Assembly (NCBI GenBank): GCA_017545165.1
Contig: JAFWQQ010000031.1
Span: 1 to 35,683, forward strand
Source of the DNA: Oscillospiraceae bacterium
GTDB taxonomy: Bacteria > Bacillota > Clostridia > Oscillospirales > Oscillospiraceae
Direction: 5' to 3'
DNA length: 35,683 bases
Position numbers and translations under genes: made by a program. Within the stretch, counting starts at the first letter, position 1. Every line of letters starts with the position of its first letter. The notes beneath the pieces were generated by a model that saw only the letters and a program-made list of their open reading frames with translations, was not told where the DNA came from and made no database searches. This document shows, in pieces, positions 1-35,683 of the stretch.

Positions 1-42
1 ACTGGGCCTTCACAGCGACATGGCCATCAACGACAGCCTTCT

Positions 43-2265
43 TTACATCACCACCTGCAGCTGGATGACCACGGTGCCGGTAATGGCGGTGACGGTGATG
101 GGGTGCTTGGTGACGGTGACCTTGCCGGCGTTCACATTGTCGATGGTCACAGCGTATTTGCTCTCGGTCACGTCCGTGCCCAGGGCGTCCTTGATGATGA
201 CGGAGGCGATGGTGCTGGGAACGGGGGAGGCGGTGACGTTGGTGCTGCCGCCCTCGTATTTCACCTCAATGGTGTCGCCCTCGGCCAGGGCGCCGCTGAC
301 CAGCTCATATTCCTCGGCGGTGATGGGCTTGCCGCTGTACTCGGCGGTCCGGTCCTTGGAGCGGATGGTGATGGCAATCTTTTCGGCGTCGGGCTTCACG
401 GGCTGGCTGGCCACGTAGGTGATCTCGTAGTTTGCGGTGACGTCGGTCTCGCCGTTCTTGATGACGCCGTCCCGGGGGATGGCAACGTAGCTGCCGTCCT
501 CGTTCTGCTTCACGTCGATCGCGATGCTCACGAAGGCGTCCCCTTCGCTGAGCGCGCCGGCGGAGAGCAGAGCGCCGTTCTGCTCATAGGTCTTGCCGCC
601 GTCCTTGGTGACAGGCTCCCGGGCGGTGACGGTGAGCTTGATCTTCTCCGGCGCGGGAGGCGTTACGGGCTGGCTGGCCTCGTAAGTGATCTCGTAGTTT
701 GCGGTGACGTCGGTCTCGCCGTTCTTGATGACAGCGTCCCGGGGGATGGCCACGTAGGTCCCATCCTCGTTCTGCTTCACTTCCACGGTCAGAGCGGTGA
801 AGGCGTCTCCGTCGTTGAGGGCGCCGGCGCTGACGAGAGCGCCGTTCTGCTCATAGGTCTTGCCGCCGTCGTTGCTGATGGGCTCCTTGGCGGTCACGGT
901 GATCTTCACCTTTTCCGGCGCTGGAGGGGTCACGGACTGGCTGGCCTCGTAGCTGATCTCGTAGTTTTCGGTGACGTCGGTCTCGCCGTTTACGATGACG
1001 GCGTCCCGGGGAACGGCCACATAGCTGCCGTCCTCCCGCTGCTGGACCTCCACTACCACACCGGCAAAGGCGTCGCCTTCGCTGAGCGCGCCGGCGGAGA
1101 GGACTGCGCCGTTCTGCTCATAGGTCTTGCCGCCGTCGTTGCTGATGGGCTCATTGGCGGTGACGGTGATCTTCACCGGCTCGACGGGCACGGGCTCGGG
1201 GCTGGGCTCCTCGGTGGGAGCGGGGGTAGGATCGTCCTGGGGAGCATCCTTCCGGACGGGGTCGCTGCCCACATAGCGGAACTCGTAATGTCCGGTGACG
1301 TCTTCCTCACCGTTCTTGATCACGGCGTCGGAGGGTACGGCCACAAAGCCGTCCTCCACCTCCTGGATCCACAGCGAGACGGAAGAGATGGAATCACCCT
1401 CGGCCAGGTGTCCGCGGTAAGAGTAGCCGTTGGGGGCAAAGCTCTCGCCATCCTCCACAGGGGCGTTGGCGGTGAAGGTGATCACGTCGATCCACTTGCC
1501 CTCCACGCGGCAGTTGGCATAGGGCTTGAAGCTCTCGCCGGGGTTCAGCTTCAGAACGCCGCCATTGGGGTACTTGACCTGCCAGCAGGAGAAGATCAGA
1601 TCCTCGGTGTTGGGCACCGGCGCCTCGGGAGCGGTGAAGCTCTCGCCGGGATTGACCTGCTGCTCGCTGCCGGGAGCAGTGGCGTCGTTGGCCAGGGTGA
1701 CGGTCAGGGCCTTTTCCTTTTCCATCGGGCTCAGGACCAGCACCAGGGTGTACACCTGGGGATCCACGGTGGAGGCGGTGGTCAGGAAGCTCTTGTCAAA
1801 GTTCTTGTCCTTGTCACCGACGGCGCCGGCCTTCAGGATCAGGTCGGTCTTTTCCCGGTCGGCGGTGAAGGGGAGGGGCTTGCGCTCCTGGGTCTCCACG
1901 GCGTCGCCCCGGAGATAGCTTTCGGAAACGCAGAAGCCTTCGGGAACCTTCACGAGCAGGCCCTTCTTCGCCAGATCCTCCAGCACGGCGGAACCGGTGC
2001 TGCGGGACAGGGGCGTTTCGGCTTCCTCGCTTCCCTCACGCAGAAGGGACACGGTGCAGCTGCCGCCCAGCTTCTCGTTCTCCTCCTCGGCGCTGAGGGG
2101 AGCGGACTTGCCCTCGGCGTCGGTCAGGCGCAGCTCGTAGACCAGCGCCTCCTTACCGGTGAGGGTCACATTCACATCGTCTGCCCAGGCCAGGCCGCCG
2201 GCAAACTGGAACACAAAGACCAGAACCAGCAGCAGGCTCAGCATCATGCGAAAATTCTTCTTCAT
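43..2265 (-). CDS. Secreted surface protein with InlB-like module and 89-residue repeats
   Basis: A 740-residue protein. Residues 1 to about 29 form a signal peptide (basic MKK, long hydrophobic core, ALA/AWA-type cleavage site). A unique N-terminal domain follows, then a stretch with the F-x-x-W ... Y-A ... K-W pattern of InlB B-repeats, a Pro/Glu linker (TPAPTEEPSPEP), three close copies of an 89-residue beta-type repeat containing DGGKTYEQNGA and GETDVT, and a divergent last copy running into an MBG-like segment (PITVTA). A more divergent copy precedes the three. The start chosen is the ATG six bases after GAGGTG; an in-frame GTG lies three codons upstream. No LPxTG/NPxTx signal or C-terminal hydrophobic anchor is visible before the stop near the window edge. 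The sortase gene upstream makes it a candidate substrate, but that is inference. Function unknown; probably cell-surface adhesion or matrix. Confidence 0.85.
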   Translation of the reverse strand: MKKNFRMMLSLLLVLVFVFQFAGGLAWADDVNVTLTGKEALVYELRLTDAEGKSAPLSAEEENEKLGGSCTVSLLREGSEEAETPLSRSTGSAVLEDLAKKGLLVKVPEGFCVSESYLRGDAVETQERKPLPFTADREKTDLILKAGAVGDKDKNFDKSFLTTASTVDPQVYTLVLVLSPMEKEKALTVTLANDATAPGSEQQVNPGESFTAPEAPVPNTEDLIFSCWQVKYPNGGVLKLNPGESFKPYANCRVEGKWIDVITFTANAPVEDGESFAPNGYSYRGHLAEGDSISSVSLWIQEVEDGFVAVPSDAVIKNGEEDVTGHYEFRYVGSDPVRKDAPQDDPTPAPTEEPSPEPVPVEPVKITVTANEPISNDGGKTYEQNGAVLSAGALSEGDAFAGVVVEVQQREDGSYVAVPRDAVIVNGETDVTENYEISYEASQSVTPPAPEKVKITVTAKEPISNDGGKTYEQNGALVSAGALNDGDAFTALTVEVKQNEDGTYVAIPRDAVIKNGETDVTANYEITYEASQPVTPPAPEKIKLTVTAREPVTKDGGKTYEQNGALLSAGALSEGDAFVSIAIDVKQNEDGSYVAIPRDGVIKNGETDVTANYEITYVASQPVKPDAEKIAITIRSKDRTAEYSGKPITAEEYELVSGALAEGDTIEVKYEGGSTNVTASPVPSTIASVIIKDALGTDVTESKYAVTIDNVNAGKVTVTKHPITVTAITGTVVIQLQVVM
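397..1185 (-). repeat. Three in-frame 267-bp tandem repeats inside the surface-protein gene
   Basis: The same 30-base stretch occurs at 574-603, 841-870 and 1108-1137, exactly 267 bases (89 codons) apart, and the surrounding sequence is also very similar. Each unit encodes one beta-type surface repeat ending in a short Pro-rich linker (VTPPAPEK). The unit length is a multiple of three, so gain or loss of a copy would keep the reading frame. Confidence 0.9.
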
Positions 2266-2306
2266 GGTAATCACCTCGTTATGAAAAGGTTTGCTTGGAT
2301 GCTTGC

Positions 2307-2354
2307 ATTATAAGGGATGATGCTTCTTTTCCACAACATAAGAATTCTTAAGTC
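2307..2354 (-). promoter_or_regulatory. Promoter and operator-like site of the surface-protein gene
   Basis: On the minus strand a perfect TATAAT (2307-2312) lies about 40 bases upstream of the start codon. Twenty-two bases further upstream is GACTTAAGAATTCTTATG followed by TT (2335-2354). The same arrangement occurs before the sortase gene. The site covers or abuts the -35 position (weak TTGTGG), which suggests activator-dependent transcription. Confidence 0.7.
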
Positions 2355-2366
2355 GCGGAAGAGGGA

Positions 2367-3164
2367 TCAGTGGATGGGGACCAGCTTGCCCATGACCACG
2401 TAGCGCGCGTCGTAGTATTCATAGGAGCAGGTGGACAGGGTCACGATGCGGTCCTTGTAGGACACGTGCACGTTGCACTTGAAATCGGAATTGTCCGCCA
2501 TGCGCTGCAGCCACTCCGCGTAGGCCTGATCGCTGTCGAAGCGGAAGGTGTAGGTCTCGGAGTCAGCGTCGCAGAGGAAGCCGGTGAAGAGCTCCACCCG
2601 GTAGTTCATGGTGGGGGTGCTGATGTACATGATGGGGTGCTGATCGTAGTAGTACTGCTCCTTGTAATACATGATGTCGGCAAACTTGGTGCCGTCGTTC
2701 ATGTGGTGTCCGTAGATCACGGTGTTCTCGTCGGAGAAGTCCCGGGCGTTGTTGCAGTCGGCAAAGAGCGAACCGCTGACGCTGTAGCTGCCGTCATAGA
2801 AGCGGTGGAGATAGTAGTCGTTGTCCTCCGCCTCTACCACGCCGTAGTCCACCGCGGTATCGGGGCAGTAGATCCAACCGATGGCGTCGGGGTACTGGGC
2901 GTAGAATTTGTCCAGATCATACATGCTGTTGAGGGGGGACACTTCATCGTCCAGCTGGACCCCGCTTTCCACATGCTCCTCATAGGCGCGGGGGGTGGGG
3001 GAGACGGGAAATGCGATCACATAACTCTGGGTGGCGTCCTGGTCCTTGCTGCGGGCCTGACTGTGTTCCACCTTGTCGCTGATCAGCTTATAAGAGCTGT
3101 AGGCCATCACACCGACCAGGATCCCGGCAACAATGACCAACAGATATTTGAGCGGTCTTTTCAA
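2367..3164 (-). CDS. srtB: Class B sortase
   Basis: A 265-residue membrane-anchored transpeptidase that cleaves a sorting motif in secreted proteins and links them to the cell wall. A hydrophobic segment at residues 6-25 is followed by an extracytoplasmic sortase domain. The likely catalytic residues are His153 in YGHHM, Cys246 in TLSTC and Arg254 in DARYV, the usual His-Cys-Arg set; the class B assignment rests on the GWIYCPDT and YYLHRFYDG segments. The start is a TTG nine bases after AAAGGAGG; no ATG or GTG is well placed. The gene lies 101 bases upstream of the surface-protein gene on the same strand, with no hairpin terminator between them, so both promoter-driven and read-through expression of the downstream gene are possible. 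Confidence 0.9.
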   Translation of the reverse strand: MKRPLKYLLVIVAGILVGVMAYSSYKLISDKVEHSQARSKDQDATQSYVIAFPVSPTPRAYEEHVESGVQLDDEVSPLNSMYDLDKFYAQYPDAIGWIYCPDTAVDYGVVEAEDNDYYLHRFYDGSYSVSGSLFADCNNARDFSDENTVIYGHHMNDGTKFADIMYYKEQYYYDQHPIMYISTPTMNYRVELFTGFLCDADSETYTFRFDSDQAYAEWLQRMADNSDFKCNVHVSYKDRIVTLSTCSYEYYDARYVVMGKLVPIH

Positions 3165-3194
3165 ACAGAGGCCTCCTTTCCTTTCTCTGGCATC

Positions 3195-3241
3195 ATTATA
3201 GTACGATTCTTTCAAAAAAGAAACATAAGAAGTCTTAAGAA
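3195..3241 (-). promoter_or_regulatory. Promoter and operator-like site of the sortase gene
   Basis: On the minus strand TATAAT (3195-3200) lies 30 bases from the TTG start, and TTCTTAAGACTTCTTATG followed by TT lies 21 bases further upstream (3222-3241). TTCTTA occurs twice with a 10-base period, the layout typical of OmpR/PhoB-family response-regulator sites. It matches the site before the surface-protein gene at 15 of 18 positions. Confidence 0.7.
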
Positions 3242-3270
3242 TGACATGGGAAACGCTGGTAAATTGAACC

Positions 3271-3296
3271 AAAAAAAGCACGCCCCAAGGGCGTGC
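3271..3296 (-). terminator. Intrinsic terminator of the four-helix-bundle gene
   Basis: On the minus strand an 8-bp GC-rich stem (GCACGCCC with GGGCGTGC) with a 3-base loop is followed by seven T residues. It lies just downstream of the four-helix-bundle gene and just upstream of the sortase promoter. Confidence 0.9.
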
Positions 3297-3317
3297 GGTA
3301 TAAAGTATATCTCCTGT

Positions 3318-3692
3318 TCAGTTTGCCCCAGCCTTCTGCTGCTCCATGCGCGCTTTGGCGGTCCGACAGGAGGAAATTAGCAAGACACGCAGGATTGCGC
3401 ACTGTTCGCGCAGAGATTTGTAGGCAGTATCGTCCAGATAACCGGTCTTGTTTAAGAGTTCCAGCCAATAACCGGTCTCACTGGCCTCCTTCAAAGCAAT
3501 TTCATGCTTGGAGATGAAGTCCTTCAAGCCCTGTGCGTAGTTGGCCTCATAGATGTTGGCACCGATGGAAGTGCCCGAACGGCCGATCTGATTGGAAATC
3601 ACGGACTCGTGCCTGGCCTTGAGTTCCTGTACAAGATGGATGATCTGCACGGAAAATGTCATCGATAAGTCTCGGAGTTTGGAATCGGACAT
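3318..3692 (-). CDS. Four helix bundle protein (S23/IVS family)
   Basis: A 124-residue, almost fully helical protein. The features seen are the N-terminal LRDLSMTFSVQIIHLVQEL helix, the conserved QIGRSGTSIGANIYEA segment near residues 36-51, and a C-terminal helix rich in Leu/Ile. These match the TIGR02436 four-helix-bundle family, named after ORFs inside 23S rRNA intervening sequences and related to the Avd protein of diversity-generating retroelements. The biochemical role of stand-alone members is not known. AGGAGG lies seven bases before the ATG. It has its own terminator and sits beside a palindrome-rich patch next to a tRNA operon. No reverse transcriptase or template repeat is visible in the window, so an Avd role is not supported. 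Confidence 0.85.
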   Translation of the reverse strand: MSDSKLRDLSMTFSVQIIHLVQELKARHESVISNQIGRSGTSIGANIYEANYAQGLKDFISKHEIALKEASETGYWLELLNKTGYLDDTAYKSLREQCAILRVLLISSCRTAKARMEQQKAGAN

Positions 3693-3732
3693 ATGGGATC
3701 CTCCTTGATCTATTTGGACGAAAAAAGCTCAG

Positions 3733-3883
3733 TGATGAGTGAAGAGATTCCTGCGGAATCGTGATGGCGCTCGCTTCGCTTGCGGTGATGTGATGTGTTC
3801 CGTAAAGAAATAACAACATCACGATCGAAGATCACATCACATGCGGAGCATCCTTCACGTTCCGACTTCGGAACACATCGCTC
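3733..3883. repeat. Nested palindromic intergenic element
   Basis: The stretch between the four-helix-bundle gene and the tRNA operon is dominated by inverted repeats. GATGTGTTCCG (3792-3802) pairs with CGGAACACATC (3869-3879); ATGTGATGTG (3788-3797) pairs with CACATCACAT (3833-3842); and GTTCCGA CT TCGGAAC (3859-3874) forms a local hairpin. No ORF here looks real. It resembles a small mobile palindromic element; no insertion boundaries or target duplication were identified. Confidence 0.6.
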
Positions 3884-3921
3884 AAAAAAATCTCTTTTGT
3901 CAAAAACAAAAGAGATTTTTT
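3884..3921 (-). terminator. Intrinsic terminator of the tRNA operon
   Basis: A 12-bp stem (AATCTCTTTTGT with ACAAAAGAGATT) flanked by A and T runs on both sides lies immediately after the tRNA-Cys CCA end. It is symmetrical and could stop transcription from either side. Confidence 0.9.
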
Positions 3922-3996
3922 TGGAGGCGCCACCCAGATTTGAACTGGGGAATCGAGGATTTGCAGTCCTCTGCCTTACCACTTGGCTATGGCGCC
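3922..3996 (-). tRNA. tRNA-Cys(GCA)
   Basis: The minus strand folds as a cloverleaf: acceptor GGCGCCA/TGGCGCC, anticodon stem GAGGA/TCCTC with loop CTGCAAA (anticodon GCA), T-loop TTCAAAT, discriminator T and an encoded CCA. It is the last gene of a four-tRNA transcript. Confidence 0.96.
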
Positions 3997-4002
3997 ATAT
4001 AA

Positions 4003-4029
4003 CATATGCGGGCGATCGGCCCGCATATG
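4003..4029 (-). other. Perfect hairpin spacer between tRNA-Gly and tRNA-Cys
   Basis: CATATGCGGGC, loop GATCG, GCCCGCATATG: an 11-bp perfect inverted repeat that fills most of the 40-base spacer. It has no T-run, so it is more likely an RNA processing or protective hairpin than a terminator. Confidence 0.75.
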
Positions 4030-4036
4030 GATTTTG

Positions 4037-4112
4037 TGGAGCGGGCAACGAGGCTCGAACTCGCTACCTCCACCTTGGCAAGGTGGCGCTCTACCGGATG
4101 AGCTATGCCCGC
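4037..4112 (-). tRNA. tRNA-Gly(GCC)
   Basis: The cloverleaf has acceptor GCGGGCA paired with TGCCCGC, anticodon stem CCACC/GGTGG with loop TTGCCAA (anticodon GCC), T-loop TTCGAGC and an encoded CCA. It is the third gene of the operon. Confidence 0.96.
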
Positions 4113-4117
4113 AGACG

Positions 4118-4134
4118 CCCCGCAGAATGCGGGG
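4118..4134 (-). other. Hairpin spacer between tRNA-Phe and tRNA-Gly
   Basis: CCCCGCA, loop GAA, TGCGGGG: a perfect 7-bp hairpin occupying most of the 22-base spacer. It parallels the hairpin in the next spacer. Confidence 0.7.
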
Positions 4135-4210
<76 letters not shown>

Positions 4211-4224
4211 ATATACAAACTATG

Positions 4225-4301
4225 TGGTGGGAACAACTGGACTCGAACCAGTGACCCCCTGCTTGTAAGGCAGGTGCTCTAACCAGCTGAGCTATGCTCC
4301 C
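4225..4301 (-). tRNA. tRNA-Val(TAC)
   Basis: The cloverleaf has acceptor GGGAGCA paired with TGTTCCC, anticodon stem CCTGC/GCAGG with loop CTTACAA (anticodon TAC), T-loop TTCGAGT, discriminator A and an encoded CCA. It is the first gene of the operon, directly after the promoter. Confidence 0.96.
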
Positions 4302-4318
4302 GCGCTGACAGCTTGTAT

Positions 4319-4347
4319 ATATTACTAAATCCTTTTCTGTTTGTCAA
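4319..4347 (-). promoter_or_regulatory. Promoter of the tRNA operon
   Basis: On the minus strand a consensus TTGACA (4342-4347), a 17-base spacer and TAATAT (4319-4324) lie 17 bases before tRNA-Val. This is a strong sigma-A type promoter, as expected for stable RNA. Confidence 0.9.
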
Positions 4348-4366
4348 GCGCCTTTTTTTGTTTTTT

Positions 4367-5248
4367 TCAGTTTTCTTTTTCCGCCCGGCGGAGCTTCAGA
4401 ACTTCCTCCGGCGTGAAGGCGTATTCCTCTCCGCAGAATTGGCAGGAGACCCGGAGGGCTTCTCCCGCGGCGGCCATCTCCTCCAGCTCCTTCCGCTCCA
4501 GGCAGGCCAGGGCCTCCTCCACCCGGCTGCGGCTGCAGGGGCAGCGGTAGCCTACCGGCGCCTCGCCCACCAAATGATACTCCATGCCCTTGAGCACCTG
4601 GGCGAAGACCTGCTCCGGACCGTCCTCATCCAGGACGGTGGTGAGCTGATCCATGAGGAAGATGTTGTTTTCCAGCCGGTCGATCAGAGCCTCCTCCGCC
4701 CCGGGCATCAGCTGCACCAGGAAGCCGCCGGCGGCCTTGATGCTGCGGTCCGAGTCCACCAGCACGCCCAGAGCGCAGGCGGAGGGCACCTGCTCGCTGG
4801 AGAGCAGATAGGCCGTCAGGTCCTCGGCGATCTCGCCGCTGACCAGCTCGACGGAGCCGATGTAGGGCTCCTTCAGCCCAATGTCCCGGCTGACGGTGAG
4901 GGTGCCGTTCCTGCCCACGGCGCCGCCCACGTCCAGCTTGCCGTCGGCGCGCAGGGGCAGATGGACGGTCGGGTTCTCCGCATAGCCGCGGACATAGCCC
5001 TCCGAGTCGGAGACGGCCACCACGCTGCCGATGGGCCCGCCGCCGTTTACCCGGATGGTGAGACTGGCCTTGGCCTCCTTCATGCTCTCACCCAGCAGAG
5101 AGGCGGCGCAGAGGGTCCTGCCCAGCGCAGCCGCGGCGGTGGGGGAGCAGCCGTGGATCTCCCGCGCCCGCTGGACCGTGTCCCGGGCGGTGATGACGGC
5201 CATTTTCACCGCGCCCTCGGCGGCGGTGGCGTGTATGATCTTATCCAT
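4367..5248 (-). CDS. hslO: Redox-regulated chaperone Hsp33
   Basis: A 293-residue cytoplasmic holdase that is activated when oxidants release its zinc and cause unfolding. The N-terminal domain carries the family segments SLTIRVNGGGPIG and YAENP, and the C-terminal zinc module has Cys236 and Cys238 (CPC) and Cys269 and Cys272 (CQFC). The length is normal. Two ATGs are possible: the first overlaps the stop codon of the preceding methyltransferase gene and touches AGGAGG, while the second, used here, lies six bases after it. It is the last gene of an operon with a methyltransferase and a TrpR/YerC-like gene. No clear hairpin terminator follows, so transcription may run into the tRNA promoter region. 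Confidence 0.93.
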   Translation of the reverse strand: MDKIIHATAAEGAVKMAVITARDTVQRAREIHGCSPTAAAALGRTLCAASLLGESMKEAKASLTIRVNGGGPIGSVVAVSDSEGYVRGYAENPTVHLPLRADGKLDVGGAVGRNGTLTVSRDIGLKEPYIGSVELVSGEIAEDLTAYLLSSEQVPSACALGVLVDSDRSIKAAGGFLVQLMPGAEEALIDRLENNIFLMDQLTTVLDEDGPEQVFAQVLKGMEYHLVGEAPVGYRCPCSRSRVEEALACLERKELEEMAAAGEALRVSCQFCGEEYAFTPEEVLKLRRAEKEN

Positions 5249-5250
5249 GT

Positions 5251-5979
5251 TCATCCTCCTCTTGCGGCGCTGATAAACAGACGCCCCTGATCGTGCTGGG
5301 GCCCGTCTTCATGCCGGATCACAGAGCCAAAGCCCGCCTGCTCCAGCAGGGCACAAAGCGCCTCCGGCTCGTGGGCGTATTCCACGTGCTCCTCTCCGCT
5401 GCGGCGCCAGAGGCGTCCGGCGCGCTCAAAGAGGTCCATGCCGTAGACCAGGCAGCGCTTTTCCGCCAGATAGTCTGCCCGCCAGACGCAGAAGACGTCT
5501 TCCTTTTCGTCCAGGAAGATCTGTCCGTCCAGAGAGCGGAACCATTCCGGCGTTTTTACGTCAAATATCACGAGGCCGCCGGGACGCACGAAGAGATGCA
5601 GCCGGCGAAACAGCTCCGGCAGCGCCTCTGGCGGGAGGTAGTTCATCCCGTCCAGAGAGCAGTAGGCCGCGTCCACCGTGCCGTAGAGATCCAGCTCCTC
5701 CGCCCTCTGATTGAGGAACAGCGGCATGACGGGAAGTGAGGCGCACTTGTCCCGAGCCTGCATCAGCATCTCCACCGAGGCGTCCGAGCCGATCATCTCA
5801 TAGCCTCGCCGGGCCATCTCCGCCGTCAGCGTGCCGGTGCCGCAGCAGAAATCCAAAAGAAGGCGGAATTCACCGCCGCAGCGTGCGAATTCCGCCTCAT
5901 AGAAATCTGCAAACGCGCCATAGGGAACGTCGCCTGTCAGCAGGTCATACCAGGCGGCCAGGGAAGCATAGCTGCTCAC
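5251..5979 (-). CDS. Class I SAM-dependent methyltransferase
   Basis: A 242-residue cytosolic methyltransferase. Motif I is LLDFCCGTGTLT (about residues 41-52), followed by the acidic SAM-binding end of strand 2 (IGSDAS), a post-I segment AAYCSLDGMNYL and motif III LFVRPGGLVIFDV. The fold is clear; the substrate cannot be read from the sequence. The start is GTG, whose GTGA overlaps the stop codon of the upstream YerC-like gene by four bases, implying translational coupling. It lies two bases ahead of the chosen hslO start. Confidence 0.88.
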   Translation of the reverse strand: MSSYASLAAWYDLLTGDVPYGAFADFYEAEFARCGGEFRLLLDFCCGTGTLTAEMARRGYEMIGSDASVEMLMQARDKCASLPVMPLFLNQRAEELDLYGTVDAAYCSLDGMNYLPPEALPELFRRLHLFVRPGGLVIFDVKTPEWFRSLDGQIFLDEKEDVFCVWRADYLAEKRCLVYGMDLFERAGRLWRRSGEEHVEYAHEPEALCALLEQAGFGSVIRHEDGPQHDQGRLFISAARGG

Positions 5980-6272
5980 GGCTGCTTCTCTCCCAGGCGG
6001 TTGAAAACAAGCTCATACCCGCCCTTGCCGTACTGCAGGGAGCGGTTGACGCGGCTGATGGTGGCGCTGGAAGCGCCGGTCGCCGCGAGGATGTCGTTAT
6101 AGATCATCCCCTTGTGCAGACAGGAGGCCACCTGATAGCGCTGCTCCATAGCCATGATCTCGGAAATGGAGCACAGATCTTCCAGAAACTGCTTGCACTC
6201 TTCTACGTTTTCCAGAGCCAGAATTGCCTCATACAATTTGTCGTTCCGAGGTTTTTTCAAAAGCTTATTCAT
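5976..6272 (-). CDS. yerC: TrpR/YerC-family DNA-binding regulator
   Basis: A 98-residue all-helical protein of the TrpR-like YerC/YecD family. The helix-turn-helix is clear near residues 56-76 (MIYNDILAATGASSATISR), after the family segment LCSISEIMAMEQRYQVA. YerC-type proteins are assumed to bind DNA; no target or ligand is established from the sequence. A strong AGGAGG precedes the ATG, and the gene leads the operon with the methyltransferase and hslO. The symbol follows Bacillus usage and denotes family only. Confidence 0.88.
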   Translation of the reverse strand: MNKLLKKPRNDKLYEAILALENVEECKQFLEDLCSISEIMAMEQRYQVASCLHKGMIYNDILAATGASSATISRVNRSLQYGKGGYELVFNRLGEKQP

Positions 6273-6319
6273 ACGTACCTCCTATACATACTTCCGCGCA
6301 GGATATTTTTGTTTCCTAT

Positions 6320-6348
6320 ATGTTACCGCAGATCGAGCAAAATGTAAA
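6320..6348 (-). promoter_or_regulatory. Promoter of the yerC-methyltransferase-hslO operon
   Basis: On the minus strand TTTACA (6343-6348), a 17-base spacer and TAACAT (6320-6325) lie about 48 bases upstream of the yerC-like start codon. Confidence 0.7.
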
Positions 6349-6393
6349 GAGAAAAAGTGGTAAATTCCGGAAAATTGTAGAAATAGAAAATAC

Positions 6394-6422
6394 TTGCAGG
6401 ATAATGTATCTCGGTTTATAAT
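6394..6422 (+). promoter_or_regulatory. Promoter of the nfeD-SPFH operon
   Basis: TTGCAG (6394-6399), a 17-base spacer and a perfect TATAAT (6417-6422) lie 35 bases ahead of the nfeD start. It is back to back with the divergent yerC promoter. Confidence 0.85.
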
Positions 6423-6457
6423 AGTCCTGGAAAGAATAATGGAAAGGAGAATCTGAC

Positions 6458-6898
6458 ATGTTTGCAGGAATCAGTATGACAATGTTTTGGCTGATCGCGT
6501 TTGTTGTTCTTCTGGTCGTCGAGGGAATCATCCCGGGCCTGGTCTCCATCTGGTTCGCCGCCGGCGCGCTGCTTGCGCTGCTGCTCTCCCTGGTTGTGGA
6601 CGCGGTCTGGGCCCAGATCCTGGTCTTCCTGGTGGCTTCGCTGTTGCTGCTGATGCTCACCCGCCCCCTGGCCAAGAAGTATGTGAACTCGCGCATCACT
6701 CCCACCAACGCCGACCGGATCGTGGGATCGGACTGTGTGGTGGTGGAGGAGATCGACAATCTTCGCGGCACCGGCGCCGTCTCCGCCGACGGGAAGGTCT
6801 GGACTGCCCGCATGGATCGGGTGGACGGAAAAGCTCCCAAGAACTCCATCGTCAAGGTCGTGCGCATTGAAGGCGTCCGGCTGATCGTTTCGCAGTAA
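6458..6898 (+). CDS. NfeD family membrane protein
   Basis: A 146-residue membrane protein. Two to three hydrophobic segments cover residues 6-70 (including FWLIAFVVLLVVEGIIPGLV), followed by a short basic loop and a soluble OB-fold domain from about residue 85 (GSDCVVVEEI, GTGAVSADGKVWTARMD). This is the short NfeD1b type without the ClpP-like protease domain. NfeD proteins are encoded almost always beside a stomatin/flotillin partner, and one follows here 39 bases downstream. The partnership is thought to act in membrane microdomains or membrane-protein quality control. AAGGAG precedes the ATG. Confidence 0.9.
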   Translation: MFAGISMTMFWLIAFVVLLVVEGIIPGLVSIWFAAGALLALLLSLVVDAVWAQILVFLVASLLLLMLTRPLAKKYVNSRITPTNADRIVGSDCVVVEEIDNLRGTGAVSADGKVWTARMDRVDGKAPKNSIVKVVRIEGVRLIVSQ

Positions 6899-6937
6899 CA
6901 TTTTTTGCAGAATTAAATTATTAAAGGAGGAACAATT

Positions 6938-7840
6938 ATGGAATTCACACCGGGAGTGGTAGCTGGCATCATTGCGATCCTGGTTATCGTCGTCATCATC
7001 ATCCGGAACATCCGCATCGTCCAACAGGCAAGGGCATACGTCATTGAGCGTCTGGGCGCCTATAAGACCACCTGGAACGTGGGTCTGCACTTCAAGGTCC
7101 CCTTTATCGAGAAGGTGGCCAAGGTGGTGTCCCTGAAGGAGCAGGTGGCGGATTTCCCGCCCCAGCCCGTGATCACCAAGGATAACGTCACCATGCAGAT
7201 CGACACCGTGGTCTATTTCCAGATCACCGACCCCAAGCTCTACACCTACGGCATCGAGCAGCCCATGGTGGCTATCGAGAACCTGGCCGCCACCACCCTG
7301 CGTAACATCATCGGCGACCTGGAGCTGGACCAGTGCCTCACCAGCCGTGACATCATCAATACCAAGATGCGCTCCATCCTGGACGAGGCCACCGACCCCT
7401 GGGGCATCAAGGTCAACCGCGTGGAGCTGAAGAACATCCTGCCGCCCAAGGAGATCCAGAACGCCATGGAGAAGCAGATGAAGGCCGAGCGCGAACGCCG
7501 CGAAGCCATCCTCCGCGCCGAGGGCGAGAAGCGGGCCGCCATTCTGGAGGCCGAAGGCGAGAAGGAATCCGCCATCCTGCGGGCCGACGCCAAGAAGCAG
7601 CAGCAGATCCTGGAGGCCGAAGGCGAGGCCGAGGCCATCCTGAAGGTGCAGCAGGCTACCGCCGAAGGTATCCGGCTCATCAACCAGTCCGCGCCGACGG
7701 AGGCCGTCCTGCGCATCAAGGCGCTGGAAGCCTTTACCGCCGCTTCCCAGGGCCAGGCCACCAAGATCATCATCCCCAGCGAGATCCAGGGTCTGGCGGG
7801 CCTTGCCACCGGCATCATCGAGGCCAGCAAGGAAAAGTAA
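6938..7840 (+). CDS. Stomatin/SPFH-domain membrane protein (QmcA-like)
   Basis: A 300-residue protein with an N-terminal membrane anchor at residues 6-23, an SPFH/band-7 domain from about residue 25 to 190 (IERLGAYKTTWNVGLHFKVP, VTMQIDTVVYFQITDP, MRSILDEATDPWGIKVNRVE), then a long charged coiled coil in which EAEGE-type motifs recur (residues about 190-235) and a small C-terminal hydrophobic tail. Such proteins assemble into large cages or microdomains and often modulate FtsH-type proteolysis. It is preceded by AAAGGAGG and followed by a strong hairpin, so it forms a two-gene operon with nfeD. Confidence 0.93.
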   Translation: MEFTPGVVAGIIAILVIVVIIIRNIRIVQQARAYVIERLGAYKTTWNVGLHFKVPFIEKVAKVVSLKEQVADFPPQPVITKDNVTMQIDTVVYFQITDPKLYTYGIEQPMVAIENLAATTLRNIIGDLELDQCLTSRDIINTKMRSILDEATDPWGIKVNRVELKNILPPKEIQNAMEKQMKAERERREAILRAEGEKRAAILEAEGEKESAILRADAKKQQQILEAEGEAEAILKVQQATAEGIRLINQSAPTEAVLRIKALEAFTAASQGQATKIIIPSEIQGLAGLATGIIEASKEK

Positions 7841-7861
7841 AAAACTTCCGTATCCAATCAC

Positions 7862-7891
7862 CGGGCGCCCGAGAGGGCGCCCGAATTGTTT
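7862..7891 (+). terminator. Terminator after the SPFH gene
   Basis: A 9-bp GC-only stem (CGGGCGCCC, loop GAGA, GGGCGCCCG) is followed by AATTGTTTCTT. The T-run is interrupted, so termination strength is uncertain, but the next promoter starts two bases later. Confidence 0.75.
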
Positions 7892-7892
7892 C

Positions 7893-7921
7893 TTGCATTT
7901 TTCGCGGAGACATGCTAAGAT
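7893..7921 (+). promoter_or_regulatory. Promoter of the ABC-F leader
   Basis: TTGCAT (7893-7898), a 17-base spacer and TAAGAT (7916-7921) would start a transcript near 7928, leaving an approximately 220-base leader before the ABC-F start codon. Confidence 0.75.
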
Positions 7922-7952
7922 GCTTTCAGATAGAGAGAAGGGAGTTGGAAGG

Positions 7953-7973
7953 ATGAACCAGTTTTCCTGCTGA
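7953..7973 (+). CDS. Leader peptide MNQFSC
   Basis: A six-codon ORF (ATG AAC CAG TTT TCC TGC, then TGA) lies about 25 bases into the predicted transcript, preceded by a purine-rich GGGAGTTGGAAGG ribosome-binding site. Its stop codon ends three bases before the first arm of a leader hairpin. Short upstream ORFs of this kind in ABC-F and Erm genes sense antibiotic-stalled ribosomes; that role is inferred from the position and from the terminator downstream. Confidence 0.6.
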   Translation: MNQFSC

Positions 7974-7976
7974 TGG

Positions 7977-8131
7977 GACATAACAGCGCCAAGTGGCATG
8001 GACGGCGGCGCGGCCGTCTGTCTTGTTATGTCTGTTTGCGGGAAAGCACCGATCCTTTCGACGACTGTACGGACATAGCTATGCCCTTTTGTTGTTGGCT
8101 GCGGGAGCTTTCCTGCGGCCAATCTTTTTTT
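7977..8131 (+). promoter_or_regulatory. Attenuator leader with competing hairpins and terminator
   Basis: GACATAACA occurs at 7977-7985 and again at 8140-8148, where it joins the Shine-Dalgarno sequence to the ABC-F start codon. TGTTATGTC at 8024-8032 can pair with either copy, and a third partial copy is at 8072-8077. A terminator (stem 8095-8106 with 8111-8122, loop 8107-8110, T-run 8124-8131) lies directly before the ribosome-binding site. GCGGGAAAGC (8038-8047) can pair over ten positions, including a G-U pair, with GCTTTCCTGC (8107-8116), which would break that terminator. The elements are visible in the sequence; the switching order is inferred. Confidence 0.75.
8095..8131 (+). terminator. 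Leader terminator before the ABC-F gene
   Basis: A 12-bp stem with two G-U pairs (TTGGCTGCGGGA with TCCTGCGGCCAA), a 4-base loop and a run of T at 8124-8131. It sits only eight bases before AGGAGG at 8135-8140, which places it as a conditional rather than end-of-gene terminator. Confidence 0.85.
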
Positions 8132-8148
8132 GCTAGGAGGACATAACA

Positions 8149-9642
8149 ATGTCGTTGATTCAAGTATCCAATCTCACCTTTGCCTATGACGGCAGCTATG
8201 ACAACGTATTCGAGGACTTAAACTTTCAGATCGACACCGACTGGAAGCTGGGCTTTACCGGGCGCAACGGCCGGGGCAAGACCACCTTCCTGCGCCTGCT
8301 CCTGGGGCAGTATGCGTATCAGGGGACGATCACGGCCTCCGTGCGCTTCACCTATTTTCCCTGCGAGCCGAAGCACCCGGAATGGCTCTCCTGGGAAGCG
8401 CTGGAGGAGCTGGAGCCGGATCTGCCCCGGTGGAAGCTCCTGCGGGAGATGGCCCGGCTGGAGCTGGACGAGGAGGTCCTCTACCGCCCCTTTGAAACGC
8501 TCTCTCACGGGGAGCAGACCAAGCTCCTGCTGGCCCTGCTCTTCCTGCGGGAGAACGGCTTTCCCCTCATCGACGAGCCCACCAACCACCTGGACGCCCA
8601 CGGGCGCGAGGTGGTCAGCCGCTATCTCAACGGCAAGAAGGGTTTTATTCTGGTGTCCCACGACCGGGCCTTTCTGGACGGCTGCGTGGACCATATCCTG
8701 TCCATCAACAAGGCCAATATTGAGATCCAGCGGGGGAACTTCTCCTCCTGGTGGGAGAATAGGCGCCGGCAGGACGCCTTTGAGCTGGCGGAGAACGACA
8801 AGCTCAAAAAGGAGATCGGCCGCCTGCGGGAATCGGTTCGGGAGAAGGCCCAGTGGTCGGACACCGCGGAGAGCCGCAAGATCGGCAGAGACAAGGGCCG
8901 TGTGGAAAACGTGAAGGGCTGGCGTCCCCTCCAGGGAGCCAAGTCCAAGAAGCAGATGGCCCGGGCCATGGCCATCGAGAGCCGCCGGGCGGCGGCCATC
9001 GAGGAGAAGGAGCAGCTGCTGAAGAACATCGAGCATCAGGCGCCGCTGAAGCTGAGCCAGCCGGTCTACGCCAAGGAGCGGCTGCTGAGCCTGCGGGACC
9101 TGACCGTGGACTACGGCGCGGGGCCGATCTTCGAGCCGGTCAGCTTTGAACTGCTGCGGGGAGACCGCCTGGCCCTGCTGGGCCGCAACGGCAGCGGCAA
9201 GAGCAGCATCCTCAAGCTCCTGTGCGGCGAGGCCATCCCCCACGCCGGGCTGCTGGAAAAGGGGAGCGGTCTGAGCATTTCCTACGTACCCCAGGACCCG
9301 GGAAATCTGCGGGGCGACCTCTCGGACTACGCCAGGAAATACGGCGTCGACGAGAGCCTGTTCAAGGCCATCCTCATCAAGCTGGACTTTGCGAGAAAGC
9401 AGTTCGAGAAGGATATGGCGGAGTTTTCGGCCGGACAGAAGAAAAAGGTGCACATCGCCCGCTCCCTCTGTGAGACGGCTCATCTGCACATCTGGGACGA
9501 GCCCATGAACTACATCGACGTGATCTCCCGCATGCAGATCGAGGATCTGATCCTGCAGCACGAGCCCACCCTGCTCTTTGTGGAGCATGACCGGGCCTTC
9601 TGCCAGCGGGTGGCGACCAAGACGGTGGAGCTGAAGGAATGA
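8149..9642 (+). CDS. Lsa-type ABC-F ribosomal protection protein
   Basis: A 497-residue cytosolic protein with two ATP-binding cassettes and no membrane domain. Walker A motifs are GRNGRGKTT (38-46) and GRNGSGKSS (near residue 345); ABC signatures are LSHGEQ and FSAGQ; Walker B motifs are LIDEPTNHLD and LHIWDEPMNYID. The charged linker between the cassettes matches the P-site tRNA-interaction motif that reaches into the ribosome. The N-terminus MSLIQVSNLTFAYDGSYDNV and the length are those of the Lsa family, which displaces lincosamides, streptogramin A and pleuromutilins. The sequence cannot show which drugs, if any, this protein protects against. AGGAGG lies eight bases before the ATG, and the leader upstream suggests drug-inducible expression. 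An 8-bp repeat tract begins at the last codons. Confidence 0.92.
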   Translation: MSLIQVSNLTFAYDGSYDNVFEDLNFQIDTDWKLGFTGRNGRGKTTFLRLLLGQYAYQGTITASVRFTYFPCEPKHPEWLSWEALEELEPDLPRWKLLREMARLELDEEVLYRPFETLSHGEQTKLLLALLFLRENGFPLIDEPTNHLDAHGREVVSRYLNGKKGFILVSHDRAFLDGCVDHILSINKANIEIQRGNFSSWWENRRRQDAFELAENDKLKKEIGRLRESVREKAQWSDTAESRKIGRDKGRVENVKGWRPLQGAKSKKQMARAMAIESRRAAAIEEKEQLLKNIEHQAPLKLSQPVYAKERLLSLRDLTVDYGAGPIFEPVSFELLRGDRLALLGRNGSGKSSILKLLCGEAIPHAGLLEKGSGLSISYVPQDPGNLRGDLSDYARKYGVDESLFKAILIKLDFARKQFEKDMAEFSAGQKKKVHIARSLCETAHLHIWDEPMNYIDVISRMQIEDLILQHEPTLLFVEHDRAFCQRVATKTVELKE

Positions 9643-9680
9643 AGGAATGAAGGAATGAAGAAATGAAGAAATGAAGAAAT
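9633..9680 (+). repeat. 8-bp tandem repeat across the ABC-F stop codon
   Basis: Six units of eight bases: three GAAGGAAT followed by three GAAGAAAT. The ABC-F stop codon lies at the junction of the first two units. Because 8 is not a multiple of 3, copy-number change after the stop has no coding effect, but loss of the first unit would alter the C-terminus. Confidence 0.9.
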
Positions 9681-9706
9681 GAGGACGGATTTCGACGAAT
9701 TCCGGT

Positions 9707-9735
9707 TTGCAATCCTGGGGGAGATCAGGTAATAT
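9707..9735 (+). promoter_or_regulatory. Promoter of the yhhN gene cluster
   Basis: TTGCAA (9707-9712), a 17-base spacer and TAATAT (9730-9735), 43 bases upstream of the start codon. A small hairpin (CCGGGC, TT, GCCCGG) lies between the promoter and the ribosome-binding site. Confidence 0.7.
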
Positions 9736-9778
9736 AGAAAAAAAGCCCCCGGGCTTGCCCGGAGAAAGGAGCTGCGCC

Positions 9779-10492
9779 ATGTTGACCTGTCATATCCTGC
9801 TGCTGGGCGGGGCTGTGGCCCTGGCCCTGTATCTGTCGGAGAAGCTGCGGCGCTATACGGTGAAGGCCGTGCTGCGCAAGGGGCTGGTCTCGGCCCTCTT
9901 CGTGACCCTGGCTGCCTGCGCCTGGTTTGTCTCCGCAAAGGACGGAGGACCGAAGATCCTTGGCCTGTTCGTTCTCGCCGGGCTGGTTTTCGGCCTGCTG
10001 GGGGACATTTGGCTGGACCTGAAATACGTCTTCCCCCAGGCGGACGAGCCTTTTACCTACGCGGGCTTTGCGTCCTTCGGGATCGGCCATGTGCTCTACT
10101 GCGCGGGTCTGGCCCTGCAGTTTGCCCTGCCGGGAAAGGCGGCCTGGATCTGGCTGCCGCTGCTTTTGGCCCTGGCCCTGGGGCTCAGCTCCATGGCGCT
10201 GGAAAAGCCTATGAAGCTGCGCTACGGCAGGTTCAAGCCCGTGGTAGCCGCATACAGCGCGCTGCTCTTTTCCACGGTGCTGCTCTCCGGCAGTCTGGCC
10301 CTTCTGCATGGCTGGGCCGAAAAGACGCTGGACCTCTTCTTCCTCGGCGCGATCCTCTTCGCCGTCTCCGACCTGATCCTCAGTGGCACTTATTTCGGCC
10401 AGGGGAGGGAGCGCCCCGTGGATCTGCTGCTCAATTATCTCACGTATTACCCCGCGCAGTTTTTGATCGCTTATTCTCTTTTGTATCTGTAA
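9779..10492 (+). CDS. YhhN-family integral membrane protein (lysoplasmalogenase-like)
   Basis: A 237-residue protein with about eight hydrophobic segments. The YhhN family pattern is present: GLLGDIWLDL (about residues 75-84), FASFGIGHVLYC, and FAVSDLILSG near residue 200, whose conserved Asp residues are proposed to be catalytic. Characterised relatives hydrolyse the vinyl-ether bond of lysoplasmalogens; plasmalogens are common in anaerobic clostridia, so the role is plausible but inferred. The ATG six bases after AAAGGAG is chosen; a longer frame upstream crosses the promoter. It leads a cluster with an unknown protein and two flavoproteins. Confidence 0.85.
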   Translation: MLTCHILLLGGAVALALYLSEKLRRYTVKAVLRKGLVSALFVTLAACAWFVSAKDGGPKILGLFVLAGLVFGLLGDIWLDLKYVFPQADEPFTYAGFASFGIGHVLYCAGLALQFALPGKAAWIWLPLLLALALGLSSMALEKPMKLRYGRFKPVVAAYSALLFSTVLLSGSLALLHGWAEKTLDLFFLGAILFAVSDLILSGTYFGQGRERPVDLLLNYLTYYPAQFLIAYSLLYL

Positions 10493-10504
10493 AGGAGGAG
10501 CACT

Positions 10505-10840
10505 ATGCCGAAATTCACCTGCCTGCTTCCCGGGAAAGAGCTTCCCGATCTGAAGGAGGATTTCAAGAACGCGCAGCGCCTGGAGCAGTACCGTCTGGGC
10601 AGGCTGGCGCTCTATCTGCCCCGGGGCTTTGCCTGGGAGTATCTGCCGCTGAGCGAGATCACGAGAGCGGAACGCTCCCGCCGGGTCATCACCGCGGGGC
10701 ATTGCGTCACCGTCCGGGAGGAGAAGCCCGCCGTGGACCTTCTGGCGGGGGAGAGCAGCTTCACCATAAATCTGGAGAAGCCCGCCAGCGCGCAGATCGT
10801 GCTGGACGCGCTGGGTATGAACGAGGAGGAGAGAACATGA
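10505..10840 (+). CDS. Conserved hypothetical protein
   Basis: A 111-residue soluble protein of no family I recognise. It starts MPKFTCLLPGKELPDL and has no signal peptide or membrane segment. The middle looks like alternating strands (LGRLALYLPRGFAWEYLPLSEI) and the C-terminus is helical. AAAGGAGG lies six bases before the ATG, twelve bases after yhhN, and its stop codon overlaps the next start (ATGA), so it is certainly co-transcribed and coupled to the nitroreductase-like gene. The sequence resembles small PH-like domains in length and strand order, but this is only an impression. Confidence 0.8.
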   Translation: MPKFTCLLPGKELPDLKEDFKNAQRLEQYRLGRLALYLPRGFAWEYLPLSEITRAERSRRVITAGHCVTVREEKPAVDLLAGESSFTINLEKPASAQIVLDALGMNEEERT

Positions 10841-11505
10841 CTGACCTGGAAGCCATCCGCGCCCGGCATTCCGTCCGGTCCTATCTGGAGAAACCCATCC
10901 CCCCGGAGCTGCGCCGGGAGCTGGACGCCTGTGTCGAAACCTGCAACCGGGAGAGCGGACTGCATCTCCGCGTGATCTATGACGATCCGGCGGGCTACGA
11001 CTCCTTCCTGACCCACTACGGCGTCTTCCGGAATGTGAAGAACTACATCGTTCTGGCCGGGAAAAAAGAAGATGATTTTGACTTCCGATGCGGCTATTAC
11101 GGGGAAAAGCTCGTACTCCTGGCGCAAAAGCTGGGACTGAACACCTGCTGGACCGCCCTGACCTTCAACAAAAAGCGGGTGCGGGAGCTGATCCCGGAGG
11201 GGGAGAGCCTTTGTATGGCCATCGCCCTGGGCTATGGGGAAAACCAGGGGCGGCAGCACCGGAGCAAGCGGCCCGAGCGGGTGAGCGAGCTGGCCGGGGA
11301 GGCGCCGGACTGGTTCCGGGATGGCCTGGAGGCGGCGCTGCTGGCCCCCACGGCGGTGAATCAGCAGAAGTTCTGCTTTGGACTGGAAAACGGCGAGGCG
11401 ACGGTCCGCGTAAAAGGCATCGGAAGCTATACCCGGGTGGACCTGGGCATTGCCGCGCTGCACTTCGAGCTGGGCTCCGGGAGAAAAGTAAAAGCCCTGG
11501 AATAA
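10837..11505 (+). CDS. Nitroreductase-family flavoprotein
   Basis: A 222-residue FMN-dependent oxidoreductase of the nitroreductase fold. The N-terminal RARHSVRSYLEKPI segment provides the Arg/Ser residues that bind FMN phosphate; the NYIVLAGKK and GYYGEKLVLLAQKLGLNTCW segments are typical of the TM1586/putative-nitroreductase subgroup. The C-terminal part (AALLAPTAVNQQKFCFGL) corresponds to a second FMN-contacting element. The substrate is unknown. It begins inside the stop codon of the preceding gene, and a second flavoprotein gene follows 16 bases later. Confidence 0.85.
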   Translation: MTDLEAIRARHSVRSYLEKPIPPELRRELDACVETCNRESGLHLRVIYDDPAGYDSFLTHYGVFRNVKNYIVLAGKKEDDFDFRCGYYGEKLVLLAQKLGLNTCWTALTFNKKRVRELIPEGESLCMAIALGYGENQGRQHRSKRPERVSELAGEAPDWFRDGLEAALLAPTAVNQQKFCFGLENGEATVRVKGIGSYTRVDLGIAALHFELGSGRKVKALE

Positions 11506-11521
11506 AAAGGAGAGAGAAAAC

Positions 11522-12151
11522 ATGGGATACAAGGTATTGGTGATCTGCGGCAGTCCCCATCGGTCGGGCTGCACCAACCGGGCCCTGGAGGAGGTCTGCG
11601 GGATCCTCAACGAGGAGGGCGTGGAGACGGAGTGGATCCGCGTGGCGAAGGACGACGCCCACGGCTGCATCGCCTGCCGGAGCTGCCGGAAAACCGCGCG
11701 CTGCGTCTTTGACGACGGGGTGAACCGGGCGGCGGCCCTCTTCGAGCAGGCGGACGGCCTGCTGATCGGCAGCCCGGTCCATTACGGCTCCCCCGCCGGG
11801 GCGCTGCTGGGCTTTCTGGACCGGCTTTTCTACAGCACCCCCTTTTCCAAGCAGCTGAAGGTGGGCGCGGCGGTGGTCAGCTGCCGCCGGGGCGGCAACA
11901 CCGCCTCCTTCGACGTGCTGAACAAGTATTTCACCATCTCCGGCATGGCGGTCGCCTCCAGCACTTACTGGAACCAGGTCCACGGCTTCACCGCCGAGGA
12001 CGTGGAAAAGGATCTGGAGGGCCTGCAGACCATGCGCAACCTGGGCCGGAACATGGCCTTTCTCATCAAGGCCATCGCCGCGCAGAGAGAAAAGGACGGC
12101 CTGCCCCAGACGGAGAAGGCCTTTTTCACCAGTTTTCCAGACGGAAAATAG
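11522..12151 (+). CDS. Flavodoxin-fold NAD(P)H-dependent oxidoreductase with Cys cluster
   Basis: A 209-residue protein. GSPHRSGCTN (residues 10-19) is the FMN phosphate loop, and GSPVHYGSPAG near residue 86 binds the flavin ring. Between them, HGCIACRSCRKTARCVFDD supplies four cysteines in the compact pattern of iron-sulfur flavoproteins, so a 4Fe-4S cluster is possible. GCTN and the length fit the NADPH-dependent FMN reductase/iron-sulfur flavoprotein family. GGAGAGA precedes the ATG. It probably shares the yhhN-nitroreductase transcript; no terminator is visible after it. Confidence 0.85.
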   Translation: MGYKVLVICGSPHRSGCTNRALEEVCGILNEEGVETEWIRVAKDDAHGCIACRSCRKTARCVFDDGVNRAAALFEQADGLLIGSPVHYGSPAGALLGFLDRLFYSTPFSKQLKVGAAVVSCRRGGNTASFDVLNKYFTISGMAVASSTYWNQVHGFTAEDVEKDLEGLQTMRNLGRNMAFLIKAIAAQREKDGLPQTEKAFFTSFPDGK

Positions 12152-12215
12152 AAGAATGACCAAAAAAACCTGTCAAAAGCGTATAAAAATGCGATTATTT
12201 TGTTGAAGATTTTTG

Positions 12216-12244
12216 TTGAAGCGTTTCGTTTTTCATGATAGAAT
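12216..12244 (+). promoter_or_regulatory. Promoter of the decarboxylase operon
   Basis: TTGAAG (12216-12221), a 17-base spacer and TAGAAT (12239-12244), 42 bases upstream of the alpha-subunit start. TTTGTTGAAG occurs twice just here (ending at 12208 and 12221), so the -35 element sits in the second copy of a direct repeat. Confidence 0.75.
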
Positions 12245-12286
12245 GGCATTACCTTGAAATCCGAGCGGAAATCTGAGGAGGCAAGC

Positions 12287-13678
12287 ATGAAAAAAGTACA
12301 GTTTACCGAGACCGTTCTGCGTGACGCGAACCAGTCGCTCATCGCCACCCGCCTGCCCTATGACAAGTTTGAGCCCATCCTGGAGACCATCGACCAGGCC
12401 GGCTTCTACTCCTGCGAGGTCTGGGGCGGCGCTACCTTTGACGTCTGCCTGCGTTTCCTGAATGAAGACCCCTGGGAGCGGCTGCGGAAGATCCGCGCCA
12501 AGATGCCCAACACCAAGCTCCAGATGCTGCTGCGCGGCCAGAATATCCTGGGCTACAAGCATTACAGCGACGACATTGTCCGCCGCTTCGTGCGCGCCTC
12601 GGTCCGCAACGGCATCGACATCATCCGCATTTTCGACGCCCTGAACGACGTGAACAACCTGAAGGTGGCCATTGAAGAGACCGTCAAGAGCGGGGCCATG
12701 GCCTCCGGCGCCATCTCCTATACCACCAGCCCCGTGCACACCCTGAAGAAGTACGTGGAGATCGTGAAGGAAATGAAGGAGATGGGCGTCAGCTCTGTCT
12801 GCATCAAGGACATGGCCGGCATCCTCTCTCCCAAGAACGCCTACGACCTGGTCTCCGCCATCAAGGACTCTGTGGATCTGCCCATCGTGATGCACACCCA
12901 CTGCACCACGGGCCTTGCCTTCATGACCTACCTGAAAGCAGTGGAAGCCGGCGCCGACGTGATCGACACCGCCATTTCCCCCTTCTCCGGCGGCACCTCC
13001 CAGCCCGCCACCGAGACCTTGGCCTTCGCCCTGAAGGAGCTGGGCTACAAGGTGGATCTGGACGAGGACAAGCTCTTTAAGATCGCCACCTATTTCAAGC
13101 CCGTCCGGGCGGAATTCCTGGCCGCCGGCACCCTGAACCCCATCTCCATGAGCACCGATACCCAGTGCCTGACCTACCAGATCCCCGGCGGCATGCTCTC
13201 CAACCTGCTGAGCCAGCTGAAGAGCCTGAACGCGCTGGACCGCTTTGACGAGGCTCTGCTGGAGACCCCGCGGGTCCGCAAGGACATGGGCTATCCTCCT
13301 CTGGTGACTCCCACCAGCCAACTGATCGGCACCCAGGCGGTGCAGAACGTGCTGGCCGGCGAGCGCTACAAGAACGTGGGCGCCGAGCTGAAGGCCTACT
13401 GCCGCGGCGAATACGGCCGTACTCCCGCCCCCATCGATCCGGAGGTCCGGGCCAAGATCCTGAACGGCGAGGAGCCCATCAAGGGCCGCTATGCCGACAG
13501 CCTGCCTGCGGACATCTATGAGAAGGCCGCCGAGAAGCTGGGCGACACCGCCCGCTGCGAGGAGGACGTGCTCTCCTACATCTCCTTCCCCCAGGTGGCC
13601 GAGAAGTTCTTCGAAGAGCGTAAGGCCCGGGAGGAAAAGAAGGTCCGCTATTCCATCGCTCCGGTGGAGGAGGGCTAA
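12287..13678 (+). CDS. oadA: Oxaloacetate decarboxylase alpha subunit, carboxyltransferase
   Basis: A 463-residue cytosolic subunit that moves the carboxyl group from oxaloacetate to biotin. The TIM barrel starts with FTETVLRDANQSL (metal ligand Asp13). It has the CIKDMAG segment with the active-site Lys, the MHTHCTTG metal-binding His pair, and FSGGTSQPATE. The conserved C-terminal carboxylase domain follows (TPTSQLIGTQAVQNVL, CRGEYGRTPAPID). The usual C-terminal biotin domain is missing; it is encoded separately two genes downstream. AGGAGG lies seven bases before the ATG. Pyruvate carboxylase subunit B and the transcarboxylase 5S subunit are homologous; the neighbouring beta and gamma genes decide for a Na+-pumping decarboxylase. 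Confidence 0.92.
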   Translation: MKKVQFTETVLRDANQSLIATRLPYDKFEPILETIDQAGFYSCEVWGGATFDVCLRFLNEDPWERLRKIRAKMPNTKLQMLLRGQNILGYKHYSDDIVRRFVRASVRNGIDIIRIFDALNDVNNLKVAIEETVKSGAMASGAISYTTSPVHTLKKYVEIVKEMKEMGVSSVCIKDMAGILSPKNAYDLVSAIKDSVDLPIVMHTHCTTGLAFMTYLKAVEAGADVIDTAISPFSGGTSQPATETLAFALKELGYKVDLDEDKLFKIATYFKPVRAEFLAAGTLNPISMSTDTQCLTYQIPGGMLSNLLSQLKSLNALDRFDEALLETPRVRKDMGYPPLVTPTSQLIGTQAVQNVLAGERYKNVGAELKAYCRGEYGRTPAPIDPEVRAKILNGEEPIKGRYADSLPADIYEKAAEKLGDTARCEEDVLSYISFPQVAEKFFEERKAREEKKVRYSIAPVEEG

Positions 13679-13681
13679 ACT

Positions 13682-14053
13682 ATGGAAGATCTGGTGAACA
13701 TTTCCATCCCCACGGCAGCCGGAACGGCGCTGCTGGGCTACCTGGTGGTGTTCTTCGGGCTGGTGCTGCTGATGTGCGTCCTGCTCATCATGGGCGCTAT
13801 AGGCGCCAAAAAGCGCGCCAAAGAGGAAGCGGCGGCTTTGGCCGCTCTCCCGGTGCCGGATCAGGACGCCCCGCTGCTGAAGCTGGAGAACACGCTGCCC
13901 AAGGCCAAGGGCACCGCCGGCGAGCTGAAGCTCTACAACACCGATCCCAAAGACGCCGCCATGATCATGGCTATCGTGGCCGATTCCCTGGGCAAGCCCC
14001 TCAACGAACTGCGCTTTATTTCCATCCGGGAGGTAACTGACGATGAAGTATAA
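13682..14053 (+). CDS. oadG: Decarboxylase gamma subunit (OadG-like)
   Basis: A 123-residue protein with one N-terminal membrane helix (about residues 14-42), a short basic stop-transfer (GAKKRAKEE), an Ala/Pro-rich linker and a small soluble C-terminal domain. OadG proteins join the alpha and beta subunits. The helix followed by a basic stretch and the position three bases after oadA support the call. The C-terminal domain has no terminal Pro/His-rich zinc tail as in the Klebsiella protein. The gene overlaps the biotin-carrier gene by 11 bases. Confidence 0.8.
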   Translation: MEDLVNISIPTAAGTALLGYLVVFFGLVLLMCVLLIMGAIGAKKRAKEEAAALAALPVPDQDAPLLKLENTLPKAKGTAGELKLYNTDPKDAAMIMAIVADSLGKPLNELRFISIREVTDDEV

Positions 14054-14447
14054 GGTCACACTCAATAACCGCGTTTACGAGGTCGAGGTCGAGCAGGGCG
14101 AGGCCATGCTGGTGGATGAATACGAGCTGGCCGCTCCCGCCGCTGCCGCCCCGGCTGCGGCCCCTGCCGCCGCCCCTGTCGCCGCGCCCGCACCCGCTGT
14201 CGCCGCTCCCGCGCCTGCCGCGGGCCTGGCCGCCGGCGAGGTGGTGAAGAGCCCCATGCCGGGCAACGTCCTGAAGATCAACGTCACCCAGGGCCAGCAG
14301 GTCAAGGAGGGCGACGTGCTGCTGATCCTCGAGGCCATGAAGATGGAGAACGAGGTGGTTTCCACCAAGACCGGCACGGTGGCCCAGATCGTCACCAGCA
14401 AGGGCGCCGTCGTGGAGACGGGATCTCCTCTGGTCGTGATCGCATAA
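14043..14447 (+). CDS. Biotin carboxyl carrier protein of the decarboxylase
   Basis: A 134-residue protein. The N-terminal 30 residues form a small capping segment, then an Ala/Pro hinge covers about residues 30-60, then the biotinyl domain with the modified Lys100 in EAMKMEN. The swinging domain carries the carboxyl group from the alpha subunit to the membrane beta subunit. It corresponds to MmdC/GcdC-type free-standing carriers. It starts inside the end of the gamma gene and ends 10 bases before the beta gene, whose AAGGAGG overlaps its stop codon. Confidence 0.93.
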
Positions 14448-14457
14448 GGAGGGCCCT

Positions 14458-15678
14458 ATGAATATTATGGGTGTCCTTGGGAAGCTGGCCGGTGAGTCCG
14501 GCTTTGCCTCCTTTGTCTTGACCGAAGGCGGTTGGAAAAACCTGGTGATGATCCTCATCGCCTTCGTCCTTCTGTACCTGGGCATCGTGAAGAAGTTCGA
14601 GCCGCTGCTGCTGTGCGGCATTGCCTTCGGCTGCCTGCTCTCGAACCTGAGCTACTTTATCGAGATGGGCCAGAATGCCGTGTATCACCCGGATATCTGG
14701 GCCGAGTTCCTGAAAGAGGGCGGCGACCATTACCATAGCTATGGCTATATCATGCGGGAAGCCGGCCTGCTGGACTTCTTCTACATCGGTGTGAAGGCCG
14801 GCATCTACCCCTCCCTGATCTTCATGGGCGTGGGCGCCATGACGGACTTCGGACCGCTGCTCGCCAATCCCAAGAGCCTGCTGCTGGGCGCTGCCGCCCA
14901 GCTGGGCGTGTTCGTGGCCTTCTTCGGCGCGGTGCTGCTGGGCTTCACCGGCCCCCAGGCCGCTTCCATCGGCATCATCGGCGGCGCGGACGGCCCCACC
15001 GCCATCTTCCTGACCACGAAGCTGGCCCCGGAGCTGCTGGGACCCATCGCCATCGCGGCCTACTCCTACATGGCCCTGATCCCCATGATCCAGCCGCCCA
15101 TCATGAAGCTGATGACCAACGACAAGATGCGGAAGGTCAAGATGGTCCAGAGCCGCGAGGTCTCCAAGACCGAAAAGATCATCTTCCCCATCGTGGTCTC
15201 CACCTTCGTGATCCTGCTCCTGCCCTCCACCGCTCCGCTGATCGGCTGCCTGATGCTGGGCAACCTCTTCCGGGAGTGCGGCGTGACCGACCGGCTCTCC
15301 GACACGGCCCAGAACGCGCTGATGAACATCGTCACCATCTTCCTGGCGACTTCTGTCGGCGCTACCATGGTTGCCCAGAACTTCCTGAATCTTGACACCA
15401 TCAAGATCGTCGTGCTCGGCCTGATCGCCTTCGCCATTTCCACGGTGGGCGGCCTCTGCGGCGGCCTGGTGATGTACAAGACCTCCGGCGGCAAGATCAA
15501 TCCCCTGATCGGCTCCGCGGGCGTTTCCGCCGTTCCCATGGCGGCCCGGGTTTCCCAGGACGTGGGCCGGCGCTACAACAAGAACAACTACCTGCTGATG
15601 CACGCCATGGGCCCCAACGTGGCCGGCGTCATCGGCTCCGCCATCGCGGCGGGCTTCCTGCTCTCCGTCTTCGGCTGA
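14458..15678 (+). CDS. oadB: Na+-translocating decarboxylase beta subunit
   Basis: A 406-residue integral membrane protein with about nine or more hydrophobic segments. It decarboxylates carboxybiotin and exports two Na+ ions per cycle. The family landmark [13 protein letters not shown] is at residues 172-184 with the Na+-binding Asp178, and [13 protein letters not shown] near residue 350 is the second conserved region. A short hydrophilic insertion, [14 protein letters not shown], lies near residues 86-99. The product is an energy-conserving pump, with the Na+ gradient available for ATP synthesis or transport. Strong terminators follow. Confidence 0.94.
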
Positions 15679-15699
15679 GCGAAGCGGGGAACAGCAAAA

Positions 15700-15890
15700 A
15701 ACTCCGCTACAGCGTCAGATGACTGAGCAGCGGGGGAGCTCGAGGGGGCAAGGCCCGCCTCGAATACAATAGCCCGCCGCTCGAAAAGCCTTGTTTTGCA
15801 AGGCTTTTCGAAAACAGCATTTTGTGTACGGCCAAAATGCTCGGCGGGGAAGCGCAGTCAAAAAAGTCCCCAAAGGACTTTTTTGACAAG
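15700..15890. repeat. Multi-hairpin intergenic element
   Basis: Several perfect inverted repeats in series: TCGAAAAGCCTTG with GCAAGGCTTTTCGA (about 15781-15811), AGCATTTTG with CAAAATGCT (about 15814-15840), and GTCAAAAAAGTCC with GGACTTTTTTGAC (about 15857-15885). CCCGCCG and CGGCGGG flank the first two. No plausible ORF. The regular layout suggests a dispersed repeat or a structured RNA, not chance. Confidence 0.7.
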
Positions 15891-15893
15891 CTG

Positions 15894-15931
15894 AAAAAAC
15901 TCCTGCACCAAACGGTGCAGGAGTTTTTTTC
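15894..15931 (+). terminator. Terminator of the decarboxylase operon
   Basis: An 11-bp stem (ACTCCTGCACC with GGTGCAGGAGT) with a 4-base loop, followed by TTTTTTT. A-run symmetry could also make it terminate minus-strand transcripts from the DUF1015 gene. Confidence 0.92.
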
Positions 15932-15946
15932 GTAAGAAAAGACACT

Positions 15947-15985
15947 GTCATTGCGAGCCGGTGCGCACACTGGCATGGCGATCCG
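15947..15985. repeat. Short palindromic intergenic repeat
   Basis: GTCATTGCGAGCC is followed by a GTGCGCACACTGGC palindromic core and TGGCGATCCG. The core GTGCGCACACTGG is shared with the repeat near the end of the window. It abuts the DUF1015 stop codon. Confidence 0.6.
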
Positions 15986-15987
15986 TT

Positions 15988-17238
15988 TTACCGGATCCTG
16001 CGGCCCTCCAGGTAGTAGCGCTTCTCCCGGCTGTGGCCCATGGAGAAGGTCTTTCTGGGCAGTGCCCCGTCCCGGATGACGCCGCGGAAGAGGGAGCTCT
16101 TCTCCATGGCGGGCAGCAGGAAGCCGATGGCCTTGTCCTGCCTGGCCAGGGCGATGAGGGCGTCGTCGTCATGGATGTAGTCGATCTCGCCGGGCTGCTT
16201 GTCCTCCTTCAGGTACTTGTCCAGGAAGGCCTGGAGCACGCCCACGGGCAGCTCGCTCCTGGCGGGGTCCAGGGTGACGGTGCCGGTCTTGTCCCCGCTG
16301 TACCACTGGACGGGGTAGCCGCCGGGGGCGCAGTAGTCCTGCAGGGCAGCCAGCAGCTTTTCCGGCTCGGTGTTCACCACGACCCGGTGGATGGGCTCGA
16401 AAACCTGGGCCTCGTCGTGGATGTTCTCCAGCTCCACCAGGGCGTAGCGGGCGGGATGCTCGCTCAGATCCTCGCCGGGATGGGCGGCCTTCAGCTCCTC
16501 ATAGCAGCTCTTCGCGGTGGCCAGGGAGTGGTTGCCGTCGCCCACGGCGAAGACCATGGGCACGCCGGGCAGGCCTGTGTACTTCTCGGCCACGTGGGCG
16601 CAGTACTCGGTGAGCGCCTGATCGAAGGCCCTGGCGTCCTCGTGGGCCACCAGCCAGCCGCGGATGCGGCCGCCGCCCTCCATGAGCTCGAAGTCATAGA
16701 GCTTCTTCATGCCGTCCTTCTTGGCGGCCACCGGCTCGATGAGCTTCTTCTCATGGTCGTCGCAGAGCATGAGAATGTGGGGCAGCTCGATGGGGGCGTC
16801 CCGCCGGACCCGCTGCCGGGGCGGGATGCGCTCGGGCACGGTCTTCTCCGTGGCGCGAACGCCGGAAACGGAGCCGGGATTGTAGTCATAGGCGTCCAGG
16901 TCGATCTTGCCGATCAGGCCCTTGCGGATCGTGCCGTTTTCCAGGGTCCGCTCCACGTAGACATAGCTGTCGGGATAGACGGCGAATACGCCCTGCTCCA
17001 TGTAGTCCCGCATGGTGCGGTTGATCCGGGCGATGTGCTCGGCTTCGCCGGCGGAGCCCAGCTCGGCCTCGGGCAGGATCAGGTTGATGGTGGAGGGGGC
17101 GTCCCCGGCCTTGGCCCGGACCCGGTCCCAGTAGGCCTGGTCCGAGGTGAACTGGTCGCAGGCGATGACGGCCCACTTCTCCATATCGGCGTCCTTGGGC
17201 AGCAGGATATCGGCAGGCTGAAAAATGTTCTTGTTCAT
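15988..17238 (-). CDS. DUF1015 family protein of the serine operon
   Basis: A 416-residue soluble protein. The family landmarks are visible: FQPADILLPKD at the start, the ICRIN-like HIARINRTMRDYM region near residue 70, the conserved VFAVGDGNHSLATAK segment around residue 230, and a C-terminal AIGFLLPAMEKSSLFRGV region. The conserved Asp-Gly-Asn-His looks like a catalytic or metal site, but no reaction is assigned to the family. GGGAGA precedes the ATG, 21 bases after serA, so it shares the serine transcript. The operon contains no phosphoserine phosphatase, which makes DUF1015 a candidate for that or another serine step; this is inference from neighbourhood only. Confidence 0.9.
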   Translation of the reverse strand: MNKNIFQPADILLPKDADMEKWAVIACDQFTSDQAYWDRVRAKAGDAPSTINLILPEAELGSAGEAEHIARINRTMRDYMEQGVFAVYPDSYVYVERTLENGTIRKGLIGKIDLDAYDYNPGSVSGVRATEKTVPERIPPRQRVRRDAPIELPHILMLCDDHEKKLIEPVAAKKDGMKKLYDFELMEGGGRIRGWLVAHEDARAFDQALTEYCAHVAEKYTGLPGVPMVFAVGDGNHSLATAKSCYEELKAAHPGEDLSEHPARYALVELENIHDEAQVFEPIHRVVVNTEPEKLLAALQDYCAPGGYPVQWYSGDKTGTVTLDPARSELPVGVLQAFLDKYLKEDKQPGEIDYIHDDDALIALARQDKAIGFLLPAMEKSSLFRGVIRDGALPRKTFSMGHSREKRYYLEGRRIR

Positions 17239-17259
17239 GGTCGATCTCCCGCTGTTGGT

Positions 17260-18168
17260 TTACTTGGCGAAGTCCTTGATGATCTCCACGATCTCCTGGC
17301 CGATGCGGGCCTGGGCCTCGGCGGTCTGGGCGCCGATGTGCGGCGTGCAGGAGACATGGGGATGGCCGTAGAGCGCGGCGTTGGGGGAGGGCTCGGCGGC
17401 CCAGACGTCCAGACCGGCGGCCCGGACCTTGCCGGAATCCAGAGCCTCCAGCAGGGCGGCCTCGTCCAGGTTGGCGCCGCGGGAGGTGTTGATGATCACC
17501 ACGCCGTCCTTCATCTTGGCGATGGTCTCCGCATTGATGATGGGACCGTCGGCAGCGGGGGCGTGGACGGAGACAAAGTCAGAGCGCTCCAGCAGCTCGT
17601 CCAGGGTCACGTAGGGCACGCCGTCCCGGGTGGTGGTGCCCGGCTCGTGGTGGGCGCCGTAGGCGATGACGTTCATGCCCAGGGCCTTGCACATCTCACC
17701 CAGGCAGCCGCCGATGCGGCCGTAGCCGATGATGCCCAGGGTCTTGCCGCCGAGCTCCATGCCCTTGGCGTAGGTCTTCTTCTCCCAGGCGCCGTTGCGC
17801 ATGGTGAAGCCGGCGTGAGAGACGAAGCGGGCGCAGGAGAGCATGTGGGCCAGAGCCAGCTCGGCCACGCTCCGGGAGGAAGCGCGGGGGGTGTTCTTCA
17901 CGGTGATGCCCTTGCTTTCGGCATAGGCCACGTCGATATTGTCCACGCCGACGCCGCCGCGGATGATGAGCTTCAGCTTGCCCTGAGCGGCCTCGTCGAT
18001 ATGATTGGCGCGAACCTTGGTCTTGGAGCGGACCACGACGGCGTCGAAGTCCTTCAGCGCGGCGCCCAGCTGATCGGGCTCGTAGAACTGCTCCACGACC
18101 TCATGGCCCATTTCCCGCAGGGTGGCCATGGCCTTCTTGTCCATACCGTCGGTAACCAGAATACGCAT
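17260..18168 (-). CDS. serA: D-3-phosphoglycerate dehydrogenase, short form
   Basis: A 302-residue enzyme for the first step of serine synthesis, oxidising 3-phosphoglycerate with NAD+. The NAD loop is GYGRIG at residues 148-153; the catalytic triad is Arg230 (SRGA), Glu259 and His277 (TPHIGAQT); substrate-side RGGVGVDNID is at 70-79. It lacks the C-terminal ACT or ASB domains of the long forms, so direct allosteric serine inhibition through ACT is not expected. AGGAGG precedes the ATG. A 262-base gap full of palindromic repeats separates it from serC. Confidence 0.94.
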   Translation of the reverse strand: MRILVTDGMDKKAMATLREMGHEVVEQFYEPDQLGAALKDFDAVVVRSKTKVRANHIDEAAQGKLKLIIRGGVGVDNIDVAYAESKGITVKNTPRASSRSVAELALAHMLSCARFVSHAGFTMRNGAWEKKTYAKGMELGGKTLGIIGYGRIGGCLGEMCKALGMNVIAYGAHHEPGTTTRDGVPYVTLDELLERSDFVSVHAPAADGPIINAETIAKMKDGVVIINTSRGANLDEAALLEALDSGKVRAAGLDVWAAEPSPNAALYGHPHVSCTPHIGAQTAEAQARIGQEIVEIIKDFAK

Positions 18169-18188
18169 GATAAAAGCCTCCTATTAAA

Positions 18189-18220
18189 AATTCGGAATTC
18201 GGAATTCGGAATGCGGAATT
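18189..18220. repeat. AATTCGG short tandem repeat
   Basis: Three copies of AATTCGG and one AATGCGG followed by AATT, ending 20 bases upstream of the serA start codon on the minus strand. Slippage here would change the length of the serA leader. Confidence 0.85.
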
Positions 18221-18253
18221 GACGCCTCATCCGCCCCCCAATTTGCGCGTCAA

Positions 18254-18430
18254 GCCTTCCCCTCGAGGGGAAGGTGGCACGGCGCGTCTCACGCAAGCGC
18301 CGTGACGGATGAGGTGCCGATAGCCTTCCCCTTGAGGGGAAGGTGGCTTGCCCCGATCCCCCGCGAGGGGCAAGACGGATGAGGTGTCAATAGCCTTCCC
18401 CCTTGAGGAGAGATCGGGCAGGGGAGCGCC
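18254..18430 (+). repeat. Palindromic repeat family, two full and one partial copy
   Basis: Each full unit has GCCTTCCCCT(T/C)GAGGGGAAGGTGGC, a variable hairpin, then GACGGATGAGGTG. Copy 1 is 18254-18316 (variable arms ACGGCG/CGCCGT); copy 2 is 18323-18386 (arms TTGCCCC/GGGGCAA); a partial copy runs from 18393 to the serC stop codon. The ends are conserved while the middle arms differ but keep pairing, a sign that the fold matters. Confidence 0.85.
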
Positions 18431-19519
18431 TTACTTGTGCTCGGCCTCGAACTTGGTCAGGAACTCGACCAGGGCGACGACGCCCTCCTTGGGCATGGCG
18501 TTGTAGATGCTGGCGCGCAGACCGCCCACACTCTTGTGGCCCTTCAGGTTGTCATAGCCGGCGGCCTTGGTGGCCTTCACGACCTCGGCGTCCAGATCAC
18601 TGCTCTCGGTGACGAAGGGGACGTTCATCAGGCTGCGGAACTCCTTGTCCACGGTGCCGCGGAACATCTTGGAGGAATCCAGGAAGTCATACAGGACCTT
18701 GGCCTTGTCCTCGTTGCGGCGGGCCATCTCTTCCAGACCGCCGATGCTCTTGAGGTACTTGAAGACCTTGCCGCAGCAGTAGATCGCCCAGCAGTTGGGG
18801 GTGTTGTACATGGAGCCGTTGGCGGCCTGAATGTCATAGCGCATGTAGACGGGCATCTTCGGGTCCAGATCCTCGCGGATCAGATCCTCGCGGATGATGA
18901 CGACGCTCATGCCGGCGGGGCCCACGTTCTTCTGGACGCCTGCGTAGATCAGGCCGTAGTCTTCCACGTTGCAGGGCTTGGAAAGGAACATGGAGCTCTG
19001 GTCGGACACCAGGATGTGGCCCTTGGTGTTGGGCAGCTTCTGGTAAGTCAGGCCGTGGATGGTCTCGTTCTCGCAGATGTAGACGTAGTCGGCGTCCTCG
19101 GGGATGTCCAGATCGGAGCAGTCGGGGATATAGGAGAAGTTGCGGTCCTTGGAGCTGGCTGCCACGATGACCTCGCCGTACTTCTTGGCCTCGGCGATGG
19201 CCTTCTTGGACCAGGCGCCGGTCTCGATGTAGACGGCCTTGCCGTTTTTCATCAGGTTCCAGGGAATGGCGGCAAACTGGAGGGTGGCGCCGCCCTGCAG
19301 GAACAGGACCTTGTAGTTGGCGGGGATGTGCATCAGGTCGCGCAGATCCTGCTCGGCCTCATCCACGATCTGCTGAAAGACCTTGGAGCGGTGAGACATC
19401 TCCATCACGCACATGCCGCTGCCGCGGTAGTTCATCATCTCGTCCCGGATCTCCTCCAGGACAGGTTCCGGCATCATAGCGGGGCCTGCGGAAAAGTTGT
19501 AGGTTCTGCCGTAATTCAT
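18431..19519 (-). CDS. serC: Phosphoserine aminotransferase
   Basis: A 362-residue PLP enzyme converting 3-phosphohydroxypyruvate and glutamate to phosphoserine. The N-terminal YNFSAGPAMMPEPVL, the GGATLQF phosphate-binding region at 77-83, the SDQSSMFLS strand and the Schiff-base Lys197 in GVQKNVGP are typical. The C-terminal HKSVGGLRASIYNA closes the active site. GGAGGAAG precedes the ATG. It is the first gene of serC-serA-DUF1015 and lies downstream of a tandem glycine riboswitch, with about 270 bases of palindromic repeats between the riboswitch terminator and the start codon. Confidence 0.95.
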   Translation of the reverse strand: MNYGRTYNFSAGPAMMPEPVLEEIRDEMMNYRGSGMCVMEMSHRSKVFQQIVDEAEQDLRDLMHIPANYKVLFLQGGATLQFAAIPWNLMKNGKAVYIETGAWSKKAIAEAKKYGEVIVAASSKDRNFSYIPDCSDLDIPEDADYVYICENETIHGLTYQKLPNTKGHILVSDQSSMFLSKPCNVEDYGLIYAGVQKNVGPAGMSVVIIREDLIREDLDPKMPVYMRYDIQAANGSMYNTPNCWAIYCCGKVFKYLKSIGGLEEMARRNEDKAKVLYDFLDSSKMFRGTVDKEFRSLMNVPFVTESSDLDAEVVKATKAAGYDNLKGHKSVGGLRASIYNAMPKEGVVALVEFLTKFEAEHK

Positions 19520-19592
19520 GGTTCTTCCTCCTATAAAATTGTATTAGGCACATATTTATCTGCACGGCGCGCCGCGCCGCTGCATACATATC

Positions 19593-19656
19593 AAGGCTTC
19601 CCCTTGAGGGGAAGCTGTCATCCGCCGTCTCACGCAAGGCGGATGACTGATGAGGT
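19593..19656 (+). repeat. Palindromic repeat copy upstream of serC
   Basis: The unit has GGCTTCCCC, TTGA, GGGGAAGCT, then a hairpin TCATCCGCC/GGCGGATGA and TGATGAGGTG. It is the same family and direction as the copies between serC and serA. Confidence 0.8.
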
Positions 19657-19685
19657 GGCTGGGAATGCAAGGCGTGCGGAGCAAC

Positions 19686-19747
19686 ACCTCATCCGTCACG
19701 GCGCTTGCGGGGGATGCGCCGCGACACCTTCCCCTCAAGTGGAAGGC
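19686..19747 (-). repeat. Palindromic repeat copy, inverted, upstream of serC
   Basis: The reverse complement reads GCCTTCCACTTGAGGGGAAG, then a hairpin with GGCGCATC-type arms, then GACGGATGAGGTGT. It faces the copy at 19593-19656. Confidence 0.8.
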
Positions 19748-19790
19748 AATACGCGAGGGGAAAGCCCCTGCCGCTCTCTTTACCGGGGCA

Positions 19791-19824
19791 AAGAAAAAGA
19801 GACAAAAAGACACTTCGTCTCTTT
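19791..19824 (-). terminator. Terminator of the glycine riboswitch
   Basis: On the minus strand AAAGAGAC (19817-19824) pairs with GTCTCTTT (19796-19803), followed by TTTTCTT. It lies directly after the second aptamer and is the likely expression platform. Confidence 0.85.
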
Positions 19825-19996
19825 GCCTCCGTCCTTACCTGAGAGATTCCCTTCCGCCTTTGACGGCTTCCGGTTGCCCCTTTGGTGTGCGGGATGGCCC
19901 GCACTTTCCGAAGTGTCGTCCGGATCCGATCCTTTTGCCTGAGAGTTTTTGCATTCCCCTTCGGCGCCGCGGTCCACGCGGTCTCTCTCGGTATCC
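19825..19996 (-). promoter_or_regulatory. Tandem glycine riboswitch
   Basis: Two aptamers read on the minus strand. The first (about 19930-19996) has GAGAGAGACC, GCGCCGAAGGGG and CTCTCAGGCAAAAGGA; the second (about 19828-19920) has CACCAAAGGGGCAACC, GGCGGAAGGGAA and TCTCTCAGGTAAGGAC. These are the conserved glycine-aptamer core sequences, joined by a short linker. It controls serC, not a glycine-cleavage operon. Whether glycine turns expression on or off cannot be decided by eye. Confidence 0.92.
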
Positions 19997-20097
19997 TTCA
20001 TCCGACCCTGATTCAGTTTTTCCGTCCAGAAACCTGCACTTTCCGTGCATGCTGACCAAAAAACGCGGAATTCTCTCTGTGGATTTCGTACAGATCG

Positions 20098-20126
20098 AGT
20101 ATAGCATCCCCGGATGGCAAAGTCAA
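20098..20126 (-). promoter_or_regulatory. Promoter of the glycine riboswitch and serC operon
   Basis: On the minus strand TTGACT (20121-20126), a 17-base spacer and TATACT (20098-20103), about 100 bases upstream of the first aptamer. Confidence 0.85.
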
Positions 20127-20129
20127 GCC

Positions 20130-20466
20130 ATATCCCGGAGAATTCCTCCATCCGGCAGTTCGCCGAAGCTTTGCGGAACATGTTTGCCCTCCTGCGCGTC
20201 AAACAGCATGATTCCCGCGGCGCTTACGGCGGCGGGACGATCCTCTTCGTGTCAGAAAAAAGCGCCAAAAATACAAATGGTTTAAGTAATCCGAGACATC
20301 ACCTGATCCGGCGGGAGGCAGCGGCGAACACCGCAGCCGAAGCGCCTCTGCAGTTTACATAATTTTCCGCAGAATGACGGGCTTTTTGCATATGTGACGA
20401 ATGATGGGAAGTCACAGGCGCCCAATTCGGAAATCTGCATAAATATCTCTCACCCGAACGATTTAT
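20130..20466. other. Intergenic stretch between divergent transcripts, no gene seen
   Basis: This region separates the serC promoter from the promoter of the large surface protein. The only ORF (20114-20362) lacks a ribosome-binding site and resembles no family. No hairpin with a T-run and no known riboswitch core was found. Confidence 0.6.
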
Positions 20467-20467
20467 C

Positions 20468-20496
20468 TTGACAAATCAGCGCTTTTGTATCATAAT
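20468..20496 (+). promoter_or_regulatory. Promoter of the giant surface protein
   Basis: TTGACA (20468-20473), a 17-base spacer and CATAAT (20491-20496), leaving a leader of about 80 bases before the start codon. Confidence 0.85.
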
Positions 20497-20584
20497 GATA
20501 CCAAGTATAACTGTGCAATTTCCCTAGGCTTTCGGCCCATCGTTTCCTGTAGTTTATACAATCTGTTATAAGGAGGATATGTGG

Positions 20585-23500
20585 ATGAAGAAGAGACTGA
20601 CGAGGATCCTTTCTCTGGTCCTTACGCTGGTGATGTTCCTCTCCGTCGTGACCCCTGCTTATGCCGTGGGCGGCGACGGTGAGCCGGACGAAGGCTGGGA
20701 CCGGGAGATCGGCGAGGACGAGATCCGCGATCTGGATTTCGAGCCGGACGAGGAATTTGAAGAGGAATTCGACTATTTCCAGGCCCTGGACGTGGAAAAC
20801 AATGTCCAGGTGACCATCGAGGCCCCCATGGGCTCTCTGCCTTCCCTGGCGGAAGTGCGTCTGGAGCCCATCCCCGCGGAGGACCTGCGGGAAGCTGTGG
20901 ACATGCTGGTGGATGGCAGCCCGGAGATCCTGGTGGCTATGGACATTTCCTTCTGGCTTGGCGAGGATGAGATCGAGCCTGAGGAGCCCGTGCGCGTGAA
21001 GATCTCCGCTCCCGAGCTGGAAGGGAAGAGCAACCTGCAGGTCATCCACTTCCCGGATGATGCTGAGGATCCGGAGACCATTCAGCTCATCGGCGGCGAG
21101 GATCTGAGCTTCGCTCTGGGCACCAACGAGGTCGCCTTTGTGGCAGACTCCTTCTCCGTCTACGCGGTCATCGGCGATCCCGAAGAGGAGTATTCGGCCC
21201 GTGCCACGGTGAACTTCTACAAGACCAAGGGCGACGCCAAGCCCATCGCGACCGTGTACGTGAAGGACGCGGATACCGCTGACGAAGTGGATCAGATCGT
21301 TTACGATCCCGGCGTTCCCGAGCTGACCGGCAACACGATTTTCCAGGGCTGGTGCAGACTGGACGGCGAGAATGACCAGGTCACCCTTGATACCGAGAAG
21401 CTGAGCATCGAGAAGGTCCGCGAGCAGCTGTTGGCGATGGATATTACCGAGGACATCACCGTCAACTACTACGCGGTCATCTACAAGTACTTCAACGTCA
21501 GCTATTATGCCGACGGGCTTTGCTACGGCTCCGAGTCGGTCATGCTGCTGCTGGAGGATGAGCAGGTACAGTACAAGGTCTCCATGCTCTACACCGCCGG
21601 CACCGAGCAGGACTTCAAGGGCTGGAAGGCTGCGGACGGCGTTGATCATATCGTCAGCGCCACCCTGGCCGACAACAACCACACGCAGCTCACCGCCGAA
21701 CAGATCGACGGGAATACCGTCTTCCCGAACGACTCGATCATTATGATCAACGGCGACGTGAAGTTTGACGTGGAGGCGCCTGCCGGACACTGGCTGATTT
21801 TCCATGAGAACCCGGATAAGCAGCACAGCGGCGCGACCTACATCGCCCCCCAGTTCCTGGAGCAGAACGACCTTTCCAAGGATCCCCAGGCGGGCGAGGG
21901 CGGCATCCCCATGAAGTGCCCCGGCTACACCTTTGACGGCTGGTATCTCGGCACAACGGATGGCGAGGGCAACTTTACCGGCTTTACGACGAAGTACACC
22001 TTCGGCCAGACGGTCCCCTCGACCACCCACCTCTACGCCAAGTGGATCGATGCTACTTCGGCCTTCTACACGGTCATCATTTGGAAAGAGAACCTGGACG
22101 GCGACGGCTGGGACTTTGCCGAATCCAGACAGATCACCGGCCAGAGCCCCGGCGCGGCGATCACCTACAATCAGAACTCATGGAGCCTGGAGGGCTTCGA
22201 GTTCAAGGAGACCGATATCGGCACGGGCGAGAATGCCAAGAAGGTAAAGGCTGACAGCAGCACCATCGTTAACGTCTATTATCAGAGGAAGACTTATACG
22301 CTGACCTTCAACGATCCGGGCTCGAATTACATCTCCTATGTGTACAACAGCACCGCCTATGCAGATGCGACGGTCAGCAATTCGGCGGTGACCAATACGA
22401 ACACGATCAATACGCTTGAGAGCACCAGCCGGAAAAAGACGATCAACGGTTATGAGGTCTCCTATACCGGTAATTACAATGCCACCTATTATATTAAAAA
22501 GGCTGACGGAAAGTGGTATCAGATTTCGAACTATGGACAATATGTCTACAATGCCAGCGAAATCAATGCTCTTCCCAGATCCTCCGGCAGCAAGATGATC
22601 GAAGCCAAGTATGGTGCCAATATTGCCAATGAGTTCCCCATCACCTGCAGCAACGGAGTGACGTATGACCACGGCGAACGTTGGAATCCGCAGAATGACA
22701 GCATCTGGAAGGAAGTCATGGTCATCATCGACCAGATGCCCTCCAGAAACGTCACGTTCACTCTTGACCTGGGCCAGCAGAAGAAAGATATCACGATGTA
22801 CTATTACGTCGAGGCATTGTCCACTGATACAAACACCAGGACTTATGGCGGCGTAAAATACGTGCTGTATACGGCGAATCCTGTCAAGGCTAAGTATAAC
22901 GGCGTTACGGAAGAGGACTATATCGAACTGAGCGGCTTCTCCAAGAAAGCCGTGGCTAATGAGAACGACGTCGCGCTGTCTCCCATATCGGTCAACAACA
23001 GCGCTGCTTTCTACCGCGTTAACTCAAGCAGTGATGCAGCCACCAACGTTTACTTCTATTACAGCCGCGACAAGTACACGATCGAGTACATGGACGGCTC
23101 CTATTTCGGCGGGAAAAACGGCACGACGCCGATGACTGTGGTTCAGCCCGATAAGGATTTGGGCACATCTTCTGAAGTTTTCTTCAACGCGGATATCAGC
23201 GCCTATGGGAATAAGAACAATACGACCTCTGATCCCAAAGTGGAAGGGTATTTCACGCCAGCGTCCAAGGTTGACGGTTATATCTTCGCCGGCTGGTATG
23301 TAGATGATTCCTGCTCGCAGGAGGTCACCTTTGACAAAATGCCCCTGCAAGGTACTCACGTCTATGCCAAGTGGGTCCAGGTGCGCTACCGTGTGTTCCT
23401 GCATCCCAACGCCGGCAGGGACAATACGCTGGACTGGGGCTCCGCTGACCAGGAGATGAACTTCGGCGTGGCCTGGGGCGACAAGATCAGCGCTCCCTTC

Positions 23501-25813
23501 GGCACCCGCGACGGGTATGTCTTCCTCGGCTGGACCCGCAAAGACGGCTCCGCCTTCAACTCTGACTTTATCGCGCTGACCGATTCCACGGTACCCGCTG
23601 ACCCGGTATACAATAAGTCGACCGACTTTACGGATCCGATGGACAAGTTTGGCGATATCACCGGAACGGGCACCAACAGTGACGCAGAACGCTTCTGGGT
23701 CATCCGCAAGCTGGATCTGTACGGCAAGTGGCGCAAGGTGACGCCGGGCGCCGATGGTGTCGGCGTGGTTTACGACCTGAACGGCGGTACGGGCAAGGTC
23801 GAGGATACCTCCTTGTATCCGGACAATACCGATGCGGCCGCCCAGACTGCGCCTGCCACCGCGCCGAATGCTGCGGACGGCAGCGCACAGCACTTCCTGT
23901 ACTGGGTCGTTCAGAAGTGGGATTCTGAACAGGAGAAGTATGTCGACGCTGTGGGCGAGGACGGCAATCCCATCCATGTTTCCCCCGGCGGCAACTTTAC
24001 CGTTCTCGTCGATAATGCCAAGAAGGAGCCTAAGTATCGGACCGACGATGAAGGCAACCTTATCCTTGATGAGAACGACCAGCCCATTCAGGAGACGAAG
24101 ACCGACGAACACGGCAACCCGATCCTGCAGTGGATCTACACCGTCCAGCTCCGCGCCGAGTATGGCCCTCTGGATACGCCTACTCCCACGCACATCACCT
24201 GGTATTCCAACGTCTATGACAATATGGGCGCGGAGATCCCCGATGAGAAGATCGATCAGCTGGTTCGCAAAGCTCCGTCTTCCAGCGCTGAAGAGCCTTA
24301 CACTGCGGTTGATTTTGTAGAGTTTAAGGGCTATGGCTACGACCGTCAGAGCGTTCAGATCAACAAGGGCGTCAATATTCCCGCTGCTGACACCTACACG
24401 CTCCCCGGCTACGTCTTCCTCGGCTGGGGCCGTGTTGACAACGAGAACAAGCTGACAAAAGACTATTACATCGTTGGCACCATCGAGGGGAATAACGACT
24501 ATTACGGGGATGATTATCTGATTCCCAAGGACACGGGCAAGTTCAGCGTTACCTTTACTGAGCACAACTATGTTTGTGTCAAAGATTCCGACGGCCAATG
24601 GTACAAGATGTGGTCGGGTGATCCGAATTGGTCTGAGAGCATTACCGAAGGGGATATGTTCGTAGCAGACTATAATAATCAGCAGAAGCTGCCTGTTCCC
24701 GCCGGTACTAAGGTCACCTTCTACCTGACTGAGCTGAAGAACCCTGACGGCAGTATCTATGGCGTGCATCTCAGCTATACCACCGCTTCTGCTTCGACTC
24801 CTTCCGGCATGGTTGCTCTTCGCGGCGAGTCCGGCATTAAGGATCCCAAGGATCTGACAGAGGAGAACCTGTTCCTGAAATGGGACAGCGAGAACGAGGT
24901 CTACCTGGCCAAGAACGACGCCGGCGAGTGGGTCGAAGTGACGCAGGTTGCCTGCGACGAAAAGCAGCCATACAACGATCTGTATGCTGTCTGGGGTAAT
25001 GCGTTCTACGTGTACCACTCCGGTGTAGCTGATGGCGCTGTGGAGACTGTTCCTCTGACCAGAGCCAATGCGACCTATGACCTGACCCAGCATTTGGGCG
25101 GCGCGGGCCTGAACCGCGCGGGCGAGACGCCGAAGGTCCTTTACGGCGGCTACTATATTGCCAAGGAGGGCGGCTTCCAGCCTCCTGCTGCGGTTGTTGC
25201 GGAAGGCGAGACGGTAGCTAAGATCCCGGCCTACGACGGCACGAACTGGAACTGGGTCAACGGCGAGACTACCAACGGCATGAAGATGAATCCGCAGGCC
25301 GGCGTGACCTACTACGTCAAGGAAGTTCCCGCGGAGATGTATCTGCAGCCCTACTTCCACTACACCTACCAGAAGGCGCTCAATTCCGGTGATCCCGAAC
25401 CCATCAAGACGGCCTGGCTGATTTCGGACATTGATGACTACCAGTATCGGCAGACCGGCTTCGCGATCATCGATGAGAACAACGAGGCAAAGGTGTGCAC
25501 GGCTCTGACGGTCCAGAACAAGGTGGGCGGCGCGTCTGTCGTGCTGAAGCCGGAGACGATCTTCCGCGCGAAGGGCGTCACCAAGGGTTACCTGAGCTAC
25601 CTGGAGGTCATCACGAACGGTACTCCGACGCTGATGGGGACCGGCGATACGGTCGTGCAGTACTGGGTCACACCCGACGGCCTGATCGTCACTGGCATTG
25701 CGGCCCGAAGCTATACCGGTTTGGACTATAAGGCGAATCTGACCAAGACGGACAAAGCTGTGGACTCCACCATCGCCGAGTTTGAGGAAGATGGCCTTCC
25801 GATCACGCCTTGA
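20585..25813 (+). CDS. Giant secreted InlB B-repeat protein
   Basis: A 1742-residue protein. A signal peptide (KKRLTRILSLVLTLVMFLSV, cleavage near AYA, residue 25) leads to a very acidic segment, an N-terminal beta domain (VQVTIEAPMGSLPSLAEVRL) and a series of InlB-type modules with GxxFxGW ... Y-A-x-W pairs: near residues 252, 342, 448-484, 895-927, 977-1045 and 1275-1465. Between them are long Tyr/Asn/Thr-rich inserts (about residues 560-770). It has no C-terminal membrane helix; the last residues are GLPITP. The ATG eight bases after AAGGAGG is chosen over one six bases earlier that is too close. The 110-residue gene follows 31 bases later. Such repeat proteins usually act as surface adhesins or stalks; ligand and anchoring are unknown. 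Confidence 0.88.
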   Translation: MKKRLTRILSLVLTLVMFLSVVTPAYAVGGDGEPDEGWDREIGEDEIRDLDFEPDEEFEEEFDYFQALDVENNVQVTIEAPMGSLPSLAEVRLEPIPAEDLREAVDMLVDGSPEILVAMDISFWLGEDEIEPEEPVRVKISAPELEGKSNLQVIHFPDDAEDPETIQLIGGEDLSFALGTNEVAFVADSFSVYAVIGDPEEEYSARATVNFYKTKGDAKPIATVYVKDADTADEVDQIVYDPGVPELTGNTIFQGWCRLDGENDQVTLDTEKLSIEKVREQLLAMDITEDITVNYYAVIYKYFNVSYYADGLCYGSESVMLLLEDEQVQYKVSMLYTAGTEQDFKGWKAADGVDHIVSATLADNNHTQLTAEQIDGNTVFPNDSIIMINGDVKFDVEAPAGHWLIFHENPDKQHSGATYIAPQFLEQNDLSKDPQAGEGGIPMKCPGYTFDGWYLGTTDGEGNFTGFTTKYTFGQTVPSTTHLYAKWIDATSAFYTVIIWKENLDGDGWDFAESRQITGQSPGAAITYNQNSWSLEGFEFKETDIGTGENAKKVKADSSTIVNVYYQRKTYTLTFNDPGSNYISYVYNSTAYADATVSNSAVTNTNTINTLESTSRKKTINGYEVSYTGNYNATYYIKKADGKWYQISNYGQYVYNASEINALPRSSGSKMIEAKYGANIANEFPITCSNGVTYDHGERWNPQNDSIWKEVMVIIDQMPSRNVTFTLDLGQQKKDITMYYYVEALSTDTNTRTYGGVKYVLYTANPVKAKYNGVTEEDYIELSGFSKKAVANENDVALSPISVNNSAAFYRVNSSSDAATNVYFYYSRDKYTIEYMDGSYFGGKNGTTPMTVVQPDKDLGTSSEVFFNADISAYGNKNNTTSDPKVEGYFTPASKVDGYIFAGWYVDDSCSQEVTFDKMPLQGTHVYAKWVQVRYRVFLHPNAGRDNTLDWGSADQEMNFGVAWGDKISAPFGTRDGYVFLGWTRKDGSAFNSDFIALTDSTVPADPVYNKSTDFTDPMDKFGDITGTGTNSDAERFWVIRKLDLYGKWRKVTPGADGVGVVYDLNGGTGKVEDTSLYPDNTDAAAQTAPATAPNAADGSAQHFLYWVVQKWDSEQEKYVDAVGEDGNPIHVSPGGNFTVLVDNAKKEPKYRTDDEGNLILDENDQPIQETKTDEHGNPILQWIYTVQLRAEYGPLDTPTPTHITWYSNVYDNMGAEIPDEKIDQLVRKAPSSSAEEPYTAVDFVEFKGYGYDRQSVQINKGVNIPAADTYTLPGYVFLGWGRVDNENKLTKDYYIVGTIEGNNDYYGDDYLIPKDTGKFSVTFTEHNYVCVKDSDGQWYKMWSGDPNWSESITEGDMFVADYNNQQKLPVPAGTKVTFYLTELKNPDGSIYGVHLSYTTASASTPSGMVALRGESGIKDPKDLTEENLFLKWDSENEVYLAKNDAGEWVEVTQVACDEKQPYNDLYAVWGNAFYVYHSGVADGAVETVPLTRANATYDLTQHLGGAGLNRAGETPKVLYGGYYIAKEGGFQPPAAVVAEGETVAKIPAYDGTNWNWVNGETTNGMKMNPQAGVTYYVKEVPAEMYLQPYFHYTYQKALNSGDPEPIKTAWLISDIDDYQYRQTGFAIIDENNEAKVCTALTVQNKVGGASVVLKPETIFRAKGVTKGYLSYLEVITNGTPTLMGTGDTVVQYWVTPDGLIVTGIAARSYTGLDYKANLTKTDKAVDSTIAEFEEDGLPITP

Positions 25814-25844
25814 CGGAACAGAGAGACAAAAGAGGTGAAATAAA

Positions 25845-26177
25845 ATGGCTAAGAAATTCAATCCTTTTGTTCTGCTGACGATGCCTACCCCGGAGCCCAC
25901 CACGGTGACGGGAGGCGGCACGGGCCAGTCCACCACGGACCCGTATGCCTGTGACTTTACCGACTGGATGAACCTGTTCGCCCAAGATTACAATGGCAAC
26001 GGTATAGACAACGACGACTATATCCATTGGTTTTATGTTACATTCGGCGATGAAGCGGCTGAGCTTTGGGAATTCGTTAACGGCAGTACCCTGCCGGCCG
26101 ATCCTCTGAATCCGAATCCGATCATCGATCCGATCATCGAGCCGATCATCGAGCCGGATCCCGGGATCGAGCCCTGA
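25845..26177 (+). CDS. Small acidic protein paired with the giant surface protein
   Basis: A 110-residue protein I do not recognise. There is no signal peptide. Residues 13-31 are Thr/Pro/Gly-rich (MPTPEPTTVTGGGTGQ), residues 38-75 look helical and carry DYNGNGIDNDDY (48-59), which resembles an EF-hand or dockerin calcium loop but is one residue short of the canonical spacing. The tail is IIDPIIEPIIEP, from a 12-base repeat in the DNA (about 26119-26155). It has one cysteine (Cys36). AGAGGTGAA lies nine bases before the ATG; it shares the giant protein's transcript and a terminator follows. How it would be exported without a signal is unclear. Confidence 0.8.
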   Translation: MAKKFNPFVLLTMPTPEPTTVTGGGTGQSTTDPYACDFTDWMNLFAQDYNGNGIDNDDYIHWFYVTFGDEAAELWEFVNGSTLPADPLNPNPIIDPIIEPIIEPDPGIEP

Positions 26178-26215
26178 GATTCCAGCAGACTCTGACCACA
26201 CAGCAAAACACACAG

Positions 26216-26246
26216 ACAGCGCGGAGAGCAATCTCCGCGCTGTTTT
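26216..26246 (+). terminator. Terminator of the giant-protein operon
   Basis: A 12-bp stem (ACAGCGCGGAGA with TCTCCGCGCTGT), loop GCAA, then a T-run. Confidence 0.93.
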
Positions 26247-26249
26247 TAC

Positions 26250-26465
26250 GGTTTCTCCCCGCAGGGGCCAGGCCTTGGCGCCTCGGCGGCATGTTCGGAA
26301 CTACAAGAATCTGCAAAAACCTTGGGTGAATCTGCGCGCCTGCATTATTGTTTTGCGTTTCCTTCGTTCTGTTGTTCGGAGACCAGGAGAGGCAGGGATG
26401 ACAGGCCGGTGTCCTGCGGACCGTACGCATTGCTTTGAGGAGCGGGGCTGAGAGTGCGGCGGCGT
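26250..26465. other. Intergenic stretch, no gene seen
   Basis: The region lies between the terminator and the cmk promoter. A small CCCCGCAGGGG palindrome is present at its start. No ORF with a ribosome-binding site and no RNA core motif was recognised. Confidence 0.6.
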
Positions 26466-26466
26466 C

Positions 26467-26495
26467 TTGACAGAACCGGGAAAACTCATTACAAT
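26467..26495 (+). promoter_or_regulatory. Promoter of the cmk-ispH/S1 operon
   Basis: TTGACA (26467-26472), a 17-base spacer and TACAAT (26490-26495), 65 bases before the cmk start. Confidence 0.88.
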
Positions 26496-26560
26496 AGCAA
26501 GCTGAAACAGGGCGGGCCGGGATCCCGGCGAACGCACACCGATCGGTAAGGAGAAGCAGC

Positions 26561-27241
26561 ATGAAGAATTTTGACGTCGCCATTGACGGGCCCTCCGGGG
26601 CGGGCAAGAGCAGCCTGGCGCGGCGCTGCGCCGCAGAGCTGGGCTTTTTGTATGTAGACACCGGCGCCATCTACCGCACGGTGGGCCTGGCGGCGCTGCG
26701 CCGGGGTGTGGACTGTAAAAACGAGCAGGCCGTGGCCGCGATCCTGCCGGAGCTGGACATCCGCATGGGCTACGAAAACGGCGAACAGCGGATGGTCCTG
26801 AACGGGGAGGACGTTTCCCGGGAAATCCGGATGCCGGAGATCTCCATGTGCGCAAGCGACGTGTCCGCCCACGCGGCGGTGCGGGACTACCTGATGGAGA
26901 TGCAGCGGAAGCTGGCGAGGGAAAACCGGGTCATTATGGACGGGCGGGACATCGGCACCGTGGTGCTGCCGGACGCAAAGCTCAAGATCTACCTCACCGC
27001 CAGTGCCGAGGCCCGGGCGGAGCGCCGGATGAAGGAGCTTTTTGCCAAGGGCGTGGAGACCGACTTCAACGAGGTGCTGCAGGATATCATCCGCCGGGAC
27101 GAGCAGGACATGAACCGGGAGGTGGCCCCGCTGCGCCAGGCGGAGGACGCCGTGCTGGTGGACACGACTCACATTGACTTTGACCAGAGCTTCGAGCTGC
27201 TGTGCTCCATCATCCGGCAGCGGATGGAGGCGGAGGCATGA
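26561..27241 (+). CDS. cmk: Cytidylate kinase
   Basis: A 226-residue cytosolic kinase that phosphorylates CMP and dCMP. The P-loop is GPSGAGKSS at residues 10-18; VDTGAIYRTVGL is the CMP-binding segment; MDGRDIGTVVLPDA near residue 127 and RRMKELFAKG/RRDEQDMNRE complete the CMP and lid contacts. The length is normal. AAGGAG precedes the ATG. Its stop codon overlaps the ispH start by four bases (ATGA); the cmk-ispH-rpsA order is known in many clostridia. Confidence 0.96.
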   Translation: MKNFDVAIDGPSGAGKSSLARRCAAELGFLYVDTGAIYRTVGLAALRRGVDCKNEQAVAAILPELDIRMGYENGEQRMVLNGEDVSREIRMPEISMCASDVSAHAAVRDYLMEMQRKLARENRVIMDGRDIGTVVLPDAKLKIYLTASAEARAERRMKELFAKGVETDFNEVLQDIIRRDEQDMNREVAPLRQAEDAVLVDTTHIDFDQSFELLCSIIRQRMEAEA

Positions 27242-29307
27242 GGCAGCTCATCGTGGCCGAGAGCGCGGGCTTCTGCTTCGGCGTGCGGCGTTCGGTGGAG
27301 CTGGCGGAAAAGCTCATTGCCGCCGAGGGCAGCTGCGCCAGCCTGGGACAGCTGATCCACAACGAGGACGTGGTCCGCTCCCTGGAACAGAAGGGCATGC
27401 GCGTGGTGGAGCGGCCGGAGGAGCTGCGGCCCGGCGAGGCGGTGCTGGTCCGGGCCCACGGCGCGGCCCCGGCGGTATACGAGGAGCTGGAGCGGGTGGG
27501 CGCCCGGGTCACCGACGCCACCTGTCCCAAGGTCAAGGCCATCCACACCATCGTCCGCCGGGCGTCCGAGGAGGGGCGCTTCGTGCTCATCATCGGCATG
27601 CCCAGGCACCCGGAGGTGGAGGCCATCTGCGGCTGGTGCGGCGAGCACGCAGTGCTGGAAAATGCAGGAGAAACCAAGGATTTTCTGGAAAGAAATCCCG
27701 GACTTTGGGAAAAACCGATAACTGTTGTAGTCCAAACCACGCAGACCCGCAGTAATTTTAACGAATGTTGCGATTTCATAAAAAAAAGATGTACAAACGC
27801 GAAAATATCTGATACAATATGCCTTGCTACGTTTACGCGGCAGGAGGAAGCGGCTAAAATAGCCGCTGTCTGCGATGCGATGGTCGTCATCGGCGGCAAG
27901 CACAGCGCAAACAGCGTCCATCTCGCCCAGATCTGCGGCGAGCACTGCGCCGACGTCCAGTTCATCGAGCGGACAGACGAGTTGGAACTGGACAGGCTCA
28001 GAAGCGCTGATGTGGTCGGCTTGACGGCCGGAGCGTCCACCCCCGCGTGGATCATTAAGGAGGTAAGAAACAAAATGGACGAAATCAAAAATGAAGAAAT
28101 CAAGGTTGAAGAGCAGCCCCAGGTGGAGAAGGAGATGTCCTTCGACGAGATGCTGGAGGAAACTCTGAAGCCTATCTATAATGGAGATAAGGTCAGCGGC
28201 ACCGTCGTGGCGATCACCGGCACCGAGATCAGTGTTGACCTGGGCACCAAGCAGACCGGCGTGATCCCCACCGAGGAGTTCACCGAGGACGGCACCAAGC
28301 TGGAAGACGCCGTGAAGGTCGGCGATACCCTGGAGGCCGTCGTCGTCCGCGTCAATGACGTGGAGGGCGTTGTGACCCTGTCCAAGAAGCGTCTGGACGC
28401 CGCCAAGATCTGGAATGAGGTCGAGGCCGCTGTGGAAGACGGCACCGTGATGGAAGGCGTCGTTACCGAGGAGAACAAGGGCGGCGTGGTCGTGTCCGTC
28501 AAGGGCGTGCGCGTGTTTGTTCCTGCCTCCCAGACTGATCTGCCCCGCGAGGCTGAGATGTCTCAGCTGCTGAAGAAGACCGTTCGCCTCAAGATCACCG
28601 AGGTCAACAAGGCCCGCAAGCGCGTGGTGGGCTCCATCCGCCGCGTGGCCCAGGCCGAGCGCCGCGAGCGCACCGAGGCCATCTGGAACAACATCGAGGT
28701 CGGCAAGCGCTACCACGGCGTGGTCAAGTCCCTGACCAGCTACGGCGCATTTGTGGACATCGGAGGCATCGACGGCATGGTGCACGTCTCCGAGCTGAGC
28801 TGGGGCCGCATCCACCAGCCCTCCGAGGTCGTCTCCGTGGGCGACGAGATCGAGGTCTACGTCATCAGCTTCGACCGCGAGAAGCGCAAGATCTCCCTGG
28901 GCTACAAGGATCCCGACGGCAACCCCTGGACCCAGTTCACCAACAAGTACCAGGTGGGCAGCATCGCCCCCGTCACCATCGTCAAGCTCATGGACTTCGG
29001 CGCCTTCGCGGAAGTCCTGCCCGGCGTGGACGGCCTGATCCACATCAGCCAGATCGCCAACCGCCGCATCGGCAAGCCCGGTGACGTGCTGACCGTTGGC
29101 GACGTGGTGGACGCCAAGATCACCGCCATTGACGAGGAGAAGCACAAGATCTCCCTCTCCATCCGCGCTCTGTCCGAGCCCGCTCCCGTGGAGAAGGCTC
29201 CCGTGGAAGAGGAAGAGACGGCCGAGGAGCCTGTTGAGGACGCCCTGGTCTATGAGGTCGCCGCCGACGGCACCGCCACCGGCAACGCTCCCGAGACTGA
29301 GGAGTAA
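27238..29307 (+). CDS. ispH: Fused IspH (HMBPP reductase) and ribosomal protein S1
   Basis: A 689-residue fusion. Residues 1 to about 279 are IspH, the 4Fe-4S enzyme for the last step of the MEP isoprenoid pathway, with cluster cysteines Cys13 (FCFGVRR), Cys96 (DATCPKV) and Cys195 (TICLATF). Residues from 280 form an S1-like protein with four S1 RNA-binding domains (starting near GDKVSGTVVAIT, GTVMEGVVT, GKRYHGVVKSL and GSIAPVTIVKL) and an acidic tail. This fusion is known in Clostridia. The DNA from 27660 to 27830 is clearly AT-richer than its surroundings, and the S1 half uses a more biased, highly expressed codon set. An internal start for free S1 is likely. The start chosen overlaps the cmk stop codon. 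Confidence 0.95.
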   Translation: MRQLIVAESAGFCFGVRRSVELAEKLIAAEGSCASLGQLIHNEDVVRSLEQKGMRVVERPEELRPGEAVLVRAHGAAPAVYEELERVGARVTDATCPKVKAIHTIVRRASEEGRFVLIIGMPRHPEVEAICGWCGEHAVLENAGETKDFLERNPGLWEKPITVVVQTTQTRSNFNECCDFIKKRCTNAKISDTICLATFTRQEEAAKIAAVCDAMVVIGGKHSANSVHLAQICGEHCADVQFIERTDELELDRLRSADVVGLTAGASTPAWIIKEVRNKMDEIKNEEIKVEEQPQVEKEMSFDEMLEETLKPIYNGDKVSGTVVAITGTEISVDLGTKQTGVIPTEEFTEDGTKLEDAVKVGDTLEAVVVRVNDVEGVVTLSKKRLDAAKIWNEVEAAVEDGTVMEGVVTEENKGGVVVSVKGVRVFVPASQTDLPREAEMSQLLKKTVRLKITEVNKARKRVVGSIRRVAQAERRERTEAIWNNIEVGKRYHGVVKSLTSYGAFVDIGGIDGMVHVSELSWGRIHQPSEVVSVGDEIEVYVISFDREKRKISLGYKDPDGNPWTQFTNKYQVGSIAPVTIVKLMDFGAFAEVLPGVDGLIHISQIANRRIGKPGDVLTVGDVVDAKITAIDEEKHKISLSIRALSEPAPVEKAPVEEEETAEEPVEDALVYEVAADGTATGNAPETEE
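27790..27818 (+). promoter_or_regulatory. Possible internal promoter for ribosomal protein S1
   Basis: TGTACA (27790-27795), a 17-base spacer and TACAAT (27813-27818) with the extended TG one base upstream (TGATACAAT). It lies in an AT-rich island inside ispH, about 250 bases ahead of the internal S1 start. Confidence 0.5.
28057..28077 (+). promoter_or_regulatory. Internal ribosome-binding site and start codon for free S1
   Basis: AAGGAGG at 28057-28063 lies 11 bases before an in-frame ATG at 28075 (codon 280), exactly at the IspH/S1 boundary. Initiation there would give a 410-residue free S1. Confidence 0.7.
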
Positions 29308-29327
29308 TCCCAAAAAAGTAAAGCATG

Positions 29328-29371
29328 GGGAGATGGTTTGCAGATTCTGTGCAGATCATCTTCCTTTTTTT
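29328..29371 (+). terminator. Terminator of the cmk-ispH/S1 operon
   Basis: GGGAGATG (29328-29335) pairs with CATCTTCC (29357-29364) with one G-U pair; the 21-base interior can fold further; seven T residues follow. The next gene's ribosome-binding site begins five bases later. Confidence 0.8.
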
Positions 29372-29388
29372 GAGAGGAGGAGCTGCCG

Positions 29389-30486
29389 GTGGAGTGGCTG
29401 ATCATCCTGGCCGCGGCGCTGGCGGCGACGGCGCTGGGGCTCTGCTATCTGACGGCCTGCGTGGGCCGCTTCGGCCTGGTGCGGAGGCTATCCGGCGGAA
29501 AGAGCTGGGCAAGGAGACTGCTTTCCTTCGGCCTGATCGCCCTGGGCTTTGCGCTGCTGAGCCTCTGGCTGTCCCCGGTCAACGCCGTCGTCGTCCTGCT
29601 GCACCTGGTGCTGGCGTTCCTGCTCTTCGGCCTGCTGGTCCGGCTGGGAAAGCGGATCACCGGCCGCGAGCCGCGGATCAACTGGCAGGGCTGGCTGGCC
29701 CTGGGCTTCACGGTGATCTGGCTGGGAACGGGCTATGTGCTCTGCAGCCGGGTCTGGCAGAAGGACTATTCCCTGAAAACCGAGAAGGAGCTGGGCACGC
29801 TGAGGATCGCCCTCATCGCGGACGCTCACCTGGGCACCACCTTTGACGGGGAGGGCTTCGCGGCGCATCTGCGGACCATCGGGGAGCAGGAGCCGGATCT
29901 GCTGGTGATCGCCGGGGACTTCGTGGACGATTCCTCCGGCAAGGCGGATCTGGACCGGGCCTGCCGGGCTCTGGGCGAGCTGGAGCTGCCCTTCGGAGTC
30001 TGGTATGTTTACGGCAACCACGACGCCGGCTATTTCCGGGGCCGGGACTTCAGCCCCGAGGAGCTGGCGGCGGCCCTGGCGGAAAACGGCGTCCGCATCC
30101 TGCGGGATGAGGCGGAGCTGGTGGACGGGCGCTTTTATGTGGTGGGGCGGAAGGATCGCTCCCGGGGAGAGCGCAAGTCCATGGAGGAACTGCTGGAGGG
30201 CCTGGACCGGGACAAGTACATCCTCGTTCTGGACCACCAGCCCCGCGCCTACGAAGAGGAGGCGGCTGCCGGGGCGGATCTGGTGCTCTCCGGCCACAGC
30301 CACGGGGGCCAGCTGATCCCCATCACCTATGTGGGAAAGTGGTTCGGCATCCTGGACCGGGTCTACGGCTATGAGCGGCGGGGTGAGACGGACTTCATCG
30401 TGACCTCCGGCATCTCCTGCTGGGAGATCCTGTTCAAGACCGGGACCCGCTCGGAATATGTCATCATCGACGTGACGGGAAAATAA
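29389..30486 (+). CDS. Membrane-bound calcineurin-like metallophosphoesterase
   Basis: A 365-residue protein. The first 120 residues hold about four membrane helices, followed by an extracytoplasmic or membrane-proximal phosphoesterase domain with the full metal set: DAHLG (near residue 145), GDFVDD, YGNHD near residue 207, LDHQP and GHSHGGQ near residue 304. It belongs with the YkoQ/YaeI type, some of which act on lipid-linked phosphate; the substrate here is unknown. The start is GTG, six bases after GAGGAGG. It is a single-gene unit lying between terminators. Confidence 0.88.
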   Translation: MEWLIILAAALAATALGLCYLTACVGRFGLVRRLSGGKSWARRLLSFGLIALGFALLSLWLSPVNAVVVLLHLVLAFLLFGLLVRLGKRITGREPRINWQGWLALGFTVIWLGTGYVLCSRVWQKDYSLKTEKELGTLRIALIADAHLGTTFDGEGFAAHLRTIGEQEPDLLVIAGDFVDDSSGKADLDRACRALGELELPFGVWYVYGNHDAGYFRGRDFSPEELAAALAENGVRILRDEAELVDGRFYVVGRKDRSRGERKSMEELLEGLDRDKYILVLDHQPRAYEEEAAAGADLVLSGHSHGGQLIPITYVGKWFGILDRVYGYERRGETDFIVTSGISCWEILFKTGTRSEYVIIDVTGK

Positions 30487-30493
30487 ACGGAAC

Positions 30494-30523
30494 AGCGCCT
30501 GAGGCCTCCTCGGGCGCTTCATT
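30494..30523 (+). terminator. Terminator after the metallophosphoesterase gene
   Basis: A 10-bp stem (GCGCCTGAGG with CCTCGGGCGC, one G-U pair), loop CCT, then TTCATT. The T-run is weak. Confidence 0.7.
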
Positions 30524-30624
30524 ATTATGCTGATATTGAGATATTTCCCTTCCGATCCTGTCTATATGGGTGCAGGGGGAAGAGACAGACGCGCGTCGAT
30601 CCTCTGAGAAAGAAGGTGCGAGCA

Positions 30625-31182
30625 TTGACCGATCAAGAGATCGTGTCTCTGTTTCTGGGTCGATCCGAGCAGGCGATCTCGGAGCTGGACCGAAAATACG
30701 GCCGGCAGATCCGCCGGGTGGCGGAGCATGTGCTGCGGGATCCGGAGGATGCGGAGGAGTGTGCGGACGATACCTGCCTGCGGCTCTGGAACAGCATCCC
30801 ACCGCAGAGACCGGAGCATCTGGGCGCATATGCCTGCAGGATCGCGCGAAACCTGGCCGTCAACCGCTATCATGCCAACAGCGCGCAAAAGCGAAACAGT
30901 TTTTATGATGTGGCGCTGGACGAGCTGGAGGAGACGGTCCCGGCGCTCTCCACCGTGGAGACGGAATACGACGCCAGGGAGCTGGCGGATTATGTAAACC
31001 GGTTTCTCCGCGGACTGGATCGGGAGGACCGGGTCCTGTTCCTGCGGCGCTACTGGTTCGGTGATTCGATCTCCGAAATCGCTTCGGCCCTGGGACGCAG
31101 ACCCCACGCCCTTTCGGTCCGTCTTTTCCGCCTGCGAAAGAAATTGCAGGAGTATTTGAAAAAGGAGGGGATGATGGCATGA
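30625..31182 (+). CDS. ECF-like RNA polymerase sigma factor
   Basis: A 185-residue sigma-70 family factor of the short ECF type. Region 2 covers about residues 15-80 (LDRKYGRQIRRVAEHVL, DAEECADDTCLRLWNSI), a variable linker follows, and region 4 with its helix-turn-helix is near residues 125-175 (GLDREDRVLFLRRYWFGDSISEIA). A TTG start seven bases after AAGGTG is preferred because relatives begin MTDQEI-like; an in-frame GTG lies three codons upstream. The stop codon overlaps the next gene (ATGA). No matching target promoter was identified. Confidence 0.88.
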   Translation: MTDQEIVSLFLGRSEQAISELDRKYGRQIRRVAEHVLRDPEDAEECADDTCLRLWNSIPPQRPEHLGAYACRIARNLAVNRYHANSAQKRNSFYDVALDELEETVPALSTVETEYDARELADYVNRFLRGLDREDRVLFLRRYWFGDSISEIASALGRRPHALSVRLFRLRKKLQEYLKKEGMMA

Positions 31183-32267
31183 ATCGCAAGCTGGTATCCG
31201 AGGCGCTGACCGAGATCGACCAGGCGTTGGTCGCGGAGGCGATGGAATTCCGGGCTGCCGGACGAGGCCGTTCCCCGGAAAGGAAAGGAAACATGGCAAA
31301 TACGGATACGGAAAAACGCCGCGGCGCTTCCCGGCGGGGGCTGACGCTGGCTCTGGCGGCCTGTCTGCTGCTGGCTCTGGCGGCCACGGCCTATGCGCTG
31401 GATCTCTTTGGACTTCGGGAGCTGTACGCCGACCCCAACCGGGGCGAGATGCCCGCGGAGGCCCAGGGACTGATCGAGGAGCAGGAGGGCTTTGCCCAGG
31501 GCGAGGGCTTTAGCTGCCGGGTCACCGAGAGCTACTGCGACGAGAACAACCTGATCCTGACTCTGTCTGTCACGGCGGAGGAGGGCTACGTCCTGGCCGG
31601 GAGCGACGAGGATCCCGACACCGAGCTGCGGACCCTGGGCCTGGGTGGCGAGGAGACGCTGGCGGACTACGCTTTGGCGCAGCACCGGAAGCTCCTGTTC
31701 GTGGGCGCGAGCCTTCCCTGGGAGGAGCTGGAGATCCGGAGCGAGAGCCAGCGGATGCAGTACCTGTCCGACCGGGAGATGACGCTCTATCTGGAGGCGG
31801 CCAAGGGCGTCTCCGCTCCGGAGATCGAAACCGTCTGCCGGATTTCGGGGCTGGTCGTGGATCCGGAGGAGCCGGATAAGGACTACGGGTTGGACAGCAT
31901 CCAGCGGCTGGAGATCCCGCTGCGCCTGCGAGAGGGCGAGGGCAGCGAGCTCGGCGTGTATCTGCCGGAGGAGCCGGAGGCTGTCCCCGGCCTGGTGCTG
32001 GGCGAGCTGACTCTGCGGGGCACGCCCCTGGGCATCACCCTGCGGCTGACGGGAACGCCCACAGATCTCGAGGCGCTGGAAAAGCTCCTGACGATCCGTG
32101 CAGACGGCCTGGAGTTCTTCGGGACCGGCTGCATGGGGATCGGACAGGACGGCGGCTTCCTGGCGGAATTCGAACAGGGCCGGGGAGAGCTCGGCGACAG
32201 CCTGACCGTCACCTTCCTGGACTGGGACAAGCAGCCCGTCGGAACTGTGACCTTTGTGAAAAAGTGA
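31179..32267 (+). CDS. Probable membrane anti-sigma factor
   Basis: A 362-residue protein. A short cytoplasmic part (residues 1-52, NRKLVSEALTEIDQALVAEA) is followed by one membrane helix (about residues 53-73, LTLALAACLLLALAATAYA) and a large extracytoplasmic beta-rich domain that resembles the DUF4179 sensors of clostridial anti-sigma factors. Translational overlap with the sigma gene is the standard sigma/anti-sigma arrangement. The N-terminus lacks a clear zinc-binding ZAS motif (no HxxxCxxC). The inducing signal is unknown. Confidence 0.8.
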   Translation: MNRKLVSEALTEIDQALVAEAMEFRAAGRGRSPERKGNMANTDTEKRRGASRRGLTLALAACLLLALAATAYALDLFGLRELYADPNRGEMPAEAQGLIEEQEGFAQGEGFSCRVTESYCDENNLILTLSVTAEEGYVLAGSDEDPDTELRTLGLGGEETLADYALAQHRKLLFVGASLPWEELEIRSESQRMQYLSDREMTLYLEAAKGVSAPEIETVCRISGLVVDPEEPDKDYGLDSIQRLEIPLRLREGEGSELGVYLPEEPEAVPGLVLGELTLRGTPLGITLRLTGTPTDLEALEKLLTIRADGLEFFGTGCMGIGQDGGFLAEFEQGRGELGDSLTVTFLDWDKQPVGTVTFVKK

Positions 32268-32284
32268 TCGGAAGCAAAGCAAAG

Positions 32285-32315
32285 CTCCCCCGGCCTCGGC
32301 CGGGGGAGTGTTTTT
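32285..32315 (+). terminator. Terminator of the sigma/anti-sigma operon
   Basis: An 11-bp stem (CTCCCCCGGCC with GGCCGGGGGAG), a 2-base loop, then TGTTTTT. Confidence 0.92.
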
Positions 32316-32365
32316 GCGCGGCCAGGAGGGCTGACCGGAACCTTGACGCGGGAATGATTCCGCCC

Positions 32366-32394
32366 TTGCATCCGGGAAGAGAATAGTGTAAAAT
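32366..32394 (+). promoter_or_regulatory. Promoter of the oxidoreductase-hypA operon
   Basis: TTGCAT (32366-32371), a 17-base spacer and TAAAAT (32389-32394), 59 bases before the start codon. Confidence 0.8.
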
Positions 32395-32453
32395 AATTAT
32401 GTACGCGTTGTTGTGCGAAAACCAATTTCAAAATAGAGGGAGAGATTGCATCC

Positions 32454-35132
32454 ATGGCTGAACTGAGACCGAAAATCGTCAAGCTCTGTCACATCGTCGG
32501 GGGACTGACCGGCGTGATCAACAAGATTGACGAGAACGCCCCCGAGTACTATTCTCTGGCCAGCATCGTCACCGACGATGAGGCCGACGTGGCCATCGCC
32601 GCGGGCCTGCGCAAGGAGCGGGACGCGGAATACCTGGCCAAGAAGACCGGCAAATCCGTGGAAGAGGTGGAGAAGCTGGCCCAGCACCTGGCCTGGATCG
32701 GCGTGTTCCGCTGGACCAAGGACGAAGCGGGTAAAAACAAGTATTTCATGCAGATCTTCGCTCCCGGCATCATGGAGATGCTGGTGAACAACCAGGAGCT
32801 GCTGGACACTCATCCCGAGGTGGGCCGCGCATTCGAGGAGTACACCCGCATCCGCATGGAGACCATGTCCCCCATGATCCCCAACGGCTACGGACTGATG
32901 CGTGTGGTCCCCGTGGAGAGCGCCATCCAGGACATCCCCAACGTGCACCCCTATGAGAAGCTGAGCTACTACCTGGACAAGTACGATACCTTCTCCGTGT
33001 CTCCCTGCTCCTGCCGCGCCTCCCGCAGCTCCATCGGCGACGGCTGCGGCCACCTGGCCGAGGAGATGTGCGTGCAGATGGGCAAGGGCGCGGAGCACTA
33101 CATCCGCACCGGCCGCGCCCGTCAGATCAGCCGGGAGGAGGCCAAGGAGATCATCCTCCGGGCCGAGGAAAACGGCCTCATGCACGATATCCCCAACATC
33201 GAGGAGGCCGGCGACAGCGCCGCCATCTGCAACTGCTGCGCCTGCGCCTGCTTCGGTCTGCGCGTGGGCCTGATGTTCGGCGCCCGGGACGCCATCCGTT
33301 CCAACTTCCAGGCGGAGGTGGACGAGGCCAAGTGCGTCGCCTGCGCTCAGTGCGTGGAGGTCTGCCCCGCCAACGCCCTGAAGCTGGGCCAGAAGCTCTG
33401 CACCACCGTGAACATCGCCCCGGAAAGCTATGTGAAGCTCTCCGAGCACCTGGTGTCCAAGAAAGCCTGGAATCCCGACTACCGGGAGAACCGGGAAGAC
33501 GTGGTGCCCACCGGCACCGCCCCCTGCAAGGTGGCCTGCCCGGCCCACGTGCCCATCCAGGGCTACCTGAAGCTGGCCGCCCAGGGCCGGTATAAGGAAG
33601 CTCTCGAGCTCATCAAGACCGAGAACCCGCTGCCCGCCGTCTGCGGCCGCATCTGCAACAAGCGCTGCGAGGCCGAGTGCACCCGCGGCGGCGTGGACGA
33701 GGCTGTGGCCATCGACGAGGTCAAGCGCTTCATCGCCGACCATGACCTCCAGAGCGAGCACCGCACCGTGCCCAAGATGGTCAACCAGACCGGCAAGCCC
33801 TTCACCGAGAAGATCGCCATCATCGGCGCCGGCCCCGCGGGCCTGAGCTGCGCCTACTACCTGGCCCTCAAGGGCTATCCCGTCACCGTCTTCGACCGGA
33901 ATCCGGTCCCCGGCGGCATGCTCACCATGGGCATCCCCAACTTCCGCCTGGAGAAGGACACCCTGAACGCGGAGATCGACATCATCCGCGAGATGGGCGT
34001 GGAGTTCCGCTGCGGCGTGGAAGTCGGCAAAGACGTGACCATCCAGCAGCTGCGCGAGCAGGGCTTCAAGGGCTTCTATCTGGCCATCGGCGCCCAGAAG
34101 TCCGCCAAGATCGGCGTCCCCGGCGAGGAGCTGGAGGGCGTGCTGGGCGGCGTGGACTTCCTGCGGGAGGTCAACCTGGGCCGTGAGGTCAAGCTGGGAA
34201 AGAACGTGGCCGTCGTCGGCGCGGGCAATGTGGCCATGGACGTGTGCCGCACCGCCGTGCGTCTCGGCGCCGAGAACACCTATATCATTTACCGCCGCTC
34301 CCGGGACGAGATGCCCGCCGACCCCGAGGAGGCCGCCGAGGCCGAGGAAGAGGGCGTGGAATTCAAGTTCCTCAACGCCCCCGTGGAGATCCTGGGCGAG
34401 GACGGCAAGGTCAAGGCTCTCAAGGTGGAGCGCATGACCCTGGGCGAGCCGGACGAGAAGGGCCGCCGCAAGCCCCTGGGCACCGGCGAGTTTGAGGAGA
34501 TCCCCGTGGACACCGTCATCGGCGCCATCGGCCAGCGGGTGGACTGGGGCAAGCTGGATCTGGGCGAGCTGAAGCTGGACAAGAAGGGACTGGCCGAGGC
34601 CGATTCCCTGACCTATCAGACCGCCCAGCCCGACATCTTTGTGGGCGGGGACTGCTACACCGGCCCCAGCTTTGCCATCAACGCCATCGCCGCCGGCAAG
34701 GAGGCTGCGATCAGCCTGCACCGCTTTGTCCATCCCGGCCAGACCTTGACCATGGGCCGCGACCGCCGCGTCTACCGCGCTCTGGACAAGGAGCATGTCC
34801 AGCTCACCGTGGGCAGCTACGACAAGGAGCACCGCCAGGAGCGGGGCTACAACAAGGAAAAGGCCAAGACCTTCTCCGACGCCCGGGTCACCTTTACCGA
34901 GGAGCAGGTCCGCAAGGAGACCGCCCGCTGCCTGGGCTGCGGCGCCACCAAGGTGGATCCCTACCTCTGCATCGGCTGCGGCATCTGCACCACCCGCTGC
35001 AAGTTCGACGCCATCCACCTGAAGAAGGTCCGCGACTGGCACGCCGGGTCCTTTGAGACCATGCCCATCAAGGCCGCTGCGGGCCTGGTCAAGAAGGCCG
35101 GCAGCATCGTCAAGCGCGTGGTGACGAAGTAA
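32454..35132 (+). CDS. Large Fe-S/FAD/NAD(P) oxidoreductase (GltD/NfnB-like core)
   Basis: An 892-residue cytosolic protein in parts: an N-terminal winged-helix-like segment (1 to about 150); a Cys-rich domain (CSCRAS near 185, CNCCACACFG near 260); a 4Fe-4S ferredoxin motif CVACAQCVEVCP (near 295-306); the GltD-type Fe-S module (CKVACPAHVPIQG near 358, CGRICNKRCEAEC near 400); the FAD fold IIGAGPAGLSCAYY (near 458); the NAD(P) fold VVGAGNVAMDVC (near 589) and a conserved GGDCYTGPSFAINAIA flavin segment; and a C-terminal CLGCG ... CIGCGICTTRC ferredoxin (near 826-850). It resembles the FAD/NADPH subunit of NADPH:ferredoxin systems fused to extra Fe-S domains. Its electron partners are unknown. 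AGAGGGAGAG precedes the ATG, and the stop codon overlaps hypA by one base. Confidence 0.88.
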   Translation: MAELRPKIVKLCHIVGGLTGVINKIDENAPEYYSLASIVTDDEADVAIAAGLRKERDAEYLAKKTGKSVEEVEKLAQHLAWIGVFRWTKDEAGKNKYFMQIFAPGIMEMLVNNQELLDTHPEVGRAFEEYTRIRMETMSPMIPNGYGLMRVVPVESAIQDIPNVHPYEKLSYYLDKYDTFSVSPCSCRASRSSIGDGCGHLAEEMCVQMGKGAEHYIRTGRARQISREEAKEIILRAEENGLMHDIPNIEEAGDSAAICNCCACACFGLRVGLMFGARDAIRSNFQAEVDEAKCVACAQCVEVCPANALKLGQKLCTTVNIAPESYVKLSEHLVSKKAWNPDYRENREDVVPTGTAPCKVACPAHVPIQGYLKLAAQGRYKEALELIKTENPLPAVCGRICNKRCEAECTRGGVDEAVAIDEVKRFIADHDLQSEHRTVPKMVNQTGKPFTEKIAIIGAGPAGLSCAYYLALKGYPVTVFDRNPVPGGMLTMGIPNFRLEKDTLNAEIDIIREMGVEFRCGVEVGKDVTIQQLREQGFKGFYLAIGAQKSAKIGVPGEELEGVLGGVDFLREVNLGREVKLGKNVAVVGAGNVAMDVCRTAVRLGAENTYIIYRRSRDEMPADPEEAAEAEEEGVEFKFLNAPVEILGEDGKVKALKVERMTLGEPDEKGRRKPLGTGEFEEIPVDTVIGAIGQRVDWGKLDLGELKLDKKGLAEADSLTYQTAQPDIFVGGDCYTGPSFAINAIAAGKEAAISLHRFVHPGQTLTMGRDRRVYRALDKEHVQLTVGSYDKEHRQERGYNKEKAKTFSDARVTFTEEQVRKETARCLGCGATKVDPYLCIGCGICTTRCKFDAIHLKKVRDWHAGSFETMPIKAAAGLVKKAGSIVKRVVTK

Positions 35133-35473
35133 TGCACGAGCTCGGGATCTGCGACGCCCTGCTGAAAATGGTGCGGGGCATCATAAAGGACGAGGAGCTG
35201 GAGCAGGTGGACCGGATCACGGTGGAGATCGGTTCCCTCAGCGGCGTAGTTCCGAAGTACATGGCAGACTGCTGGGTGGCCGTCTGTGACGGGACCGAGC
35301 TGGAGCAGACGGAATTCGTCATCGAGGAACTGGCCGGCACCGTCAAGTGTCTGGACTGCGGCATGGAATTCACCGCTGATCTGAACGATCTGAGCTGCCC
35401 CGGCTGCCGGAGCAAAAAGCTCCTGCCCCTGACCGGCAAGGATCTGACCTTGAAGGAGATCCTGGCGTCCTAG
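35132..35473 (+). CDS. hypA: Hydrogenase nickel incorporation protein HypA
   Basis: A 113-residue metallochaperone that delivers nickel to [NiFe] hydrogenase precursors. The N-terminus MHELG supplies the nickel-binding His2 with Glu3; the zinc site is CLDC (near residue 74) and CPGC (near residue 90). The length is typical. Its ATG lies in TAATG at the end of the oxidoreductase gene, so it is translationally coupled to it. No hydrogenase structural gene or hypB-F is in the window. Confidence 0.94.
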   Translation: MHELGICDALLKMVRGIIKDEELEQVDRITVEIGSLSGVVPKYMADCWVAVCDGTELEQTEFVIEELAGTVKCLDCGMEFTADLNDLSCPGCRSKKLLPLTGKDLTLKEILAS

Positions 35474-35476
35474 CGA

Positions 35477-35514
35477 AAAAACACCGTGAAAACCTCGGTT
35501 TTCACGGTGTTTTT
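35477..35514 (+). terminator. Terminator after hypA
   Basis: A long stem (AAAACACCGTGAAAACC with GGTTTTCACGGTGTTTT), loop TC, begins four bases after the hypA stop codon; its T-rich end serves as the tail. Confidence 0.93.
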
Positions 35515-35543
35515 CAGACTGTAGACAAAGTGCGGTTTACTGT

Positions 35544-35587
35544 CCGAGGGAGCTGCCCCAGTGCGCACACTGGGGCTGAGGGAGTCT
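35544..35587. repeat. Palindromic intergenic repeat, second family
   Basis: CCGAGGGAGCTG, then hairpin CCCCAGT/ACTGGGG around GCGCAC, then CTGAGGGAGTCT: conserved ends with a variable hairpin between. The GTGCGCACACTGG core also occurs at 15961-15973. From 35588 to the window end no gene was seen. Confidence 0.7.
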
Positions 35588-35683
35588 AACCCGCGCCAAA
35601 CCCAAGACCCTCAGAGCGGGACAAAGACGCGCCGACGTTCCGTCCTGCGTCGTAGGGGGGGCTTGCCCCTCCCGCCGTCTCGC

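Follow-up and report, generated by a model that had tools for sequence, protein, structure and literature searches.

The window analysed here, a stretch of 35,683 nucleotides from an Oscillospiraceae bacterium, holds an ABC-F gene behind a highly structured leader, which raises the question of how this leader might govern the gene and whether it would do so in transcription, in translation or in both. Lsa-type ABC-F proteins shield ribosomes from lincosamides, pleuromutilins and streptogramin A. The leader is in our judgement highly likely to be a ribosome-mediated attenuator of the ABC-F gene that acts at both levels. This reading is based on anatomy, conservation, covariation and spacing; we infer the drugs involved, the halting of the ribosome, read-through and the order of folding.

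The gene and the leader in the window

The gene lies directly downstream of the leader, an arrangement seen both in the window and in its relatives. The best model of its protein was that of Lsa (NCBIfam NF000167, 681.7 bits over residues 1-495), and the closest solved structure was LsaA (7nhk). As the score falls below the model cut-off of 750 bits the protein is called Lsa-like here; the term Lsa-type used in the initial annotation therefore stands as a statement of resemblance. Scored against the model of ribosomal protection-like ABC-F proteins (NCBIfam NF000355) the protein reached 439.1 bits, above the cut-off of 380. Upstream of the leader is an SPFH/Band 7 gene (6938-7840) followed by a terminator of its own (7862-7883), and downstream of the ABC-F gene is a YhhN-family gene (9779-10492). 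A short repeat (GGAATGAA, then GAAATGAA) at 9630-9682 spans the ABC-F stop codon and contains overlapping ATGA start-stops.

The six-codon upstream open reading frame (uORF) of the initial annotation was recovered by direct reading of the sequence (ATG at 7953 to TGA at 7973, MNQFSC), as were the terminator hairpin of 13 pairs with its T run and the antiterminator arms A2 (GCGGGAAAGC) and A4 (GCTTTCCTGC), which form ten pairs including one G-U (Table 1). The duplicated start-site sequence GACATAACA was likewise present, at 7977-7985 and 8140-8148, but the first copy lies 4 nt past the uORF stop and not at the end of the uORF, where it had been placed. Its complement TGTTATGTC, at 8024-8032, can indeed be paired with both copies, and the full pairing of B2 with the lsa start amounts to ten pairs (8023-8032 with 8140-8149). 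No further copy of GACATAACA or TGTTATGTC occurs in the whole window. When the start region was held fixed and the leader was shuffled for 20,000 rounds with dinucleotides kept, a copy of a start-region 9-mer arose in 0.15% of the shuffled leaders, a complement in 0.44% and both together in 0/20,000.

Complementarities absent from the earlier account were also found, namely of uORF codons 4-6 (A1) to A2, of E to the uORF ribosome-binding site and, in gapped form, of D to the lsa start region 8132-8153. A1 to B1 and A4 to S form one repeated pattern, and the stretch B2-A2 in between can be paired with either. The anti-antiterminator (A1:A2), antiterminator (A2:A4) and terminator, as potential pairings in the sequence, are mutually exclusive. 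The leader folds better than its shuffles (z -5.3; 0/200 shuffles as good). The promoter candidate upstream is weak, since a consensus promoter scan passed none.

Table 1. Features of the leader and the gene, with positions in the window
Feature	Position	Strand	Description or basis
Candidate promoter	7893..7921	+	TTGCAT, 17 nt, TAAGAT preceded by TG; by eye
uORF ribosome-binding site and start	7944..7954	+	Covered by E in the repressed fold
uORF MNQFSC	7953..7973	+	Sequence; one in each of 138 parsed relatives, but parsing demanded a uORF
A1	7961..7970	+	uORF codons 4-6, 5' arm of the anti-antiterminator; pairing and covariation
B1	7977..7985	+	GACATAACA past the uORF stop, copy of the lsa start site; partner of B2
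Apical hairpin	7998..8021	+	Between B1 and B2; covariation of a hairpin at this place in relatives, on a model-fitted alignment
B2	8023..8032	+	Partner of B1 or of the lsa start site S
A2	8038..8047	+	Partner of A1 (repressed) or of A4 (antiterminator)
E	8052..8062	+	Partner of the uORF ribosome-binding site
D	8072..8092	+	Partner of the lsa start region across the terminator
Intrinsic terminator	8094..8131	+	Hairpin 8094-8123 and T run; A4 (8107-8116) in its 3' part
S	8135..8151	+	Shine-Dalgarno, then a spacer holding the second GACATAACA, then the start codon
Lsa-like ABC-F ribosomal protection gene	8149..9642	+	497 aa

Related leaders and the genes behind them

A covariance model of the leader, R1, was built from 39 leaders out of fetched upstream regions. 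It was matched in 82/300 genomes of the same family and 65/295 of the order (E up to 0.1), and in 35/391 genomes of the class and 19/299 of the phylum (E up to 0.003), in tallies that include the window genome and the seed members, come from overlapping draws and rest on a many-genome scan that misses some weak matches. The initial annotation had named loss of the pairing arms and the uORF among relatives as grounds against its proposal; what was found were matching leaders at all four ranks. In its own genome the window leader is the sole R1 match. An Lsa homologue is carried by 82/300 genomes of the family (E up to 1e-60), and of the 60 family genomes in which a leader was matched at E 0.0011 or better, 59 also carry the homologue, the two lists having been compared by hand. 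The sixtieth (G118) has two leader copies at contig ends, one of them before a partial homologue. No leader match at this E value was obtained in 23 of the 82 homologue-bearing genomes, among which there were some contig ends and some regions without such a leader.

A strong Lsa-like match was found downstream of the leader at 74 of the 92 loci examined, a count that includes the window and repeats earlier loci. Of the remaining 18, 14 were weak model matches (E 0.002 or worse), two ran into contig ends (L179 and L237) and one showed a short Lsa-like fragment only (L228). At the last, L207 (1050-1680, minus strand), a leader with terminator is present without an ABC-F gene, and other reading frames follow; a putative membrane transporter frame, noticed by eye, lies further down, past a very short frame at the position of the lsa start. 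Among class and phylum loci, 39/43 had an Lsa-like gene of 47-61% identity. At L276 the leader stands directly before another ABC-F gene, whose protein has 25% identity to that of the window and is matched by NF000355 at 400 bits, then by the Msr and CplR models. No Lsa-like gene is visible after the leader at L296, while L283 and L289 show an Lsa-like start from which no frame of 120 codons begins.

The leader was also found before lsa(E), a gene on an Enterococcus faecium plasmid (L298, 224-333, 71.7 bits, uORF MYNFSC), in this case with about 150 bases from terminator to gene start, and further carriers included assemblies of Clostridiaceae and Ruminococcus (L003, L006) as well as a Monoglobus plasmid, at 65.4 bits. 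Compared with plasmids at the DNA level, the window leader itself had no relative; the three matches covered 33-37% of the query and all fell in its coding end. A search of Rfam gave no match at the leader, the only hit being on the opposite strand at 13.1 bits (E 2.2), far below the gathering score. As judged from sequence matches, the leader is an RNA family spread through the phylum and nearly always placed before Lsa-like ABC-F genes; this one family, outside Rfam, precedes such genes in many families of the phylum as well as the plasmid-borne lsa(E).

For tests of pairing, 131 regions were parsed, made up of 87 gene-first regions without L155, which has no gene start, plus 45 more. Parsing failed in 18, manual inspection took out 12 that were mis-parsed or belonged to another type, and one of the same genus (L083) was removed by score, which left 100. 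Addition of 39 later regions, of which L297 failed, gave 138 leaders, and 117 after removal of near-copies; five class matches were left out. These 138 do not sample the leaders at random, because most order, class and phylum regions were chosen via a model match.

Pairings and a candidate switch

Covariation across relatives, a check suggested in the initial annotation, supports A1:A2, for which 28 doubly changed cells were counted against 7.6 in shuffles (0/500 reached) on an alignment made without structure. When 75 leaders, 74 of them outside the seed, were aligned to R1, 109 doubly changed cells were obtained against 29.3 over two helices, although this alignment leans to the model. In the set of 117 leaders, partners from the same leader scored higher than swapped ones both for A1:A2 (20.6 vs 16.9) and for A2:A4 (22.2 vs 17.5), with 0/5,000 swaps reaching the observed value in either case; both tests are favoured because the leaders were picked partly by these pairings.

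E, D and B2:S played no part in the selection of leaders. Swapped-partner tests mix in genome base composition, and B2:S and D were therefore retested with dinucleotide shuffles. Pairing of E with the uORF ribosome-binding site clearly exceeded its shuffles (16.6 vs 13.6, z 13.2; controls z 1.8 and -2.1), and so did that of D with the lsa start S (16.1 vs 14.2, z 8.6, 117 leaders), which includes long helices built from differing letters, for example in L105, L088, L218 and L279. D likewise scored above its shuffles when set against coding bases +24 to +44 (z 5.3), which correspond to roughly codons 9-15 of the ABC-F gene. The statistics for D, E and B2 are rough, because discarding near-copies removes kinship only in part and because D, first noticed as a supposed control in the B2:S swap test, was then tested on the same leaders. 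On these scores the stronger translational lock of the family is predicted to be D around the terminator, B2:S being weaker and patchy. The dual control proposed initially for drug-stalled ribosomes thus keeps its attenuator with uORF, terminator, antiterminator and pairings touching both levels, but its stronger translational lock would be D, with B2 as the weaker one.

In the absence of drug, the uORF would be translated and the ribosome released, upon which A1:A2 and B1:B2 would form and E would close the uORF start, such that A1:A2, B1:B2 and the pairing of E make up one long hairpin. The terminator would then form, and D:S would keep the lsa start shut in any read-through RNA. A drug that halts the ribosome at the start codon or the first codons, expected to be a lincosamide, a pleuromutilin or streptogramin A, would leave A1 covered and B1 free, and the freed A2 could pair with A4, undoing the terminator. 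Since A2:A4 and D:S would cross, A2:A4 would release the lsa start as well.

The spacing within the leaders fits such an early halt. Counting from the A of the uORF start as +1, A1 ends at +18 to +20 in 121/138 leaders, a spread narrowed by the parser, which sought A1 only within 20 bases after the uORF start, and B1 starts beyond +22 in 125/138. For vmlR, an initiating 30S toeprint 16 nt downstream of the A of the start codon and a reliance of induction on arrest during initiation are described in the portions of PMC9226507 drawn on here. A ribosome at the first codons would therefore cover most of A1 and leave B1.

In unforced equilibrium folding A2:A4 had a value of 0.00 in the window, whatever its state, and averaged 0.13 or less in relatives, and forcing it in the window cost about 4 kcal/mol (-70.4 vs -74.2); the switch must therefore be kinetic. 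With masks alone, equilibrium folds of the window showed no switch and the terminator won in every state, for which reason the folds with A2:A4 forced show compatibility and not events. Once A2:A4 was imposed and the uORF masked as far as +16, the openness of S rose by more than 0.05 in 62/117 leaders and fell by as much in 24/117, the loss of D:S on forcing A2:A4 being built in since the folding program permits no crossing pairs.

Alternative readings and known systems

The uORF peptides bear on two other ways in which a leader of this kind could work. Peptides end in SC in 70 of the 138 leaders, the commonest type, and in SCK or SCR in 30, and these 100 could be taken to suggest an amino-acid attenuator that senses a shortage of serine or cysteine through its Ser-Cys codons. 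However, 22/138 uORFs have at most three codons (for example MRK, MRN or MK), lack Ser-Cys and carry the arm past the stop codon, some other leaders have a uORF that runs through the arm in a different frame (MISFLA, MRILIA), and the cysteine codon is TGC in 108/108 cases, as the pairing needs; the regulated gene, moreover, is ribosome-protecting. Starvation sensing is thus very improbable and was rejected on account of the short uORFs, the shifted frames and the invariant TGC. The ending in Ser-Cys looks like a side effect of the sequence of the RNA arm. A nascent peptide whose own sequence is required for stalling by the drug would agree with the residue preferences seen in 100 leaders (Arg 51 and Ile 23 at residue 2, Asn 36 and Lys 16 at residue 3) and with the sequence of the vmlR uORF, which is said to matter for lincomycin induction in the part of PMC10201436 considered here. 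The final residues, however, go with the RNA arm, and the peptides are of many kinds; we hold such an arrest to be quite improbable, and in the parsed leaders the RNA arm seems to count more than the peptide sequence.

The duplicated start site allows for a further layer on top of the attenuator, in which B1, B2 and S would check the position of the ribosome. After an early halt only A1 would be covered, B1 would hold B2 and S would be free; with the ribosome at the uORF stop both A1 and B1 would be covered, and transcription would read through but B2 would take S and switch translation off. Folds of the window with A2:A4 imposed shift accordingly, from 12.2 pairs of B1:B2 and 0.7 of B2:S with S 37% open (mask to +16) to 10.5 pairs of B2:S with S 18% open (mask to +31), as compared to S being 21% open in the repressed fold. 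An earlier RNAduplex test of B2:S, run on 54 leaders, gave no more than a suggestive result (p 0.01). Among the 117 leaders, B2:S scored 18 or more in 14 against about 4 (4.1) expected by swaps, and B2 with the lsa start exceeded its shuffles (12.8 vs 12.1, z 3.4), while with three other target windows z was between -0.6 and 0.9; in the swap test other targets were mildly raised, +4 to +24 giving 5 against 1.7 at 18 or more (all 138, p 0.02). B1 lay inside the footprint of a ribosome at the stop in 18/21 leaders with B2:S at 16 or more and in 60/96 others (Fisher p 0.04), a comparison that was devised after the idea and uses assumed footprint borders. Against a position check, 96/117 leaders score below 16; the window leader is one of the 21 that reach it, and about half of these 21 may be chance, 9-11 being expected. 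In the window without forcing, a ribosome at the stop closed S no further than an early one (38% vs 34% open). Between start and stop, S became less open in 9 of the 21 leaders and more open in 2, compared to 23 and 17 of the other 96. We consider a position check possible but rather unlikely. A proposal modelled on it, that B1 is a start-site decoy through which an early halt would free the real start and a ribosome at the stop would free the anti-start B2, silencing the read-through message, such that only drugs blocking the first peptide bonds induce, is to us unlikely. That the GACATAACA copies and B2:S are instead coincidence or a relic, with only A1/A2/A4, E and D of importance, has a chance not far short of even given the same low scores and the number expected by chance; it sits poorly with the failure of shuffled window leaders to yield copy and complement together and with L084, L098, L105 and L214, where the B2:S pairing is kept in other letters.

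Whichever of these holds for B1, the attenuator has clear counterparts. Leaders of the same working type have been published for vmlR, cplR, msrD, vga, lmrC and others, as far as the portions of the literature used here go. That of vmlR in Bacillus subtilis likewise has a short uORF in an anti-antiterminator stem, an intrinsic terminator, an antiterminator that becomes available once a ribosome halts at initiation, and a stem partly covering the Shine-Dalgarno of the gene; it differs in its three-codon uORF, MIN, and in a separate SL-4 and NusG-dependent pausing, and the sections of PMC9226507 relied on mention no copy of the start site behind the uORF. The cplR leader of Clostridioides difficile shares the uORF in a 5' hairpin and the terminator, but its uORF reads MR[I/M] and its terminator stem itself covers the Shine-Dalgarno, whereas the Shine-Dalgarno in the window lies past the T run, where D would cover it; transcriptional and translational control of cplR was shown by reporters, while the window leader is known from sequence (PMC10201436, in part). 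In Enterococcus a uORF also precedes the LsaA gene, with a predicted consensus of MAGN in contrast to the mostly M...SC peptides, plus MRK/MK, of the present family (same excerpt of PMC10201436). The msrD leader, too, places an ABC-F gene under a drug-stalled leader but senses macrolides (PMC10314930, in part).

Open-licence papers, a body that leaves many journals outside, yielded no Lsa leader of this kind, and for Lsa only the predicted MAGN uORF of LsaA in the consulted part of PMC10201436. Because leaders of the vmlR and cplR type are published and an Lsa leader of this kind was not found in these papers, we take the present one to be a new and widespread version of known attenuation. This version seems to guard the gene start with more than one RNA lock, and it provides a defined element for studying how early halting could be told from other translation stress.

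Other RNA elements were noticed elsewhere in the window, both on the minus strand: two adjacent glycine riboswitch aptamers at 19827-20000 and a cluster of four tRNA genes at 3925-4301.
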